A stretch of 54,938 nt of DNA, from the IMG/VR virus record IMGVR_UViG_3300031841_003996, positions 1 through 54,938 of that record; one strand, given 5' to 3'. The notes below the pieces were generated by a model. That model made no database searches and was not told the DNA's origin. It saw nothing but the letters and a program-made list of their open reading frames with translations. Below are positions 1 through 54,938 of the stretch, piece by piece (positions within the stretch are counted from its first letter, which is position 1; each line of letters opens with the position of its first letter). Source of the DNA: a virus. The position numbers and the translations under genes are program-made.

Positions 1-63
1 GCGCCTGTTGCAAATACAGTTGATGATGTAGGTGCAGCGTTTGACGAATTGTTTAACGACTAA
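1..63 (+). CDS. C-terminal end of an upstream gene, possibly ssDNA-binding protein
   Basis: The first 20 codons are open in frame 1 and end at TAA 61-63, followed at once by a second TAA. The peptide ends in an acidic tail with aromatic residues (FDELFND). Phage single-stranded DNA-binding proteins of the gp32 type carry such acidic tails, and this gene sits directly before uvsX, so an SSB is a reasonable guess. It is no more than that, because the OB-fold lies outside the window. Confidence 0.5.
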   Translation, partial: APVANTVDDVGAAFDELFND

Positions 64-78
64 TAAAAAAGGTTACAA

Positions 79-1218
79 ATGGCTAAGTCTAAAAGCGAAC
101 TCTCCGATGAGTTAGCATCATCGTTAGCAGATGATATCAACAAGAAATTTAAGAACACTGGTTACAAGACTGCATTTTTCCTCGAGGGAGAAACTATATC
201 TCCATCCGATGTTCGAGGCTGGGTGAAGACTGGTTCATCGATGCTTGACCTAGCAATTTCTAATCGACCCGACGGAGGACTTCCTGTAGGACGTATAACA
301 GAGATTACAGGATTGGAAGCATCTGGTAAGTCCTTATTGGCAGCACATGCTCTTGCAAATACACAGCAACAAGGAGGCTTGGCAGTGTATATTGATACAG
401 AGAATGCTGTTAGTAGAGATTTCCTAGAAGCTATTGGTCTTGATTTGCAAAAGATGCTTTATATTCCGCTTGAAACGGTAGAAGATATCTTTGAAGCAAT
501 CGAGAGCATTACAGAATCAGTACGTAAATCAAACAAAGATCGTTTGGTCACAATTGTAGTAGACTCAGTGATGGGTGCATCTACTAAGATTGAAATGGCA
601 AAGGAATTTGATAAGGATGGATATGCAACTTCCAAAGCTATTATTCTTTCGAAAGGTATGCGTAAGCTTACTAATATGATTGGACGAGAAAGAATTTGTT
701 TGTTATTTACAAATCAATTAAGAACAAGATTGGGTGTGGCATTTGGTGATCCGTATACAACTTCAGGCGGTAAAGCAATTCCATTCCATGCTTCGGTTCG
801 GTTACGTTTAAAATCAGTTGGGCAAATTAAAATGAAGAAGGATGGCGTTGACCAAGTCATTGGCATCAAGACTCGTGCTCAGGTGGTTAAAAATAGAATG
901 GGTCCCCCATTGAAGACAATCGATTATGATATCTATTTTGAATCTGGTATCGATGATTACGGTGGATGGCTCAACATTATGAAGAATTATAAGATCGTAT
1001 CTCAGGCAGGTGCATGGTATACATATACAGCTGCTAATGGTAAAGATATTAAGTTCCAAAGTAAAGACTTCCAAAAGAAACTTGAGGAAGATCCTGCATT
1101 GGAGCAAGAGATCTATCAAAAGATTTGCGATTCATATATTCTTCAATATAAGCCAGGCGAGGATATTGGAATTGACGATGTCGAGATTGACGAAGAATTT
1201 GTTTCAGAAGAGGGATGA
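79..1218 (+). CDS. uvsX: UvsX/RecA-like recombinase
   Basis: This is a RecA-family strand-exchange ATPase for phage recombination and recombination-dependent replication. The 379-residue product has a Walker A motif (GLEASGKS, about residues 78-85), a Walker B strand (TIVVDSV, about 157) and an acidic C-terminus, and its length matches T4 UvsX. The start is preceded by GGTTACAA rather than a strong Shine-Dalgarno sequence. The stop overlaps the next start as ATGA, so it is probably cotranscribed with the exonuclease and helicase that follow. The family call is firm; functional detail is from known homologues. Confidence 0.93.
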   Translation: MAKSKSELSDELASSLADDINKKFKNTGYKTAFFLEGETISPSDVRGWVKTGSSMLDLAISNRPDGGLPVGRITEITGLEASGKSLLAAHALANTQQQGGLAVYIDTENAVSRDFLEAIGLDLQKMLYIPLETVEDIFEAIESITESVRKSNKDRLVTIVVDSVMGASTKIEMAKEFDKDGYATSKAIILSKGMRKLTNMIGRERICLLFTNQLRTRLGVAFGDPYTTSGGKAIPFHASVRLRLKSVGQIKMKKDGVDQVIGIKTRAQVVKNRMGPPLKTIDYDIYFESGIDDYGGWLNIMKNYKIVSQAGAWYTYTAANGKDIKFQSKDFQKKLEEDPALEQEIYQKICDSYILQYKPGEDIGIDDVEIDEEFVSEEG

Positions 1219-2264
1219 AGTCGAGATATCTAGACATATTGCGCGAAGTTGAACAGGAACATCAACAAGGTCAGGGTTCGAGTAAAAACAGCCATCTACT
1301 CGTTATAGACGGTTTGAATACCTTTATACGAGTTTTCTCAGCAGTCCCTGCCCTAAATGACGACGGTGATCATATTGGCGGGGTAACGGGCTTTCTTAGG
1401 TCCGTTGCCGCCGTCGTCAGACAAGTTAAACCTACGCGTTGTGTGATTGTGTTTGATGGTAAAGGGGGTTCGGTACGTCGTAAGAAATTGTTTCCAGAGT
1501 ATAAAGCGAATCGAGCTAATAAGACATCTTTCAATCGTTACAAAGAGTTTGCTTCATTACAAGATGAGCAAGAGTCGATGAAACGACAATATGGAAGAAT
1601 GATTCAATACTTACAGTGCCTCCCCATTACTGTCTTAGCAATTGATCAGGTAGAGGCTGATGACATTATTGCATATATCTCAAATGAGATCTATACAAAG
1701 GATAATGAACGCGTGACAATTTGTTCGACGGATAGAGACTTCTTGCAACTGGTAAACAATCGTATTTCAGTTTGGAGTCCTATCAAAAAGAAAATGTACA
1801 CGCCCGAATTGATGAAAGAAGAATTTGGATTTAGTCCTGAAAATTATCTTATGTATCGTGCATTCATTGGCGATAAGTCAGATAACATACCTGGATTGAA
1901 TGGCGTGGGAGCTAAAAGTTTGATCAAGCATTTTCCTATGTTTACGGATGATAGGGAAGTATCAATAGATGAATTGATTGAACATGCAGAGACTGTAGAA
2001 AAGCAGTATAAAGTACATGAACGAGTAGCAGATGGCCGAGTGATATTAGAGCGGAACTATGCGTTAATGCAACTCAAAGAAGTCGATATATCAGGCAATG
2101 CTAAACTGTTAGCACTAGATCAAGTTCAACGCGATATCAATCGAATGGACGTGCTAGAGTTTAAAAAGATGTTCATGCGTGATAAGATGTACACTGTTAT
2201 CAAAGATTTGGATAGTTGGCTGAGTTCATCATTCAACTCATTAAATGCTTACGCATCACTTTGA
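1215..2264 (+). CDS. 5'-3' exonuclease / flap endonuclease (T4 RNase H-like)
   Basis: A FEN-type nuclease that would remove RNA primers and flaps during lagging-strand synthesis. The 349-residue product shows the acidic metal-site motifs in order: VIDGLN near residue 30, VFDGKGG near 80, VEADDI near 146, STDRDF near 168, and the helix-hairpin-helix motif GDKSDNIPGLNGVGAKS near 214-230. This pattern matches Pol I 5' nuclease domains and T4 Rnh. The first 25 residues are extra relative to the core fold. It overlaps uvsX by 4 bases. The stop codon lies inside the promoter-like element for the helicase gene. Confidence 0.9.
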   Translation: MKSRYLDILREVEQEHQQGQGSSKNSHLLVIDGLNTFIRVFSAVPALNDDGDHIGGVTGFLRSVAAVVRQVKPTRCVIVFDGKGGSVRRKKLFPEYKANRANKTSFNRYKEFASLQDEQESMKRQYGRMIQYLQCLPITVLAIDQVEADDIIAYISNEIYTKDNERVTICSTDRDFLQLVNNRISVWSPIKKKMYTPELMKEEFGFSPENYLMYRAFIGDKSDNIPGLNGVGAKSLIKHFPMFTDDREVSIDELIEHAETVEKQYKVHERVADGRVILERNYALMQLKEVDISGNAKLLALDQVQRDINRMDVLEFKKMFMRDKMYTVIKDLDSWLSSSFNSLNAYASL

Positions 2265-2290
2265 CATTTGAAATAATGTCCTTATAATTA
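2260..2290 (+). promoter_or_regulatory. Promoter before helicase gene (TTTG-N19-TATAATTA)
   Basis: TTTG at 2260-2263 is followed after 19 bases by TATAATTA at 2283-2290, and the ATG lies 4 bases later at 2295. It fits the Bacteroidota -33/-7 pattern. It also contains TTGACA-N16-TATAAT, so a sigma-70 reading is possible at this one site. Either way transcription would begin at or beside the start codon, giving a leaderless or nearly leaderless mRNA. Confidence 0.6.
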
Positions 2291-2294
2291 TGAT

Positions 2295-3650
2295 ATGACA
2301 GATAGGTTAAGTTCGTACGGCTACAATTTTCAGGTAAAGGTTATAACATCTTTACTTGTTGATAAAATGTTTTTGCAGCAGATATCGGACATACTATCTC
2401 CTAAGTATTTTGAGAGTGAGGCTAATCAATGGCTGATAGATACTATTCTAGAGTATAACAAGGAGTATAAATCATCTCCTACTCTAGAAGTATTGAAAGT
2501 GAAGTTGGAGGATGTGGATCATGATGTACTTAAGACGCAAGTAGTCAATCATCTTAAGGATGCCTGGAAGTATACAGAATCTCCTGATCTAACATTTATC
2601 AAAGAACAAGCACTTGACTTTTGTAAGAATCAAGAGATTAAGAAAGCTATTCTTAAGTCAGTAGAGTTATTGAAGTCTGGTCAATATGATGAGATCAAAG
2701 CTCATGTCGATAATGCAATGAAGGCTGGCGCTGATAAAGATATTGGCCATGAGTACATGAAGAATATCGATGAACGATATACAGATGCTGTTAGATTTGT
2801 TCAAGAGACCCCATGGGAAGTTATCAATGAGCTAACAGATGGCGGTATAGGTAAAGGTGAGTTAGGTGTTATGGTCGCGCCTGCTGGTATCGGTAAGTCA
2901 TGGGCATTGATGAATATCGGAGCTCATGCAGTGAAGAATGGTAAGACGGTACTTCATTATACTCTCGAATTGAACCAGGCATATGTAGGTTTAAGATATG
3001 ACTCTGTTATAACAGGTATTGCTAATCAGAATCTTAAACATTATCAAGAAGATGTAAAGGATCATCTATCAAAGATAGATGGCGAGCTGATTATTAAGCA
3101 TTATCCAACTAAGACAGTATCAGTAATGGGTCTTCGAGCACATATTGAAAAATGTATTATGCAAGGCAAGAAGCCCGATGTAGTTATAGTTGATTATGCA
3201 GACTTGTTAAGAGGCCATGGCCAAGAGAAACGTCATGAACTTGAGGGCATATATGAAGACCTAAGAGGCCTTGCGGGTGAATATGAATTGCCGGTCTGGA
3301 CAGCATCTCAAGCTAATAGATCTGCACTTGAAGAAGATGTTATTGATGCAAGTAAGGTTGCTGAATCATATGGTAAGGTAATGGTAGCAGACTTCATTAT
3401 CTCATTGTCTCGTAAGGTGCAAGATAAGTTAGCAGGTACGGGCCGTTGGCATATTATTAAGAATCGATTTGGTCCTGATGGTATTACATTGCCTAGTAAG
3501 ATGAATACATCAAATGGTCAGTTTAATATTTATGCAGATACATCGGTTGACGGAAAAGATGCAAAGCAACAAATGCAAAATGGTAATGAATTGGCTAGAC
3601 AGATGCTAGCCCAGAAGTTTCAAGAAATTAACAACGAAGGTTTCGAGTAA
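2295..3650 (+). CDS. Replicative DNA helicase, DnaB/gp41 type
   Basis: Hexameric 5'-3' helicase that drives the phage fork. The 451-residue product has an N-terminal helical DnaB-like domain (about 1-145) and a RecA-like C-terminal motor with Walker A APAGIGKS (about 195-202), Walker B VVIVDYADLL (near 295), then a TASQANR stretch and SRKVQDK, as expected for DnaB/gp41. No separate primase domain is seen and no primase gene was found in the window. No Shine-Dalgarno sequence precedes the ATG, consistent with leaderless translation from the promoter just upstream. Confidence 0.92.
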   Translation: MTDRLSSYGYNFQVKVITSLLVDKMFLQQISDILSPKYFESEANQWLIDTILEYNKEYKSSPTLEVLKVKLEDVDHDVLKTQVVNHLKDAWKYTESPDLTFIKEQALDFCKNQEIKKAILKSVELLKSGQYDEIKAHVDNAMKAGADKDIGHEYMKNIDERYTDAVRFVQETPWEVINELTDGGIGKGELGVMVAPAGIGKSWALMNIGAHAVKNGKTVLHYTLELNQAYVGLRYDSVITGIANQNLKHYQEDVKDHLSKIDGELIIKHYPTKTVSVMGLRAHIEKCIMQGKKPDVVIVDYADLLRGHGQEKRHELEGIYEDLRGLAGEYELPVWTASQANRSALEEDVIDASKVAESYGKVMVADFIISLSRKVQDKLAGTGRWHIIKNRFGPDGITLPSKMNTSNGQFNIYADTSVDGKDAKQQMQNGNELARQMLAQKFQEINNEGFE

Positions 3651-3701
3651 AAAAAGTAATGAAAAAGTGCCTCAAACTGAACTTGCTCTATGATGTGCAC
3701 T

Positions 3702-3710
3702 ATATTTATT
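3702..3710 (+). promoter_or_regulatory. ATATTTATT element in the RNR leader
   Basis: ATATTTATT resembles the AATATTTATA motif found upstream of several other genes here. No TTTG is seen 19-21 bases upstream (CTGA is there instead). It would leave a leader of about 70 bases before the RNR start at 3785. Confidence 0.35.
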
Positions 3711-3729
3711 TGTAAAATCATTAGAATTT

Positions 3730-3747
3730 GTAACTCATGCGAGTTAC
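3730..3747 (+). promoter_or_regulatory. Perfect 7-bp inverted repeat in the RNR leader
   Basis: GTAACTC, ATGC, GAGTTAC forms a perfect 7-bp stem with a 4-base loop, 38 bases before the RNR start. The flanks ATTA (upstream) and TAAT (downstream) could extend it with a bulge. No T-run follows, so it does not look like a terminator. It may be an operator or an mRNA hairpin controlling RNR. It is too small to be a cobalamin riboswitch. Confidence 0.4.
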
Positions 3748-3784
3748 TAATTTACTCTTAATCATAACAAAATAGGAATATAAG

Positions 3785-5641
3785 ATGGATGTTTCGAATA
3801 GGATTTTGTCCGACATAACTGTACACATGAAGTATGCTAAGTACGATGAGGAAAAGCAACGTAGGGAAACATGGGAAGAACTTGTTACGCGTAACAAAGA
3901 AATGCATATCAAGAAGTACCCTAAATTGAAAGACGAAATTGAATCGGTTTATGAATTAGTTTATGATAAGAAGATTTTGCCATCAATGCGTAGTTTGCAA
4001 TTCGGCGGCAAGCCAATTGAAATATCTCCTAACAGAGTTTACAATTGTGCATATTTGCCTATCGACGATTGGAGATCGTTTGGCGAAACAATGTTTTTGT
4101 TGTTAGGAGGAACAGGCGTAGGATATTCAGTTCAAAAGCATCATGTAGATGCATTGCCTGAGATTCGTAAACCAAATCCGGATCGTCGTCGTAGATTCCT
4201 TATTGCAGATTCAATCGAAGGATGGGCAGATGCAGTTAAAGCACTTATGAAGACTTACTTCTATGGAGGATCTAAGCTTAAGTTTGATTTCTCTGACATC
4301 AGACCTAAAGGTGCTAGACTTGTTACATCAGGAGGTAAAGCACCGGGACCTCAACCACTTAAAGAATGTCTTGTTAAGATTGAAGGCATCTTGAGCGAAA
4401 AGGAAGATGGTGATAAACTTTCGCCTATCGAGACTCATGATATTGTTTGTCATATTGCAGATGCTGTACTTGCCGGAGGCATTCGTCGTGCTGCATTGAT
4501 TAGCTTGTTTAGTGCAGATGATGATGAAATGATTGCATGTAAGTCCGGTGACTGGTGGGAACACAATCCACAGAGAGGACGTGCTAACAATTCGGCAGTA
4601 TTATTAAGACATCGTATTACAAAAGAGTTCTTCACTGACCTTTGGAAGCGTGTCGAATTGTCCGGAGCAGGTGAGCCTGGAATCTATTTCTCAAATGATA
4701 AAGATTGGGGAACTAACCCATGTTGCGAAATTGCACTTCGTCCTTTCCAATTCTGCAATCTTTGTGAAGTAAATGTTTCTAATATTGAATCTCAGGATGA
4801 TTATAATAGACGTGTTAAGGGAGCTGCATTTATAGGTACGTTGCAAGCAGGATATACTGACTTTCATTACCTACGCCCAGTATGGCAACGTACTACAGAA
4901 AGAGATGCATTGATCGGCGTTTCAATGACCGGTATAGGATCTGGTACAGTGTTAGGTTATGACATGAAAGAATCTGCTAAACTTGTCAAAGAAGAAAATC
5001 GACGAGTAGCAGATATAATCGGCATTAATAAATCGGCACGTTGTACTACTGTTAAGCCTGCAGGCACGACATCATTGACGCTTGGTACATCATCTGGTAT
5101 TCATGCATGGCATAATGATTACTATGTTAGAAGAATACGTGTTGGTAAGAATGAAGCTATCTATAACTACTTGATGGAATATCATCCCGAATTAGTTGAA
5201 GATGAATACTTCCGTCCGCATGATACAGCCGTTATTAGTATCCCGCAAAAGTCGCCTGAAGGAGCTATTATGAGAACAGAATCGCCATTCCAATTGTTAG
5301 AACGTGTTAAGCGTGTGACGCAAGAATGGATCCGTCCAGGTCATAGAACTGGCGCTAATACTCATAATGTTTCTGCTACTATCTCATTGAGAGAACATGA
5401 ATGGGAAGCGGCTGGAGAATGGATGTGGGACAATAGAGAGTTCTACAATGGGTTATCGGTATTGCCATATGATGGTGGAACATATACACAAGCGCCATTT
5501 GAAGATATTGATAAAGAGAAGTTTGAACAGATGATGCGTACATTGTCTGACGTCGACTTAACAAGAGTTATTGAACTTGATGATGAAACGGATTTGTCTG
5601 GTGAATTAGCTTGTGCCGGTGGAGCATGCGAAATCGTATAA
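3785..5641 (+). CDS. Adenosylcobalamin-dependent (class II) ribonucleotide reductase
   Basis: Makes deoxyribonucleotides from ribonucleotides using a B12-generated thiyl radical. The 618-residue product resembles the monomeric Lactobacillus RTPR type. It has C88 (VYNCAY), the NPCCE motif at 311-315 (radical Cys and Glu), C324 (FCNL), the TVKPAGTTS loop, and a C-terminal redox pair C610/C615 (CAGGAC). RTPR is about 739 residues, so this is a compact version. With no NrdA/NrdB here, the phage would depend on host or scavenged cobalamin. It has the longest upstream leader in the window (134 bases). Confidence 0.92.
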   Translation: MDVSNRILSDITVHMKYAKYDEEKQRRETWEELVTRNKEMHIKKYPKLKDEIESVYELVYDKKILPSMRSLQFGGKPIEISPNRVYNCAYLPIDDWRSFGETMFLLLGGTGVGYSVQKHHVDALPEIRKPNPDRRRRFLIADSIEGWADAVKALMKTYFYGGSKLKFDFSDIRPKGARLVTSGGKAPGPQPLKECLVKIEGILSEKEDGDKLSPIETHDIVCHIADAVLAGGIRRAALISLFSADDDEMIACKSGDWWEHNPQRGRANNSAVLLRHRITKEFFTDLWKRVELSGAGEPGIYFSNDKDWGTNPCCEIALRPFQFCNLCEVNVSNIESQDDYNRRVKGAAFIGTLQAGYTDFHYLRPVWQRTTERDALIGVSMTGIGSGTVLGYDMKESAKLVKEENRRVADIIGINKSARCTTVKPAGTTSLTLGTSSGIHAWHNDYYVRRIRVGKNEAIYNYLMEYHPELVEDEYFRPHDTAVISIPQKSPEGAIMRTESPFQLLERVKRVTQEWIRPGHRTGANTHNVSATISLREHEWEAAGEWMWDNREFYNGLSVLPYDGGTYTQAPFEDIDKEKFEQMMRTLSDVDLTRVIELDDETDLSGELACAGGACEIV

Positions 5642-5805
5642 CAAAAAATTATTTAGGCCCTTATTACGTAGTCGGTGACAATATAAATGAAGTGTTTACA
5701 TATCAGAAAGATGTATCCAAGCGTTTCAAAGTCACCGGCTCGTATAAGGAACTGCAGAACAAGTTATCTAAACGTGGATTGATTTTAACAAGAGAAAAGG
5801 AATGA
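5626..5805 (+). CDS. Small unknown protein overlapping RNR end
   Basis: A 59-residue basic protein that I do not recognise. I chose ATG 5626, which has GGTGGAG just upstream inside the RNR coding end (16-base overlap). Its TGA overlaps the next start as ATGA at 5802, which supports it as a real, translationally coupled gene between RNR and the pterin dehydratase-like gene. Confidence 0.7.
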   Translation: MRNRITKNYLGPYYVVGDNINEVFTYQKDVSKRFKVTGSYKELQNKLSKRGLILTREKE

Positions 5806-6227
5806 GACGAGATGATTGGATTTCTGGTATGTATCATGGGTATGACCAATATTTATATAAAATGATACAATTAAAGCCTATAATGGAACAAGTTCGTGGT
5901 GCTAGCCAATTGGAGGGCACGGAGGATGAAGACAGAACTATCATTCCACAAGAAGATATTACTAAGGAATTATCTAAAGTAGGCGCTACCGATTTCAGAG
6001 TAACAACTATCAAAGGGGCATATGCTCTTACAATGGAACGTAAGTTTGAAGATTACAAGCAAACTTTAAAGTTCGTTAATGATGTTGCAAAGATATCTGA
6101 AAAGTTAGATCATCACGGAGACATATTTTTTAATTACGATACAGTTAAGATAGAAATTTATTCACATTCGCATAATGCTGTTACAACTAAAGATATAGAG
6201 TTTGCCGATGCTGTTTCAAAGAAATAA
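5802..6227 (+). CDS. Pterin-4a-carbinolamine dehydratase-like protein
   Basis: The C-terminal half (about residues 60-141) matches the PCD fold: KISEKLDHHG corresponds to the catalytic His-His region, FNYDTVKIEIYSH to the central strand and AVTTKDIEFA to the usual GLTxxDxxLA helix. PCDs dehydrate 4a-hydroxytetrahydropterins. The first 55 residues are an extra segment not typical of the family. FolE and QueD nearby also act on pterins, which may be why it is here. An AATATTTATA motif lies inside the gene just before Met21, so a shorter product may also be made. Confidence 0.72.
   Translation: MRRDDWISGMYHGYDQYLYKMIQLKPIMEQVRGASQLEGTEDEDRTIIPQEDITKELSKVGATDFRVTTIKGAYALTMERKFEDYKQTLKFVNDVAKISEKLDHHGDIFFNYDTVKIEIYSHSHNAVTTKDIEFADAVSKK
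5848..5857 (+). promoter_or_regulatory. Internal AATATTTATA element
   Basis: AATATTTATA followed by TAAA and ATG at 5862, in frame as Met21 of the pterin dehydratase-like gene. The layout is nearly identical to the element before the gene at 45329. It may be an internal promoter or a chance match in coding sequence. Confidence 0.3.
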
Positions 6228-6903
6228 CACTAAGATTATCAAAGACCTTTGGCTAAAAAAGCCGATAGAAGAATATACGGTTGATTGGGAATTAGATTTC
6301 TTTGATCGTGAAGGATATCAACTTAACTCGATTGAGAAAGAGTATCATGCCGTTAACGAAGTTAACATTCATACAGAAGATAGAATGGCACGTAGAGTGT
6401 CAGATGATGCCTTAAATGTTGTATTACAGCATTGGTATGAACAAGTCGAACATCATCCAAACATTTTTATTGATCACGCTCATATCTTACATCGATTTGG
6501 TTTTGCAGGAAAGGCTCGTGCACAATTAGTTAACCATGCTAAGCGTCATCCTAAACTTCGTAAGTTAGTTTTTGCTAAGCCTAAGTATGGATTGGATTTT
6601 GCAATCGATTGGATAGACGAGGATCAGGTTATAGAAATGTTTCATATAGAACTTGATTGTAGAGACTATGACAAGTTTGTTGATATTGTTGAGAAGTTAG
6701 AAAAATTTATCGAAACAACAGATTGGCAAGCCAAGGGTGCAGAGCTAGTCGCTCGTAAGGATGAATGGGCTAAGTTAGACGAATATGAACAGGCAGTGTA
6801 CAAAGCTAAATTATACGGCTTAGATAAAGTAGATATTGATTACTTTACGGGACACTATTTGAACAAGCCATATTTGTTTACTTACTTAAAAGTAATCGAT
6901 TGA
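6208..6903 (+). CDS. Conserved-looking unknown protein, 231 aa
   Basis: I do not recognise the family. The product is soluble, with His-rich stretches (EHHPNIFIDHAHILHRF, about residues 73-90) that could bind metal, and helical segments to the end. A TTG at 6202 is in frame, but ATG 6208 is the better start. It overlaps the upstream gene by 20 bases. It is the last gene before a strong promoter-like site. Confidence 0.75.
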   Translation: MLFQRNNTKIIKDLWLKKPIEEYTVDWELDFFDREGYQLNSIEKEYHAVNEVNIHTEDRMARRVSDDALNVVLQHWYEQVEHHPNIFIDHAHILHRFGFAGKARAQLVNHAKRHPKLRKLVFAKPKYGLDFAIDWIDEDQVIEMFHIELDCRDYDKFVDIVEKLEKFIETTDWQAKGAELVARKDEWAKLDEYEQAVYKAKLYGLDKVDIDYFTGHYLNKPYLFTYLKVID

Positions 6904-6935
6904 TTTGGTTATTTGAATCATCTTTCATATATTAA
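6904..6935 (+). promoter_or_regulatory. Promoter TTTG-N20-TATATTAA before small gene
   Basis: TTTG at 6904-6907 and TATATTAA at 6928-6935, spacing 20. The ATG at 6939 is only 3 bases further, so the transcript would start at the start codon. Confidence 0.6.
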
Positions 6936-6938
6936 GAT

Positions 6939-7073
6939 ATGAGTAAGACAAAAGAAATTCTTTTACGTTTAGAAGATACTCGCGGTGAGTACGGCGATGA
7001 CTTCCTCGATGATGAATACTTCTACAATAAGTATTTGAGAGAAACGCCTAAAGATTTTGACGAAAAGTCTTGA
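6939..7073 (+). CDS. Small acidic protein, 44 aa
   Basis: A short open frame of 44 codons, rich in Asp, Glu and Tyr, with no recognised family. I accept it because a good promoter-like element ends 3 bases before its ATG and because its TGA lies inside the next promoter-like element, filling an otherwise empty gap. No Shine-Dalgarno sequence is present, as expected for a leaderless message. Confidence 0.6.
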   Translation: MSKTKEILLRLEDTRGEYGDDFLDDEYFYNKYLRETPKDFDEKS

Positions 7074-7100
7074 TTATTTAATCATAGTTTCATATATTTA
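7069..7100 (+). promoter_or_regulatory. Promoter CTTG-N20-TATATTTA
   Basis: CTTG at 7069-7072 and TATATTTA at 7093-7100, spacing 20. The ATG follows 20 bases later with GTTACA directly before it. It would drive the unknown gene at 7121 and probably the QueD-QueE-GroES-FolE run. Confidence 0.55.
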
Positions 7101-7120
7101 TCAAAACAAAATCAGTTACA

Positions 7121-7408
7121 ATGTTCAAGTTTAAAGATGTCGACGTGACGTTTGAATTTAAGAAGCTTCCTAAATATGATCAGGAGTATCTTAAGACAAT
7201 GGCCTATGAAACCGTTCAGACCAATTCTGTAAAGAACTCTGGTAAATCATTTAAAGAATGGTATCCTAAGGCTAAGAACTTTACTATGTTCAAAGATAAG
7301 TCTACTATGTACAATTATATGTCAGAGTTTAGTGGTCAGTATGCAAATACTGCATCTCACCTGCTTGATGGTACTAAGTATTTCTTTGCTTGGACATACT
7401 CGAAATAA
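7121..7408 (+). CDS. Unknown protein, 95 aa
   Basis: A soluble 95-residue product with many Lys, Tyr and Phe residues and no recognised domain. It follows its own promoter-like site, and GTTACA abuts the ATG in place of a Shine-Dalgarno sequence. It is the first gene of the run leading into the deazaguanine genes, 8 bases before the QueD start. Confidence 0.7.
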   Translation: MFKFKDVDVTFEFKKLPKYDQEYLKTMAYETVQTNSVKNSGKSFKEWYPKAKNFTMFKDKSTMYNYMSEFSGQYANTASHLLDGTKYFFAWTYSK

Positions 7409-7416
7409 GGAGTATA

Positions 7417-7854
7417 ATGTACAGGAGTTACAAAGAGTTTAACGGTTATAGTACAGCATTTAGGCAATGGCGCGCAGATTCACATTGCAGATATGTACAT
7501 GGCTATGCAATTCATTTCAAGGTTTGGTTCGAAGGTGAGCTAGATGAACGCAATTGGGTATGTGATTTTGGATGTTTCAAACGTAATGGCATTAAAGATA
7601 TGCTAAAAGAAATGTTCGATCATACTACAATTGTTGCGGATGATGATCCGTATAAAGATCGATTCATCGAAATGGCTAATTCCGATCTAATTCAATTACG
7701 TATTATGCCAGATGTAGGCTGCGAAAAGTTTGCTGAATGGGTATTCAATGCAGTCAATGAAGCTATCCAGTTAGAGACTGATGGTAGAGTAAATGTATAT
7801 AAAGTTCAATGTTGGGAACATTCTGAAAATATGGCGGAGTATTATGGCGAATAA
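7417..7854 (+). CDS. queD: QueD-like 6-carboxy-tetrahydropterin synthase
   Basis: Converts dihydroneopterin triphosphate to 6-carboxytetrahydropterin, the second step toward 7-deazaguanine. The 145-residue product has the family pattern: CRYVHGY at 24-30, an acidic GELDERNWVCDFG at 40-52, FDHTTIVADDDP at 67-78, a GCEKFAEWV segment like the usual PTAENxA, and a terminal VQCWEHSENMAEY. Two usual zinc His positions differ: FSAAH becomes YSTAF, and HGH becomes HGY. This puts it in a variant QueD subgroup. ATG 7417 has AAGGAG 5 bases upstream. It overlaps queE by 11 bases. Confidence 0.82.
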   Translation: MYRSYKEFNGYSTAFRQWRADSHCRYVHGYAIHFKVWFEGELDERNWVCDFGCFKRNGIKDMLKEMFDHTTIVADDDPYKDRFIEMANSDLIQLRIMPDVGCEKFAEWVFNAVNEAIQLETDGRVNVYKVQCWEHSENMAEYYGE

Positions 7855-8620
7855 GCGAATTGAAGATTATGATAAAGTATTGCCTATTAACGAATTGTAT
7901 AGATGTGTACAATCCGAAGGCAGTAGATTCGGACGTCCTACTATTGCAATCCGCGTAACAGGTTGTACTCACCGATGCTGGTTTGGTGAAGGTGGTTGGT
8001 GCGATAGTTGGTATAGTTCTATTCATCCTGAGAAAGGCAAGTTTACATTCAATGACATTATCAAAATTTATGATGAGAATCCTCATGTAAAGGAGATGAT
8101 GTTAACAGGCGGCGCGCCGACAATGCAGCCGGCATTAGTAAATGAATTGATGCATTTTGCTAGTAAACGTGGTATTATCGTTACTATAGAAACTGAAGGT
8201 TCGCATTTCGTTGAAACGGATTTGCCTATCGATCTTATTTCTCTCAGTCCTAAATTTTCCAATTCGGTTCCTAAAGTAGGTATTGAAACGCCTGGTGGTA
8301 AGATTGTAGATGAGCGATTCGTTAAACAGCATAACAAGTTCCGTCTTAACTATGATGCAATTCGTAAGATGATTGATTATCATTACGATTATCATTACAA
8401 GCCAGTATGGGATGGTACAGATGAATGCCTTAAGGAGATTGAAGACTTCCGTATGAAGATGGATATTCCTAAACATAAGACATTTGTAATGCCCGCGGGT
8501 GATTCGAGAGAACAATTAATTAAAATGTATCCGCTAGTATTTGAACTTTGTGCAGAACATGGTTACAATATGACAGGTAGAGATCATATTATTGCATTTG
8601 ATCAAGAACGAGCAGTATAA
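7844..8620 (+). CDS. queE: QueE-like 7-carboxy-7-deazaguanine synthase (radical SAM)
   Basis: Radical SAM enzyme that rearranges 6-carboxytetrahydropterin to 7-carboxy-7-deazaguanine. In the 258-residue product the cluster cysteines are C41, C45 and C53 (CTHRC then WC, spacing CX3CX7C). The LTGGAPTMQP motif follows near residue 87, then IETEGSH and LISLSPK. The protein begins with a typical QueE segment (YRCVQSEGSRFGRPTIAIRVTGC in pieces). I start at ATG 7844, with GGAG 4 bases upstream, rather than at earlier in-frame codons inside queD. Confidence 0.88.
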   Translation: MANKRIEDYDKVLPINELYRCVQSEGSRFGRPTIAIRVTGCTHRCWFGEGGWCDSWYSSIHPEKGKFTFNDIIKIYDENPHVKEMMLTGGAPTMQPALVNELMHFASKRGIIVTIETEGSHFVETDLPIDLISLSPKFSNSVPKVGIETPGGKIVDERFVKQHNKFRLNYDAIRKMIDYHYDYHYKPVWDGTDECLKEIEDFRMKMDIPKHKTFVMPAGDSREQLIKMYPLVFELCAEHGYNMTGRDHIIAFDQERAV

Positions 8621-8630
8621 AGGAGTTACA

Positions 8631-8927
8631 ATGAAAATGAGACCAATGGGAGATCAAATACTCCTAAAAGCAAAAAAGAAAGAAGATAAGACGGCGTCTG
8701 GTATTATTCTTACAGCTAATGAAGCTAATTATGAATATGCAGAAGTAAAGGGCGTCGGTCCTGGATTATTCACTCAAACCGGTGACCGCATACCGATGAC
8801 AATCAAAGTAGGCGATACAGTATTGCTACATGGCAGATTGTTGAAAGGCGATAATGAAGTAGAATTTGAAGACGAAAAATACATATTGGTAAGAGAATCA
8901 GAAATAGCAATGGTATCGACTAAATAA
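8631..8927 (+). CDS. GroES-like co-chaperonin
   Basis: A 98-residue Cpn10 fold protein, the lid of a GroEL-type folding chamber. It begins MRPMGDQILLK like GroES, has an intact mobile loop (KEDKTASGIILT, about residues 18-29), the GVGPG turn, VKVGDTVLLHGR region and the EKYILVRESEI end. No GroEL is seen here, so it likely works with the host GroEL, as T4 gp31 does for the capsid protein. ATG 8631 is preceded by AAAGGAG and GTTACA. It stands between queE and folE. Confidence 0.92.
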   Translation: MKMRPMGDQILLKAKKKEDKTASGIILTANEANYEYAEVKGVGPGLFTQTGDRIPMTIKVGDTVLLHGRLLKGDNEVEFEDEKYILVRESEIAMVSTK

Positions 8928-8952
8928 TTCGTAATAATAAAACTGAAGAATT

Positions 8953-9615
8953 ATGTGTAAGAACAAAGTAAATTTAGAGCTAGTTAAAGAAGGCTTTGCA
9001 AATGGAGTAGCCAAAGGCCGTCCATTGACAGACGATGAGAAGAAGGAGATGATCCTTCGGGCAGAAACAGCATTTGGAGAGTTTCTGGATGCATTAAAAG
9101 TAGATTGGAGAAATGATCCTAATTCAGATCGTACTCCGTATCGAGTTGCTAAGGCATATGTAAATGATCTATGGGCTGGACGATATGAAGGCGCTCCAGA
9201 GATTACAGCATTTCCTAGTGATGGATATGATGGTATGGTATTCGAAGGGGGCATTCCTTTAACTAGTATGTGTTCACACCATCACCAAACAATTATGGGT
9301 AAGGTACATGTTGCTTATATTCCAGGTAAGGATAGTAAAGTAATTGGTCTGAGTAAACTCAATCGATTAGTAGAACATTTCGGACGCCGCGGCGCTATTC
9401 AAGAGCAATTGACTGTTGCAATTCATCATGCAATTGAAACTATTATCGAAGACAATGCTGGCGTAGCAGTTATGATTGAAGCGACTCATAATTGTGTACA
9501 ATGCCGAGGAGTTAAGCATGGCGGTGCTAGTATGAAGACTAGTAAGTTAACTGGAGCATTTAAGAATGATAAAGCAACGCGTGCTGAGTTCTATGAATTC
9601 GTAAAGGGATACTAA
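8953..9615 (+). CDS. folE: GTP cyclohydrolase I
   Basis: Opens GTP to dihydroneopterin triphosphate, the first step to 7-deazaguanine and to folate. The 220-residue product carries zinc ligands C107 and H110 (CSHHH) and C181 (HNCVQCRGV), plus GLSKLNRLVEHFGRR and EDNAGVAVMIEATH. Length and motifs are those of complete bacterial FolE. Its stop overlaps the next gene as TAATG, linking it to a purine salvage enzyme that could supply GTP precursors. Confidence 0.94.
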   Translation: MCKNKVNLELVKEGFANGVAKGRPLTDDEKKEMILRAETAFGEFLDALKVDWRNDPNSDRTPYRVAKAYVNDLWAGRYEGAPEITAFPSDGYDGMVFEGGIPLTSMCSHHHQTIMGKVHVAYIPGKDSKVIGLSKLNRLVEHFGRRGAIQEQLTVAIHHAIETIIEDNAGVAVMIEATHNCVQCRGVKHGGASMKTSKLTGAFKNDKATRAEFYEFVKGY

Positions 9616-10121
9616 TGGATATTCTCATTCCAGAATATAAGATTGAACGTCGTGTTCGAGCCATGGCTCATAAGCTATCAGAAGAACATAAGAATAGTGG
9701 TAACTCATTACCACCTGTAATGATTTGTGTACTTAACGGCGCGTTCATGTTCTTTACGGATCTAGTACGTGATATGGGTATCGATGTACAGACAGACTTT
9801 ATTCGTCCCAAATCATATGAAGGTAGAGATAACTCCGCCGGCGTTACGTTTACTAAAGATATTGAAATAGATCTAAAAGGTAAGCGTGTTTACATCATTG
9901 AAGACATTGTCGATACGGGACAGACAATGACAGAGATTCTGATGCGTATTTCAGATAAACGTCCTGAGTCAGTTAAGGTCGTAACGCTTGTAGAACGTAA
10001 AGGTACTGCATTTCCATCTGATCATACATGTTTCGAAATCGGCGATGAATGGGTTGTTGGTTACGGATTTGATGATAATTCTCTTAAGAGAAACTATAGA
10101 AACATTTATAAGATAAACTAA
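9615..10121 (+). CDS. hpt: Hypoxanthine/guanine phosphoribosyltransferase
   Basis: Salvages hypoxanthine or guanine with PRPP to IMP or GMP. The 168-residue type I PRTase has the PRPP loop IIEDIVDTGQTM (about 95-106), an N-terminal LNGAFMFFTDL segment and the flexible-loop RPKSYEGRDNSAG. The C-terminal VGYGFD is typical of Hpt. It directly overlaps folE by one base, and the next small gene overlaps it by one base. Confidence 0.88.
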   Translation: MDILIPEYKIERRVRAMAHKLSEEHKNSGNSLPPVMICVLNGAFMFFTDLVRDMGIDVQTDFIRPKSYEGRDNSAGVTFTKDIEIDLKGKRVYIIEDIVDTGQTMTEILMRISDKRPESVKVVTLVERKGTAFPSDHTCFEIGDEWVVGYGFDDNSLKRNYRNIYKIN

Positions 10122-10276
10122 TGAATCAACCAGACCCACTAATGCATCAACGACTTAGTTTCGTTAAATCGGCAATTCGTATTATCGGATATGCTTTCAT
10201 TCCATTTAATTTGTTAATTGCCGCAGGAGTCCTTATATTAAGCGAGGTAGTAGGAATCGTTGAAGAACTCGTTTAA
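10121..10276 (+). CDS. Small membrane protein, 51 aa
   Basis: A 51-codon frame linked to both neighbours by TAATG overlaps, which makes it convincing. Residues about 18-48 are hydrophobic and could form one transmembrane or amphipathic helix (IIGYAFIPFNLLIAAGVLIL), ending in an acidic EELV. No family is recognised. Position directly before the DNA polymerase suggests cotranscription. Confidence 0.75.
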   Translation: MNQPDPLMHQRLSFVKSAIRIIGYAFIPFNLLIAAGVLILSEVVGIVEELV

Positions 10277-12744
10277 TGTATCAAGCAGTAGCATATCGTA
10301 AATCAGATAACTCAGTACATATCTGGGATGACCGTAAAGGTTATTATTCAATCAAGTACAAGCCATATGCATATCGCAAAGCGACGTATGGCAATCAAGT
10401 AGCCCTCGACGGCGAACGTGTTATAAAGGTAGATAACTTTGATCGTAATGAACCTGGCTTGTATGAAGCAGATATCAATCCGGAGACTCGTACTCTAATC
10501 GATTTGTATACCGATTCAGATGAACCTTCGATTGGCCATCGTACTATTTTTATCGATATCGAGGTTGATATTGAAAACGGATTTCCGACGCCAGAAGAAG
10601 CTCAGAATGAAGTAACTTCGATTGCAATCTATGATCAGGCCGGCGATAGTCGTTATGTATGGGTCTTAGATAAAGAAGGCGTTGTACAAGATACGGAACA
10701 AGTTATTTCATGTAACGATGAGTATACATTGTTGCAGAAGTTCTTGCATAAGTACAATGAGATACAGCCTACAATTATAACAGGATGGAACATTGACTTC
10801 TTTGATATTCCGTACTTGTATAATCGTATGTGTCATATATTAGGTGAACGTAAAGCTCGTGCATTGTCACCTATCAATGATGTTATTTGGCTTAAGCATA
10901 GGAATAGATATCGTATCTCGGGCGTAGCTTGTCTGGATTATATGGCATTGTATAAGAACTTTACATATACGGAAGAATCTAGTTACTCACTTGAAGCGAT
11001 CTCTCAGAAAGAACTTGGTAGAGGTAAGATCAAATATGATGGCGATCTAAATGATTTGATGCGTGCTGATATCAATAAGTACGTTGACTATAACATGAAT
11101 GACGTTGATCTTGTAGTTGAGATTGATGAGAAGATGAAGTTGCTCGATCTTGCAAGAGCAATTTGCCATAAAGGCCATGTTCCGTATGAAGATGTATATT
11201 TTTCTACTAGATATCTCGACGGTGCATCGTTGACCTATTTGAAACGTCAAGGCTTTGTTGCTCCGAGCCGTAAGCCTAGAGATTCCGATGAGCCATTAGA
11301 ACTCCTAGGAGCATTCGTTAAGCCTCCAAATCCAGGTCGTTACAAATGGGTATATGACCTTGACTTGACATCGCTGTATCCTAGTATCATTATGACACTT
11401 AATGTTTCTCCGGAGACCAAAGTAACTAAACTAGATAAGTTCGACGGTCATGAGTATGTGAAAGATGAAGGTAAACATTATTCGGATGGATGGAACGGAT
11501 GGGAGGATAGTAAAGAGTTACGTGGATATCTAGAGTCTAATAACTATTCAATTGCAGCTAACGGCGTTGTATATGCAAAGGATATCAAAGGCTTTATTCC
11601 TTCGATTCTTGAAAAGTGGTTTGCAGAACGTGTAGAGTATAAGAATCTACGTAAGAAGTATGAGAAAGAAGGCGATGCTGATAAGGCTGAGTACTATGAT
11701 CGACTTCAGCTAGTTACAAAGATTCTTTTGAATTCATTCTACGGCGTTCTTGGCAATCCTGGATTTAGATTCTTCGATCCGGACAATGCAGTTGCTATTA
11801 CAAGTACAGGTCAGCAATTGATTAAGTTCACAGCTGATATTGGCAATAAGTTCTATACAAGAGAGTTGGGAGTCGATAAGGACTACTGCATCTATACTGA
11901 TACAGATTCGACATTCTTTTCATCATTGCCTATCATTGAACATCGATATCCGGACTATGATATTACCAATGAAGATTGGATGGCAGAAAAAACGATTGAA
12001 GTTGCTGATGAGGTTCAGGCATTTATTAACAAGTCGTATGATATCTATGGTCAACGCTTTCATAATGTATCGACTCATAGATTTGATATTAAGCAAGAGA
12101 ATGTTGCAAAAGCCGGCCTATGGATTGCTAAGAAGAGATATGCTCAATGGATTATCAATATAGAAGGTCATTCGGTATCGAAACTCGATGTTAAAGGATT
12201 GGACGTTGTTCGGTCATCCTTCCCTCCGGCATTTAGGAGATTTATGGCAGAGGTATTGGAAGATATCCTAAACGATATCAATAAGACGGATTTGGATGAT
12301 AAGATCCTAGCATTTAAAGATCATATCAAGTCGTTAGATATACTCGAGATCATGTTCCCAACGGGTGTAAAGAAAGTTTCTAAGTATCGTGATAAACGTG
12401 CTAAGCCATTCGCCCCTCCGGCTAAGGGAACGCCTGTACATGTTAAGTCGGCTATCAATTACAATGATATGCTCAAGTATCATAATGTTCGAACCGTACG
12501 AGAGATTATCAACGGCGAGAAGATTAAATGGACTTATCTTAAATCGAATCCAATGAATTTGAATTCGTTAGCACTTAAAGGATTTGAAGATCCGGAAGTT
12601 ATTGTTGACTTTGTTAAGCAGTATATCAATCATGACAAGATCTTTAAGTCAGCCTTTGAAAATAAACTCAATGATTTCTATCAAGCGATGAATTGGGGTA
12701 GGGTTCCGGAGAACAATAATTTAGGAAAGTTTTTCGGATTTTGA
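10276..12744 (+). CDS. DNA polymerase, family B (gp43-like)
   Basis: The 822-residue replicative polymerase has an intact proofreading domain: Exo I FIDIEVD with D94 and E96, Exo II TGWNIDFFDIPYLYNR, Exo III YNMNDVDL. It also has complete polymerase motifs: A DLTSLYPSI near 364, B KILLNSFYGVLGNPG near 485, and C YTDTDS near 540. T4 gp43 is about 898 residues, so this is slightly shorter. It ends just before another promoter-like element. Confidence 0.97.
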   Translation: MYQAVAYRKSDNSVHIWDDRKGYYSIKYKPYAYRKATYGNQVALDGERVIKVDNFDRNEPGLYEADINPETRTLIDLYTDSDEPSIGHRTIFIDIEVDIENGFPTPEEAQNEVTSIAIYDQAGDSRYVWVLDKEGVVQDTEQVISCNDEYTLLQKFLHKYNEIQPTIITGWNIDFFDIPYLYNRMCHILGERKARALSPINDVIWLKHRNRYRISGVACLDYMALYKNFTYTEESSYSLEAISQKELGRGKIKYDGDLNDLMRADINKYVDYNMNDVDLVVEIDEKMKLLDLARAICHKGHVPYEDVYFSTRYLDGASLTYLKRQGFVAPSRKPRDSDEPLELLGAFVKPPNPGRYKWVYDLDLTSLYPSIIMTLNVSPETKVTKLDKFDGHEYVKDEGKHYSDGWNGWEDSKELRGYLESNNYSIAANGVVYAKDIKGFIPSILEKWFAERVEYKNLRKKYEKEGDADKAEYYDRLQLVTKILLNSFYGVLGNPGFRFFDPDNAVAITSTGQQLIKFTADIGNKFYTRELGVDKDYCIYTDTDSTFFSSLPIIEHRYPDYDITNEDWMAEKTIEVADEVQAFINKSYDIYGQRFHNVSTHRFDIKQENVAKAGLWIAKKRYAQWIINIEGHSVSKLDVKGLDVVRSSFPPAFRRFMAEVLEDILNDINKTDLDDKILAFKDHIKSLDILEIMFPTGVKKVSKYRDKRAKPFAPPAKGTPVHVKSAINYNDMLKYHNVRTVREIINGEKIKWTYLKSNPMNLNSLALKGFEDPEVIVDFVKQYINHDKIFKSAFENKLNDFYQAMNWGRVPENNNLGKFFGF

Positions 12745-12776
12745 TTAGGTTTTTAAATTAGAACAACTTATATTTA
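12745..12776 (+). promoter_or_regulatory. Promoter-like TTAG-N20-TATATTTA
   Basis: TATATTTA at 12769-12776 lies 4 bases before the ATG at 12781. The upstream element at the correct spacing is TTAG (12745-12748) instead of TTTG; a TTTG also occurs at 12740 with spacing 25. A weaker member of the same class. Confidence 0.45.
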
Positions 12777-12780
12777 GATC

Positions 12781-13215
12781 ATGATAGGTTATAAGACACA
12801 TTGGATTGGTAATGAATGCGAAGGTCGTTTGAGCGACATTGAAACTTTGTTCATTGGAGATATTGACTGCGAACCGATGCAAAATGGTTGGGTCGCGGAG
12901 AATCATGTTTATTTATGTTCGCCAGCTGTTAATCAAATGATTGAACGTGGTAGTTGGAATTGGTTCTTTGATTTACTGCAAAATGGGTTATCTAGCAAAA
13001 TCGTAACGTTAGAAGTTCCTGCAGGTGAGTTGCATAAGATTCCAGCTCAGGTACGTAACATGGTTCATATCATGTACATGTTCCATGATAAGGATTTCGG
13101 CTTGCTTAAGTCGAATGATAGTATGAAAGTTGTACATGGCGAGTATCAATTGCATTGTACTACAAAGTGCAATATGCAAGAAGTAACGCCGGACGGATAT
13201 AAGCATGACAAGTAA
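12781..13215 (+). CDS. Unknown protein upstream of glycosyltransferase/DpdA
   Basis: A 144-residue soluble protein, not recognised. It begins immediately after a promoter-like box and overlaps the glycosyltransferase by 11 bases. With the next two genes it forms a three-gene block placed between the DNA polymerase and the sliding clamp. If that block modifies DNA, this could be an accessory subunit; this is inference from position only. Confidence 0.72.
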   Translation: MIGYKTHWIGNECEGRLSDIETLFIGDIDCEPMQNGWVAENHVYLCSPAVNQMIERGSWNWFFDLLQNGLSSKIVTLEVPAGELHKIPAQVRNMVHIMYMFHDKDFGLLKSNDSMKVVHGEYQLHCTTKCNMQEVTPDGYKHDK

Positions 13216-14260
13216 AACGATTTACATAGTAGATCTAGAGGCAGTAGAATCTAGATATACGGGCGAATGGAAAACTCATATCCCGACATTGATACGTGAG
13301 AGTGTTGATGATGCAGAGGTTGTAGTTATCGAAGGCCCAACCGATATCCCGGAAGCGACGACGCCTGGAGCTTTTTTGAACTTCGGAGGTACGAATGTAT
13401 ACAAGAGTGACCAGATGTCGCAAATTGCTAGATTGTTTTGTGAAGGTAAAGTGAGAGAAGGAGATCATTTTATCTATACAGATGCATGGAATCCGACCAT
13501 TATTCAACTCAAGTATATGAGTCAGTTGCTAAATATTCCAGTTAAGATTCATGGATTTTGGCATGCAGGTAATTATGATCCAAATGACTTCCTAGGTCGG
13601 TTGATTAAGGATAAGTGGGTAAAGACATTTGAAAAGTCTTTAGCTGAAGCTATCGATTACAATTGGTTTGCTTCCGATGACCATTTACGTATGTTCAGAG
13701 ATAACTTTGGATATGATGGTATTCAATGTTTCCGTACAGGATGGCCAATGGAGTATCTTAAAGGTAAGTTGAAGCCTAATCGTAAGAAAGAAGATATTAT
13801 TCTATTTCCTCATAGAATCGCTCCGGAGAAACAAGTTGAAATCTTTAAAGAGTTGGCTAAGATTATTCCGGAGTATAAGTTTATTATCTGTCAGGAAGAT
13901 AAGCTTAGTAAGAAACAGTATCATGATTTGCTCGAAAGATCCAAGATGGTGTTCTCAGCTAATCTTCAAGAGACATTAGGCATTTCATGTTATGAAGCAG
14001 CATGTGCCGGATCTATTCCATTGGTACCGGATCGTTTGAGTTATACAGAGATGTATGATCGTACATTTACATATCCAAGTGAATGGACGGAGTCGATGGA
14101 TGAGTTCCAAAAGCGTAAGGGTGCATTAGTTTCTCATATTAGATACATGATGAATCGTCATGATGAATTTGAAAGTCAGATTACAAAGCAAGCAGAGTTC
14201 TTGCATGATCAGTACTTTTCGTGTAACAATTTATTGAAGGTGTTAAATGGACAAGCCTAA
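13205..14260 (+). CDS. GT4-like glycosyltransferase next to DpdA
   Basis: A 351-residue GT-B-fold protein. The C-terminal half has the retaining GT signature: PHRIAPEKQ at 202-210, then ETLGISCYEAACAGSIPLVP with the E-x7-E pair E256/E264. The N-terminal half is divergent. It sits in the replication region, not in the sugar island, and overlaps the DpdA-like gene by 14 bases. The C-terminal segment resembles, by eye, eukaryotic queuosine-tRNA mannosyltransferase-type GTs (GTDC1). Glycosylation of a deazaguanine base is a hypothesis; a general GT4 role is the safe call. Confidence 0.75.
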   Translation: MTSKTIYIVDLEAVESRYTGEWKTHIPTLIRESVDDAEVVVIEGPTDIPEATTPGAFLNFGGTNVYKSDQMSQIARLFCEGKVREGDHFIYTDAWNPTIIQLKYMSQLLNIPVKIHGFWHAGNYDPNDFLGRLIKDKWVKTFEKSLAEAIDYNWFASDDHLRMFRDNFGYDGIQCFRTGWPMEYLKGKLKPNRKKEDIILFPHRIAPEKQVEIFKELAKIIPEYKFIICQEDKLSKKQYHDLLERSKMVFSANLQETLGISCYEAACAGSIPLVPDRLSYTEMYDRTFTYPSEWTESMDEFQKRKGALVSHIRYMMNRHDEFESQITKQAEFLHDQYFSCNNLLKVLNGQA

Positions 14261-15494
14261 AGAGTTTATTTATTTTCCGTCATTGTCCGCCGGCGGATTT
14301 GCATCGTCTTTGATTAAAGATGATAAGTTATCATCTGGTGTGCCATGTAGATTTTATTCGGATGATTATCCGGAAAAGTTTCGTCATAAGTACTTCCTTG
14401 TAACGGCTGGTCACTATTATAAGAAGATGGATATTCGTCAGCAGATGGGACTTGGCGATGATGTATTAGTATTCGGTGATTCGGGAGGATATCAAATTGC
14501 AACGGGTGCATTGAAGTATAGTGATGACTTGAGAGAGAAGATCTTTCATTGGTTAGAAGCTAATTCAGATGTTGCTGCAAATTTGGATATTCCACCTAAG
14601 ACAGTATATGAGAACAAGTTCTATCAATGTGCTGATATTAGTTATGATAACTTTGCTTGGTTCGAAAAGAAGCAATCTGGTAAGACTAAGTTCTTGAACA
14701 TGTTGCAAGGATCGAATCCGCAAGAGTATGATTGGTGGTACCATAAGTTTAAGCATTTTGAATTTAGCGGTTGGGCAATTGGCGGTCCGCAGAAGTTAGT
14801 AGACTTCATGTGGGCATTGGCATTGATGCTCAAGAATAGAGAGTTTGAAAATACTCGTTTGGAATACTTGCACTTGTTAGGTATATCAAAGATATCAGAT
14901 TTCTTTATCTTATCAACGATTCAGAAGCTGTTGAATAAGCATTACGGTAATCGTATTACAGTGACAACAGATTCAAGTTCGCCCGGACAATATCCTGTGT
15001 ATGGAACGTTCCTGCATTCGCATAACTTCAAGAAGTTGTCTTTTAGCGATGTATATATGCCAAAGCCAGATAAAGATGCTGATGGTAATATGATTCCGTT
15101 ATCAGAAGGAAAGATTCCAGATCTTCAACCAGATTTGTTAGTTCCGGATAGTTTAGGTGATCCGGCATGCCAAGACTTTACATGGGGCATGTTAGATAAC
15201 TATAACAAAGAAGCAGTTCCTAGAATGGTATTGCATAATGTGCATGTATTTCAAAATACAATTCAAGAGGTAAATAAAATTGTAGCGGCTCATAGAGATG
15301 TTGCGCAATATATGGTACCAAATGATTTGGCCGCGGTACTTAAAAGCATCTATGAGATGTTTGAAGATCCTGATAAGGCGATAACAACCTATGAGAAGTA
15401 TAAGCAATATTATCGCAAGTTCGGCGGACAAAGTATAACAACAATCAATCAAGACAAGTTTAATCAGTTTTTTGAACAAAAAGATCAATCATGA
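14247..15494 (+). CDS. dpdA: DpdA/TGT-like DNA guanine transglycosylase candidate
   Basis: A 415-residue member of the tRNA-guanine transglycosylase superfamily, expected to swap guanine for a 7-deazaguanine base. Key motifs: FGDSGGYQ with D78, LQGSNP near 153, GWAIGG at 175-180, and TDSSSPGQYP with D242 as the likely nucleophile. No CxCxxC zinc motif of classical TGT is visible, and the C-terminal half is divergent. Phage TGT-like proteins of this kind (DpdA) act on DNA. FolE, QueD and QueE in the same window support this. A tRNA substrate cannot be excluded. Confidence 0.8.
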   Translation: MDKPKEFIYFPSLSAGGFASSLIKDDKLSSGVPCRFYSDDYPEKFRHKYFLVTAGHYYKKMDIRQQMGLGDDVLVFGDSGGYQIATGALKYSDDLREKIFHWLEANSDVAANLDIPPKTVYENKFYQCADISYDNFAWFEKKQSGKTKFLNMLQGSNPQEYDWWYHKFKHFEFSGWAIGGPQKLVDFMWALALMLKNREFENTRLEYLHLLGISKISDFFILSTIQKLLNKHYGNRITVTTDSSSPGQYPVYGTFLHSHNFKKLSFSDVYMPKPDKDADGNMIPLSEGKIPDLQPDLLVPDSLGDPACQDFTWGMLDNYNKEAVPRMVLHNVHVFQNTIQEVNKIVAAHRDVAQYMVPNDLAAVLKSIYEMFEDPDKAITTYEKYKQYYRKFGGQSITTINQDKFNQFFEQKDQS

Positions 15495-16207
15495 AAAAGC
15501 AAGAACTTTTAAATTTTATTAGCCGATATCATTTGGCTGGCGCAACGACCTCTGTTAAGTGGATTGCTCAATCAGGTACGTTGCAAACTAGTTTTATTAC
15601 TGATGACCAGAATGTTATCGGTACAGTTAATACATCTCAGATCGATATGGGAGATGCCGAGTTAGGTGTTTATGCAACGCCTCAATTGGTAAAGATGTTA
15701 TCCGCGGTCAATGATGATTTGGATGTATCTGTTAACTCAATTGATAACAAGGCAGTGAGTGTCGGTATCAATGATAAGGATGTTAAGATGACATTCATGT
15801 TAGCCGATCTGTCTGTTATTAGACAAGTTCCGGATCTTAAGAATACTCCGGATTGGAATGTATCAATTGATTTGACCAAAGAGTTTACCAATCGATTTAT
15901 TAAGGCAAAGAATGCATTGCCTGAGTCAGAGAACTTTGGTATCAAATGTACGGGCGATACGGCAGAGGTAATTATCAATTATTCATCTATCAATAACAAC
16001 CGAATCAAATTTGATTTCGATGTTACAAATGCAACGGAGATACCTGTTACATGTTTCTCATCTAATCTGTTCAAAGAAATCTTGAATGCAAATAAAGATG
16101 CTGAGACTGGTAAGTTGGAGGTATCTGCAGCAGGATTGGCCAGAGTAACCTTTAGTTCTAAGACATATTCAGCAACATATTATCTTGTACAACTCCAAGC
16201 TAGCTAA
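15491..16207 (+). CDS. Sliding clamp (gp45-like)
   Basis: A 238-residue DNA polymerase processivity clamp. It has the two-domain PCNA-like layout, with a first domain to about residue 120 and a second ending in the typical strand ATYYLVQLQ. Its length is close to T4 gp45 (228). Position before dUTPase, the gp44-like ATPase and the gp62-like protein follows T4 order. It overlaps dpdA by 4 bases. Confidence 0.88.
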   Translation: MKKQELLNFISRYHLAGATTSVKWIAQSGTLQTSFITDDQNVIGTVNTSQIDMGDAELGVYATPQLVKMLSAVNDDLDVSVNSIDNKAVSVGINDKDVKMTFMLADLSVIRQVPDLKNTPDWNVSIDLTKEFTNRFIKAKNALPESENFGIKCTGDTAEVIINYSSINNNRIKFDFDVTNATEIPVTCFSSNLFKEILNANKDAETGKLEVSAAGLARVTFSSKTYSATYYLVQLQAS

Positions 16208-16209
16208 TA

Positions 16210-16647
16210 ATGAAAGTACGATTCAAAAAGTTATCACCTAAGGCAGTTACTCCTAGTTATGCAACGCCTGGCGATGCAGGTATGGATGTTACAGCAATCG
16301 GTCATCGTATCGATGCCAAGCATAACTTTATCGAGTATCATACAGGGTTAGCCTTAGAGATTCCAGAAGGGTACGTGGGTTTGCTATTTCCTAGATCATC
16401 AGTATCTAAAATGGATGTATCATTAGCAAACTGTGTAGGAGTAGTAGATTCGGGATATAGAGGTGAGATTACGTTCCGCTATAAGTTTGCAAAAGATAGT
16501 TTCTTTGCAGGAGTCAAGCGTTATAAAGATGGTGATAGAATTGGACAATTGGTAATTATTCCTTATCCTTCTATTGAATTAGAAGAAGCTGATGAATTGA
16601 ATGAGACGGTTCGGGGCGAAGGTGGATATGGATCAACTGGTAAATAA
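16210..16647 (+). CDS. dut: dUTPase
   Basis: Trimeric dUTP pyrophosphatase that limits uracil in DNA and supplies dUMP. All five motifs are present in 145 residues: PGDAGMDVTA, PRSSVSK, GVVDSGYRGEI, GDRIGQLVI and the Gly-rich C-terminal RGEGGYGSTGK. It lies 2 bases after the clamp gene and overlaps the clamp loader gene by about 20 bases. Confidence 0.95.
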   Translation: MKVRFKKLSPKAVTPSYATPGDAGMDVTAIGHRIDAKHNFIEYHTGLALEIPEGYVGLLFPRSSVSKMDVSLANCVGVVDSGYRGEITFRYKFAKDSFFAGVKRYKDGDRIGQLVIIPYPSIELEEADELNETVRGEGGYGSTGK

Positions 16648-17578
16648 GATGTTTGGAAATCAAGAAAATACTCTTTGGGTAGAGAAGTTCCGTCCCGATA
16701 CATTGGATGGATATGTCGGTAATGAGCATATTATCGAAAAGGTTAAGTTGTATATTGAATCTGGCGATGTGCCGCATTTGTTGTTCTATGGTCAAGCCGG
16801 TACTGGTAAGACTACATTGGCAAAGATTATTGCAAACAATGTAGATGCAGATGTCATGTACATTAATGCATCAGATGAGAACAATGTAGATACAGTACGT
16901 AGTAAGATTAAAAACTATGCTAGTACAGTAGGATTCAAGCGTTGGAAAATTGTAATTCTCGATGAGGCAGATTATATGACGCCTAACGGTCAAGCAGCGT
17001 TACGTAATCTAATGGAGACGTTTAGTAAGACGACTAGATTCATTCTTACATGTAACTACGTAGAGAAGATCATTGATCCTATTCAAAGTCGTTGTCAGAC
17101 CTTTGGCATTACGCCGCCTAACAAAGTAGAGGTTGCAAAGCGTATTGTTTCTATCCTCAAAGAGTTGAATGTTGAATTTGATAAAGAAGATCTTGTAGCC
17201 ATCGTTAATGCCGGCTATCCGGATGTAAGACGTGTTCTAAACTCATGTCAGCGTCAGGTAGTAGATGGTAAATTGCAGGTAGATGCTACAAGTATCATTC
17301 AAGCAAATTATATGACCAAGGTCTTGGATATTCTTAGTAATGAGACGTCTAAGAAAGATGCATTCAAATCTGTACGGCAGATTATTGCAGATAGCAAGGT
17401 GAAGGACTTCACTGCATTGTACAAGTTCCTTTTCGATGAGATTGATAATTATGCTAAAGGGCATATTGCAAGTGTTATTCTAATTTTGGCAGAACAGCAG
17501 TATCAAGATTCGTTCGCCGTTGATAAGGAGTTGCATGTAATGGCTACTATGGTAAAAATTCTAAATGAGATCAAGTAA
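16628..17578 (+). CDS. Clamp loader large subunit (gp44-like AAA+ ATPase)
   Basis: AAA+ ATPase that opens the sliding clamp. It has LWVEKFRP at the start of the fold, Walker A GQAGTGKTT (about 55-63), Walker B VILDEADYM, the SRC motif of clamp loaders (PIQSRCQTF) and a sensor 2 region at VRRVLNSCQRQ. I chose ATG 16628 (GAAGGTGG upstream; 316 residues). ATG 16601 and ATG 16649 are alternatives. Confidence 0.95.
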   Translation: MDQLVNKMFGNQENTLWVEKFRPDTLDGYVGNEHIIEKVKLYIESGDVPHLLFYGQAGTGKTTLAKIIANNVDADVMYINASDENNVDTVRSKIKNYASTVGFKRWKIVILDEADYMTPNGQAALRNLMETFSKTTRFILTCNYVEKIIDPIQSRCQTFGITPPNKVEVAKRIVSILKELNVEFDKEDLVAIVNAGYPDVRRVLNSCQRQVVDGKLQVDATSIIQANYMTKVLDILSNETSKKDAFKSVRQIIADSKVKDFTALYKFLFDEIDNYAKGHIASVILILAEQQYQDSFAVDKELHVMATMVKILNEIK

Positions 17579-17820
17579 TGAGTAAGTTAGTAGGAATGGA
17601 TGGGCAACAGCCTCCACAGCAACCGAATATCAATATTCGGCCGGAGGATTTGAAAAATATTGTATGTGAGAATTGCGGAGGTAGATTCTTTAGAGAGGTA
17701 CAAGCATTTAAGCGCATTTCAGCATTGATTTCGCCTACAGGTAAAGAACAGATTATGCCAGTGCCAACTTTCCGTTGCGACGATTGCGGTCATATTAACG
17801 CGGAGTTTATGCCTAAGTAA
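17578..17820 (+). CDS. Zinc-ribbon protein within the clamp loader operon
   Basis: An 80-residue protein with a Pro/Gln-rich start and two CxxC knuckles, CENC (30-33) and CDDC (67-70), that should bind one zinc. It is joined by TAATG overlaps both to the gp44-like and to the gp62-like gene. A role at the fork or in RNA polymerase binding is possible but not shown by the sequence. Confidence 0.8.
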   Translation: MSKLVGMDGQQPPQQPNINIRPEDLKNIVCENCGGRFFREVQAFKRISALISPTGKEQIMPVPTFRCDDCGHINAEFMPK

Positions 17821-18260
17821 TGAAGAAGGCTAAAACAATATTTGATCATATCGCCGGCATTACGTATAAGAAAGTCGAATGGGATGATCTAACCGAGGCT
17901 GATCAGAAATCATTCTCACCGTATCTGATCAATCGTTGGCTTTCAATGAACTATGAACTCATTGAGTATGTAGATATGTTTCAGCGTTATACAATCGGTC
18001 CATTGAGTACTAAGAATGTATATCAATTATATCACGGACTGTTGCCAGAACGCAAATTCTTCTCAAAGTATATCAAAGGCAAGAAGGCTGATAAGTACAA
18101 CAAGGACTTGATTGCTAAAGTAGCAGAACATTTTCAAGTATCTAAATCAGAGTCGGAGGAGTATGTTGCTATTCTTATTGATCAACATGAAGATGAACTT
18201 CGTGATATGTTGCGTAAGTATGGTAAGACGGATAAGGAGATTAATCAATGGCTAAAGTAA
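17820..18260 (+). CDS. Clamp loader small subunit (gp62-like)
   Basis: A 146-residue helical protein. The segment SPYLINRWLSMNYELIEYVD followed by KFFSKYIKGK and a helical VAEHFQVSKSESEEYVAIL resembles the gp62 proteins of T4-like cyanophages, by eye. T4 gp62 is 187 residues, so this is a short form. The order clamp, ATPase, small subunit supports the assignment. It overlaps the next gene by 13 bases. Confidence 0.7.
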   Translation: MKKAKTIFDHIAGITYKKVEWDDLTEADQKSFSPYLINRWLSMNYELIEYVDMFQRYTIGPLSTKNVYQLYHGLLPERKFFSKYIKGKKADKYNKDLIAKVAEHFQVSKSESEEYVAILIDQHEDELRDMLRKYGKTDKEINQWLK

Positions 18261-18505
18261 TTCGAGAAGGTAAGACTAAAGTAGAGTTCAAAGAACGAGT
18301 CAATCATCCGGAACATTACGGCGGCGATCGAGTCTATGAAGCTATCAAAGTTATTGAAGCCTGGGAGTTAGATTTTTGTTTAGGTAATGTAGTTAAATAC
18401 GTATCTAGAGCAGGTAAAAAGGATCCAACTAAAGAGCTAGAAGATCTGGAAAAGGCAAAGTGGTATCTCCAACGTCGTATAGATCAATTAAGTAGTAAAG
18501 ACTAA
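18248..18505 (+). CDS. DUF3310-type protein
   Basis: An 85-residue protein with the DUF3310 core: NHPEHYGG at the start, IKVIEAW, then CLGNVVKYVSRAGKKDPTKELEDLEKAKWYL. This family is common in phages and often called nucleotide kinase-like, but its activity is not established. It is the last gene of the replication run before a late-type motif. Confidence 0.85.
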   Translation: MAKVIREGKTKVEFKERVNHPEHYGGDRVYEAIKVIEAWELDFCLGNVVKYVSRAGKKDPTKELEDLEKAKWYLQRRIDQLSSKD

Positions 18506-18513
18506 TATTTATA
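18504..18513 (+). promoter_or_regulatory. AATATTTATA element before membrane protein gene
   Basis: Exact AATATTTATA followed by an A-run, 19 bases before the ATG at 18533. No TTTG at the expected distance upstream. One of eight such elements; possibly a late promoter. Confidence 0.45.
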
Positions 18514-18532
18514 AAAAACATTAGGATCTACT

Positions 18533-19429
18533 ATGGCAGAGAAGAAAGAGACGATTAATAAGCTCGGAAAAGACCTTGACAAGATAATCAAGGACATGAA
18601 AAAGGCTAGTGAGGATTATGCAAAGGCTGACGGGGAAAAGCGTCCGGAGTTATTAACTAAACTCAAAGATCTTACACGTGAGAAAGCAGTTGCCAAAGAC
18701 AAATTAGCACATGCAATTGCAGATGCCGAGAAAGATCCGATGTTGAATATCTCCGAGGGCATGCCTAAGTTGACTAGCCTCATACCAATCGTCGAATCAG
18801 CTGAGGATGCTGATGCGGATATTGAAAAAGCATTAAAGGCAGGACTTGGTGATTTCAAAGCAGCTTTTAATTCATTAGAAGATGAGGCCAAAGAAGATGT
18901 AGCTCAGGTCGATGAAAGCGTGATTAAAGAAAACTTGCGCAAAAAAAAAAGTGAACTAAACGAAGCAGTCGGCCCGCTTTTTATTATTAGCATAATAGCC
19001 GCGGCGCCGAAAATAATAGAGATTCTTGCTAAAGGATTAGGTAAGCTTATCAAAGTATTCAAAACAAAAGTAAAAGGTCAAGAGGATGTCGATGACCCGG
19101 CATTTATCAAAGGTGTGATTGATTTTGCACATAAGTGGCACAAAGGTTATGTAAAAATGATCAAGTGGATGTTATGGGCAACTGGAATACTTGCTAAGGC
19201 TAAACTAAAAAAGGATGATCCGGGTGCTGAAAAGGCTGCAGAAGTGATTTATTACGTAATTGTATTTGGATTAATGATAGCATCGGGAGCGGGCGCAGTT
19301 AGTGCAGCTGCAAAAGGACATCAAGGATTTGCTGCAATGGAAGGTGCATTAGCAGCGGTTAAGTCAGCTGAAGTGGCCGAATTTTTAGGATTGATGGGCA
19401 TCAAGGGCGTGACTGGCGGAGCTGTATAA
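18533..19429 (+). CDS. Coiled-coil and membrane-segment protein, 298 aa
   Basis: The N-terminal 135 residues are charged and helical (coiled coil likely), then hydrophobic stretches follow at about 146-165 (GPLFIISIIAAAPKIIEI) and 236-262 (VIYYVIVFGLMIASGAGAV). The end is Ala/Gly-rich. I do not recognise it. The late-type motif and the IKENLRK...ELNEAV segment suggest a virion-associated protein. A run of ten A at 18941-18950 lies in the coding sequence without breaking the frame. Confidence 0.75.
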   Translation: MAEKKETINKLGKDLDKIIKDMKKASEDYAKADGEKRPELLTKLKDLTREKAVAKDKLAHAIADAEKDPMLNISEGMPKLTSLIPIVESAEDADADIEKALKAGLGDFKAAFNSLEDEAKEDVAQVDESVIKENLRKKKSELNEAVGPLFIISIIAAAPKIIEILAKGLGKLIKVFKTKVKGQEDVDDPAFIKGVIDFAHKWHKGYVKMIKWMLWATGILAKAKLKKDDPGAEKAAEVIYYVIVFGLMIASGAGAVSAAAKGHQGFAAMEGALAAVKSAEVAEFLGLMGIKGVTGGAV

Positions 19430-19443
19430 AAGTACGATAAAGC

Positions 19444-19475
19444 TTTGTTTCTTTAAATGTATGTACATATATTTA
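19444..19475 (+). promoter_or_regulatory. Promoter TTTG-N20-TATATTTA before nuclease gene
   Basis: TTTG at 19444-19447, TATATTTA at 19468-19475, spacing 20, and ATG at 19480 four bases later. One of the best matches to the Bacteroidota pattern in the window. Confidence 0.65.
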
Positions 19476-19479
19476 GTAT

Positions 19480-20415
19480 ATGCATAATTTAATTAAGTTC
19501 AATCAGAGAGAACGTCTTCCTGGCGAACGTAAGATTTCATATTCACAGTTTTCAATGTATTCGAAATGTCCGAAGCAATGGGAATTGGCATATGTGAAAG
19601 GTTTACGTACTTTCAGTCAAAGTATTCATACATTGTTCGGTACTGCATTTCATGAAACATTGCAGACATATCTCACCGTAATGTATGAAGAGTCTGCCAA
19701 GAAAGCAGATGAATTAGATTTGCCGAAGATGTTGAAAGATCATATGGCTCGTCTATATAAAGAAGCAGTTGAGGAGATGGGCGACCATTTCTCTAACAAA
19801 TTTGAATTGGGTGAGTTCTATGAGGATGGTCTTGCAATTTTAGATTACATCAAGAAGAATCGTGCCAAGTATTTCTCAGCAAGGCATGAGGAGTTAGTAG
19901 GCATTGAGGTACCTATCTATCACGAGGCTGATGATGATAACAAGAATGTTATGATGTTAGGCTTCCTCGATGTTGTTATTCGAGATAAGCGTACGGATAA
20001 GATCAAGATTATTGATATCAAGACTAGTACAATGGGATGGAATAAGTATCAGAAAGCTGATAAACTCAAAGCGTCTCAATTGGTTTTGTATAAAGAGTAC
20101 TTTGCGCAACAGTATGGTTTTGATGTAGAGAAGATTGATATCTTGTACTTCATTGTTAAGCGTAAGTTGGTAGAGGGCGCAATGTTCCCGCAGAGACGTA
20201 TTCAAGAATTCATTCCGGCATCTGGTAAGCCTACTCGTAATAAACTTAAGCGATCATTGAATGATTGGATTGCTACTAGTTTTGATAAGGACGGTAATTA
20301 TAATACGGCTAGACCATTTCCGGCAGTAGCAGGTAAGAACAAGAAGAACTGCAAGTATTGCGAATTTGCAGAAAACGATGAGTTGTGTCCATTTGCAAAG
20401 AGGATTAGAGAATGA
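19480..20415 (+). CDS. Cas4/RecB-like PD-(D/E)XK nuclease with Fe-S cysteines
   Basis: A 311-residue nuclease of the PD-(D/E)XK superfamily. The metal-site residues appear as GFLDV near 160 and IIDIKTS near 177, followed by the RecB-type helix ASQLVLYKEYF. One cysteine at 30 (YSKCPKQW) and three at 291, 294 and 303 (CKYC, then C) match the four-Cys iron-sulfur arrangement of Cas4 and AddB. It probably degrades or trims DNA ends in recombination. No Cas1 or CRISPR is present. It overlaps the next gene by 4 bases. Confidence 0.85.
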   Translation: MHNLIKFNQRERLPGERKISYSQFSMYSKCPKQWELAYVKGLRTFSQSIHTLFGTAFHETLQTYLTVMYEESAKKADELDLPKMLKDHMARLYKEAVEEMGDHFSNKFELGEFYEDGLAILDYIKKNRAKYFSARHEELVGIEVPIYHEADDDNKNVMMLGFLDVVIRDKRTDKIKIIDIKTSTMGWNKYQKADKLKASQLVLYKEYFAQQYGFDVEKIDILYFIVKRKLVEGAMFPQRRIQEFIPASGKPTRNKLKRSLNDWIATSFDKDGNYNTARPFPAVAGKNKKNCKYCEFAENDELCPFAKRIRE

Positions 20416-20813
20416 AGGTGGCAATGATTGGTAGCCGACGTTATGAGAACAAACGTAAGATCAAAGAAACCTTAACTAATCTCAGACGACGCTTTGGCGA
20501 TGAACTAATTATTATTTCAGGAGGCGCACATGATGGCGCTGATAAGTATGCACGTAAGTTTGCAATTGAGTTCGGTATCTCATACAGAGAGTTCAATCCA
20601 GCACATACGCCTAAGAACTTGTATAGTGCAATGACCGAATCATACTATGGCAAACCTTATCATGCTTCTCAGTTTCATCATCGTAATTATCTTATTGCAC
20701 AGGACTGTGATGTTATGATGGCATTCATACCATATGAGGATAGATCTCCTGGTTCAGAAAGTGCAATAAAAGCAGCAAAAAGATTGGGTAAAAAGGTTAT
20801 CATAATTACCTAA
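20412..20813 (+). CDS. SLOG/DUF2493-like Rossmann protein
   Basis: A 133-residue nucleotide-binding-type fold with KVAMIGSRRYENK at the start, IISGGAHDGADKYA at the second loop, and MAFIPYEDRSPGSESAI followed by a final GKKVIIIT strand. This matches the SLOG superfamily (DUF2493, DprA-like), proteins that bind nucleotides or their derivatives. The ligand is unknown. It ends the block before the sugar island. Confidence 0.75.
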   Translation: MKVAMIGSRRYENKRKIKETLTNLRRRFGDELIIISGGAHDGADKYARKFAIEFGISYREFNPAHTPKNLYSAMTESYYGKPYHASQFHHRNYLIAQDCDVMMAFIPYEDRSPGSESAIKAAKRLGKKVIIIT

Positions 20814-20816
20814 AGC

Positions 20817-20825
20817 ATATTTATA
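20817..20825 (+). promoter_or_regulatory. ATATTTATA element at the start of the sugar island
   Basis: ATATTTATA 33 bases before the first island gene (ATG 20859), which also has GGTTACAAGGAG as a translation signal. No TTTG at -33. Candidate late-type promoter for the island. Confidence 0.45.
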
Positions 20826-20858
20826 ATAAATTAAAAGAACGGTTACAAGGAGCATTTA

Positions 20859-22313
20859 ATGCAAAAAATTAAGTTACCTAAGCTTAGGAAAATAGATCCT
20901 AACAAACCAAAAAAGAAGAAGATCTTACTATTATCAGATGACCTACGTATGCATTCTGGTATTGCAACTATGTCTCGAGAATTTGTAATGGGTACGAGTG
21001 CACATTATGATTGGGTACAAATTGGAGCAGCGGTAAAACATCCGGATGAAGGCAAGATATTTGATATATCGGATGCAGTATCTGCAGAAACGGGCGTTGC
21101 CGATGCTAACGTAAAAATATATGCAACATCTGGTTATGGAAATGAAAAAGTACTTAAAGAGGTACTAGCAATAGAAAAGCCAGATGCAATATTGCACTTT
21201 ACAGATCCTAGATTCTGGGGTTGGTTATATCAAATGGAACACGAACTTCGTCAGACCTATCCTTTAATGTATTACAACATTTGGGATGATTTGCCATATC
21301 CCCATTGGAATGAGCCATTCTACGAATCATGTGATCTGATTATGAACATCTCACGTCAGACACAGAACATTGTAAAAAATGTACTTCAAAAATTTCCAAA
21401 GCCGGATTGGTCTGTACAATGGGTATCTCATGGCATCAATGAAGATAAATTCTTTCCTATTAAAGAAGGTCATGAGCAGTATGAAGAGTATCTTAAATTT
21501 AGAGATGATTTCAAAAAACAACATGACGTAGACTTTATCGTATTTTGGAATAATCGTAATATACGACGTAAACAACCCGGAGATCTTATTTTAGCATTCA
21601 GCGAATTCTGTAAACGTTTACCAGCATCGAAAGCTAAAAAATGTGCATTATTAATGCATACACAGCCTGTTGATGGAAATGGAACAGATCTCTTTGCAGT
21701 TAAACGAGCTGTTGCACCCGATTGTAAAATTATCTTTAGTACAAATGCAATCGATCCTAAAGTAATGAATTTTTACTATAACTTAAGTGATGTTACTGCT
21801 AATATCGCTTCAAATGAAGGATTTGGTTTATCACATGCTGAGTCATTAATGGCCGGCACGCCTATCATCAATAATGTTACAGGAGGATTGCAAGACGGTT
21901 GTAGATTTGAAGATGAGGAAGGTAATTGGATTGAATTTGATACTATGTTTCCGTCTAATCATAATGGCAAATTTAAAAAACATGGTGAGTGGGCTAAACC
22001 GGTATTTCCGACTAACAGATCATTACAAGGTTCGCCTCAGACACCGTATATTTTCGATGATCGTGCAGATTTTAAAGATGTGGCAGATGCAATTGAATAT
22101 TGGTATGAACTTACGCCGCAAGAACGTCATGAAATGGGAGAAGCTGGTAGAACTTGGGCAGTGGGCGAGGAATCTAATTTTTCAGCAAGGCGTATGTCAC
22201 AACGATTTATTGAATGTATAGATACGTGTTTAGAAAAATGGGAACCACGTAAAAAATTCTCATTGTTAACAATTGAACAACCTAAAAAATTAGAAAACGT
22301 CGGAGTATTATGA
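20859..22313 (+). CDS. GT4-like glycosyltransferase with N-terminal LPKL motif
   Basis: A 484-residue GT-B-fold glycosyltransferase. After a basic tail come KKKILLLSDDLRMHSGIATM, the acceptor-side domain, WVSHGINEDKFFP at the domain border, and the donor site NEGFGLSHAESLMAGTPIINN with the paired Glu residues of GT4. Residues 4-12 (IKLPKLRKI) match two copies of the same peptide at the C-terminus of the next protein. The start at 20859 has AAGGAG 6 bases upstream. It overlaps the next gene by 4 bases. Confidence 0.85.
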   Translation: MQKIKLPKLRKIDPNKPKKKKILLLSDDLRMHSGIATMSREFVMGTSAHYDWVQIGAAVKHPDEGKIFDISDAVSAETGVADANVKIYATSGYGNEKVLKEVLAIEKPDAILHFTDPRFWGWLYQMEHELRQTYPLMYYNIWDDLPYPHWNEPFYESCDLIMNISRQTQNIVKNVLQKFPKPDWSVQWVSHGINEDKFFPIKEGHEQYEEYLKFRDDFKKQHDVDFIVFWNNRNIRRKQPGDLILAFSEFCKRLPASKAKKCALLMHTQPVDGNGTDLFAVKRAVAPDCKIIFSTNAIDPKVMNFYYNLSDVTANIASNEGFGLSHAESLMAGTPIINNVTGGLQDGCRFEDEEGNWIEFDTMFPSNHNGKFKKHGEWAKPVFPTNRSLQGSPQTPYIFDDRADFKDVADAIEYWYELTPQERHEMGEAGRTWAVGEESNFSARRMSQRFIECIDTCLEKWEPRKKFSLLTIEQPKKLENVGVL

Positions 22314-23641
22314 AACCATTTATAGTATTACAAGGTCCTGTAGCTACTCGATCTGGGTATGGAAATCATACTAGGGATTTAGCGCTTAGTCTACTTAAGA
22401 CAGATAAGTATGATGTGCAAATTGTATCATTGCCATGGGGCAATACGCCGATGAATGCATTAGAAGCTAATAACGAAGATCATAAATTGATTGATCGTCA
22501 TATCGCTCGTGCTAATATCACCCGTAAGCCAGACGTGTTTATACAAGTATCAGTTGCAAATGAATTTCAACCGTTGGGTAAATATAATATTGGTATAACG
22601 GCTGGCGTCGAAACTAATCAAGTTCCGCATGAGTTTCTTCAAGGAGCAAATCGTATGGATCTTATCTTAGCTACTTCTGAATTTACGAAAAAAGGATTTC
22701 TCGATACTGTTTATGATCAAGTCGATGAAAAGACGAAACAGAAAACAGGTGAATTAAAATTAGAAACGCCCATTGAAGTACTTTTTGAAGGCGCCGATCT
22801 AAATGTATATAAGAAAATTAAATCAATTGATATTGATACAGATATTAATCACGAATTATCTGCAATTGATACTGATTTCAATTTTCTATTTGTCGGCCAC
22901 TGGCTAAAAGGCGACTTCGGGCAAGATCGTAAGGATGTTGCTATGATGATTAGGACGTTTTGTGAAGCATTTAAGAATAAAAGTACTAAGAACAAGCCTG
23001 GTCTTATTATTAAGACGAGCCATGCTACATTTAGTATAATGGATCGAGAAGAGACGATAAGAAAAATACAACAGCTTACTGAATCATATGGCGTTAAAGC
23101 TCCTAAAATATATTTACTTCATGGAGATCTAACCGATAATCAAATGAATTCACTTTATAATCATCCTAAAGTTAAAGCTATGTTATCTTTTACTAAAGGC
23201 GAAGGATTTGGTCGTCCATTGTTAGAATTTACATTATCAGAAAAGCCTGTCCTAGCTAGTCAATGTTCCGGGCAACAAGATTTTCTAAAACATGCTCACC
23301 CATTAGTCGGCGATGAGACGGAAGTACATAAAAGTGCTACAGATAAATTTATATTACCTGGCTCTAAATGGTTTACTGTAAACTATGTCTATGCAGCAAA
23401 TACTTTACGTGATTGTGTTGCTAATTACAAAAACTATCTCAAAGCTGCTAAACGTCAGGCATATTTTAGTAAAACTGAATTTAGTTTTGATGCAATGTCT
23501 TCAAAATTCTGTGAGTATGTAGATACTGCAATTAACAGTGTTCCTCAGCAAGTAGAATTAAAGTTGCCTAAGTTAAAGTCTGCAAATGATACAGAACAGC
23601 CTAAATTAAAATTACCTAAACTTAAAAAGATAAATTCATGA
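22310..23641 (+). CDS. GT4-like glycosyltransferase with C-terminal LPKL repeats
   Basis: A 443-residue GT-B-fold enzyme. The N-terminal domain starts IVLQGPVATRSGYGNHTRDL. The donor domain has FLFVGHWLKGDFGQDRK and KGEGFGRPLLEFTLSEKPVLAS, the usual GT4 motif. The last 30 residues hold two LKLPKL peptides separated by about 15 residues, like the N-terminus of the preceding enzyme. The pair may share a scaffold or form a complex. Joined to both neighbours by 4-base overlaps. Confidence 0.85.
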   Translation: MKPFIVLQGPVATRSGYGNHTRDLALSLLKTDKYDVQIVSLPWGNTPMNALEANNEDHKLIDRHIARANITRKPDVFIQVSVANEFQPLGKYNIGITAGVETNQVPHEFLQGANRMDLILATSEFTKKGFLDTVYDQVDEKTKQKTGELKLETPIEVLFEGADLNVYKKIKSIDIDTDINHELSAIDTDFNFLFVGHWLKGDFGQDRKDVAMMIRTFCEAFKNKSTKNKPGLIIKTSHATFSIMDREETIRKIQQLTESYGVKAPKIYLLHGDLTDNQMNSLYNHPKVKAMLSFTKGEGFGRPLLEFTLSEKPVLASQCSGQQDFLKHAHPLVGDETEVHKSATDKFILPGSKWFTVNYVYAANTLRDCVANYKNYLKAAKRQAYFSKTEFSFDAMSSKFCEYVDTAINSVPQQVELKLPKLKSANDTEQPKLKLPKLKKINS

Positions 23642-24129
23642 TAGATGAGAGTTTAAAAGCTGACTATGATGGCTATTCACCGGTAACTGGCAATTTTTGT
23701 GTACTAGCCGAAGCCGATGAGAATAGCAATATTACATCGTACATGTGTATGGAATCTGGATATAATACAACTGAACTGTTAAAAATAGGATCGGCTGAAG
23801 CCGAAAAATATGAAGAAACGTTAACAGAGTTAATGAGGGATGCACGTATAGAAGATGAAGAAACTGGATTAGTTTGGTATCCATCATTTATACAGTTTCC
23901 TTTCGGGATGTTATATATGTCAGGTACTAGTGCTAATGATATGCATTGGGAAGTAGCAGAGGTAGTAGATGTCGAAGAACATGAAAAAACTAAATATCCA
24001 ATTCCAGGACAAGAGGGGCAATACTTTACGTCTAAACTAGATGTAGATAATGCTAAGATCTTTGATAAGTTAGACTTTGCGAATGCATTAGATGCATTAT
24101 ATTCAATTGTACAAGGTGTTATGTCATGA
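23638..24129 (+). CDS. Unknown acidic protein, 163 aa
   Basis: A soluble, strongly acidic protein rich in Glu, Asp and Tyr, with no recognised domain. It has ATGA overlaps on both sides, so it is coexpressed with the flanking glycosyltransferases. It lacks glycosyltransferase motifs. It may be a chaperone, regulator or virion protein carried within the island. Confidence 0.72.
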   Translation: MIDESLKADYDGYSPVTGNFCVLAEADENSNITSYMCMESGYNTTELLKIGSAEAEKYEETLTELMRDARIEDEETGLVWYPSFIQFPFGMLYMSGTSANDMHWEVAEVVDVEEHEKTKYPIPGQEGQYFTSKLDVDNAKIFDKLDFANALDALYSIVQGVMS

Positions 24130-24743
24130 AGATAAGTTATGCTATACCAGTATGTAATGAATGGATGCAACTCGAGTATCTTTTAAATTATTTATTCAAG
24201 CATAAGCGTGAACAGGATGATATTGTAGTTCAATGCGATAAGGGCAATACTACGCCTAGTGTATATCAAGTGTTAGAAGAATTTAAAGATAAAGTTCAAA
24301 TAATTGAATTTCCGCTAAACAAAGATTTTGCATCATTTAAGAACAATTTAAAGGATCATTGTTCTGGCGATTACATTTTTCAAATTGACGCTGACGAATA
24401 TCCAGATGAATATCTTATGAATACGATTGAATGGCTCATTACGAATAATGACAATGTAGATATATTTTGGGTCCCTCGAATTAATACTGTTAAAGGATTA
24501 ACTCAAGAACATATTGAAAAGTGGAGATGGAACGTCGATCCGGACGGCAGAGTTAACTTTCCCGACTACCAGTGTCGTATTATGAAGAATGTCAAACGTA
24601 TAAAATGGAAAAATAAAGTACATGAAGTTTTAACAGGATATAAAACCGAATCACAGATTCCTGCTAATAAAGAATTTTGTATACATCATCCTAAGACAAT
24701 TGAACGTCAGCAAGAACAAAATGATTTTTATGACACTATATGA
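24126..24743 (+). CDS. Family 2 glycosyltransferase
   Basis: A 205-residue GT-A enzyme. The fold starts with ISYAIPVCNEW, and FQIDADEYP (near residue 83) supplies the DxD metal and donor site. RINTVKGLT and the RIMKNVKRIKWKNKVHE region resemble the short GT2 enzymes that add sugars to lipid or protein cores. It overlaps both neighbours by 4 bases. Confidence 0.85.
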   Translation: MKISYAIPVCNEWMQLEYLLNYLFKHKREQDDIVVQCDKGNTTPSVYQVLEEFKDKVQIIEFPLNKDFASFKNNLKDHCSGDYIFQIDADEYPDEYLMNTIEWLITNNDNVDIFWVPRINTVKGLTQEHIEKWRWNVDPDGRVNFPDYQCRIMKNVKRIKWKNKVHEVLTGYKTESQIPANKEFCIHHPKTIERQQEQNDFYDTI

Positions 24744-25765
24744 TCAAGATAAAATTATATGAATTAGATAAACATCGTAATGAATGTGCATTTCGTCCAT
24801 ACTTATGGGCTCAAAATGTATTTCGTGATATCGGTATCGAGTTTACTACAAGCAATTCATATGATTATGCATGGGTTGCACAAGCTAGTTTTCTAAATAA
24901 GAAACTGCCATTACAGGAATCGGTAGATGCTGGATTAGAATTTTTATCAAAAATTACCGGCGATTATATGTTGCTCGATGGGCAAGATTCTACATCATTG
25001 ATTGGCGCATATGAAGTGTTCAAAGAATCGAATGCATTATTACTTCTTAAAAATAGTTTACTTAAGGATCGATCTTTATATAAGCAAGGCTGGGAATTGG
25101 GAAGGTACTATTGGGGACCTGGCGACTATAAATTAGATGACTTCGACGATTATTCGGATAGAATAGTGCTCTCCGGTACGAATTGGCTAGCTACTCATTA
25201 TGCTGGCATAAATGTGCAATGGTATGATTACAGCCGACCTAAGCAATTTGATATATCTGCAATGTTTCAGTATCCACAAGGCGTCGATGTATATGAACAT
25301 GGCCATCATCAAAGTATACATTATGATAGACATAGGAAGCCTATAATGGATGTATTGTCTAATTTAGATTATAAAATAGCAAAACTTGAAAATGGAGTTC
25401 GCGTTTCTCAGCAAGAATATTATAGACGCATCTCAGATGCTAAAATTCTACTAGCGCCGTACGGATATGGTGAAATGGCTCCTAGAGACTTAGATGCAGC
25501 TCAATTCGGTTCAATATTGATTAAACCCGATATGAGTCATATTGATACATATCCAAATCCATTTATCGACGGCGAGACGTATGTAGCATGTAAACATGAT
25601 TACTCCGATCTTTCTGAAAAAATCGAAGATATAATGACAAACTACAGTAGTTATCAACATATCATTGAAAATGCTCGACGCACATTTACAGAATTATACT
25701 GTCCAGAAAATATTGCAGTACATGTGTATAATATTTTTAAAAATTTAAAGGGAATATCGACATGA
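24740..25765 (+). CDS. Exostosin/GT-B-like glycosyltransferase candidate
   Basis: A 341-residue protein with no clear N-terminal motif. Its C-terminal half has the donor-site-like LLAPYGYGEMAPRDLDAAQFGSILIKPDMSH, similar to GT families where a conserved E/D and Gly bind the sugar nucleotide. The exact family is uncertain. Overlaps on both sides and the island position support a carbohydrate role. Confidence 0.62.
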   Translation: MIKIKLYELDKHRNECAFRPYLWAQNVFRDIGIEFTTSNSYDYAWVAQASFLNKKLPLQESVDAGLEFLSKITGDYMLLDGQDSTSLIGAYEVFKESNALLLLKNSLLKDRSLYKQGWELGRYYWGPGDYKLDDFDDYSDRIVLSGTNWLATHYAGINVQWYDYSRPKQFDISAMFQYPQGVDVYEHGHHQSIHYDRHRKPIMDVLSNLDYKIAKLENGVRVSQQEYYRRISDAKILLAPYGYGEMAPRDLDAAQFGSILIKPDMSHIDTYPNPFIDGETYVACKHDYSDLSEKIEDIMTNYSSYQHIIENARRTFTELYCPENIAVHVYNIFKNLKGIST

Positions 25766-26532
25766 CGGATGATTGGTTATCTAAGTACGTAGATTATAAA
25801 GTTCTGATAAATATAGAAGAACGTACTGATAGATTGAATGAGACGAAACAAGAATTTGCTAAAGCTGGAATCATCAATGTAGATCATTTTCCTGCAGTTA
25901 AACATCATATAGGTATTAGTGGATGTACTAGATCGCATTATGAAATAGTAAAGATAGCTAAAGATCGAGGATACAAAAATGTTTTAATATTTGAAGATGA
26001 TGTATGTTTTCAGCAATCGGGCTTAGAGTTTCGTAAGACAGTGGAATCATGTTTTGAACAAATAGAAAAGCATGATCTAAAGCCAGACTTTCTCTACATA
26101 GGCGGTAGATTGACATCGCCTCCTGATGATAAAACTAGTTGTTGGGAGTCGAGTATTAACAGTAAAATGCAGTATCATACAAAAATAGATGAAAATCTAT
26201 ATAAATTAGGTGGATGTAAAACGACGCATGCATACATCATATATGAATCAGCATATGATACGATATTAGAAGGACTTCAGGATACTGACTGGGATGCGCC
26301 TTCAAATTGGTCTGGCCCATCGCGTAGAAATATTGATTTTTGGTATCTTAGTAGAATACATCATGACGGATATGCAGAGCATGGCGACATACTTCATAGG
26401 AAGTTGAATGCATATTGTATATATCCATGCCTTGCTGGTCAACGTAAGAGTTATAGTAATATACTTAACAGAGAAATTTATTTTGATATGCCGAAACATT
26501 GGAACGAAATGTTAGAGGGATTAGGTGGTTAG
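25762..26532 (+). CDS. Family 25 glycosyltransferase (LPS-type)
   Basis: A 256-residue GT25-like enzyme. It has the family's opening VLINIEERTDRLNETKQEF, the conserved ISGCTRSHYEIVKIAKDRGY helix and LIFEDDVCF carrying the EDD metal site. Bacterial GT25 enzymes add galactose or related sugars to lipooligosaccharide. It overlaps the fucosyltransferase-like gene by 8 bases. Confidence 0.85.
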   Translation: MTDDWLSKYVDYKVLINIEERTDRLNETKQEFAKAGIINVDHFPAVKHHIGISGCTRSHYEIVKIAKDRGYKNVLIFEDDVCFQQSGLEFRKTVESCFEQIEKHDLKPDFLYIGGRLTSPPDDKTSCWESSINSKMQYHTKIDENLYKLGGCKTTHAYIIYESAYDTILEGLQDTDWDAPSNWSGPSRRNIDFWYLSRIHHDGYAEHGDILHRKLNAYCIYPCLAGQRKSYSNILNREIYFDMPKHWNEMLEGLGG

Positions 26533-27280
26533 TTGTAAATTACAAGGTGGGTTAGGGAACTATATGTTTCAAGCTGCAGCTGCGCATAGTTTAGCTATTA
26601 GTAACAACACAACTGCGGTATTTGATTTAGATAATGCGGCTCGTGTACATCAACATGCTAATGTGTATAAACACAATATACTACGTAATTTAAATGTAGG
26701 CGAAATTACTTTAACATGCCAGTATAATGAACCGCATTTTCATTATTCTGAAATGCCATATCAGTCTGGAATATTACTAAACGGTTATTTTCAATCCGAT
26801 AAATATCTAGATCGTTCTGCTACATTGGAATTATTTTCAATCGATGACGAAAGTTATAAGTTTATTGTCGATAAATATGGCACTTCATTTAACAATGCAG
26901 TATCCATACATGTACGACGTGGCGATTATTTAGCTAAACACGATCGACACCCAGTTCAGCCAATTGATTACTACAATCAGGCCATGCAATATTTTGATTC
27001 ATCGTCAATATTTTATATATTCAGTGATGATATAGAATGGTGTAAAGAAAATTTTAAAGGCTCACAGTTTACTTTTGTTGAGGGCAATGCAGATTATATA
27101 GATTTATGGTTAATGAGTTTATGCAATCATAACATTATAGCAAATTCATCATTTAGCTGGTGGGGCGCATGGCTAAATCAAAATCCTAATAAAATTGTTA
27201 TAGCACCTGAGAATTGGTTCGGACCGAATAAAAAATTAAGTACACGAGATTTGATACCAGAACAATGGATAACAGTATGA
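26525..27280 (+). CDS. Family 11 (alpha-1,2-fucosyltransferase-like) glycosyltransferase
   Basis: A 251-residue GT11 enzyme: LQGGLGNYMFQAAAAHSLA at the start, SIHVRRGDYL in the middle (the HxRRGDY donor motif) and NSSFSWWGAWLN near the end. Members transfer L-fucose from GDP-fucose. The island also encodes Gmd and an Fcl-like enzyme that could make this donor. It starts with GTG at 26525; no better ATG is available. It ends in an ATGA overlap with the carbamoyltransferase gene. Confidence 0.88.
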   Translation: MVSCKLQGGLGNYMFQAAAAHSLAISNNTTAVFDLDNAARVHQHANVYKHNILRNLNVGEITLTCQYNEPHFHYSEMPYQSGILLNGYFQSDKYLDRSATLELFSIDDESYKFIVDKYGTSFNNAVSIHVRRGDYLAKHDRHPVQPIDYYNQAMQYFDSSSIFYIFSDDIEWCKENFKGSQFTFVEGNADYIDLWLMSLCNHNIIANSSFSWWGAWLNQNPNKIVIAPENWFGPNKKLSTRDLIPEQWITV

Positions 27281-28836
27281 AACATACATTAAGTATATAC
27301 GGCTCTCATGATGCAAGTGCTGCATTTATCGATAAAAATGGCAATTTAAAAATATTAGAGTATGAACGATTTGTTAAGAAACGTTATGCCATGTATTCTG
27401 CAAAATTCGATTATAGAGAAAAGGATTTAGGGACAGATGAACACCGACGAGTACAATTTATACAGTATATAAAATCTCAACTCTCAGACGAAATACGAAC
27501 AATATTATACAACGGATTAGTACAAGCTGATTTAGATTATTTAAAAACACAATTCGTCAATGCAGAGTTTAAATTATGTGGGCATCATATGGCACATGCA
27601 GCATCTGGATACTTTCCTTCAATGTTCGATAATGCCATTATATTTTCAGTCGATGGAGGCGGCGTAGATCATGGCGTAATAGGATACACGAAAATATTCA
27701 GTGCCAAACAATCTAGAATAGAATTGTTAGATACGCCAAACATTAATTTAGGTGTAGCTTATGGAAGAATAGGATGTCCGATATCTGAAATCAATCCAGG
27801 GCCTGATTCTAATAGAGATTCATTAGTATATGCAGGAAAAGTAATGGGTTTGTGTGCATACGGTAATATTCGGCCATCATGGATTGAGCCGATGAAAAAA
27901 TATTATCGGCATCATAGTTTAGAAGTGTTAGGTAATGATATAGGACTATCATTAACATTCAATTCATTAAAGGGTCAAGATAGTTTTGATTTAGCTGCAA
28001 CATCGCAACATGTTTTTGAAGAATTGTTATTGAACATAATAACACCTTATGTAGATGATAATGATAATTTTGTTTTAGTAGGTGGCTGTGCATTAAATGT
28101 TTTATTCAATCAGAAATTGAAAAAATATTTAAGTACTAAATCTAAACAATTGTATGTACCATCAAATCCAAATGATTGTGGTTTGGCATTAGGTCAATTT
28201 TTATTAGAACATCCAGATGCACAGTCAAATGTATATGGAGGCTTCGATATTTTAGATCGCAACGAATTACAGGAATATATTGAATCGCGATCTGCACGCG
28301 CTGTATCAGTAAAAGAAATAACTGATTTAGTGAAAGCTGGAAAGATTATAGGATTAGTATATGGCTATTCAGAAGTAGGACCTAGAGCTCTAGGCAATCG
28401 GAGTATAATCTGTGATCCGTCTATTGCAGATATGAAAGATATTCTTAATGCAAAAGTTAAATTCAGAGAATGGTTCAGGCCATTCGCTCCGGTATGTCGT
28501 TTACAAGACAAATCTAAATATTTTGATAATGTCTATGATTCAGAATTTATGAGTTACGCGCCTGGTGTAAAAGATGAGTTCAGATCTAAATTAAAATCGA
28601 TTAGCCATGCTGACGGTACAGCTCGATTACAGACTGTTACTGACTATCAACATGAAATATTTTATGATATTCTTACTGAATTAGACGATAGAAATGAAAT
28701 TCCTGTAATATTAAATACATCATTCAATATAAAGGGAAAACCTATACTAACTACAATTCAAGACGCTTTGTATTGTTTAGATAATACTGAAATGGATTAT
28801 GTTGTTATCGAAAATTGGCTATTTAAAAGGAAATGA
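27277..28836 (+). CDS. Carbamoyltransferase (NodU/CmcH family)
   Basis: A 519-residue enzyme that would attach a carbamoyl group from carbamoyl phosphate to a sugar hydroxyl. It has the Kae1-like N-terminal domain with CGHHMAHAASGYFPS and FSVDGGGVDHG, VLVGGCALNVLFNQ, then the C-terminal domain with SEVGPRALGNRSI and NTSFNIKGKPI. I start at ATG 27277, which overlaps the upstream TGA; ATG 27265 is also in frame. O-carbamoylated sugars occur in some bacterial surface glycans and Nod factors. Confidence 0.9.
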   Translation: MKHTLSIYGSHDASAAFIDKNGNLKILEYERFVKKRYAMYSAKFDYREKDLGTDEHRRVQFIQYIKSQLSDEIRTILYNGLVQADLDYLKTQFVNAEFKLCGHHMAHAASGYFPSMFDNAIIFSVDGGGVDHGVIGYTKIFSAKQSRIELLDTPNINLGVAYGRIGCPISEINPGPDSNRDSLVYAGKVMGLCAYGNIRPSWIEPMKKYYRHHSLEVLGNDIGLSLTFNSLKGQDSFDLAATSQHVFEELLLNIITPYVDDNDNFVLVGGCALNVLFNQKLKKYLSTKSKQLYVPSNPNDCGLALGQFLLEHPDAQSNVYGGFDILDRNELQEYIESRSARAVSVKEITDLVKAGKIIGLVYGYSEVGPRALGNRSIICDPSIADMKDILNAKVKFREWFRPFAPVCRLQDKSKYFDNVYDSEFMSYAPGVKDEFRSKLKSISHADGTARLQTVTDYQHEIFYDILTELDDRNEIPVILNTSFNIKGKPILTTIQDALYCLDNTEMDYVVIENWLFKRK

Positions 28837-28837
28837 T

Positions 28838-29755
28838 ATGAAAAAAATACTAGTTACTGGTGGTAGTGGACTGGTCGGACGCTATCTACAAGAAATGTTG
28901 CCGGATGCAATTTATTTATCGTCAAAAGATTGCGATTTAACCGATATAAATTGCGTTGATAAATTAATGTTCAAACATCAACCTGATATTGTAATACATT
29001 TAGCAGCTCGAGTCGGCGGCATCCTAGATAATGTACAATATCCTGTAGAATATCTAGAACAAAATGTTTTGATGAATACCAACTTATTATCTGTATGTCA
29101 TAAACATAATGTTAAAAATGTAATATCTATTTTAAGTACGTGCATTTATCCAGATGTCGTAGAAACTTATCCAATGAAAGAAGAGGTTATGTTCGACGGC
29201 CCGCCTACTCCGAGTAACTTCTCTTATGGGTTAGCAAAGAGAACAATGGCCGCTCATATCGATGCATATGTTAAACAGTATGATAAACAATGGTGTTATT
29301 TGATTCCATGTAACTTATATGGCGAATTTGATAAGTTTTCTGAACATAATAGTCATTTCGTAGCAGCACTTATTAAAAAAATCCATGATGCAGATAAACA
29401 AATTGAATTATGGGGTGATGGTTCTCCATTACGCCAATTCATGCATGGTAAAGATTTAGCACGTGTCATTAAAACTATGATCGATAATGATATTTATGAG
29501 AGCATGAATGTTGCGCCACCGTGGGTATATTCGATTCATGAGATGGCTGAAATAGCTATTGATGCATGCAATAAACCACATTTGAAGATTATGTATGATA
29601 CGGAAAAACCTAATGGTCAACATAGAAAGGATGTAACTGCCGATAAACTAATTTCTCTGTTAGGAAATTTTGAGTTTACATCACTAAGTGAAGGTATACG
29701 TGATACGTATACTAAGATAAAAAGTAGACAAACATTATTTAGAAACAATGAGTAA
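28838..29755 (+). CDS. GDP-L-fucose synthase-like SDR (Fcl, possibly ColC)
   Basis: A 305-residue extended SDR with NAD(P) loop TGGSGLVG, STCIYP, the YxxxK site in FSYGLAK and GSPLRQFMHGKDLAR. These are hallmarks of GDP-4-keto-6-deoxymannose 3,5-epimerase/4-reductase. It would finish GDP-L-fucose from the product of the Gmd homologue at 35494. A ColD-like enzyme two genes downstream makes GDP-colitose synthase (ColC, a related enzyme) an alternative. ATG 28838 has AAAGGAA just upstream. Confidence 0.85.
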   Translation: MKKILVTGGSGLVGRYLQEMLPDAIYLSSKDCDLTDINCVDKLMFKHQPDIVIHLAARVGGILDNVQYPVEYLEQNVLMNTNLLSVCHKHNVKNVISILSTCIYPDVVETYPMKEEVMFDGPPTPSNFSYGLAKRTMAAHIDAYVKQYDKQWCYLIPCNLYGEFDKFSEHNSHFVAALIKKIHDADKQIELWGDGSPLRQFMHGKDLARVIKTMIDNDIYESMNVAPPWVYSIHEMAEIAIDACNKPHLKIMYDTEKPNGQHRKDVTADKLISLLGNFEFTSLSEGIRDTYTKIKSRQTLFRNNE

Positions 29756-30605
29756 CTTTATTATTACTGCAAAAGGCTCATATGATGTAAATGATGGCCA
29801 TGGCGCGCGTCATCGCGGCACACCAAAAACGCAAACTGAAGCCGCAACTGAATTAATTATTAACAGATTATATTTAATCGATCGGCTACAACAGAATAGA
29901 GTAAGTAAACATGATACTATTGTAACATTACCTGAACGTAAATTTTTGTATGAGAATATATTTGATCGAGTAATAGATTATCAATCACAATTTGTCGGTC
30001 GTACTAGTAGTGAGAATGATTTAGTTGCACGTTTTAACCATGTAGTGGATTCGCAGAATCGTATTTGCAAGCCATTTTATAAACATTATGAACGTGATAA
30101 AGATTTAATAAGTTGTATTAAGTACAATGATGAAATCTTAAACAAACAACTTAACGACTTTATAATAGTTGTAGTTAGATTGAAAAATTCTGATACTAGA
30201 CGTAATTTAGATTTAGAATATTGGAGAGAATTTTTAACTAGCATTAAAGATCGTTATGATAAAATTTTTATCTTTGGTAAGGGATGTGATGAGTTGGTAA
30301 GGGATAACATAGAATACATTGATACGTTGCAAGACTACTGTAGCTATCTACATCATGAAAAATGTAAACATGTTATTAGTACGATTTCCGGTCCATGTCA
30401 TTATGTACAACAATTTGGAAATGTATGCGGAGACACGACATTACATATGATCGATAATAATCATCTCATACCGTTTGGTGGACATGATGATCCGTCATAT
30501 TTTCATCCTTGCATTAATTTTACAAAAGTACACATAAACATAATAGACGGAGCTCCCGAAGCTTCAAAATTACAGGAACACATATGGAAGAATCCACAAA
30601 AGTAA
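29748..30605 (+). CDS. Possible GT-B-like protein, 285 aa
   Basis: I do not recognise a clear family. The second half has a pattern like heptosyltransferase donor domains: FIIVVVRLKNSDTRRNL, IFIFGKGCDEL, then KHVISTISGPCHYVQQFG, where a Gly-Pro follows a buried strand. His-rich FGGHDDPSYFHPC lies near the end. It overlaps both neighbours, so it is probably a glycosyltransferase or accessory of the same pathway. Confidence 0.55.
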   Translation: MSNFIITAKGSYDVNDGHGARHRGTPKTQTEAATELIINRLYLIDRLQQNRVSKHDTIVTLPERKFLYENIFDRVIDYQSQFVGRTSSENDLVARFNHVVDSQNRICKPFYKHYERDKDLISCIKYNDEILNKQLNDFIIVVVRLKNSDTRRNLDLEYWREFLTSIKDRYDKIFIFGKGCDELVRDNIEYIDTLQDYCSYLHHEKCKHVISTISGPCHYVQQFGNVCGDTTLHMIDNNHLIPFGGHDDPSYFHPCINFTKVHINIIDGAPEASKLQEHIWKNPQK

Positions 30606-30949
30606 TAGGAACGCATTTTGATGAGTATATTAGACAGCATGTTAACGAAATTTTGAATAGTACAAAATTTCCAGAGTATGATGATATTCATAGCGATACA
30701 TTTTCAGAGTTAATTGACAAGTTAATAATTGTACATATACGATTATGGTATTTAGAAGATGCTACTAATGCAGAAACCGATCCGGTGAAAGTAGCAGAAC
30801 TAAAGAGAAAGGCCGACATAACATTTAAAGAAAAACGGCCTATGCTAGTTAAGTCATTAGACAAAATTATTACAAACATGTGTAATGGCAAATTCAATCC
30901 TACAGTAGAAAATCCGAAATTATATAAAGATTATCAAGAAGAAAATTAG
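30584..30949 (+). CDS. Small DUF4254-like protein
   Basis: A 121-residue helical protein. The core LIDKLIIVHIRLWYLED and EKRPMLVKSLDKII resembles the DUF4254-like proteins that sit in sugar and phage gene clusters; this match is by eye. Function unknown. It overlaps the upstream gene by 22 bases, and its stop lies in the promoter-like element of the next gene. Confidence 0.65.
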   Translation: MEESTKVIGTHFDEYIRQHVNEILNSTKFPEYDDIHSDTFSELIDKLIIVHIRLWYLEDATNAETDPVKVAELKRKADITFKEKRPMLVKSLDKIITNMCNGKFNPTVENPKLYKDYQEEN

Positions 30950-30977
30950 GTTCTTTGAAGAAACGATCATATAATTA
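30946..30977 (+). promoter_or_regulatory. Promoter-like TTAG-N20-TATAATTA
   Basis: TTAG at 30946-30949 and TATAATTA at 30970-30977, spacing 20. A TTTG also occurs at 30954 but with too short a spacing. AAGGAG at 30982-30987 follows. It could give an internal start for the second half of the island. Confidence 0.42.
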
Positions 30978-30999
30978 TAACAAGGAGTGAGAAAAGTTT

Positions 31000-32157
31000 A
31001 TGATAAAATTAGTTACTGACACGATTGATGATAAAGATATCGATCAATTAATAGAATGGCTGAAAACATATCCTAGATTGACAAAGGGTCAATTGACTGT
31101 AGATTTAGAAGAAAAATGGTCTAAATGGATCGGTACAGAACATTCAGTATTCTGCAACTCGGGTTCGTCTGCAAATCTTTTAATGTTATGGGCATTGATC
31201 GAAGCTGGTAGAATCTCGCGAGACGCTAAAATAGTCGTCCCGGCCGTTTCTTGGGCCACTGATCTTGCGCCAGTAATACAATTAGGAATGACGCCAATTT
31301 TATGTGATGCAAATCTCAAAGATTTATCAGTAGATATAAATCACTTAGAAACTATCTTTAAAGAGAGCAATCCAGATGTATTGTTACTAGTATCCGTCTT
31401 AGGTTTAGTGCCTGATATGGATGCGATTATGTCATTATGTGAAAAGTATAACGTTATTCTATTAGAAGATACATGTGAAAGTATAGGATCTAAACATGGC
31501 GATCGTAAACTAGGTACATTTGGATTGATGTCTAGTTTTTCTACATATTTTGGACATCATATATCTACCATTGAAGGAGGATTTGTATCAACTAATGACA
31601 GCGAATTATATGAAGTGCTTAAATCGATTAGAAGCCATGGCTGGACGCGAGATGCTAGCGATGAATATAGTATTCAACTAAAAAATGAATGGGACACTAT
31701 AGATTTTGATGCATTGTATACATTTTATCATTCTGGGTTTAATTTAAGATCTACCGATTTACAAGCATTCATAGGCCTAGGCCAGATTGATAAATTAGAT
31801 AGTATATGCGAACGTCGAAATCAAAACTTCAAGCTATATGAACGAGAACTAAATAATTTTGCGCCTCATATATCAAACGATGATACATTCGTTTCAAATT
31901 TTGCATATCCTGTTATAAGTAGTAATCGTAATAAAATAGTCAAAAGATTACAATCAGAAAACATAGAAGTTCGGCCATTGATATGTGGTTCAATGTCACT
32001 GCAGCCGTTTTATATCAAACAGTTTGGTAGAGTTAACATGCCTAATGCATCTATCATACATCGTGATGGATTTTATATACCAAATCACCCAGATCTATCA
32101 GAAGATGATATTCTAAAAATAACGGATATAATTAAAGGCGTTGATGAAGAAGCTTAA
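31000..32157 (+). CDS. ColD-like GDP-4-keto-6-deoxymannose 3-dehydratase (DegT fold)
   Basis: A 385-residue PLP enzyme of the DegT/DnrJ/EryC1 family, with NSGSSANLL for the phosphate site and LLEDTCESIGSKHGD for the pyridine Asp. The catalytic Lys is replaced: FSTYFGHHISTIEGG has H186 where aminotransferases have Lys. The same His replacement marks ColD and related 3-dehydratases, which remove O3 and do not transfer an amino group. The likely product is GDP-4-keto-3,6-dideoxymannose, on the way to colitose. Confidence 0.82.
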   Translation: MIKLVTDTIDDKDIDQLIEWLKTYPRLTKGQLTVDLEEKWSKWIGTEHSVFCNSGSSANLLMLWALIEAGRISRDAKIVVPAVSWATDLAPVIQLGMTPILCDANLKDLSVDINHLETIFKESNPDVLLLVSVLGLVPDMDAIMSLCEKYNVILLEDTCESIGSKHGDRKLGTFGLMSSFSTYFGHHISTIEGGFVSTNDSELYEVLKSIRSHGWTRDASDEYSIQLKNEWDTIDFDALYTFYHSGFNLRSTDLQAFIGLGQIDKLDSICERRNQNFKLYERELNNFAPHISNDDTFVSNFAYPVISSNRNKIVKRLQSENIEVRPLICGSMSLQPFYIKQFGRVNMPNASIIHRDGFYIPNHPDLSEDDILKITDIIKGVDEEA

Positions 32158-32980
32158 ATTAAAGATATTAGATAACACATTTGCACATTGTGCATATAGT
32201 AATAACCCTTTACCGCCAGTTTCATTTTCAAAATACATCGAATGGGATAGGAATGTTTCTGATAACGAAGATCTTGTATTTTACGTAGATAATAATATTC
32301 AACGAGTAAATACCAAAGGTCATAAAAAACGGATTGCTTGGCTTATTGAGCCATATGTTAAGCAACCCGAAAATTACAATTGGTTACTAAAAAATAATCA
32401 TTTGTTTGACTATGTACTTGTCAATGAAAAGTCGTTGTTAGATAAAGGATCTAATTTTATTTATTATCCTTTTGGTGGATGCTGGATTGAACCAGAGAAT
32501 AGGAAGTTTCATGATAAAACAAAGATAGTAAGTATCATATGTTCTCATAAACGAAATGTACCAGATCATTACAAACGTCATGAATTGATACAAAGATTTG
32601 GCAATTGTATCGATGTGATGGGCCGCGGCTATACGCCTATTGATAGTATTACAGATGGGTTAAAGGATTATGCATTTCATATAGCAATGGAAAATCAAAG
32701 ACGTGATTTGCATTTTTCTGAAAAATTGATCAATCCTATAATGACTGGTACTATTCCAATATATTGGGGCATGCCGTCTATCGGCGATTACTTCGATACA
32801 CGTGGAATGATTTTAATTAATGATATAGAAGAATTTCCGGAAATCTATAATAGATTGGGCGAAGATTTATACAAAGAAATGTTACCATATGCTAAAGATA
32901 ATTTTGAAACGGCTAAGCAATATGTATTATCAGAAGATTGGATGTATGAGAATATTTTCGAACAAATGGGATTGATATGA
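32144..32980 (+). CDS. Family 10 (alpha-1,3-fucosyltransferase-like) glycosyltransferase
   Basis: A 278-residue protein whose C-terminal half carries the GT10 motif: YAFHIAMENQRRDLHFSEKL then IMTGTIPIYWGMPSIGDYF. GT10 enzymes use GDP-fucose; related members may use GDP-colitose. The first 90 residues are less conserved. An in-frame TTG at 32141 precedes ATG 32144, which I take as the start. It overlaps the ColD-like gene by 14 bases, supporting use of its product. Confidence 0.83.
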   Translation: MKKLKLKILDNTFAHCAYSNNPLPPVSFSKYIEWDRNVSDNEDLVFYVDNNIQRVNTKGHKKRIAWLIEPYVKQPENYNWLLKNNHLFDYVLVNEKSLLDKGSNFIYYPFGGCWIEPENRKFHDKTKIVSIICSHKRNVPDHYKRHELIQRFGNCIDVMGRGYTPIDSITDGLKDYAFHIAMENQRRDLHFSEKLINPIMTGTIPIYWGMPSIGDYFDTRGMILINDIEEFPEIYNRLGEDLYKEMLPYAKDNFETAKQYVLSEDWMYENIFEQMGLI

Positions 32981-33756
32981 ACGTAGTTTTTTGGACAGGA
33001 ATACAGACGCATTTATCGACTAAATATGGCGGCTTTGATTGGCTGAACTATTCTAAGTTATCATGGCAATACTGGTGTAAGAAAAATAATGTAACATTTG
33101 TAGCATTTGAAGAGCCGTACGCTGATATTGATAAACATCGGGCTAATTGGCAAAAAGCAATTCATTGTTGGGATATTTTAGATGAACGTGGGTTAGATCC
33201 TGATAACGTATTTTTAGTCGATGCATCATCGATGATTAAATGGGACGCACCTAATATCTTCGAACAGATAGATGAAAGACTTACCGGATGGCCGGACTTA
33301 GACAACCTTAAATGGATTTATCAAAGTATAGAAGGATATAAATCATTCTTTGACTACGAGTTCGATAACACTAAGTATATTAATTCAGGAGTGATTATTT
33401 TTAACAAATCTCACCGTAAAATATTTGAATCTTTCAAAGAACTTTATTATAATAACGATGATGAGTTTATTCAATTACAAGATAAAATTGTACGCAAAGG
33501 CACAGAACAGACGCCATTTAATTATTGGTTGCAAATGAATGATGTAGAAGTGAATACTAGTTTACCCGTTACATGGAAACTTACTCATCTGCATCGTAAA
33601 CAAATGTTAGGTCATAATTGGCAGTTGAATGATGATAATATGCCATTTTTCATTAAACATGGGTATCTATGGTTCTTTACGGGATTTGAAAAAATGCAAC
33701 GCAATCGCGTAATGTCTGATGTATGGAAATTGATAGGACATAACTATGAAGCGTAA
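32977..33756 (+). CDS. GT-A-like protein with altered DxD (paralogue 1)
   Basis: A 259-residue protein related to the next gene product. Shared features are the WxxWCxKNN start region, LLDxxGI/LDE-like segment, then the catalytic strand and an asparagine-rich INSGVIIFNKSH. The usual DxD is DAS here (FLVDASSMIKW, residues 82-84), so metal binding may be lost. It could be a pseudoenzyme partner or a GT that uses another residue. It overlaps both neighbours. Confidence 0.7.
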   Translation: MNVVFWTGIQTHLSTKYGGFDWLNYSKLSWQYWCKKNNVTFVAFEEPYADIDKHRANWQKAIHCWDILDERGLDPDNVFLVDASSMIKWDAPNIFEQIDERLTGWPDLDNLKWIYQSIEGYKSFFDYEFDNTKYINSGVIIFNKSHRKIFESFKELYYNNDDEFIQLQDKIVRKGTEQTPFNYWLQMNDVEVNTSLPVTWKLTHLHRKQMLGHNWQLNDDNMPFFIKHGYLWFFTGFEKMQRNRVMSDVWKLIGHNYEA

Positions 33757-34510
33757 TGTAGTATTTTTAACGGCTATAACATTTCCTGGTCAAGAGTATC
33801 GTAGTGCGCCATATAAATACGGTATACAATCATGGGCGAAGTGGTGTGAAAAAAATAACTGCGAACTATTCGTTTTAGATGAAGCTATATTTCCGGCAGA
33901 ATATTGTAAACCTAATTTTTATCGTTACTGGGCATTTGATTTACTTGATGCAAATGGAATAGAATATGATCAAATTTGTTTAACAGATGCTGATTGCATT
34001 ATTCATCCGGATTGTCCTAATTTCTTTGAACTAACCGATCATCAGTATACAGTTACTGCTACGGAAGGAAGTATGGATTGGGTATGTCGTAGTTTAGAAA
34101 ATTACGGCAAATTGATATTCAAGAATACATTTCCATTACATAGATACTTCAATGCCGGCTTTCAAGTCATTAATGAATCTCATCGTCCATTGATTGATAA
34201 ATTCAAGCAATTTTATCAGGAGAATCGAGATGCAATATTACATATGCAATCTACATATGGCGTAGGAACAGATCAGCCATTGATCAATTTCATCGTAAAT
34301 CTTTCTGATACGGATGTAAAATATTTACATTATCAATTCTGTATGGCAGATTTAGCTCGTAAAGAAATATTAGATGACGAACTAACATTTACAAAAGTAC
34401 TCAAAGGTATTTATCAGTTCAATGCTATACCCGATAATCATAATGCTGAAAAGACTATGTATTGGATGAAGCGAGCATATGAACATTTATATGAGGGCAC
34501 GAATGATTAA
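33746..34510 (+). CDS. GT-A-like glycosyltransferase (paralogue 2)
   Basis: A 254-residue relative of the preceding product, with an intact DxD (CLTDADCIIHPD, residues 81-83) and FNAGFQVINESHR corresponding to the INSGV region. The pair suggests tandem duplication followed by divergence. The donor sugar is unknown. It overlaps both neighbours by 8-11 bases. Confidence 0.75.
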   Translation: MKRNVVFLTAITFPGQEYRSAPYKYGIQSWAKWCEKNNCELFVLDEAIFPAEYCKPNFYRYWAFDLLDANGIEYDQICLTDADCIIHPDCPNFFELTDHQYTVTATEGSMDWVCRSLENYGKLIFKNTFPLHRYFNAGFQVINESHRPLIDKFKQFYQENRDAILHMQSTYGVGTDQPLINFIVNLSDTDVKYLHYQFCMADLARKEILDDELTFTKVLKGIYQFNAIPDNHNAEKTMYWMKRAYEHLYEGTND

Positions 34511-35492
34511 TTTAAAAAACAAATACGTAATAGGCGTACATGTTATGTTTTTTGAAATAGAAATTTTCAAAGAATATATCGACGGTCTTATCAATCTGTT
34601 AACAGACGTAAAGAACAAAGAAAATGTCATTTTAGATTTCTGCTTTAACGTATCAGAACATATCGAAAAGATAGATACTGATCTAATAACTAAAGAACAA
34701 TTAGTTAAGCAGTTTGACTCTGAAATAGCGCGGCTACAAGCTTCGCTGAGTATGCCAAATTTAGATTTTAGAATTCATGAGACATCAGATGGATTTTACT
34801 TTCATGCCGATTATCGTAGAGATTTAAACTATAATTTCTGCAAAAAGGTTGATTATGTTATGTGGGGAGAGACTGATAGCCTTTTTCCGAAAGAGGCATT
34901 ACAGGTTATAGAGACATTATCTAATTATACGAATGAACAGAATATACATAGATACATACTAAGTTTTGCAGATAGGAAGATGTGGGATTCATCATGGGAT
35001 CCATTAGTACATCCAAATTATGAAAATCATACGTTTATCGATGATGAGAATGGGCATTTAAATCCTAATCAAGCTAAGTCGCCTATGTCAATCGAAGACA
35101 TGAATAAAATAAATGCAGAAACAGATGAATTCGACATTAGGTATATTAATTATCCTAAAATCAGCGGATCATGTTTAGTTCTATCATCCGATCTAATCAA
35201 GTTCGGAGTTAATATTCCGCCATGTTTGATATATAATGACGACGAAGGCTTAGCAATTATGGGTCAGAAATTATGTGGTCAAAACTACTTACAATTTATC
35301 TGTAAAAATATATTACATGTACATGCTAGGCGCCATCCTAGAAAACGATTGTATGTGAAAGACGAATCAAATCCACATTCGTTCGCCGGCAATAAAAATG
35401 ATGCCTTCCAGCGCTTTAAAAAATTATCTCAACATAACATAGGCGTATTACTTAGTGGTAACAATAAATTTTATGAATACAAGGACTTTTAA
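34503..35492 (+). CDS. Probable GT-A glycosyltransferase, 329 aa
   Basis: A protein with a GT-A-like centre: [16 protein letters not shown] supplies an acidic ETD motif, and [15 protein letters not shown] with [14 protein letters not shown] resembles the C-terminal part of GT2-type enzymes. I start at ATG 34503, with GAGGGCACGA upstream; an ATG 24 bases earlier is possible. No exact family is recognised. It ends 1 base before the gmd start. Confidence 0.65.
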
Positions 35493-35493
35493 A

Positions 35494-36465
35494 ATGAAAA
35501 CAGCATTAATAACAGGCATTAACGGAATGGATGGTAGCCATTTATCAGAATTCCTTCTGGATAAAGGATATAAAGTATTTGGCATTGAACGTAGATCATC
35601 GGTACGTAATACAGTTAATATTAAACATATCGAAGATAAGATAACATTTATTACAGCCGATCTAACAGACCAAGCATCATTAGTAAGAGCATTAGAACAA
35701 AGTCAGCCCGATGAAGTCTATAATTTAGCAGCTCAGTCTTTTGTACAAGCTAGCTTTCAAATGCCGGAACAGACGTCCGATGTAACAGGTATCGGTGTTT
35801 TAAGAATGTTAGAAGCAATTCGCGAATATGGAAAGCCAATTAAGTTTTATCAGGCCAGTAGTTCCGAAATGTTTGGTAAAGTACAAGAAACGCCTCAGAC
35901 AGAAACTACACCATTTTATCCACGTAGTCCATATGGCGTCGCAAAATTATATGGCCACTGGATTTCTAAAAATTATAGAGAAGCGTATAATATGTTTAAT
36001 GTAAATGGCATATTGTTTAATCATGAAAGTGAGCGACGAGGTATAGAGTTTGTAACGAGGAAGATAAGTGATGGCGTAGCTAGAATCAAATTAGGATTAG
36101 CCGATCATATTGTGTTAGGAAACTTAGAAGCAAAACGTGATTGGGGTTATTCACCTGATTATGTCGAAGCGATGTGGCTTATGATGCAGCAGGATGAGCC
36201 AGATGATTATGTGGTAGCTACCGGCGAGAGTCATTCAATTCGCGAATTTTTAGATATAGCATTTGACGAGATAGGAATAGCTAATTGGGAATCTTATGTT
36301 ATTCAAGATCCGAGATATATGAGACCATCGGAAGTTGATCATTTAATTGGCGATGCGAAGAAGGCAAAGGAATGTTTAAATTGGTCGCCAAAAACATCTT
36401 TCGATGAACTAGTAAGAAAAATGGTTCGTAATGACATACAAGTAATATCACATACAGAATTATAA
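35494..36465 (+). CDS. gmd: GDP-mannose 4,6-dehydratase
   Basis: A 323-residue extended SDR that makes GDP-4-keto-6-deoxy-D-mannose, the shared precursor of fucose and colitose. Diagnostic segments: [43 protein letters not shown] (Tyr/Lys pair), [10 protein letters not shown] and [15 protein letters not shown]. All catalytic parts are present. ATG 35494 was chosen over earlier in-frame codons inside the upstream gene. It ends in a TAATG overlap. Confidence 0.94.
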
Positions 36466-37370
36466 TGAAAATAGCATTTTTTACGGAGATGGGGTTTCGT
36501 GGACAAGTAACTCGTACTCATGAGAATATGAGAACTGAATTCGCTTGGATGTGTGCATTGAATGCGGATCATTATAATCTCAAAGATACTCCAGATCAAC
36601 ATTATGATATTGGCATAGCTATTAATTCAAAAAAGAATCCGCAGTGGGTCGATGTTAATAGGCTTAAGCAGTATTGTGATAAAGTAGGTGTGATGCAAGA
36701 AGGTCCGCATTGGTATTTTCAAGATTATCCGTTAGAAAATCAAATAACCTATTTCAATAATTTAACGGATGCGGATATAATATTTGCACATAATGAATCT
36801 GATTCTAAATATTTTCGTGGACTAGTCGATAATGCAGATGTACGTGTTTTACGATCATTAATGATAGAAGATGCCGTCGGCGACATTGACAATGTAAATC
36901 GTAGTGGTGTTATGATTGGCGGTAACTTTGTAAGTTGGTACGGCGGATTTGATTCTATGATAACAGCCGCGGCATTTGAGGAAGAAATATATGTGCCATC
37001 GATGGGCAGGAAACAGCCAGGTGAAGAGCAATTAGTAAATGTTCTACCTTATATGAGTTGGAAACAATGGATTCATAAATTAAATGAATTTAAATATGGC
37101 GTACATTTAATGAGAACGCATGCGGCTGGCACCTTTGCTTTAAATTGTGCATACTTAGGTATTCCATGTATTGGTTATCAAGGATTGGATACGCAAATGA
37201 TATGTCATCCGGATTGTACGGTTGAATTAGGAGATGTTGAATCGGCTAAACAAATAGCTAAACGTCTTAGGAATGATGAAGAATTTTACTTATATTGTAG
37301 TGATGTAGCAAAGAATAATTATGCTAGTCAATATCATGAAAATGTATTTTTAGAAAAAGTTAACTTATGA
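36465..37370 (+). CDS. GT-B-like glycosyltransferase candidate, 301 aa
   Basis: The product starts as a Rossmann-like strand ([11 protein letters not shown]). It has a donor-site-like segment, MRTHAAGTFALNCAYLGIPCIGYQGLDTQ, where a conserved Gly and Ala-rich helix bind the nucleotide sugar in GT4-like enzymes. The family is not certain. It lies between gmd and the UDP-sugar dehydratase gene, overlapping both. Confidence 0.65.
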   Translation: MKIAFFTEMGFRGQVTRTHENMRTEFAWMCALNADHYNLKDTPDQHYDIGIAINSKKNPQWVDVNRLKQYCDKVGVMQEGPHWYFQDYPLENQITYFNNLTDADIIFAHNESDSKYFRGLVDNADVRVLRSLMIEDAVGDIDNVNRSGVMIGGNFVSWYGGFDSMITAAAFEEEIYVPSMGRKQPGEEQLVNVLPYMSWKQWIHKLNEFKYGVHLMRTHAAGTFALNCAYLGIPCIGYQGLDTQMICHPDCTVELGDVESAKQIAKRLRNDEEFYLYCSDVAKNNYASQYHENVFLEKVNL

Positions 37371-38227
37371 TACGTATTGAAAAGAATAAGACTTATTTAG
37401 TTACCGGCGGTAGTGGATTTTTGGGTATGCCTCTATGTCATCGTATTTTACAGCATGGAGGGCATGTACGAGTATTATCTAGAGATGAAGGTAAATTAAT
37501 TGAGCTAAAACAACGCTATCCTCAAATAGAAATATTAACAGGTGATATATCAGATAGGTTCGAAGTACGGCAGGCCATGAAGGATGTACATGGTGTCTTT
37601 CATTTAGCAGCTTCGAAACATGTTGGCATTGCAGAGACACAAGTTAGAGAATGTATAAAGACTAATACAATAGGTTCTATGTATATATTAGAAGAGTCGT
37701 TAGTCACTAAGCCAGAATTCGTCTTGTCGATTAGCACAGATAAAGCAGCTCAAGTCAATGGCGTATATGGAGCTACTAAATTGTTAATGGAACGATTGCA
37801 TAAACAGTTTGAGGCTTTAAACTCTGATACTAAGTATAGAATTGTACGATATGGCAATGTATTATACTCGACAGGATCAGTATTATGTAAGTGGAAAAAG
37901 TTGTTGCAACAAGGTGAGGAGGTTGTAGTAACAGATGGCAGCGCAACGAGATTCTTTTGGACCGTTGATCAAGCATTAGATCTTATCGAAGACTGTATGA
38001 AAAATGCAAAAGATTCGTCAGCGTATTGTCCGGATATGAAATCTATGACAATAGATAATTTGCTTCGAGCCATGGCCGAAAAATATCTCCCAGCTGGGAA
38101 GTCGTTGAAGGTACGTTATATTGGTCTACAGCCTGGCGAAAATTTACATGAAAAGGTAATGGAGGCCGGGCCATATTCTAATGAATGCGAACAATACTCT
38201 GTCGAAGATATTAAAGAATTGATATGA
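37367..38227 (+). CDS. UDP-GlcNAc 4,6-dehydratase-like SDR (PseB/CapD type)
   Basis: A 286-residue SDR with TGGSGFLG at the NAD loop and the distinctive STDKAAQVNGVYGATK segment, in which Thr-Asp-Lys and Tyr-Lys match the PseB/FlaA1/CapD group. These enzymes convert UDP-GlcNAc into a 4-keto-6-deoxy sugar. Its short N-terminus indicates a soluble form without CapD membrane helices. The DegT aminotransferase two genes downstream could act on its product. Confidence 0.82.
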   Translation: MIRIEKNKTYLVTGGSGFLGMPLCHRILQHGGHVRVLSRDEGKLIELKQRYPQIEILTGDISDRFEVRQAMKDVHGVFHLAASKHVGIAETQVRECIKTNTIGSMYILEESLVTKPEFVLSISTDKAAQVNGVYGATKLLMERLHKQFEALNSDTKYRIVRYGNVLYSTGSVLCKWKKLLQQGEEVVVTDGSATRFFWTVDQALDLIEDCMKNAKDSSAYCPDMKSMTIDNLLRAMAEKYLPAGKSLKVRYIGLQPGENLHEKVMEAGPYSNECEQYSVEDIKELI

Positions 38228-39018
38228 ACGTATTAATTATCGGAGGTAATAGATTTGTAGGTAAGTTATTAGCTCAACAGTTAATACGTACACGTGTATC
38301 TGTTACTCTGATAAATAGAACTGGGACGGGTCCGGAAGGATGTACCTTAATTAAATGCGATAGAAACTCAGCTGAGTTTTCTGATTACATAGAAAATATC
38401 AACCCAGATGTCATTGTTGATATGTGTTTGTATACATTAGATCAATATGAATCGATGTCAACGGCATTGCATGCTATTGACTTAAAAAAGTATATCTTCG
38501 TTAGTAGTATAGCTTGTAAGTTCGATTCATTTGGCGAATATGGATTACAGAAGAAACTGCTCAATTCTAGAATTAGAAATTCGTTATTGCCATACATTAT
38601 TTTACAGCCTACGTATATCATTGGCGAATCAGATCATTCAAATCGTTTATCTAATTACATTGAATGTCTATTGAACGATGATATAGTAAACATCGATGGC
38701 GACGGCGATCAAATGATAAACTTTATCGATGCTAATGATATGTGTGATATCATTAACAAACTAATTTATTCAGTAACCATACGTGCAGAATATGAGTTAG
38801 GATGTAATGAGATGACATCATTAAACGATTTGATTTATAGACTATCCAAGCATTTAAATCGTACACCTATAATACAACATCATTCAGATAGTAGTCCATA
38901 TGACAATGTACAATGTTTTGCTATTAACTTTAAAGTTAAGCGAGATATGCAATACACGTTCAATACGTTTGATGATACTTTAAAACGAATATGTGATAGT
39001 TATGAGTATAAAAGTTAA
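38224..39018 (+). CDS. Atypical SDR (sugar reductase/epimerase-like)
   Basis: A 264-residue NAD(P)-binding protein with IIGGNRFVGKLLA at the start, DVIVDMCLYT, and FVSSIACKFDSFGEYGLQKK where YGLQK may be the YxxxK site. The loop GGNRFVG is that of atypical SDRs, not of classical epimerases. It may reduce the 4-keto sugar or epimerise it. It overlaps its neighbours by 4 and 17 bases. Confidence 0.7.
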   Translation: MNVLIIGGNRFVGKLLAQQLIRTRVSVTLINRTGTGPEGCTLIKCDRNSAEFSDYIENINPDVIVDMCLYTLDQYESMSTALHAIDLKKYIFVSSIACKFDSFGEYGLQKKLLNSRIRNSLLPYIILQPTYIIGESDHSNRLSNYIECLLNDDIVNIDGDGDQMINFIDANDMCDIINKLIYSVTIRAEYELGCNEMTSLNDLIYRLSKHLNRTPIIQHHSDSSPYDNVQCFAINFKVKRDMQYTFNTFDDTLKRICDSYEYKS

Positions 39019-40144
39019 ATACCCTAGAGCAAAGCCATACTTTGCAGACGATTCTAAAGCACTTATTCTCGAGAACATATCTGAAATATTAGATTCCGGA
39101 ATGTTGACTCAAGGTAAGTATGTAGCAAAATTTGAGTCTGAATTTAAAGATAAGATAGGTACTAAATATGCAGTAGCTACTAGTTCATGTACATCAGCAT
39201 TAGAAATAGCTATCAAATGTTTAGGATTGAAAAATACTCGTATTGCAGTTACGACGAATACATGGATGTCATGTGCAAACGTAATCCTACTTACAGACAA
39301 CGAACCTGTATTTATAGACATAAACAAGAATACATTGAATATGGATACAGATGATTTGTTACGTAAATTAGATGATGTAGATGCGATACTTTGGGTACAT
39401 ATGGCCGGATTGATTAGTCCGGATTTTTTCATAATTAAAGAGATTTGTGATGAACGCGGCATACGTATTATCGAAGATTGTGCACATGCCCATGGTGCTA
39501 CTATCAATGGTAAGAAGGCTGGTAGCTTAGGCGACGTCGGGTGTTTTTCATTTTATCCTACTAAGATCATAGCAACAGGCGAAGGTGGTATGATAACTAC
39601 TAATGATCCTGATATTGCTCGTAAAGCTGATATATATCGTAATCATGGCACAACAAGAAATCCACAAAAAGTAGAAGGATTAGATTACGGCGTAACATGT
39701 CATTTCCCGTCACAAAATTATAGGATGACAGAGATAGCAGGTATTTTAGGTCTGCATCAATTAAAGTTATTAGATACTTTTGTAGCCCGGCGAAATGAAA
39801 TAGCAGATACATACAGAAAGTATCTGAAAAATATTCCAGGCATCGAATTATTACCTAGGTTTGAGGGACATTCGTACTGGAATTTTTATATATTATTAGA
39901 TGATAGTATTGATAGAGAGATATTTGCTAAAACGTTATTACATGAATACGGAATACAAACAGCGAATGCATACTCCCCGGCAATACATCAACAAGAAATG
40001 TTCCAGCAATATGTTTCAAACTTACCTGTAGCTGATGACGTATTAGATAGACATATTTCATTGCCTATGTACGTCACTCTCACAGAACAAGATATATTAC
40101 ATATAACGGATTGTATCAAAGATGCGGCCGATAGAAGTAAATAA
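39002..40144 (+). CDS. DegT/DnrJ/EryC1 sugar aminotransferase
   Basis: A 380-residue PLP enzyme with the catalytic Lys intact (FSFYPTKIIATGEGG, K188), IIEDCAHAHGA for the PLP Asp and TSSCTSALEIA for the phosphate. It should transfer an amino group to a 4- or 3-keto nucleotide sugar, most simply the product of the PseB-like dehydratase. In contrast, the ColD-like relative at 31000 has His at this position. ATG 39002 was chosen over an upstream GTG. Confidence 0.9.
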   Translation: MSIKVKYPRAKPYFADDSKALILENISEILDSGMLTQGKYVAKFESEFKDKIGTKYAVATSSCTSALEIAIKCLGLKNTRIAVTTNTWMSCANVILLTDNEPVFIDINKNTLNMDTDDLLRKLDDVDAILWVHMAGLISPDFFIIKEICDERGIRIIEDCAHAHGATINGKKAGSLGDVGCFSFYPTKIIATGEGGMITTNDPDIARKADIYRNHGTTRNPQKVEGLDYGVTCHFPSQNYRMTEIAGILGLHQLKLLDTFVARRNEIADTYRKYLKNIPGIELLPRFEGHSYWNFYILLDDSIDREIFAKTLLHEYGIQTANAYSPAIHQQEMFQQYVSNLPVADDVLDRHISLPMYVTLTEQDILHITDCIKDAADRSK

Positions 40145-40895
40145 AAGTAATAGTCCTCTCCGAGCGGATCTATCATATCCTATCCTTGTAGCACATCAGC
40201 CCGAGTTCTTGCCATGGCTAGGTAATTTATCTAAAGCAGCGATGGGCGATGTATATTTGATATTAGATACTGTACAGTTTGTAAAGGAAGTATTTCAAAA
40301 TAGAAACAAGATAAAAATTGCTAGCGATCGTGGATGGCAGTGGCTAACTGTTCCGACCATAGGCGGCAAGAAAAAGTTAATGAATTGGCAAGATGTAAAA
40401 ATAAATAACTCAATTCCATGGAAACGTAAACATCTTGCTGCGATCAAAACATCATATGCTAAGGCACCATTTTTTTCAGAAATATATCCTGAGATAGAAC
40501 AAATTTATAATGAGTTTGATGACGATCGATTGATAGAATTTGTAGTTAAGTTCATTGAATATGCCCATCGTAAATTTGAATTGAATATACCTATTTACAG
40601 AACTTCACGATTGATTGAACGAGGATATGATATAAGCGGAGCTAAAACAGATCTAATACTGAGTATGTGTAGATCGGTAGATGCTAAAACTTTTATCTTC
40701 GGTACACAAGGAAGAAATTATATTGAAAAGGAAAAATTTAATCAGGTAGAATATAGGTTTCAGAACTTCGAACATCCTATTTATATGCAGCAACATGGCG
40801 ATTTTATTTCACACATGTCTTTCATAGATGTGTTGTTTAATTATGGTCCTAATGCGAAACATGTTTTAAATAAATCTAGTTACGATGAAGAATAA
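40122..40895 (+). CDS. WbqC-family protein
   Basis: A 257-residue WbqC-like protein: LVAHQPEFLPWLGNLSKA at the start, ILDTVQFVKEVFQNRNKI, then the KTFIFGTQGRNYIEKEKF segment and YGPNAKHVL at the end. The family occurs in O-antigen clusters making acylated amino sugars; its reaction is not well established. It follows the aminotransferase with a 23-base overlap and precedes a deacetylase, which fits a shared amino-sugar branch. Confidence 0.83.
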   Translation: MRPIEVNKSNSPLRADLSYPILVAHQPEFLPWLGNLSKAAMGDVYLILDTVQFVKEVFQNRNKIKIASDRGWQWLTVPTIGGKKKLMNWQDVKINNSIPWKRKHLAAIKTSYAKAPFFSEIYPEIEQIYNEFDDDRLIEFVVKFIEYAHRKFELNIPIYRTSRLIERGYDISGAKTDLILSMCRSVDAKTFIFGTQGRNYIEKEKFNQVEYRFQNFEHPIYMQQHGDFISHMSFIDVLFNYGPNAKHVLNKSSYDEE

Positions 40896-41538
40896 AGTCA
40901 TGGCAATCGGAGCACATCCGGATGATATCGAATTTGGATGTGGTGGCACATTAGCTAAACATAAAGAACAAGGCGATTTTGTCGTCTATGTTTGTATGAC
41001 CAATACTGAATCAGTAGATGGCGTTACTAACGAAATTATCAGATCTTCAGAAGAAAATCGATCGGAGGTGTCTGACGCTGCTAAAATATTGAAATGTGAT
41101 GTAGTAGAATTTTTACCATTTACAGATCTCAAAGTTCCGTTTAGCTTCGATTCGGTGAGTAATCTAGAACGTTTAATTAAGAAATATGATATAGATACTA
41201 TCTATACTCATTGGGCTGGAGATGCTAATCAAGATCATATAGCTACATTTAAGACAACTATGGCAGCATCTAGATATGTTCCTAATGTATTTTGTTATGA
41301 ACAAATTCCTATCCCTAGAATGAGCGAAAATCAGATGGATGTAAATTATTATGTCGATATCACAAATACATTTGATTTAAAAATGGCAGCTAGTCTATGC
41401 CATGATAGCCAAATACGTAAATACATACATCATGGATTCGACGTGAAAGAAAATTTACAGATTTTAGCTAAGTTCAGAGGCATTCAAGCAAAATGTAATT
41501 ATGCGGAAGCATTTAAAATAATAAAACAAGTATGGTAA
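40885..41538 (+). CDS. PIG-L/LmbE family deacetylase
   Basis: A 217-residue zinc hydrolase. AIGAHPDDIEFGCGGTL supplies the AHPDD metal motif, and GDANQDHIATF the final His. Members remove N-acetyl groups from GlcNAc-type sugars. Together with the dehydratase, aminotransferase and WbqC genes it could tailor an amino sugar. It overlaps both neighbours by 7-11 bases. Confidence 0.88.
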   Translation: MKNKVMAIGAHPDDIEFGCGGTLAKHKEQGDFVVYVCMTNTESVDGVTNEIIRSSEENRSEVSDAAKILKCDVVEFLPFTDLKVPFSFDSVSNLERLIKKYDIDTIYTHWAGDANQDHIATFKTTMAASRYVPNVFCYEQIPIPRMSENQMDVNYYVDITNTFDLKMAASLCHDSQIRKYIHHGFDVKENLQILAKFRGIQAKCNYAEAFKIIKQVW

Positions 41539-42482
41539 TTAGAAATAACGCAGAATTTGGCGTGGAGTTGGCATTAGCTGTTCCATATGCTTTTTGGTTA
41601 CATGAACAGGGACAATTAGAAACTGTTATAACTAGTAAAGGCATGCGTCCATTTTACTATTTCTGCGACGACGTACGAGAAGAATTTAATTATAGAACTA
41701 TTAACAATGCGGCAGCCGGCTTAAATGATTTGCCTAATAATTGGATACATCATAATGCACTCGGCGTATTCGGAAAAGGATATGGCGATTTGACAATAGA
41801 AGAACGAGAACAAGCTAATGGTGTATTAGATTATTCTAAATGGAAATGTCCCCCGTATAAAGAAAAATACAATACAATTCAGTTTGATCGACCTACTGTA
41901 TTTGTAACTAATATATACAACCATCCGAATAAACGAGATAAAAGACATTATCATCATTTTTCAATTGAAGCATTGTATGAAATTTTTAATTCGTTATCTG
42001 AAAAAGGATATGATATCATTTACAAAAGAGATCGTAACCAAAGTAAAGAAATTACATTTGATCAAAATGAAATGCAGCAAGTGGTTAATCATCACGATCT
42101 ATCAGCGTATGTCGAGGGACATGGCGTTATGACTGACATAGAATTAGTATCGCATTATGATAATGTATATTTGTTTGAAGATATGATTAAAAACTCGGAT
42201 GTAGGTTATAATGAAACTCAGATGAGATTGTTAGCCAGCTGCGATAAATATATTTCAGTCTGTGGCGGCAGTGCGATATTATCTAGTTTATTCGGAGGTA
42301 CGACAATTATATATGTCACACAAGGCAAAGAATTGCGTCCAGGATACTTTAAAGAAGATGGTTATTTTCATCAACTATCTAAAGCAGAAATACTTCCGGT
42401 ATTTGATCCAGTTGATGATATAATAAGTAGAGGTCAACATGATATTAGTAAAATTTTATCATTAATAGAAGAGAGATTCTAA
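41532..42482 (+). CDS. Probable glycosyltransferase (GT-B-like), 316 aa
   Basis: No N-terminal motif is recognised. The C-terminal region MRLLASCDKYISVCGGSAILSSLFGGTTIIYV has the buried-strand and Gly-rich donor-site pattern of GT-B or GT61-like enzymes. The family remains open. The gene begins inside the deacetylase end and is followed after 2 bases by a GT2 gene. Confidence 0.6.
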   Translation: MVIRNNAEFGVELALAVPYAFWLHEQGQLETVITSKGMRPFYYFCDDVREEFNYRTINNAAAGLNDLPNNWIHHNALGVFGKGYGDLTIEEREQANGVLDYSKWKCPPYKEKYNTIQFDRPTVFVTNIYNHPNKRDKRHYHHFSIEALYEIFNSLSEKGYDIIYKRDRNQSKEITFDQNEMQQVVNHHDLSAYVEGHGVMTDIELVSHYDNVYLFEDMIKNSDVGYNETQMRLLASCDKYISVCGGSAILSSLFGGTTIIYVTQGKELRPGYFKEDGYFHQLSKAEILPVFDPVDDIISRGQHDISKILSLIEERF

Positions 42483-42484
42483 AC

Positions 42485-43663
42485 ATGAAAATAAGTTTAA
42501 TTCAGCCTTCAAGAAACAACTTGAAGTATCTTAAATGGTCATATGATTCGATACGTAAGAATCAAGGCGAACATACAGTTGAAATCTGTGTAGCCGATGA
42601 TGATAGTAGCGATGGTACATGGGAATGGTGCCAGGAACGGATGAGTGTAGATAAACACTTTAAAGCTATTCGTAATGAAACGGGTAAACGATTAGGACAT
42701 ACAATATTGTATGATCAATTAGTTAATGAAGTTGCTAGTCATGATATTTGTATGATTTATCATGCGGATATGTATTTATGTCCTGGAGCATTAGATTCGA
42801 TTGAAGAACATTTAGATGATAAAACTATTGTGTCATTAACTAGAATTGAGCCGCCATTACATCCGGATGGCCCTGAAAAGGTATTAAAGGACTACGGCGT
42901 CGAGCCAGAAGAGTTTAATGAAGAAGAATTACTTAAATTTATTGCTGAACCTAAATGGGGTCAGGGCGAAACTACTGAGGGTATATTTGCTCCATGGGCA
43001 TTTTGGAAAAAGGATTTTCAAGAGATAGGAGGACATGATCCATTGTATGCCCCGCAATCAAAAGAGGATAGTGATATCTTTAACAGATTTCAGCTCAACG
43101 GCATTACATTCAAACAAACATGGGATGGATATGTATATCATATGACATGTAGAGGTAGTAGACGTAATACTGTCGATAAGGCAAAGAACATATACGAGGA
43201 TAGCCCAGAATGGTTAGCTCAGAATATGAGATCAACTAGGAACTTTATACGTAAGTGGGGACATTTCGTTAAACATGATGAGTACATGAAGCCTGTCATT
43301 CCGCATAAGTATCGTACATTGTTTAGAGTAGATAATTGCACAAATGAATTATTACACGCACTAGAACCGTGGTGTGATAAGATTGCAGTTGATATGAATT
43401 TTGCTGATTATATAACTACAGAACAAATCAATACGTCATATGATTTAGCTAGCAGAGTTACCTTACATAATTATCCAAATAAATTGGGCGGCGTTGAAGT
43501 AAAAATCAATGCACGTAAGTTTACTCAACAAGACTTTCAAATCATACAACAACTATCAGAAATATTAGCTGATAGTGGTGCTGTAGGGCAATTTGCAATT
43601 GGCAATCTATCAATTATAGTACATGATCTTAAGACATATGAAAAGGATTTGATATGCGTATAA
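42485..43663 (+). CDS. Family 2 glycosyltransferase with C-terminal extension
   Basis: A 392-residue protein. The GT-A domain (about 1-250) has ISLIQPSRNNLKYLKWSYDS, VADDDSSDGTWEW and YHADMYLCPGAL, and DSDIFNRFQLNG corresponds to the catalytic ED/D helix. The last 130 residues are an extra domain (FRVDNCTNELLHALEPW onward) whose role is unknown. It overlaps the epimerase gene by 10 bases. Confidence 0.83.
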   Translation: MKISLIQPSRNNLKYLKWSYDSIRKNQGEHTVEICVADDDSSDGTWEWCQERMSVDKHFKAIRNETGKRLGHTILYDQLVNEVASHDICMIYHADMYLCPGALDSIEEHLDDKTIVSLTRIEPPLHPDGPEKVLKDYGVEPEEFNEEELLKFIAEPKWGQGETTEGIFAPWAFWKKDFQEIGGHDPLYAPQSKEDSDIFNRFQLNGITFKQTWDGYVYHMTCRGSRRNTVDKAKNIYEDSPEWLAQNMRSTRNFIRKWGHFVKHDEYMKPVIPHKYRTLFRVDNCTNELLHALEPWCDKIAVDMNFADYITTEQINTSYDLASRVTLHNYPNKLGGVEVKINARKFTQQDFQIIQQLSEILADSGAVGQFAIGNLSIIVHDLKTYEKDLICV

Positions 43664-44508
43664 TGGTAACGGGAGGTGCTGGATTTATAGGTACTAACTT
43701 AATTAAACGATTGCTTGCTGAAGGACATGAAGTATCGTCAATAGATAATTACAGTACTAGTACCAAAGATAATCATGTAGATGGCTGTACGTATTATGAA
43801 TATGATGCTAAGAAAATTAAATGGTTTGGTAGTGAATATGATTTAGTTTATCATTTAGCTGGCTTATCAAGAATACAGCCATCATTCGATAATCCTACAG
43901 AGACGTTTAGAGTTAATACAAAAGGATGTTTAAAAATAGCAGAATGGGCTCGTAAGACAAATACTAAAGTAGTTTATGCAGGGTCGTCATCTAGATGGCA
44001 TGATCCATATCAATCGCCATACGCATGTTTCAAACATATGGGTGAAGAGATATTTAAACTCTATAAGAAAGCATACGGGTTAAACGTAGAAATTGCTAGA
44101 TTTTATAATGTGTATGGGCCATATGAAATACTAGAAGGTGATTGGGCTGCTGTAATAGGTATTTGGAGACGACAGATACGTGATGGCGAGCCTATTACGA
44201 TTGTAGGCGACGGGGAACAACGCAGAGATTTTACCCATGTAGATGATATAGTCGATGGACTATACAAAATAGGAATGAGTAATAAGGTACATGATGATGC
44301 ATGGGAACTCGGCACGGGAAAAAATTATAGTATAAATGAAGTTGCAGAGATGTTCGAAGCAGTAGTACCAAATCTTAAAAAGAAATATATTGACGATCAA
44401 AAAGGTAATTATAGAGAGACAATACGAGAATCTGATAGTGCATTGGATCGTTTGGAATGGCAACCATCAGATAAATTAAATGAATATATCAAGGAGTTAT
44501 ATGTATAA
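43654..44508 (+). CDS. NAD-dependent nucleotide-sugar epimerase
   Basis: A 284-residue extended SDR related to UDP-glucose 4-epimerases and UDP-glucuronate decarboxylases: TGGAGFIGTNL, YHLAGLSRIQPS, SPYACFKHMGEE with the Tyr-x3-Lys pair, RFYNVYGP and GDGEQRRDFTHVDD. The serine upstream of Tyr is in GSSSRWHDP. Exact substrate is not clear; proximity to the UDP-sugar dehydrogenase suggests a UDP-sugar. Overlaps the next gene by 8 bases. Confidence 0.88.
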   Translation: MRIMVTGGAGFIGTNLIKRLLAEGHEVSSIDNYSTSTKDNHVDGCTYYEYDAKKIKWFGSEYDLVYHLAGLSRIQPSFDNPTETFRVNTKGCLKIAEWARKTNTKVVYAGSSSRWHDPYQSPYACFKHMGEEIFKLYKKAYGLNVEIARFYNVYGPYEILEGDWAAVIGIWRRQIRDGEPITIVGDGEQRRDFTHVDDIVDGLYKIGMSNKVHDDAWELGTGKNYSINEVAEMFEAVVPNLKKKYIDDQKGNYRETIRESDSALDRLEWQPSDKLNEYIKELYV

Positions 44509-45316
44509 GGTAGGAATTATTGGAAATGGATTTGTAGGAGAATCCCAAGCATTTGCTTTCAGTCCGACAGCAGAAGTGCGAGTGTATGATATTGATCCAC
44601 TCAAAGCTACACATACATTATCAGAAGTATGTGAATGTGATTTTGTTTTTGTTTGTGTGCCGACACCTATGAAGTCAGATGGTTCGCAGGATATAACATA
44701 TGTCGAAAATGTATTTAGTAGTGTAACAAAAGGACCTGTATACATTATTAAGTCAACAGTGTTACCCGGAACTACGCAAAAGTTACAACAGCAATTTTCT
44801 AAGTTAGATATCATATTTTCGCCAGAATTCTTAACAGAACGTACAGCTAAGTTAGATATGTTGACTCAGGCTAGAATAGTATTCGGCGGCAAGAAAAGAT
44901 TATGTAACAAAGTAAAGAAGTTATTTGCAGAACGATTCATGAATCGTCATTTCATTATCACAGATTCTACGACAGCAGAACTTATCAAATATATGAACAA
45001 TACATTCTTTGCTACTAAGGTTAGCATTATGAATGAGTTCAAACGTTTATCAGATGCATTGGGAACTAACTGGGAGGATGCCTTATATGGGTTTACATCT
45101 GATAGTAGGATAGGTGATAGTCATTTACATGTACCAGGTCCTGATGGTAAGTTGGGATATGGCGGAACATGTTTTCCGAAAGATGTTAATGCAATCATTA
45201 CAATGGGCAAGGAGTTAGGAGTTCCTATGCATTCAATCGAAGGAGGCTGGCAAACTAATTTAGAAGTTAGACCAGAACAAGATTGGAAAAAGATGAAGGG
45301 ACGTGCAGTTAGTTAA
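44501..45316 (+). CDS. Short UDP-glucose/GDP-mannose 6-dehydrogenase-like protein
   Basis: Oxidises the sugar C6 to a uronic acid in the full-length family. The 271-residue product has GIIGNGFVGES, FVCVPTPMKSDGS, the central helical domain and the catalytic Cys in GYGGTCFPKDV. The family is usually near 390-450 residues; this protein lacks most of the C-terminal nucleotide-binding domain. It may still be active with a partner or have changed function. ATG 44501 has AAGGAG 4 bases upstream. Last gene of the island. Confidence 0.8.
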   Translation: MYKVGIIGNGFVGESQAFAFSPTAEVRVYDIDPLKATHTLSEVCECDFVFVCVPTPMKSDGSQDITYVENVFSSVTKGPVYIIKSTVLPGTTQKLQQQFSKLDIIFSPEFLTERTAKLDMLTQARIVFGGKKRLCNKVKKLFAERFMNRHFIITDSTTAELIKYMNNTFFATKVSIMNEFKRLSDALGTNWEDALYGFTSDSRIGDSHLHVPGPDGKLGYGGTCFPKDVNAIITMGKELGVPMHSIEGGWQTNLEVRPEQDWKKMKGRAVS

Positions 45317-45324
45317 TATTTATA
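45315..45324 (+). promoter_or_regulatory. AATATTTATA element after the sugar island
   Basis: AATATTTATA overlaps the stop of the previous gene and lies 4 bases before ATG 45329. The spacing would give a leaderless message if this is a -10-like box. Confidence 0.45.
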
Positions 45325-45328
45325 CAAA

Positions 45329-45580
45329 ATGCGTTACTATATAATGTATCCAGAATCATCTCAGGATGATCTGATAAGAGAAGATCACCAATTAGGTGAA
45401 GATAATGGTTTTGGAGTCTTTTGGGCATCGAAAGGATTTAGTATACTCGAGAGGGCCGTTAATGAAGGACATGATATCTTAAATCATATATCTATATACA
45501 ATGATCAGGGAAAGTCTATAACAGTCGAATCATTCCTTGATAACATAGCTAAACTAAAAGTTAGGATCAATAATGGGTAA
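45329..45580 (+). CDS. Unknown protein, 83 aa
   Basis: A small acidic soluble protein with no recognised motif (MYPESSQDDLIREDHQLGED near its start). It is immediately preceded by a late-type motif with no Shine-Dalgarno sequence and overlaps the next small gene by 8 bases. Confidence 0.65.
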   Translation: MRYYIMYPESSQDDLIREDHQLGEDNGFGVFWASKGFSILERAVNEGHDILNHISIYNDQGKSITVESFLDNIAKLKVRINNG

Positions 45581-45710
45581 GTACTCAAACTTTGATGAAT
45601 TCGATCGCGCCGGCAAGCAGAAGTTTAAAAAGCGCCGTAAGATGGAAGAGGATGATGAATTTAGTCCTAAGAAACGTAAACCAAAGTTCAATAGAACTAA
45701 GCGTCGTTAA
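45573..45710 (+). CDS. Small highly basic protein, 45 aa
   Basis: A 45-codon frame rich in Lys and Arg (KKRRKMEEDDEF and a terminal RTKRR). It overlaps the previous gene by 8 bases and ends just before another AATATTTAT motif, so it fills the gap neatly. It may bind nucleic acid. No family known. Confidence 0.65.
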   Translation: MGKYSNFDEFDRAGKQKFKKRRKMEEDDEFSPKKRKPKFNRTKRR

Positions 45711-45713
45711 TCA

Positions 45714-45722
45714 AATATTTAT
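45714..45722 (+). promoter_or_regulatory. AATATTTAT element before cell-wall protein gene
   Basis: AATATTTAT followed by TTTAAACGGAGAA, 17 bases before ATG 45740. CGGAGAA provides the ribosome-binding site. Confidence 0.42.
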
Positions 45723-45739
45723 TTTAAACGGAGAATACA

Positions 45740-46354
45740 ATGCAACGATTGTGTCCAAGTATGGAGCAGGTAGAGGCTGCTGTTAAAGCCAAAGGTTATA
45801 AGTGGTTCGAGAATGGCGACTATAATCTTAACATAGTAGGCATACGAAATAAGAATACATCTGATGAGGTAACTAACAAATTCGATGATTGTATGACTGT
45901 TACTTATAAGAAAGATGGTATGTGGAATATGAGCTGTTTCAGATGTACTACCGATCCTGGAAAGCATTGGGTTGAAAACATTATGAAAGAATCCGGCGTT
46001 GCTATTCTTAAAGAGGGACAGTATAGAGGATCACATAAGATTGGATTGCATCAAGGTAAGTATGAAGCTCTTCGACAGGTAAAGCCTGTACAGGTATACA
46101 GAGATAATAATTTAGATGATTGTTATGATATGTTAGAGGAGAACTTGGATAAGGGCATCTTCGGTATCAACATTCATAGAGCTACTAAATATGCAGGACG
46201 TGCTAGTACTCAAATTGATAAGTGGAGTGCAGGCTGTCAGGTAATAGCTGCTAACGATGATTGGCATGAGTTCATGGACATATGCCATCGTGCTAAAGAT
46301 ATCTGGGGCAATTCATTTACATACACATTGATCAATTCAGACGACATAGTATAA
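45740..46354 (+). CDS. YkuD-like/peptidoglycan-active protein candidate
   Basis: A 204-residue protein. The segment from H146 (INIHRATKY) to the WSAGCQVI motif (S163, C166) resembles the His-x15/17-Ser-x-Gly-Cys active site of L,D-transpeptidase (YkuD) folds, though the usual HGC is AGC. It has no signal peptide or membrane helix. In a lytic phage it could cut or remodel peptidoglycan, but this is inference from one motif. Confidence 0.6.
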   Translation: MQRLCPSMEQVEAAVKAKGYKWFENGDYNLNIVGIRNKNTSDEVTNKFDDCMTVTYKKDGMWNMSCFRCTTDPGKHWVENIMKESGVAILKEGQYRGSHKIGLHQGKYEALRQVKPVQVYRDNNLDDCYDMLEENLDKGIFGINIHRATKYAGRASTQIDKWSAGCQVIAANDDWHEFMDICHRAKDIWGNSFTYTLINSDDIV

Positions 46355-46371
46355 AAAAAGCTTCATGATCA

Positions 46372-46403
46372 TTTGTTTTATTGAATGATTATTCTTATCT
46401 TTA
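46372..46403 (+). promoter_or_regulatory. Promoter TTTG-N20-TATCTTTA
   Basis: TTTG at 46372-46375 and TATCTTTA at 46396-46403, spacing 20; the ATG at 46411 is 7 bases later. An ATG at 46406 is followed at once by a stop (ATGTAA) and is ignored. Confidence 0.6.
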
Positions 46404-46410
46404 CTATGTA

Positions 46411-46707
46411 ATGATTGAGTTCCGTTCAAATAACCTAGAAGACCTGGAGATGGAATGTCTCCGGAAGGCTCATAAGATTGCAAAATATCTTGTTGAGACT
46501 GTATGTGATGCATTAGATAACAACGTTGATCAAGTTCCATTCGGTACGTTTGAGACTAGTGAAGGTGAGCAAGTTATTCTAAATATTGAAGAGTCGACCT
46601 TCCTGCGTACGTTGGAAGCTAATATCGAACGTGTAGAAGAGGCAGAGGAGTATGAGTTATGTGCTCGTGCTGCCCAATGGATTGAAACTTTAAAAACCAA
46701 CCAATAA
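46411..46707 (+). CDS. Unknown helical protein, 98 aa
   Basis: An acidic, helical protein with no recognised domain. The C-terminal ANIERVEEAEEYELCARAAQW has a two-helix look similar to UVR-type motifs, but the match is weak. I start at ATG 46411 next to the promoter-like box and not at an upstream TTG that lies inside the promoter. The stop overlaps the next gene as TAATG. Confidence 0.7.
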   Translation: MIEFRSNNLEDLEMECLRKAHKIAKYLVETVCDALDNNVDQVPFGTFETSEGEQVILNIEESTFLRTLEANIERVEEAEEYELCARAAQWIETLKTNQ

Positions 46708-47249
46708 TGCGTATTTTGTTTTTGCATGGCCTGGAAAGTAAGGTGGGCTGCGAAAAGGTAGAATGGCTGCGTGAGCAAGGTCATGTTGTATTAAATCCTG
46801 AAATGAAGTATAGGGACAAGGATTGTTTTGAAATGACATTACGCCTTGCAGAAATGTTTAAGCCTGAAGTCATTGTAGGATCTAGTATGGGAGGTCATTT
46901 TGCCTGGCTGATGGGTAAGTTAATGACAGTGCCTGTATGCCTATTGAATCCAGCTCTTTGGAAAAGATCATTCGATCCGCATATTCCAATCAATGATTAT
47001 ACTAAAGCTTTGAAAATTGCTAGAGAGGCTGGTGGTAGTAAAGTGTTTATGATGTTAGGTTATAATGACGACATTGTTAATGCACATGATACGTTTCAGA
47101 ATATGTTTAAGTGGGACCCGTATGATTACAATCCTAATAATGTTTATTGGCACGGCCGCGGCCACCGTACTCCAGTAGATGTTTTTGCTCGTTGGTTCGG
47201 TCGGATTGAAGAAGGTGTAATTCAAAATCAAAAGTTGGAGATGGTATGA
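46707..47249 (+). CDS. YqiA/UPF0227-like alpha/beta hydrolase
   Basis: A 180-residue esterase-like protein. It starts ILFLHGLESK, has the nucleophile elbow GSSMGG, the acid Asp in LGYNDDIV and the His in GRGHRTP, so a complete Ser-Asp-His triad is visible. The substrate is unknown. It overlaps a small membrane protein gene by 4 bases. Confidence 0.8.
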   Translation: MRILFLHGLESKVGCEKVEWLREQGHVVLNPEMKYRDKDCFEMTLRLAEMFKPEVIVGSSMGGHFAWLMGKLMTVPVCLLNPALWKRSFDPHIPINDYTKALKIAREAGGSKVFMMLGYNDDIVNAHDTFQNMFKWDPYDYNPNNVYWHGRGHRTPVDVFARWFGRIEEGVIQNQKLEMV

Positions 47250-47590
47250 GAGATTTGATTAACGGCATGTTGCTATTTTTAGCAGGACAGATATTGATTT
47301 GGTATCAAACCAATCTTCAGTTCATGAATGACTGGTTCAAAGATCACCCATTATTTACTGCTAGTATCTTTAGTATTCCTATCTCATATATGTTTATCAA
47401 GGCTACAGCATTTGTAGTAAGTTATTTCGATGGACTATTATGGCCAGGACGATTCATTGGGTTCTCCATGGGAATGCTTTGTTTCGCCCTTTTATCCTAC
47501 GTGCACATGGGCGAAGGCATCTCCGCAAAGACAGCGATTAGCCTAGTATTAGCATTGACACTTGTATGTGTTCAAGTCTTTTGGAAGTAA
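47246..47590 (+). CDS. Small integral membrane protein
   Basis: A 114-residue protein with about four hydrophobic stretches (near 6-22, 37-58, 67-85 and 94-112). No motif is seen. It could be a holin-like or inner-membrane protein. The hydrolase upstream and the YkuD-like gene nearby make a lysis role worth testing. Confidence 0.7.
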   Translation: MRDLINGMLLFLAGQILIWYQTNLQFMNDWFKDHPLFTASIFSIPISYMFIKATAFVVSYFDGLLWPGRFIGFSMGMLCFALLSYVHMGEGISAKTAISLVLALTLVCVQVFWK

Positions 47591-47599
47591 CCCGTTTGT

Positions 47600-47608
47600 A
47601 TATTTATA
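47600..47608 (+). promoter_or_regulatory. ATATTTATA element before ParB-like gene
   Basis: GTATATTTATAAG lies 24 bases before ATG 47633. TTGGAG 10 bases upstream of the ATG is the likely ribosome-binding site. Confidence 0.42.
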
Positions 47609-47632
47609 AGAAATGAATTTGGAGATGTTGCA

Positions 47633-48451
47633 ATGTTAAAAATGCGACCATTACTTAATGAGGATGCAGAGGCCGATAAATTAGATCCGTCTCGTTTTCC
47701 TAAAAAATTATCACAAGTAGATCCGAAATTAGCTAAGCAATTGTCAGGCGGCGGAACTGCAGACGGCGAAGTTCCTGACGACCAAATCAAAGTAAAGCCA
47801 ATTACAGTTCCGGCATCTAAGCTTAAGCCTTCACAGTCTAGCATGAATATTCAAAAAGCAATGGGGATGGCAATTGGAATGATTCTTAAAGGAAAGGCCG
47901 GCGGAGATTTGGATACGTTCATTTCTAATGATATGCATATCATGGACGGCCACCATCGATGGGTTGCATCTGCAATGGTCGATCCTAATGCGAAGATTGG
48001 TGGGTATGCAGTTAACTTTCCAGGATCGGAATTGATTGCTGTACTAAATGCATTGACTGCCGGACAGTTTGGTATAACAAAGGGAAAGGAAGCCTCGGGC
48101 GGATTTGATCAATTTAAAGAAGGTCCGATACGAGCTCAATTAGAAAAATACTTAGCATCGGGTAATGACTATAACAAGCCAGAAGAATTTCAACAAGCAA
48201 TAGAAACATTTACTGGACTTACCGGAGAGGAGGCAAAGGAGGCAGCAATTAAGAAATTTGTAAAAAATCTTAGCGTTCTTAGTTTTGAACTTCCGCCTGA
48301 AGCTCCAGCTCGTCCGGACATGCCTGTTATTGATGGTGATAATGTAACAAAGGCTATCGATGCACTGAAGAAAGGTAAGATTGATGTCAATCCTCCATAT
48401 GCAAATGAATCACTTAAAGAACATTTCCAGAAAATAGCACGGATTAAGTAA
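47633..48451 (+). CDS. ParB/sulfiredoxin-fold protein
   Basis: A 272-residue protein. ISNDMHIMDGHHRWVASAM (near residue 97) matches the GxHR signature of the ParB N-terminal/sulfiredoxin fold. No helix-turn-helix DNA-binding domain is seen, so it is not a classical ParB. ParB-fold proteins bind or hydrolyse nucleotides, some as nucleases. The N-terminal PLLNEDAEADKL resembles other virion-region proteins here. It ends in a TAATG overlap. Confidence 0.75.
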   Translation: MLKMRPLLNEDAEADKLDPSRFPKKLSQVDPKLAKQLSGGGTADGEVPDDQIKVKPITVPASKLKPSQSSMNIQKAMGMAIGMILKGKAGGDLDTFISNDMHIMDGHHRWVASAMVDPNAKIGGYAVNFPGSELIAVLNALTAGQFGITKGKEASGGFDQFKEGPIRAQLEKYLASGNDYNKPEEFQQAIETFTGLTGEEAKEAAIKKFVKNLSVLSFELPPEAPARPDMPVIDGDNVTKAIDALKKGKIDVNPPYANESLKEHFQKIARIK

Positions 48452-49239
48452 TGGCAGATAAAGTAGAGTATTTCGATAATGTTACAATTGGCCAGTTTGT
48501 TTTAACTGGCATTCCTACTAAAGTATACGTAGGAGGTAGATTCTTAACTATTACAGATCCGGATGATATCGAAGATACAAGATTTGGATATGGCATGGAT
48601 GAGGATGGTGAGATGCAATCGTTCGATTATAGACTTGTACAGCAATTGTTAGTAGGAGGCGAGACTGTAACATTGGATACATTCAATAAAGCATCGGAGG
48701 AAGAGGATGGCGAAGGTTCTGAAAAGGATAAAGAGCCTGAAGAGAAAGAAGATAAGAAAGATGATGAAGGTGGAGAGGATGAGAAAGAGGATGAAGGCGG
48801 AGGCAATCCATTCGAATCAATTCGTTTAACTCAGATGGCTCCGTTCAAAGTTAGAATGCAAGAGGCGACAAAGGATGAGATAGATGCTGAGATTGAAGGC
48901 GCTGAAGCATCAATGGATGCAGCAAAGGCAAAGACAAAGGCAGCTCAGGCCGCGGAAAAAGATGTTATCAAGAAGGCGAAGGAAAAGATAAAGGCAGCAA
49001 AGGCTCAACCTATTGATGAAGGCCATGGCGGATATACATTCGGTACCGGCGACATTGTTCGTAATAAAAACAAGAACTGCCGGCATTACGGATCTGTAGG
49101 CGTCATAGTAGGCTTATCAGATCTAATGGATGATTTGGGCCAAGTAGCCACATACAAAGTAATGAACAACGGTCCTACTTATAAGCAAGGCGATGTTCTT
49201 TCAAAGACATTAGATCAATTGGAACAATACAATGGCTGA
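48451..49239 (+). CDS. Protein with acidic low-complexity linker
   Basis: A 262-residue protein in three parts: a folded N-terminus (1-82), a Glu/Asp/Lys/Gly low-complexity linker (about 83-118), an Ala/Lys-rich helix (about 145-187), and a C-terminal segment starting GDIVRNKNKNCRHYGSVGVIVGL that looks like a small SH3-like barrel. It is not recognised. Long charged linkers suggest a structural or scaffold role. It overlaps the next gene by 8 bases. Confidence 0.75.
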   Translation: MADKVEYFDNVTIGQFVLTGIPTKVYVGGRFLTITDPDDIEDTRFGYGMDEDGEMQSFDYRLVQQLLVGGETVTLDTFNKASEEEDGEGSEKDKEPEEKEDKKDDEGGEDEKEDEGGGNPFESIRLTQMAPFKVRMQEATKDEIDAEIEGAEASMDAAKAKTKAAQAAEKDVIKKAKEKIKAAKAQPIDEGHGGYTFGTGDIVRNKNKNCRHYGSVGVIVGLSDLMDDLGQVATYKVMNNGPTYKQGDVLSKTLDQLEQYNG

Positions 49240-49630
49240 GTTTAACATACACGATTGGCAAGGCAAGATGCGCCGTCAAATGAATGAAGTATCATACAAA
49301 GACTTTAGAGGTGATACATTTTCTATCAAGGCAATTAGCTTTACATACATGGAGCAAGGCGGCCGTTTTTATGGAGCATATCTGTTTGATGTGCCTAAAA
49401 CGGCAAATGTAGGACATAGAGCTAAGTTGGGATATAAGGATGCAGCTGCATTGCTAAGTAGGATGGGCATTCAAGGTAAGTTGCCTGGCTTCTATGAGGA
49501 TTGGGCAGAGGATGGTAAGTATGATCAATCCGGAGCAGCAAAGGCAGGTTTTGTTGAAACAGGCATTATACAACAATTGGAAGATAAAGGTATCGTCGTT
49601 GATGTTAACGACTTGATGGATGTTTCATAA
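49232..49630 (+). CDS. Unknown protein, 132 aa
   Basis: A soluble protein with no clear family. DWQGKMRRQMNEV at the start resembles the short N-terminal tails of neighbouring genes in this block. TAATG overlap with the next gene. Probably virion-associated by position, not by motif. Confidence 0.7.
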   Translation: MAEFNIHDWQGKMRRQMNEVSYKDFRGDTFSIKAISFTYMEQGGRFYGAYLFDVPKTANVGHRAKLGYKDAAALLSRMGIQGKLPGFYEDWAEDGKYDQSGAAKAGFVETGIIQQLEDKGIVVDVNDLMDVS

Positions 49631-50247
49631 TGAAGTTGACCCAAATCTTAAATGAGATAGGCGAGGCCAGTTCCAAGCCATTCAAATGGAGGAGAGGATC
49701 TAGTTTATCTCCAAAGGATATGGTTGAGTTGCCTGTCAAACCGGACAAAGAGACATACTACGACTACTTTTATACCTTCGATGCAAATGGCGTCCCGTAT
49801 AGAATACAATTCAATGGTAGGGTCGAACGAAAACTAACGTTAGAATTGCCTGGCATGAAGCCAAAAACGGATAGAGACAAGTATGAAGTTCGATTGAACG
49901 TAGATTTCAATACAGAATCTGGATATGATACTAAAACAACGCCCGATACAAACAAAGGTGATCAGTTTCGTGTATTAGCTACGGTAGTAGATACTATAGT
50001 AGACTTTGTTAAGGACTTTAATAAAGATGGGCCATCCGGTATAGTAGTTGATGAGTTCTATATAGCTCCTAAGGCAGATGATGAGGATGTTAGCAAGATG
50101 GATTCTAGAAGAGCTAGATTCTATCAGGCATATATCAAAAGACAACTAAACAAAATAAACATGTACGGAATTAGATATAGGGCTAGTACTAAATCATACA
50201 AAGGTTCCGAATACATTCAATTAGATACATCAACACCGGTCAATTGA
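49630..50247 (+). CDS. Unknown protein, 205 aa
   Basis: Starts with MKLTQILNEIGEA, a short N-terminal tail also seen in other late-region proteins here, then a mixed alpha/beta body with many Asp, Lys and Tyr. No motif recognised. It precedes a late-type promoter motif, and the end of its coding sequence holds a weak inverted repeat (ACCGG/CCGGT). Confidence 0.7.
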   Translation: MKLTQILNEIGEASSKPFKWRRGSSLSPKDMVELPVKPDKETYYDYFYTFDANGVPYRIQFNGRVERKLTLELPGMKPKTDRDKYEVRLNVDFNTESGYDTKTTPDTNKGDQFRVLATVVDTIVDFVKDFNKDGPSGIVVDEFYIAPKADDEDVSKMDSRRARFYQAYIKRQLNKINMYGIRYRASTKSYKGSEYIQLDTSTPVN

Positions 50248-50256
50248 TTCCGGTTT

Positions 50257-50266
50257 AATATTTATA
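50257..50266 (+). promoter_or_regulatory. AATATTTATA element before coiled-coil membrane gene
   Basis: AATATTTATA, 15 bases before ATG 50282, followed by TAAAAGGT which may serve as a weak ribosome-binding site. Confidence 0.45.
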
Positions 50267-50281
50267 TAAAAGGTTAATAAA

Positions 50282-50620
50282 ATGACTGAACAAAAAAGAA
50301 GAGGCAGAAAACCAGCTGCTAAAAAGGTTGTAAAGAAGGTCTTAGATAAGACCCAAATCGACGAACAGATCGTCGCAAAGGTTGACGAGTTGAAAGCTCA
50401 GTTAGAAGCTAAACTTGATAAATTAGAAGATAAGGTAGATGACATCCCTAATGATGTTATGTACTGGATTAAGAGACTTTGGGGACACTTGTTGCTGATT
50501 CCATTTACTTGGTATGCAGTACAAGATAACTTCCTCCTTGCTTGGCCATCGATTGTAGCATGGGTAGCATGGAAGGAGTGGCGCCTCGAGAAGAAGCGTC
50601 TTCGTAAGTTAGGAAAATAA
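50282..50620 (+). CDS. Basic coiled-coil protein with membrane helices
   Basis: A 112-residue protein. The basic start KRRGRKPAAKKVVKK has an AT-hook-like RGRKP core. A charged coiled coil follows (about 28-55), then a hydrophobic region (about 66-95) that could form one or two membrane helices, and a basic end. It might tether nucleic acid or a complex to the membrane. Unrecognised family. Confidence 0.7.
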   Translation: MTEQKRRGRKPAAKKVVKKVLDKTQIDEQIVAKVDELKAQLEAKLDKLEDKVDDIPNDVMYWIKRLWGHLLLIPFTWYAVQDNFLLAWPSIVAWVAWKEWRLEKKRLRKLGK

Positions 50621-50621
50621 T

Positions 50622-50978
50622 ATGGCACGTGTAGTTTACCAGAATAAACAATTAGGACTTGAAATAGTTGAATCGGATAAGCCGATGCCTGTACAGGAAG
50701 CTGAATACCAAGGTCGACAAGTGAAATTGGGAAAGGTACAACGTGGAGGCAAGAAGAAGTTTCAAGTCTATGTTAAAGATCCTAAGACTAAAAATGTAAA
50801 GAAGATCTCATTTGGTGATTCTACAGGCCTAAGTATTAAAACAAAAGATCCGAAGAGACGTAAGTCGTTTAAGGCTAGACATAATTGCGATAATCCAGGT
50901 CCTAGGACAAAAGCTAGATACTGGTCTTGCAGAATGTGGGCCGGTCCTAACTCAGTGAAGAACATGCTTAAAAAATGA
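50622..50978 (+). CDS. Conserved phage-type basic protein, 118 aa
   Basis: The C-terminal region (ISFGDSTGLSIKTKDPKRRK, then SFKARHNCD and ARYWSCRMW) resembles a family common in T4-like marine phages that has no known function. Two Cys and several His could bind metal. It overlaps the next gene by 4 bases. Confidence 0.75.
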   Translation: MARVVYQNKQLGLEIVESDKPMPVQEAEYQGRQVKLGKVQRGGKKKFQVYVKDPKTKNVKKISFGDSTGLSIKTKDPKRRKSFKARHNCDNPGPRTKARYWSCRMWAGPNSVKNMLKK

Positions 50979-51463
50979 AACGCTTAACAGATATAGCAAA
51001 TCAAATTAAAGACGACGTTATATCAGAAGGCGTACTTTCTGACTGGGGCGATAACAATACGCCGGCAGCATTAAAGAAAGAAAAGGAAATCAAAAATAAA
51101 AATGTTAAGCCTGAAGATGCAATAACTGATTTAGATTTGAATACCTTGAATAGAAACCAGACTATCAAAGAATATCGTTACGGGCCATTAAACCCGGATG
51201 ACGAAAAAGGATCTGCTAAGTTTTGGGAAGACAAAGCAAAGATGTGGGATACGACGGTTGAAGCTGCAAAAACATCTAGATGTGCTAACTGCGGCGCATT
51301 TGATCAGAAGAAAGCAACACTGGCAAAGATAGAAAAGGCTATTGGCGACGATGGCAAAACGATTGCTAAAAATGCTAACTTAGGATTTTGTGAGTTCTTT
51401 TGGTTTAAATGTGCAGGTGCACGTACATGTGATGCATGGGTATCAGGAGGACCGATAAAATGA
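50975..51463 (+). CDS. Cys-rich metal-binding candidate, 162 aa
   Basis: The C-terminal half contains CANCGAF (CxxC, near residues 102-105), then GFCEFFWFKCAGARTCDAW with three more cysteines. Five cysteines in this pattern suggest a zinc or iron-sulfur site. The N-terminal half begins with the MKRLTDIAN tail and is charged. Function unknown. Its TGA overlaps the next ATG. Confidence 0.75.
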   Translation: MKRLTDIANQIKDDVISEGVLSDWGDNNTPAALKKEKEIKNKNVKPEDAITDLDLNTLNRNQTIKEYRYGPLNPDDEKGSAKFWEDKAKMWDTTVEAAKTSRCANCGAFDQKKATLAKIEKAIGDDGKTIAKNANLGFCEFFWFKCAGARTCDAWVSGGPIK

Positions 51464-52026
51464 AACATTTAGAAGAAGGCACTCGTTGTTGGAAAGGCTA
51501 TGAGAAGAAAGGCATGAAAACTATGTTTGGTAAGCGTGTTCCTAACTGCGTCAAGAAAGAGAATACAGAGATTGATGAGGATCTTAGAAAGTGGGTGAAG
51601 CAACGTTGGGTGGACATTTCCAGAAAAAAGAAAGGGGGTGGTCACCCGGCTTGCGGCGCTTCTGCTGGTAAGAAGTCTAGGAAAGGAGGTAAGCGTGCAT
51701 ATCCAAAGTGCGTTCCTGCTTCTAAAGCTGCTAGTATGTCTAAAAAAGATAAGGCATCGGCAGTAAGACGTAAAAGGTCTGTCTACAAAGGAAAGGCTAA
51801 GGGCGGTAAGCCTCCCAAGAAAGCTAAGAATGTAAAGACAGAAGAAATGAAGATGAAGTTAATTGCCAGACTAGAGCAAATTAACGAAAAGGCTAAGCGT
51901 GATAAGTGCTATTATAAAGTAAAGGCACGTTATGATGTATGGCCATCAGCCTATGGTTCATTGTCACTTTCTAAATGCAGAAAGGTAGGTGCAGCGAATT
52001 GGGGCAATAAAAGTAAAAAGAAATAA
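51460..52026 (+). CDS. Very basic Lys/Arg-rich protein, 188 aa
   Basis: Starts with KHLEEGTRCWKGYEKKGMK and MFGKRVPNCVKK, a pattern seen in other phage proteins with unknown function. A central region (about 50-135) is a dense Lys/Arg/Gly/Ser tract with several Cys, reminiscent of DNA-binding or packaged internal proteins. ATG 51460 has AGGAGG upstream; an earlier ATG is less likely. Confidence 0.72.
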   Translation: MKHLEEGTRCWKGYEKKGMKTMFGKRVPNCVKKENTEIDEDLRKWVKQRWVDISRKKKGGGHPACGASAGKKSRKGGKRAYPKCVPASKAASMSKKDKASAVRRKRSVYKGKAKGGKPPKKAKNVKTEEMKMKLIARLEQINEKAKRDKCYYKVKARYDVWPSAYGSLSLSKCRKVGAANWGNKSKKK

Positions 52027-52029
52027 GTT

Positions 52030-52245
52030 ATGTCTGAAAACTATCTAGATCTAGCAGTTGAAGAAGTATATATGATACTTAATACTGACAGAACACCATG
52101 GCCAAAGTCTATGCGTGATCATAGAGATAAGATCAAGTTCCTAGATAGTCTAATCAAACATTTTGAAACAACTGAAGACTATGAGAAATGTAGTTACCTA
52201 ACGGGAATGAAAAATGAACTGGAAAATCACATCCAGGCCGATTGA
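52030..52245 (+). CDS. Unknown small protein, 71 aa
   Basis: A helical, charged 71-residue protein with no recognised domain, starting 3 bases after the previous stop. It overlaps the next gene by 32 bases in another frame, which is more than usual here. Confidence 0.6.
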   Translation: MSENYLDLAVEEVYMILNTDRTPWPKSMRDHRDKIKFLDSLIKHFETTEDYEKCSYLTGMKNELENHIQAD

Positions 52246-52423
52246 TGTTTATGAATTAAGTGATCGCGATCAGCCTACTAAGTATATTGTCTATGTGTTA
52301 GATGAAACTAGAAGACCGATTGCAGCGGAAGAGGCATATGGAATTGCAAACAGAACATCAGTCGTAAAACAGTTTATTGCACGTTATGGTGAGCACATTG
52401 TTAGCATAGAACATGAGAGTTAA
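52214..52423 (+). CDS. Unknown small protein, 69 aa
   Basis: A 69-residue mixed alpha/beta protein, unrecognised. ATG 52214 lies inside the previous gene. The length of the non-overlapping part and the absence of any other frame there support it. Confidence 0.6.
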   Translation: MNWKITSRPIDVYELSDRDQPTKYIVYVLDETRRPIAAEEAYGIANRTSVVKQFIARYGEHIVSIEHES

Positions 52424-52446
52424 TATGTGGGTTACAAATTGTACAT

Positions 52447-52722
52447 ATGATGTCGACATCGAATACATCTACACGGAAAAGACGTCGTAAGAAATATCTT
52501 TATCTTATGAATGACAATGTTAACTCGTTCGACAATGTTCGGACAGTATTAACTAGTCTCATTCCAGGTATGAATGATATAAAGGCAACGTCAATTGCTA
52601 CCATAGTACATAATAATAGTCAGTGTGATATCTATCAAGGATTTGCACCTGAGATATATGTACTAGCAGCACAATTAAGAAAGCAAGGACTACGTATACA
52701 GATACATGACAAACGTCTTTGA
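52447..52722 (+). CDS. ClpS-like N-degron adaptor
   Basis: A 91-residue protein that matches the ClpS core: YLYLMNDNVNSFDNV, a helix, ATSIATIVHNNSQCDI and a final LRKQGLRIQI strand. The residues that hold the N-terminal amino group in ClpS are kept (N22, D23, H55); the following Asp is Asn. The VNSFD segment is like that of Bacteroidota ClpS. It would alter which proteins host ClpAP degrades, as an adaptor or as a decoy. The N-terminus is basic (TRKRRRKK). Confidence 0.78.
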   Translation: MMSTSNTSTRKRRRKKYLYLMNDNVNSFDNVRTVLTSLIPGMNDIKATSIATIVHNNSQCDIYQGFAPEIYVLAAQLRKQGLRIQIHDKRL

Positions 52723-52748
52723 TATTTGAATAGAAGTTTATATATTAG
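52718..52748 (+). promoter_or_regulatory. Promoter TTTG-N19-TATATTAG
   Basis: TTTG at 52718-52721 (overlapping the previous stop region) and TATATTAG at 52741-52748, spacing 19. ATG 52752 follows after 3 bases, so the mRNA should be leaderless. Confidence 0.6.
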
Positions 52749-52751
52749 ATT

Positions 52752-53099
52752 ATGGTTACAAACGTTATAGTTAAGTTATCAGTAGATGGTCTCCATAATT
52801 GGCCAGATGCTAAGAAGATCTTTCCGGAGGTAGGTTTCCTATCGGATATACATCGACATATGTTTCATTTCACAGCAAAGAAGAGAGTGAATCATGATGA
52901 TCGAGATGTAGAATTTATTATGTTCAAGCGAGATATTGAAGAATACTTGTATGATAAGTATTGGAAGCAAGAGTATCGTAGTCACTTCTTTGGACCTAAA
53001 TCCTGTGAGATGTTGGCTAGAGAGATACTTGAATACTTTGATTGTGAGTATGTATCAGTGTTCGAGGACGACGAAAATGGAGCAGAGTGTTATGTCTGA
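52752..53099 (+). CDS. Unknown conserved-looking protein, 115 aa
   Basis: A protein with an eye-catching HRHMFHF segment (35-41) followed by NHDDRDVEFIMFKRDIEEYL and FGPKSCEMLAREILEYF. It probably binds metal through the histidines. I recall similar unannotated phage proteins but cannot name a family. It overlaps the next small gene by 8 bases. Confidence 0.72.
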   Translation: MVTNVIVKLSVDGLHNWPDAKKIFPEVGFLSDIHRHMFHFTAKKRVNHDDRDVEFIMFKRDIEEYLYDKYWKQEYRSHFFGPKSCEMLAREILEYFDCEYVSVFEDDENGAECYV

Positions 53100-53232
53100 A
53101 TTGATTAAAGAATGGTATGAATTGCTGGATGCAAATCATGTTAAGGTAGAACCAAAAGCATTTACATTGCTTCAGATGGTTATGGAAAACTACGACATTA
53201 CAAAGAAGGCTGTAGAAGAGGATGCCGTTTAA
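53092..53232 (+). CDS. Small unknown protein, 46 aa
   Basis: A 46-residue helical protein starting at ATG 53092, inside the end of the previous gene. An in-frame ATG at 53077 is possible. It overlaps the HNH gene by 11 bases, which is the usual linkage in this genome. Confidence 0.6.
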   Translation: MSELIKEWYELLDANHVKVEPKAFTLLQMVMENYDITKKAVEEDAV

Positions 53233-53749
53233 ACCAGGAGAAGGTCGTCCGGCTATGAATATCTCCGAATCGGAGATCCGTTATGCAATGGAGAATACTA
53301 AGTCCTGCGCACAAGCGGCACGATTCCTTAAGATATCATATGAGGCATTTCGTAAGTATGCTAAGATGTATACGGACTCCGAATCTGGTAAAACATTATT
53401 TGAACTTCATAAGAATCCGCATGGCAAAGGTGTACCCAGAGTCCCAAAGAACCCAACAAAGACTCAGGCTAAACTAGAAAACATCTTCGCCGGCAAACAT
53501 CCTAACTATAACAAACATCGATTGAAAGATAGATTGTTACGGTCTGGAGAATTTGAAGAATGCTGCTCATCATGCGGATTCAATGAACGACGCGTAAGTG
53601 ATTATACAGTGCCTTTGTTATTAGATTGGATCGATGGCGATACTACTAATCATGCCAAAGAGAATCTAAGGTTCCTATGTTACAATTGCTATTATCTACA
53701 GGTAGGCAATCCATTGGGAGGACGCATGCGTAATAGTTATGGCCCGTAA
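53222..53749 (+). CDS. HNH-type endonuclease with N-terminal helix-turn-helix
   Basis: A 175-residue protein. The N-terminal half has a helix-turn-helix-like SCAQAARFLKISYEAFRKYA. The C-terminal half has a zinc knuckle (CCSSCGF) and the HNH core LDWIDGDTTNHAKENLRFLCYNCYY with a second CxxC. It may be a free-standing homing endonuclease or a packaging-related nuclease. No intron is seen nearby. Confidence 0.8.
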   Translation: MPFKPGEGRPAMNISESEIRYAMENTKSCAQAARFLKISYEAFRKYAKMYTDSESGKTLFELHKNPHGKGVPRVPKNPTKTQAKLENIFAGKHPNYNKHRLKDRLLRSGEFEECCSSCGFNERRVSDYTVPLLLDWIDGDTTNHAKENLRFLCYNCYYLQVGNPLGGRMRNSYGP

Positions 53750-53776
53750 AAAAGTTTGAAAAAAGTTGGCAAAAGG

Positions 53777-53809
53777 CTTGACCGTTAATTGATATCTACC
53801 TTATATTTA
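53777..53809 (+). promoter_or_regulatory. Promoter-like CTTG-N21-TATATTTA
   Basis: CTTG at 53777-53780 and TATATTTA at 53802-53809, spacing 21. The ATG at 53834 is 24 bases later. It lies in the 84-base gap after the HNH gene, which otherwise holds only A-rich sequence. Confidence 0.45.
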
Positions 53810-53833
53810 AGAGTAAGTTAAAAGATAAGATAG

Positions 53834-54070
53834 ATGAGTGATTTTGATATCAAGGCGCATGTGCAATCAATGGCCCCCGAGGCTCAAGATATGTTGCTTA
53901 AGGCAGCAGTTAAAGATCATCAGATGAGCATTTTGATTGATTTGATGGGCATTATCGGAGAGCAAAGAGATCCTAGGTCAGTTGCCGATAAGGTGTCCAA
54001 TTGGATGAAAGAGGTAGCCGATGATCAAGGTACCTGGTCCGAATTCGCTGAAGAAGGTTTGAATAAATAA
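53834..54070 (+). CDS. Unknown acidic helical protein, 78 aa
   Basis: A small helical protein with no recognised motif (MAPEAQDMLLKAAVKDHQM near its start). It follows a promoter-like element and comes before the tRNA cluster. Nothing further can be said. Confidence 0.65.
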   Translation: MSDFDIKAHVQSMAPEAQDMLLKAAVKDHQMSILIDLMGIIGEQRDPRSVADKVSNWMKEVADDQGTWSEFAEEGLNK

Positions 54071-54075
54071 TAGAT

Positions 54076-54276
54076 ATGGTTAGTCAAGAAGTATATTGCG
54101 TGTTCGCGCCATCCAAAGGCGATCATACCCTTTGCAAAGGTGAATTGTTGGGCATCTACGGCAGTCGTAAGAGTGCTAAAGAAGCAACGAAAGGTTATGT
54201 GAAGTTCTTTAAGGAATGCGGTCGAGATGTTAAGACAAGTCATTTCAAGATCAAGAGTAGATTGATGTTTGATTAA
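54076..54276 (+). CDS. Unknown small basic protein, 66 aa
   Basis: A 66-residue protein with alternating strands and a basic helix (GSRKSAKEATKGYVKFFKEC). Unrecognised. It starts 5 bases after the previous stop and ends 6 bases before the first tRNA. Confidence 0.62.
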   Translation: MVSQEVYCVFAPSKGDHTLCKGELLGIYGSRKSAKEATKGYVKFFKECGRDVKTSHFKIKSRLMFD

Positions 54277-54282
54277 ATGAAT

Positions 54283-54368
54283 GCCCGGGTGGTGGAATTG
54301 GTAGACACGTCAGACTTAAAATCTGATTCGCCGAATGGTGAGTGCGGGTTCGAGCCCCGCCCCGGGTA
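54283..54368 (+). tRNA. tRNA-Leu (anticodon UAA)
   Basis: The acceptor GCCCGGG pairs with CCCGGGT, with a T arm GCGGG-TTCGAGC-CCCGC. The anticodon stem TCAGA/TCTGA holds the loop CTTAAAA (anticodon TAA), and a long class II variable arm follows. The CCA end is not encoded. It reads UUA, the most used Leu codon in the sugar island. Confidence 0.95.
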
Positions 54369-54381
54369 CAAAAACTAAAAG

Positions 54382-54525
54382 ATGATGATTCCAATTTTTG
54401 AAGTAGTAATGATTTTGTTGGCCACTGCAGCAACTGTATTGATTGCAGGTACCATCCTATTGGAAGGCTTTGATTTCTTTCAGCGCCGTGCTTATAAGAA
54501 TAAGAAGAAATGGGATTCGAAGTAA
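54382..54525 (+). CDS. Small membrane protein between tRNAs, 47 aa
   Basis: A 47-codon frame with one hydrophobic helix (MILLATAATVLIAGTILLEG) and a basic tail (RRAYKNKKKWDSK), the pattern of a single-pass inner-membrane protein. Start is ATG 54382 or the adjacent ATG 54385. It overlaps the next gene by 16 bases. Confidence 0.6.
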   Translation: MMIPIFEVVMILLATAATVLIAGTILLEGFDFFQRRAYKNKKKWDSK

Positions 54526-54725
54526 CAAATGTAGATGAAATTTGGTGGGCAGTAACTAAAGAGTACACCATTGACTATGAAGGTGAAGAAGTCCGATTCA
54601 GAGCCGCTGATGATTCGAATGGATGTGATTTCTTTATTTATGAACCAGATGGGTGGTCATTTGAAAAGACTGAAGAAGTAATGGAAACATTGAAAGAGGC
54701 ATGGCTTGAGGGAGAATTAGATTAA
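54510..54725 (+). CDS. Unknown acidic protein, 71 aa
   Basis: An acidic protein with several Trp residues (DEIWWAV, DGWSFEK, EAWLEGELD) and beta-rich character. Unrecognised. It ends 5 bases before the tRNA-Arg gene. Confidence 0.62.
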   Translation: MGFEVTNVDEIWWAVTKEYTIDYEGEEVRFRAADDSNGCDFFIYEPDGWSFEKTEEVMETLKEAWLEGELD

Positions 54726-54730
54726 GAGAT

Positions 54731-54804
54731 GCTCCCTTAGCTCAGTTGGATAGAGCAACAGCCTTCTAAGCTGTGGGTCTCAGGTTCGAATCCTGAAGGG
54801 AGTA
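54731..54804 (+). tRNA. tRNA-Arg (anticodon UCU)
   Basis: The acceptor GCTCCCT pairs with AGGGAGT. The D loop is CTCAGTTGGATAGAG, the anticodon stem ACAGC/GCTGT holds the loop CTTCTAA (anticodon TCT), and the T arm is TCAGG-TTCGAAT-CCTGA. It reads AGA, a frequent Arg codon throughout the window. CCA is not encoded. Confidence 0.95.
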
Positions 54805-54870
54805 CTAGAGTTCTTTGACGTATTAACATTCGCTGATGACGCCACTGCGTAATAAATGGCGCACCAATAT

Positions 54871-54938
54871 GGGGACGTAGCTCAATTGGTTAGAGCATCA
54901 AGCTTATATCTTGAAGGTCGGAGGTTCAATTCCTCCCG
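54871..54938 (+). tRNA. tRNA-Ile (anticodon UAU), truncated by window end
   Basis: The acceptor GGGGACG starts the gene, with D arm GCTCAATTGGTTAGAGC. The anticodon stem TCAAG/CTTGA holds the loop CTTATAT (anticodon TAT), and the T arm begins GGAGGTTCAATTCC. The 3' end is cut off by the window. A direct UAU anticodon reads AUA without lysidine, matching the heavy AUA use in the sugar island. Confidence 0.9.

Follow-up and report, generated by a model that had tools for sequence, protein, structure and literature searches.

A conserved phage cassette of a DpdA-like transglycosylase and a GT4 glycosyltransferase suggests glycosylated 7-deazaguanine in phage DNA

The overlap of a gene related to DNA-guanine transglycosylases with a glycosyltransferase gene, within the replication module of a marine bacteriophage genome, raises the question of whether some phages attach a sugar to a 7-deazaguanine in their DNA. 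The genes are encoded in virus record IMGVR_UViG_3300031841_003996, which is perhaps a partial genome and whose 54,938 nt were analyzed as a whole (the window). The original prediction, which proposed such a modification, placed three open reading frames correctly, all of them on the + strand: U (12781-13215, 144 amino acids), a conserved partner of the other two; a glycosyltransferase of the GT-B/GT4 type, designated GT (13205-14260, 351 amino acids); and a DpdA-like putative DNA-guanine transglycosylase (14247-15494, 415 amino acids). In the ORF list U and GT overlap by 11 nt, GT and the DpdA-like gene by exactly the predicted 14 nt, and the latter and the downstream gene by 4 nt. The block is flanked, on the same strand, by PolB (10276-12744) and by a small clamp-like gene (15491-16207, 238 amino acids). 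The polymerase side of this predicted location is secured by Pfam (DNA_pol_B, 4.7e-36) and PHROG (phrog_262) matches, whereas "clamp" is only a plausible label for a gene that lacks a confident family match. It is followed, at 16601, by an AAA gene that resembles a clamp loader. With its DNA polymerase, clamp-like and dUTPase-like genes, the neighborhood of the cassette is a replication module.

GT matches Pfam Glycos_transf_1 at 4.5e-6, barely over the cut-off. In an alignment of the 36 members of its family, E256 and E264 of the EX7E motif are invariant, as are R204 and K209, which correspond to the donor-diphosphate-binding R/K of GT4 and are kept in 36/36 members. EX7E is also seen in nearly all GT ORFs of the relatives, X1 and PhiXhv among them. 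An AlphaFold2 model built from the 36-member alignment (mean pLDDT 88, pTM 0.86) displays a GT-B fold. The best solved match of the model in Foldseek is BshA (E 1.5e-10, TM 0.69/0.66, about 0.67), followed by glycogen synthases, PglA, MshA and a tetrahydrobiopterin glucosyltransferase. GT is thus a member of GT4, with a GT-B fold in the model and an intact EX7E motif in its sequence. Its segments PHRIAPEKQ and ETLGISCYEA had been likened to queuosine-tRNA glycosyltransferases of the GTDC1 type; both occur in the GT sequence but they represent the generic diphosphate-binding and EX7E motifs of GT4, and a place of GT in the GTDC1 family is not supported. The N-terminal domain of QTMAN (PF12038) had no match at E<=1 in any of the 36 members, and the structure-based search that had been set beforehand as the test of a GTDC1/QTMAN relationship yielded BshA-type enzymes, not tRNA-queuosine glycosyltransferases, as the best PDB matches, in a library that may lack a GTDC1 structure. 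A search of the PDB sequences with the GT profile returned nothing meaningful.

The window also contains a large sugar island (20859-45316, roughly 21-45 kb), in which ORFs resembling GTs, epimerases and aminotransferases are numerous and which includes a carbamoyltransferase-like ORF at 27265 and a PIG-L deacetylase (40885-41538, Pfam 6.6e-24). The deacetylase was considered as a component of the system and dismissed, as it sits in the sugar island and no linkage to the cassette was found. GT stands apart from this island, as had been proposed: it lies by PolB, and in a search of the window ORFs the GT profile matched GT itself and none of the island glycosyltransferases. Among 385 Alphaproteobacteria, the profile detected one gene, in Devosia. 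Since the window is otherwise unmatched and the Devosia gene is the only one in these bacteria, GT represents a distinct family rather than a stray surface-glycan glycosyltransferase.

Whether GT belongs functionally to the DpdA-like protein was examined in relatives. Scans of viral contigs yielded 75 loci for GT and 43 for DpdA. There is redundancy among them: when clustered at 85% identity, the sequences of full length comprise 42 GT groups and 26 DpdA groups. Among the GT loci with sufficient flanking sequence, a DpdA-like gene is present in 45/45 of the close and 43/43 of the divergent ones, and GT was found in all DpdA-seeded loci having at least about 450 nt upstream. In one locus with 431 nt upstream of DpdA (L035), a different GT4-like partial ORF occupies the GT slot. 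The survey that the original prediction had called for thus revealed a consistent dpdA-GT pairing. U, the small gene at 12781, had been included in the block and is indeed retained in 42 of the 43 divergent GT loci, and all 43 contain T, a small protein described below. As the block is kept across very divergent phages, its conservation is far beyond chance. In GenBank, GT occurs in 20 records, all placed in phages that carry deazaguanine genes and comprising about six lineages. These matches were checked by one representative per group; PhiXhv-15, PhiXhv-16 and Ep032 were assigned from a near-identical GT match and the remaining PA5oct-like records by their representative. The gene order is DpdA-GT-T-PRTase-QueE in PA5oct, T-GT-FolE-QueE with DpdA elsewhere in Phosso, QueD-FolE-U-DpdA-GT-T-QueE in ACP17, FolE-U-GT-DpdA-T-QueE in X1, QueE-PRTase-QueD-FolE-GT2-DpdA-T-GT in BUCT-ZZ01, and Gat-QueC-PIG-L-GT in PhiXhv-12, where FolE and a weak DpdA-like match are located elsewhere. 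The order is reshuffled while the gene set is retained, which therefore points to function rather than inherited synteny, and a functional partnership of DpdA and GT is well supported. An X1 ORF (10744-11523) with a PIG-L-like PHVDDE motif lacks a Pfam match and was left uncounted.

Some loci are more complex. In two of them, a second GT paralogue without EX7E immediately precedes DpdA (L107:10863-11873; L108:5492-6478), and the GT with an intact EX7E adjoins U and a phosphoribosyltransferase; the paralogue is possibly a non-catalytic partner. In the Xanthomonas phage PhiXhv-12 (L123, 2690-11947), Gat-QueC, a PIG-L deacetylase and GT lie beside GNAT proteins, a Leu/Phe-tRNA-protein-transferase domain and a Gfo/Idh/MocA oxidoreductase, a cluster that looks like a more elaborate hypermodification. 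Because this phage couples GT with Gat-QueC, the 7-substituents that serve the GT family as acceptors may be of more than one kind.

The DpdA-like protein itself gave no confident match to Pfam, NCBIfam or PHROG (best TgtA at 0.06 and phrog_10773 at 0.013), and a search of the PDB sequences with its profile revealed nothing meaningful. The silence of the Pfam TGT model is uninformative because PF01702 also misses the validated DpdA of phage 9g and DpdA2 of KVP40 when the whole records are searched. In a profile-profile comparison by hhalign, the DpdAs of the window clade matched DpdA2 (KVP40, X1, ACP17, BUCT-ZZ01) with 92% probability and an E of 6e-7, as compared with mostly <=1% and at the highest 9% for unrelated profile pairs. 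The alignment pairs DSGGYQ with DSGGLQ, HLLGI with HxLGVG, and TTDSSS with SYDSTT, such that D78 (DSGGYQ) and D242 (TTDSSS), both invariant in 12 orthologues, line up with the catalytic aspartates of DpdA2. The predicted TGT-like nature of the enzyme is thereby supported. The window clade and the divergent group-B DpdAs are related at 99.9%; as the group-B profile alone scores just 9.7% against DpdA2, the homology to the validated enzymes is remote and its statistical strength modest. At the position of the TGT zinc site (CxCxxC plus H), CxxxCPxC together with an HN motif is seen in most relatives, and the window clade has DSLGDPAC (14/42). Relative to CSLDCPAC in 27 relatives, residues 301-308 of the window clade (14) thus display a paired Cys-to-Asp replacement at two positions. 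KVP40 is presumably a relative of nt-1. Phage nt-1 encodes DpdA2 and contains 7-deazaguanines in its DNA (PMC6884629). The DpdA-like enzyme of the window is likely to replace guanine in DNA by a 7-deazaguanine.

Genes for the synthesis of such a base, and one for putative guanine salvage, lie upstream of the block on the + strand: a QueD-like 6-carboxytetrahydropterin synthase (7390-7854, Pfam PTPS 1.9e-19), which aligns with phage QueDs and has the invariant catalytic Cys33 and HG motif; a QueE-like radical-SAM 7-carboxy-7-deazaguanine synthase (7793-8620, Pfam Radical_SAM 4.1e-7), which aligns with annotated phage QueEs; FolE, GTP cyclohydrolase I (8953-9615, Pfam GTP_cyclohydroI 7.3e-47); and a purine phosphoribosyltransferase of the hypoxanthine-guanine type (9615-10121, TIGR01203 1.4e-42, slightly under the cut-off), a gene that is also close to the cassette in two viral contigs (L061, L098), PA5oct and BUCT-ZZ01. 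No QueC was found in the 55-kb window record, which by itself is weak evidence because the completeness of the record is uncertain. Its absence is supported by the complete genomes of PA5oct, Phosso, ACP17, X1 and BUCT-ZZ01, in which no QueC was found by the same model that finds QueC in KVP40 and 9g. A QueC candidate in a 134-kb contig (L056) was a sub-threshold fragment of 19 bits and was rejected.

The QueC-less phages PA5oct, Phosso, ACP17, X1 and BUCT-ZZ01 all contain T, a small PTPS/QueD-related protein of the phrog_17812 family. In the window, T is encoded at 52752-53099 on the + strand, distant from the block; in the loci of the relatives, its family comprises 63 ORFs and adjoins GT/FolE. 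These associations place T in the gene set of the cassette. The T and QueD profiles match at 89% (E 2e-6; unrelated controls <=1.1%), and T keeps the zinc-type HxH motif and the Glu of the SCE motif. None of the 22 T members has Cys at the catalytic position that precedes HxH, and L30 is invariant among them. Weak bacterioferritin-type matches of T to PDB sequences were taken as chance. A QueD-related protein in QueC-less phages that keeps the His motif and lacks the Cys may act on CDG (7-carboxy-7-deazaguanine) in place of QueC. The T gene and the missing QueC, both overlooked in the original prediction, alter the likely chemistry of the base. DpdL was reportedly published in 2023 as a CDG decarboxylase, and the T family could be DpdL. 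Decarboxylation of CDG by T would leave no evident site for O-linkage of the sugar, which would then need another, less evident mode of attachment. In five phages (L128-L132), T lies beside or near FolE, and neither GT nor a match to the DpdA profile nor a complete QueC was detected; T therefore functions without this GT.

U is the third family of the block, with matches in 91 ORFs of the relatives' loci and a presence in most groups; it was not detected in the stretches read of PA5oct, Phosso and BUCT-ZZ01. The window-type and group-B-type U proteins match at 89% (E 2e-6; unrelated pairs <=0.5%). The AlphaFold2 model of U (pLDDT 91) had no structural match in the PDB or BFVD at E<=0.001. A motif-level impression of U as a degenerate QueE was ruled out by hhalign values of 0.3-0.5%.

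GT and DpdA are also found together in bacteria. Contigs of Devosia naphthalenivorans (L139) and Azospirillum isscasi (L138) encode both proteins and a Vut_1-type membrane protein, the gene of which in both loci is immediately upstream of GT or overlaps it. The Devosia protein matches Vut_1 at 1.1e-5, slightly below the cut-off, and the Azospirillum counterpart was likened to it by appearance. The Vut_1 family includes queuosine-precursor transporters, so this neighbor provides an independent tie of GT to the supply of 7-deazaguanine. Both are chromosomal islands near a resolvase or integrase-like gene, and an AAA-type ATPase is also close by in Azospirillum.

In the model favored here, FolE, QueD and QueE would make CDG, which is the expected phage-made base because a phage QueC is absent, and CDG would possibly be processed further by T and/or U. 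The DpdA-like enzyme would then exchange guanine of newly replicated phage DNA for the deazaguanine base, and GT would move a sugar from a nucleotide-sugar donor to the exposed 7-substituent, resulting in a glycosylated 7-deazaguanine that might protect the DNA from restriction. The phosphoribosyltransferase would recycle the guanine freed by DpdA, and U would have a conserved role in the cassette. A UDP-GlcNAc-like or N-acetylhexosamine donor is weakly favored because of the similarity to BshA and the PIG-L neighbor in PhiXhv-12, although a Pfam-supported PIG-L is adjacent in that one lineage only and thus lends weak support to GlcNAc. To this model, in which DpdA inserts a base formed independently of a phage QueC and GT then adds the sugar, a probability of about 0.6 is assigned. 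Arguing against it are that CDG supplies only a carboxylate, that the relation of DpdA to the validated enzymes is remote, and that the GT paralogue adjoining DpdA in L107 and L108 is without EX7E.

The order of the last two steps might be reversed, such that the acceptor of GT is the free base, or an intermediate on the way to it, and DpdA inserts the ready-made product, by analogy to the insertion of queuine by TGT. The small-molecule acceptors of GT4 enzymes among the best structural matches (malate for BshA, tetrahydrobiopterin for the glucosyltransferase) and the coupling of GT with a putative small-molecule transporter in the bacterial loci would suit this order, but a bulky base would demand a roomier DpdA pocket and known DNA glucosylation happens post-insertion; we consider it unlikely. 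Rather improbable is a cassette directed at host or phage tRNA, which would form a glycosylated deazaguanosine akin to mannosyl- or galactosyl-queuosine. Glycosylated queuosine does occur in tRNA, the TGT superfamily includes the DpdA-like enzyme, and the window carries two tRNA genes (54283-54369 and 54731-54805). These are Leu(TAA) and Arg(TCT), however, neither of which is a queuosine acceptor; PF12038 is absent, the cassette sits among DNA polymerase, clamp-like and dUTPase-like genes, and DpdA2 relatives modify DNA (PMC6884629).

A deazaguanine that stays unglycosylated (dCDG, or dDG if T decarboxylates), with GT directed at a phage protein or a different base, would fit the five phages with T and FolE in which GT was undetected, as well as the chemical expectation that CDG and DG accept sugars poorly. 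We give little credence to this explanation, as GT tracks DpdA in all testable loci despite the reshuffled order, and in the bacterial islands as well. Most improbable is that GT is an ordinary surface-glycan enzyme beside dpdA by chance. GT4 has a very large membership and the sugar island is rich in GT-like ORFs, yet the latter are unmatched by the GT profile, GT is nearly absent from bacterial genomes and DpdA is present in all testable loci.

Taken more broadly, the findings would describe a widespread phage hypermodification: a 7-deazaguanine from a QueC-independent FolE-QueD-QueE-T-U route would be inserted by a DpdA of a new subfamily and receive a sugar, perhaps an amino sugar, from a GT4 devoted to it, and bacterial genomic islands would hold a salvage form that consists of transporter, GT and DpdA. 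For this comprehensive scheme, the chances for and against appear balanced. In PA5oct, a system for deazaguanine synthesis and incorporation was already noted in a comparison of jumbo phages (PMC7824862). A literature search, mostly of open sources and of titles and abstracts, found no report of a glycosylated deazaguanine in DNA or of a DpdA-linked glycosyltransferase, and the novelty is accordingly provisional. If the proposal is true, two separately known disguises of phage DNA, 7-deazaguanines and sugar-decorated pyrimidines, would be joined; GT, U and T, three families with little annotation that occur in many environmental phages, would gain a suggested function; and a possible counterpart in bacterial genomic islands would be identified. 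The same cassette is present in cultured phages, namely the PA5oct group (including Paride), ACP17 and X1.

The alpha- and beta-glucosyltransferases of T4 likewise have a GT-B fold and glycosylate a phage DNA base, but that base is hydroxymethylcytosine and they are not among the best 50 structural matches of GT. The tRNA-queuosine mannosyltransferase GTDC1/QTMAN would be analogous in function, as a GT4-type enzyme that decorates a 7-deazaguanine; in GT, the QTMAN N-terminal domain was undetected and a specific sequence link was not found. With BshA, which transfers GlcNAc from UDP-GlcNAc to L-malate, and the tetrahydrobiopterin glucosyltransferase, GT shares the GT-B/GT4 fold and EX7E but only 11-14% identity; the acceptors differ, and those enzymes belong to bacillithiol and pterin metabolism whereas GT belongs to a DpdA cassette. 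T differs from QueD in being shorter, in the non-Cys residue at the catalytic position, and in its occurrence where QueC is missing. A close parallel is offered by the DpdA and DpdA2 pathways for 7-deazaguanines in phages 9g, nt-1, CAjan and Rosebush (PMC6884629): FolE, QueD, QueE, a transglycosylase of the TGT superfamily and a location in a replication module are common to them and to the window, which differs in that it lacks QueC, employs a transglycosylase of a distinct, remote subfamily and contains in addition U, T and GT.
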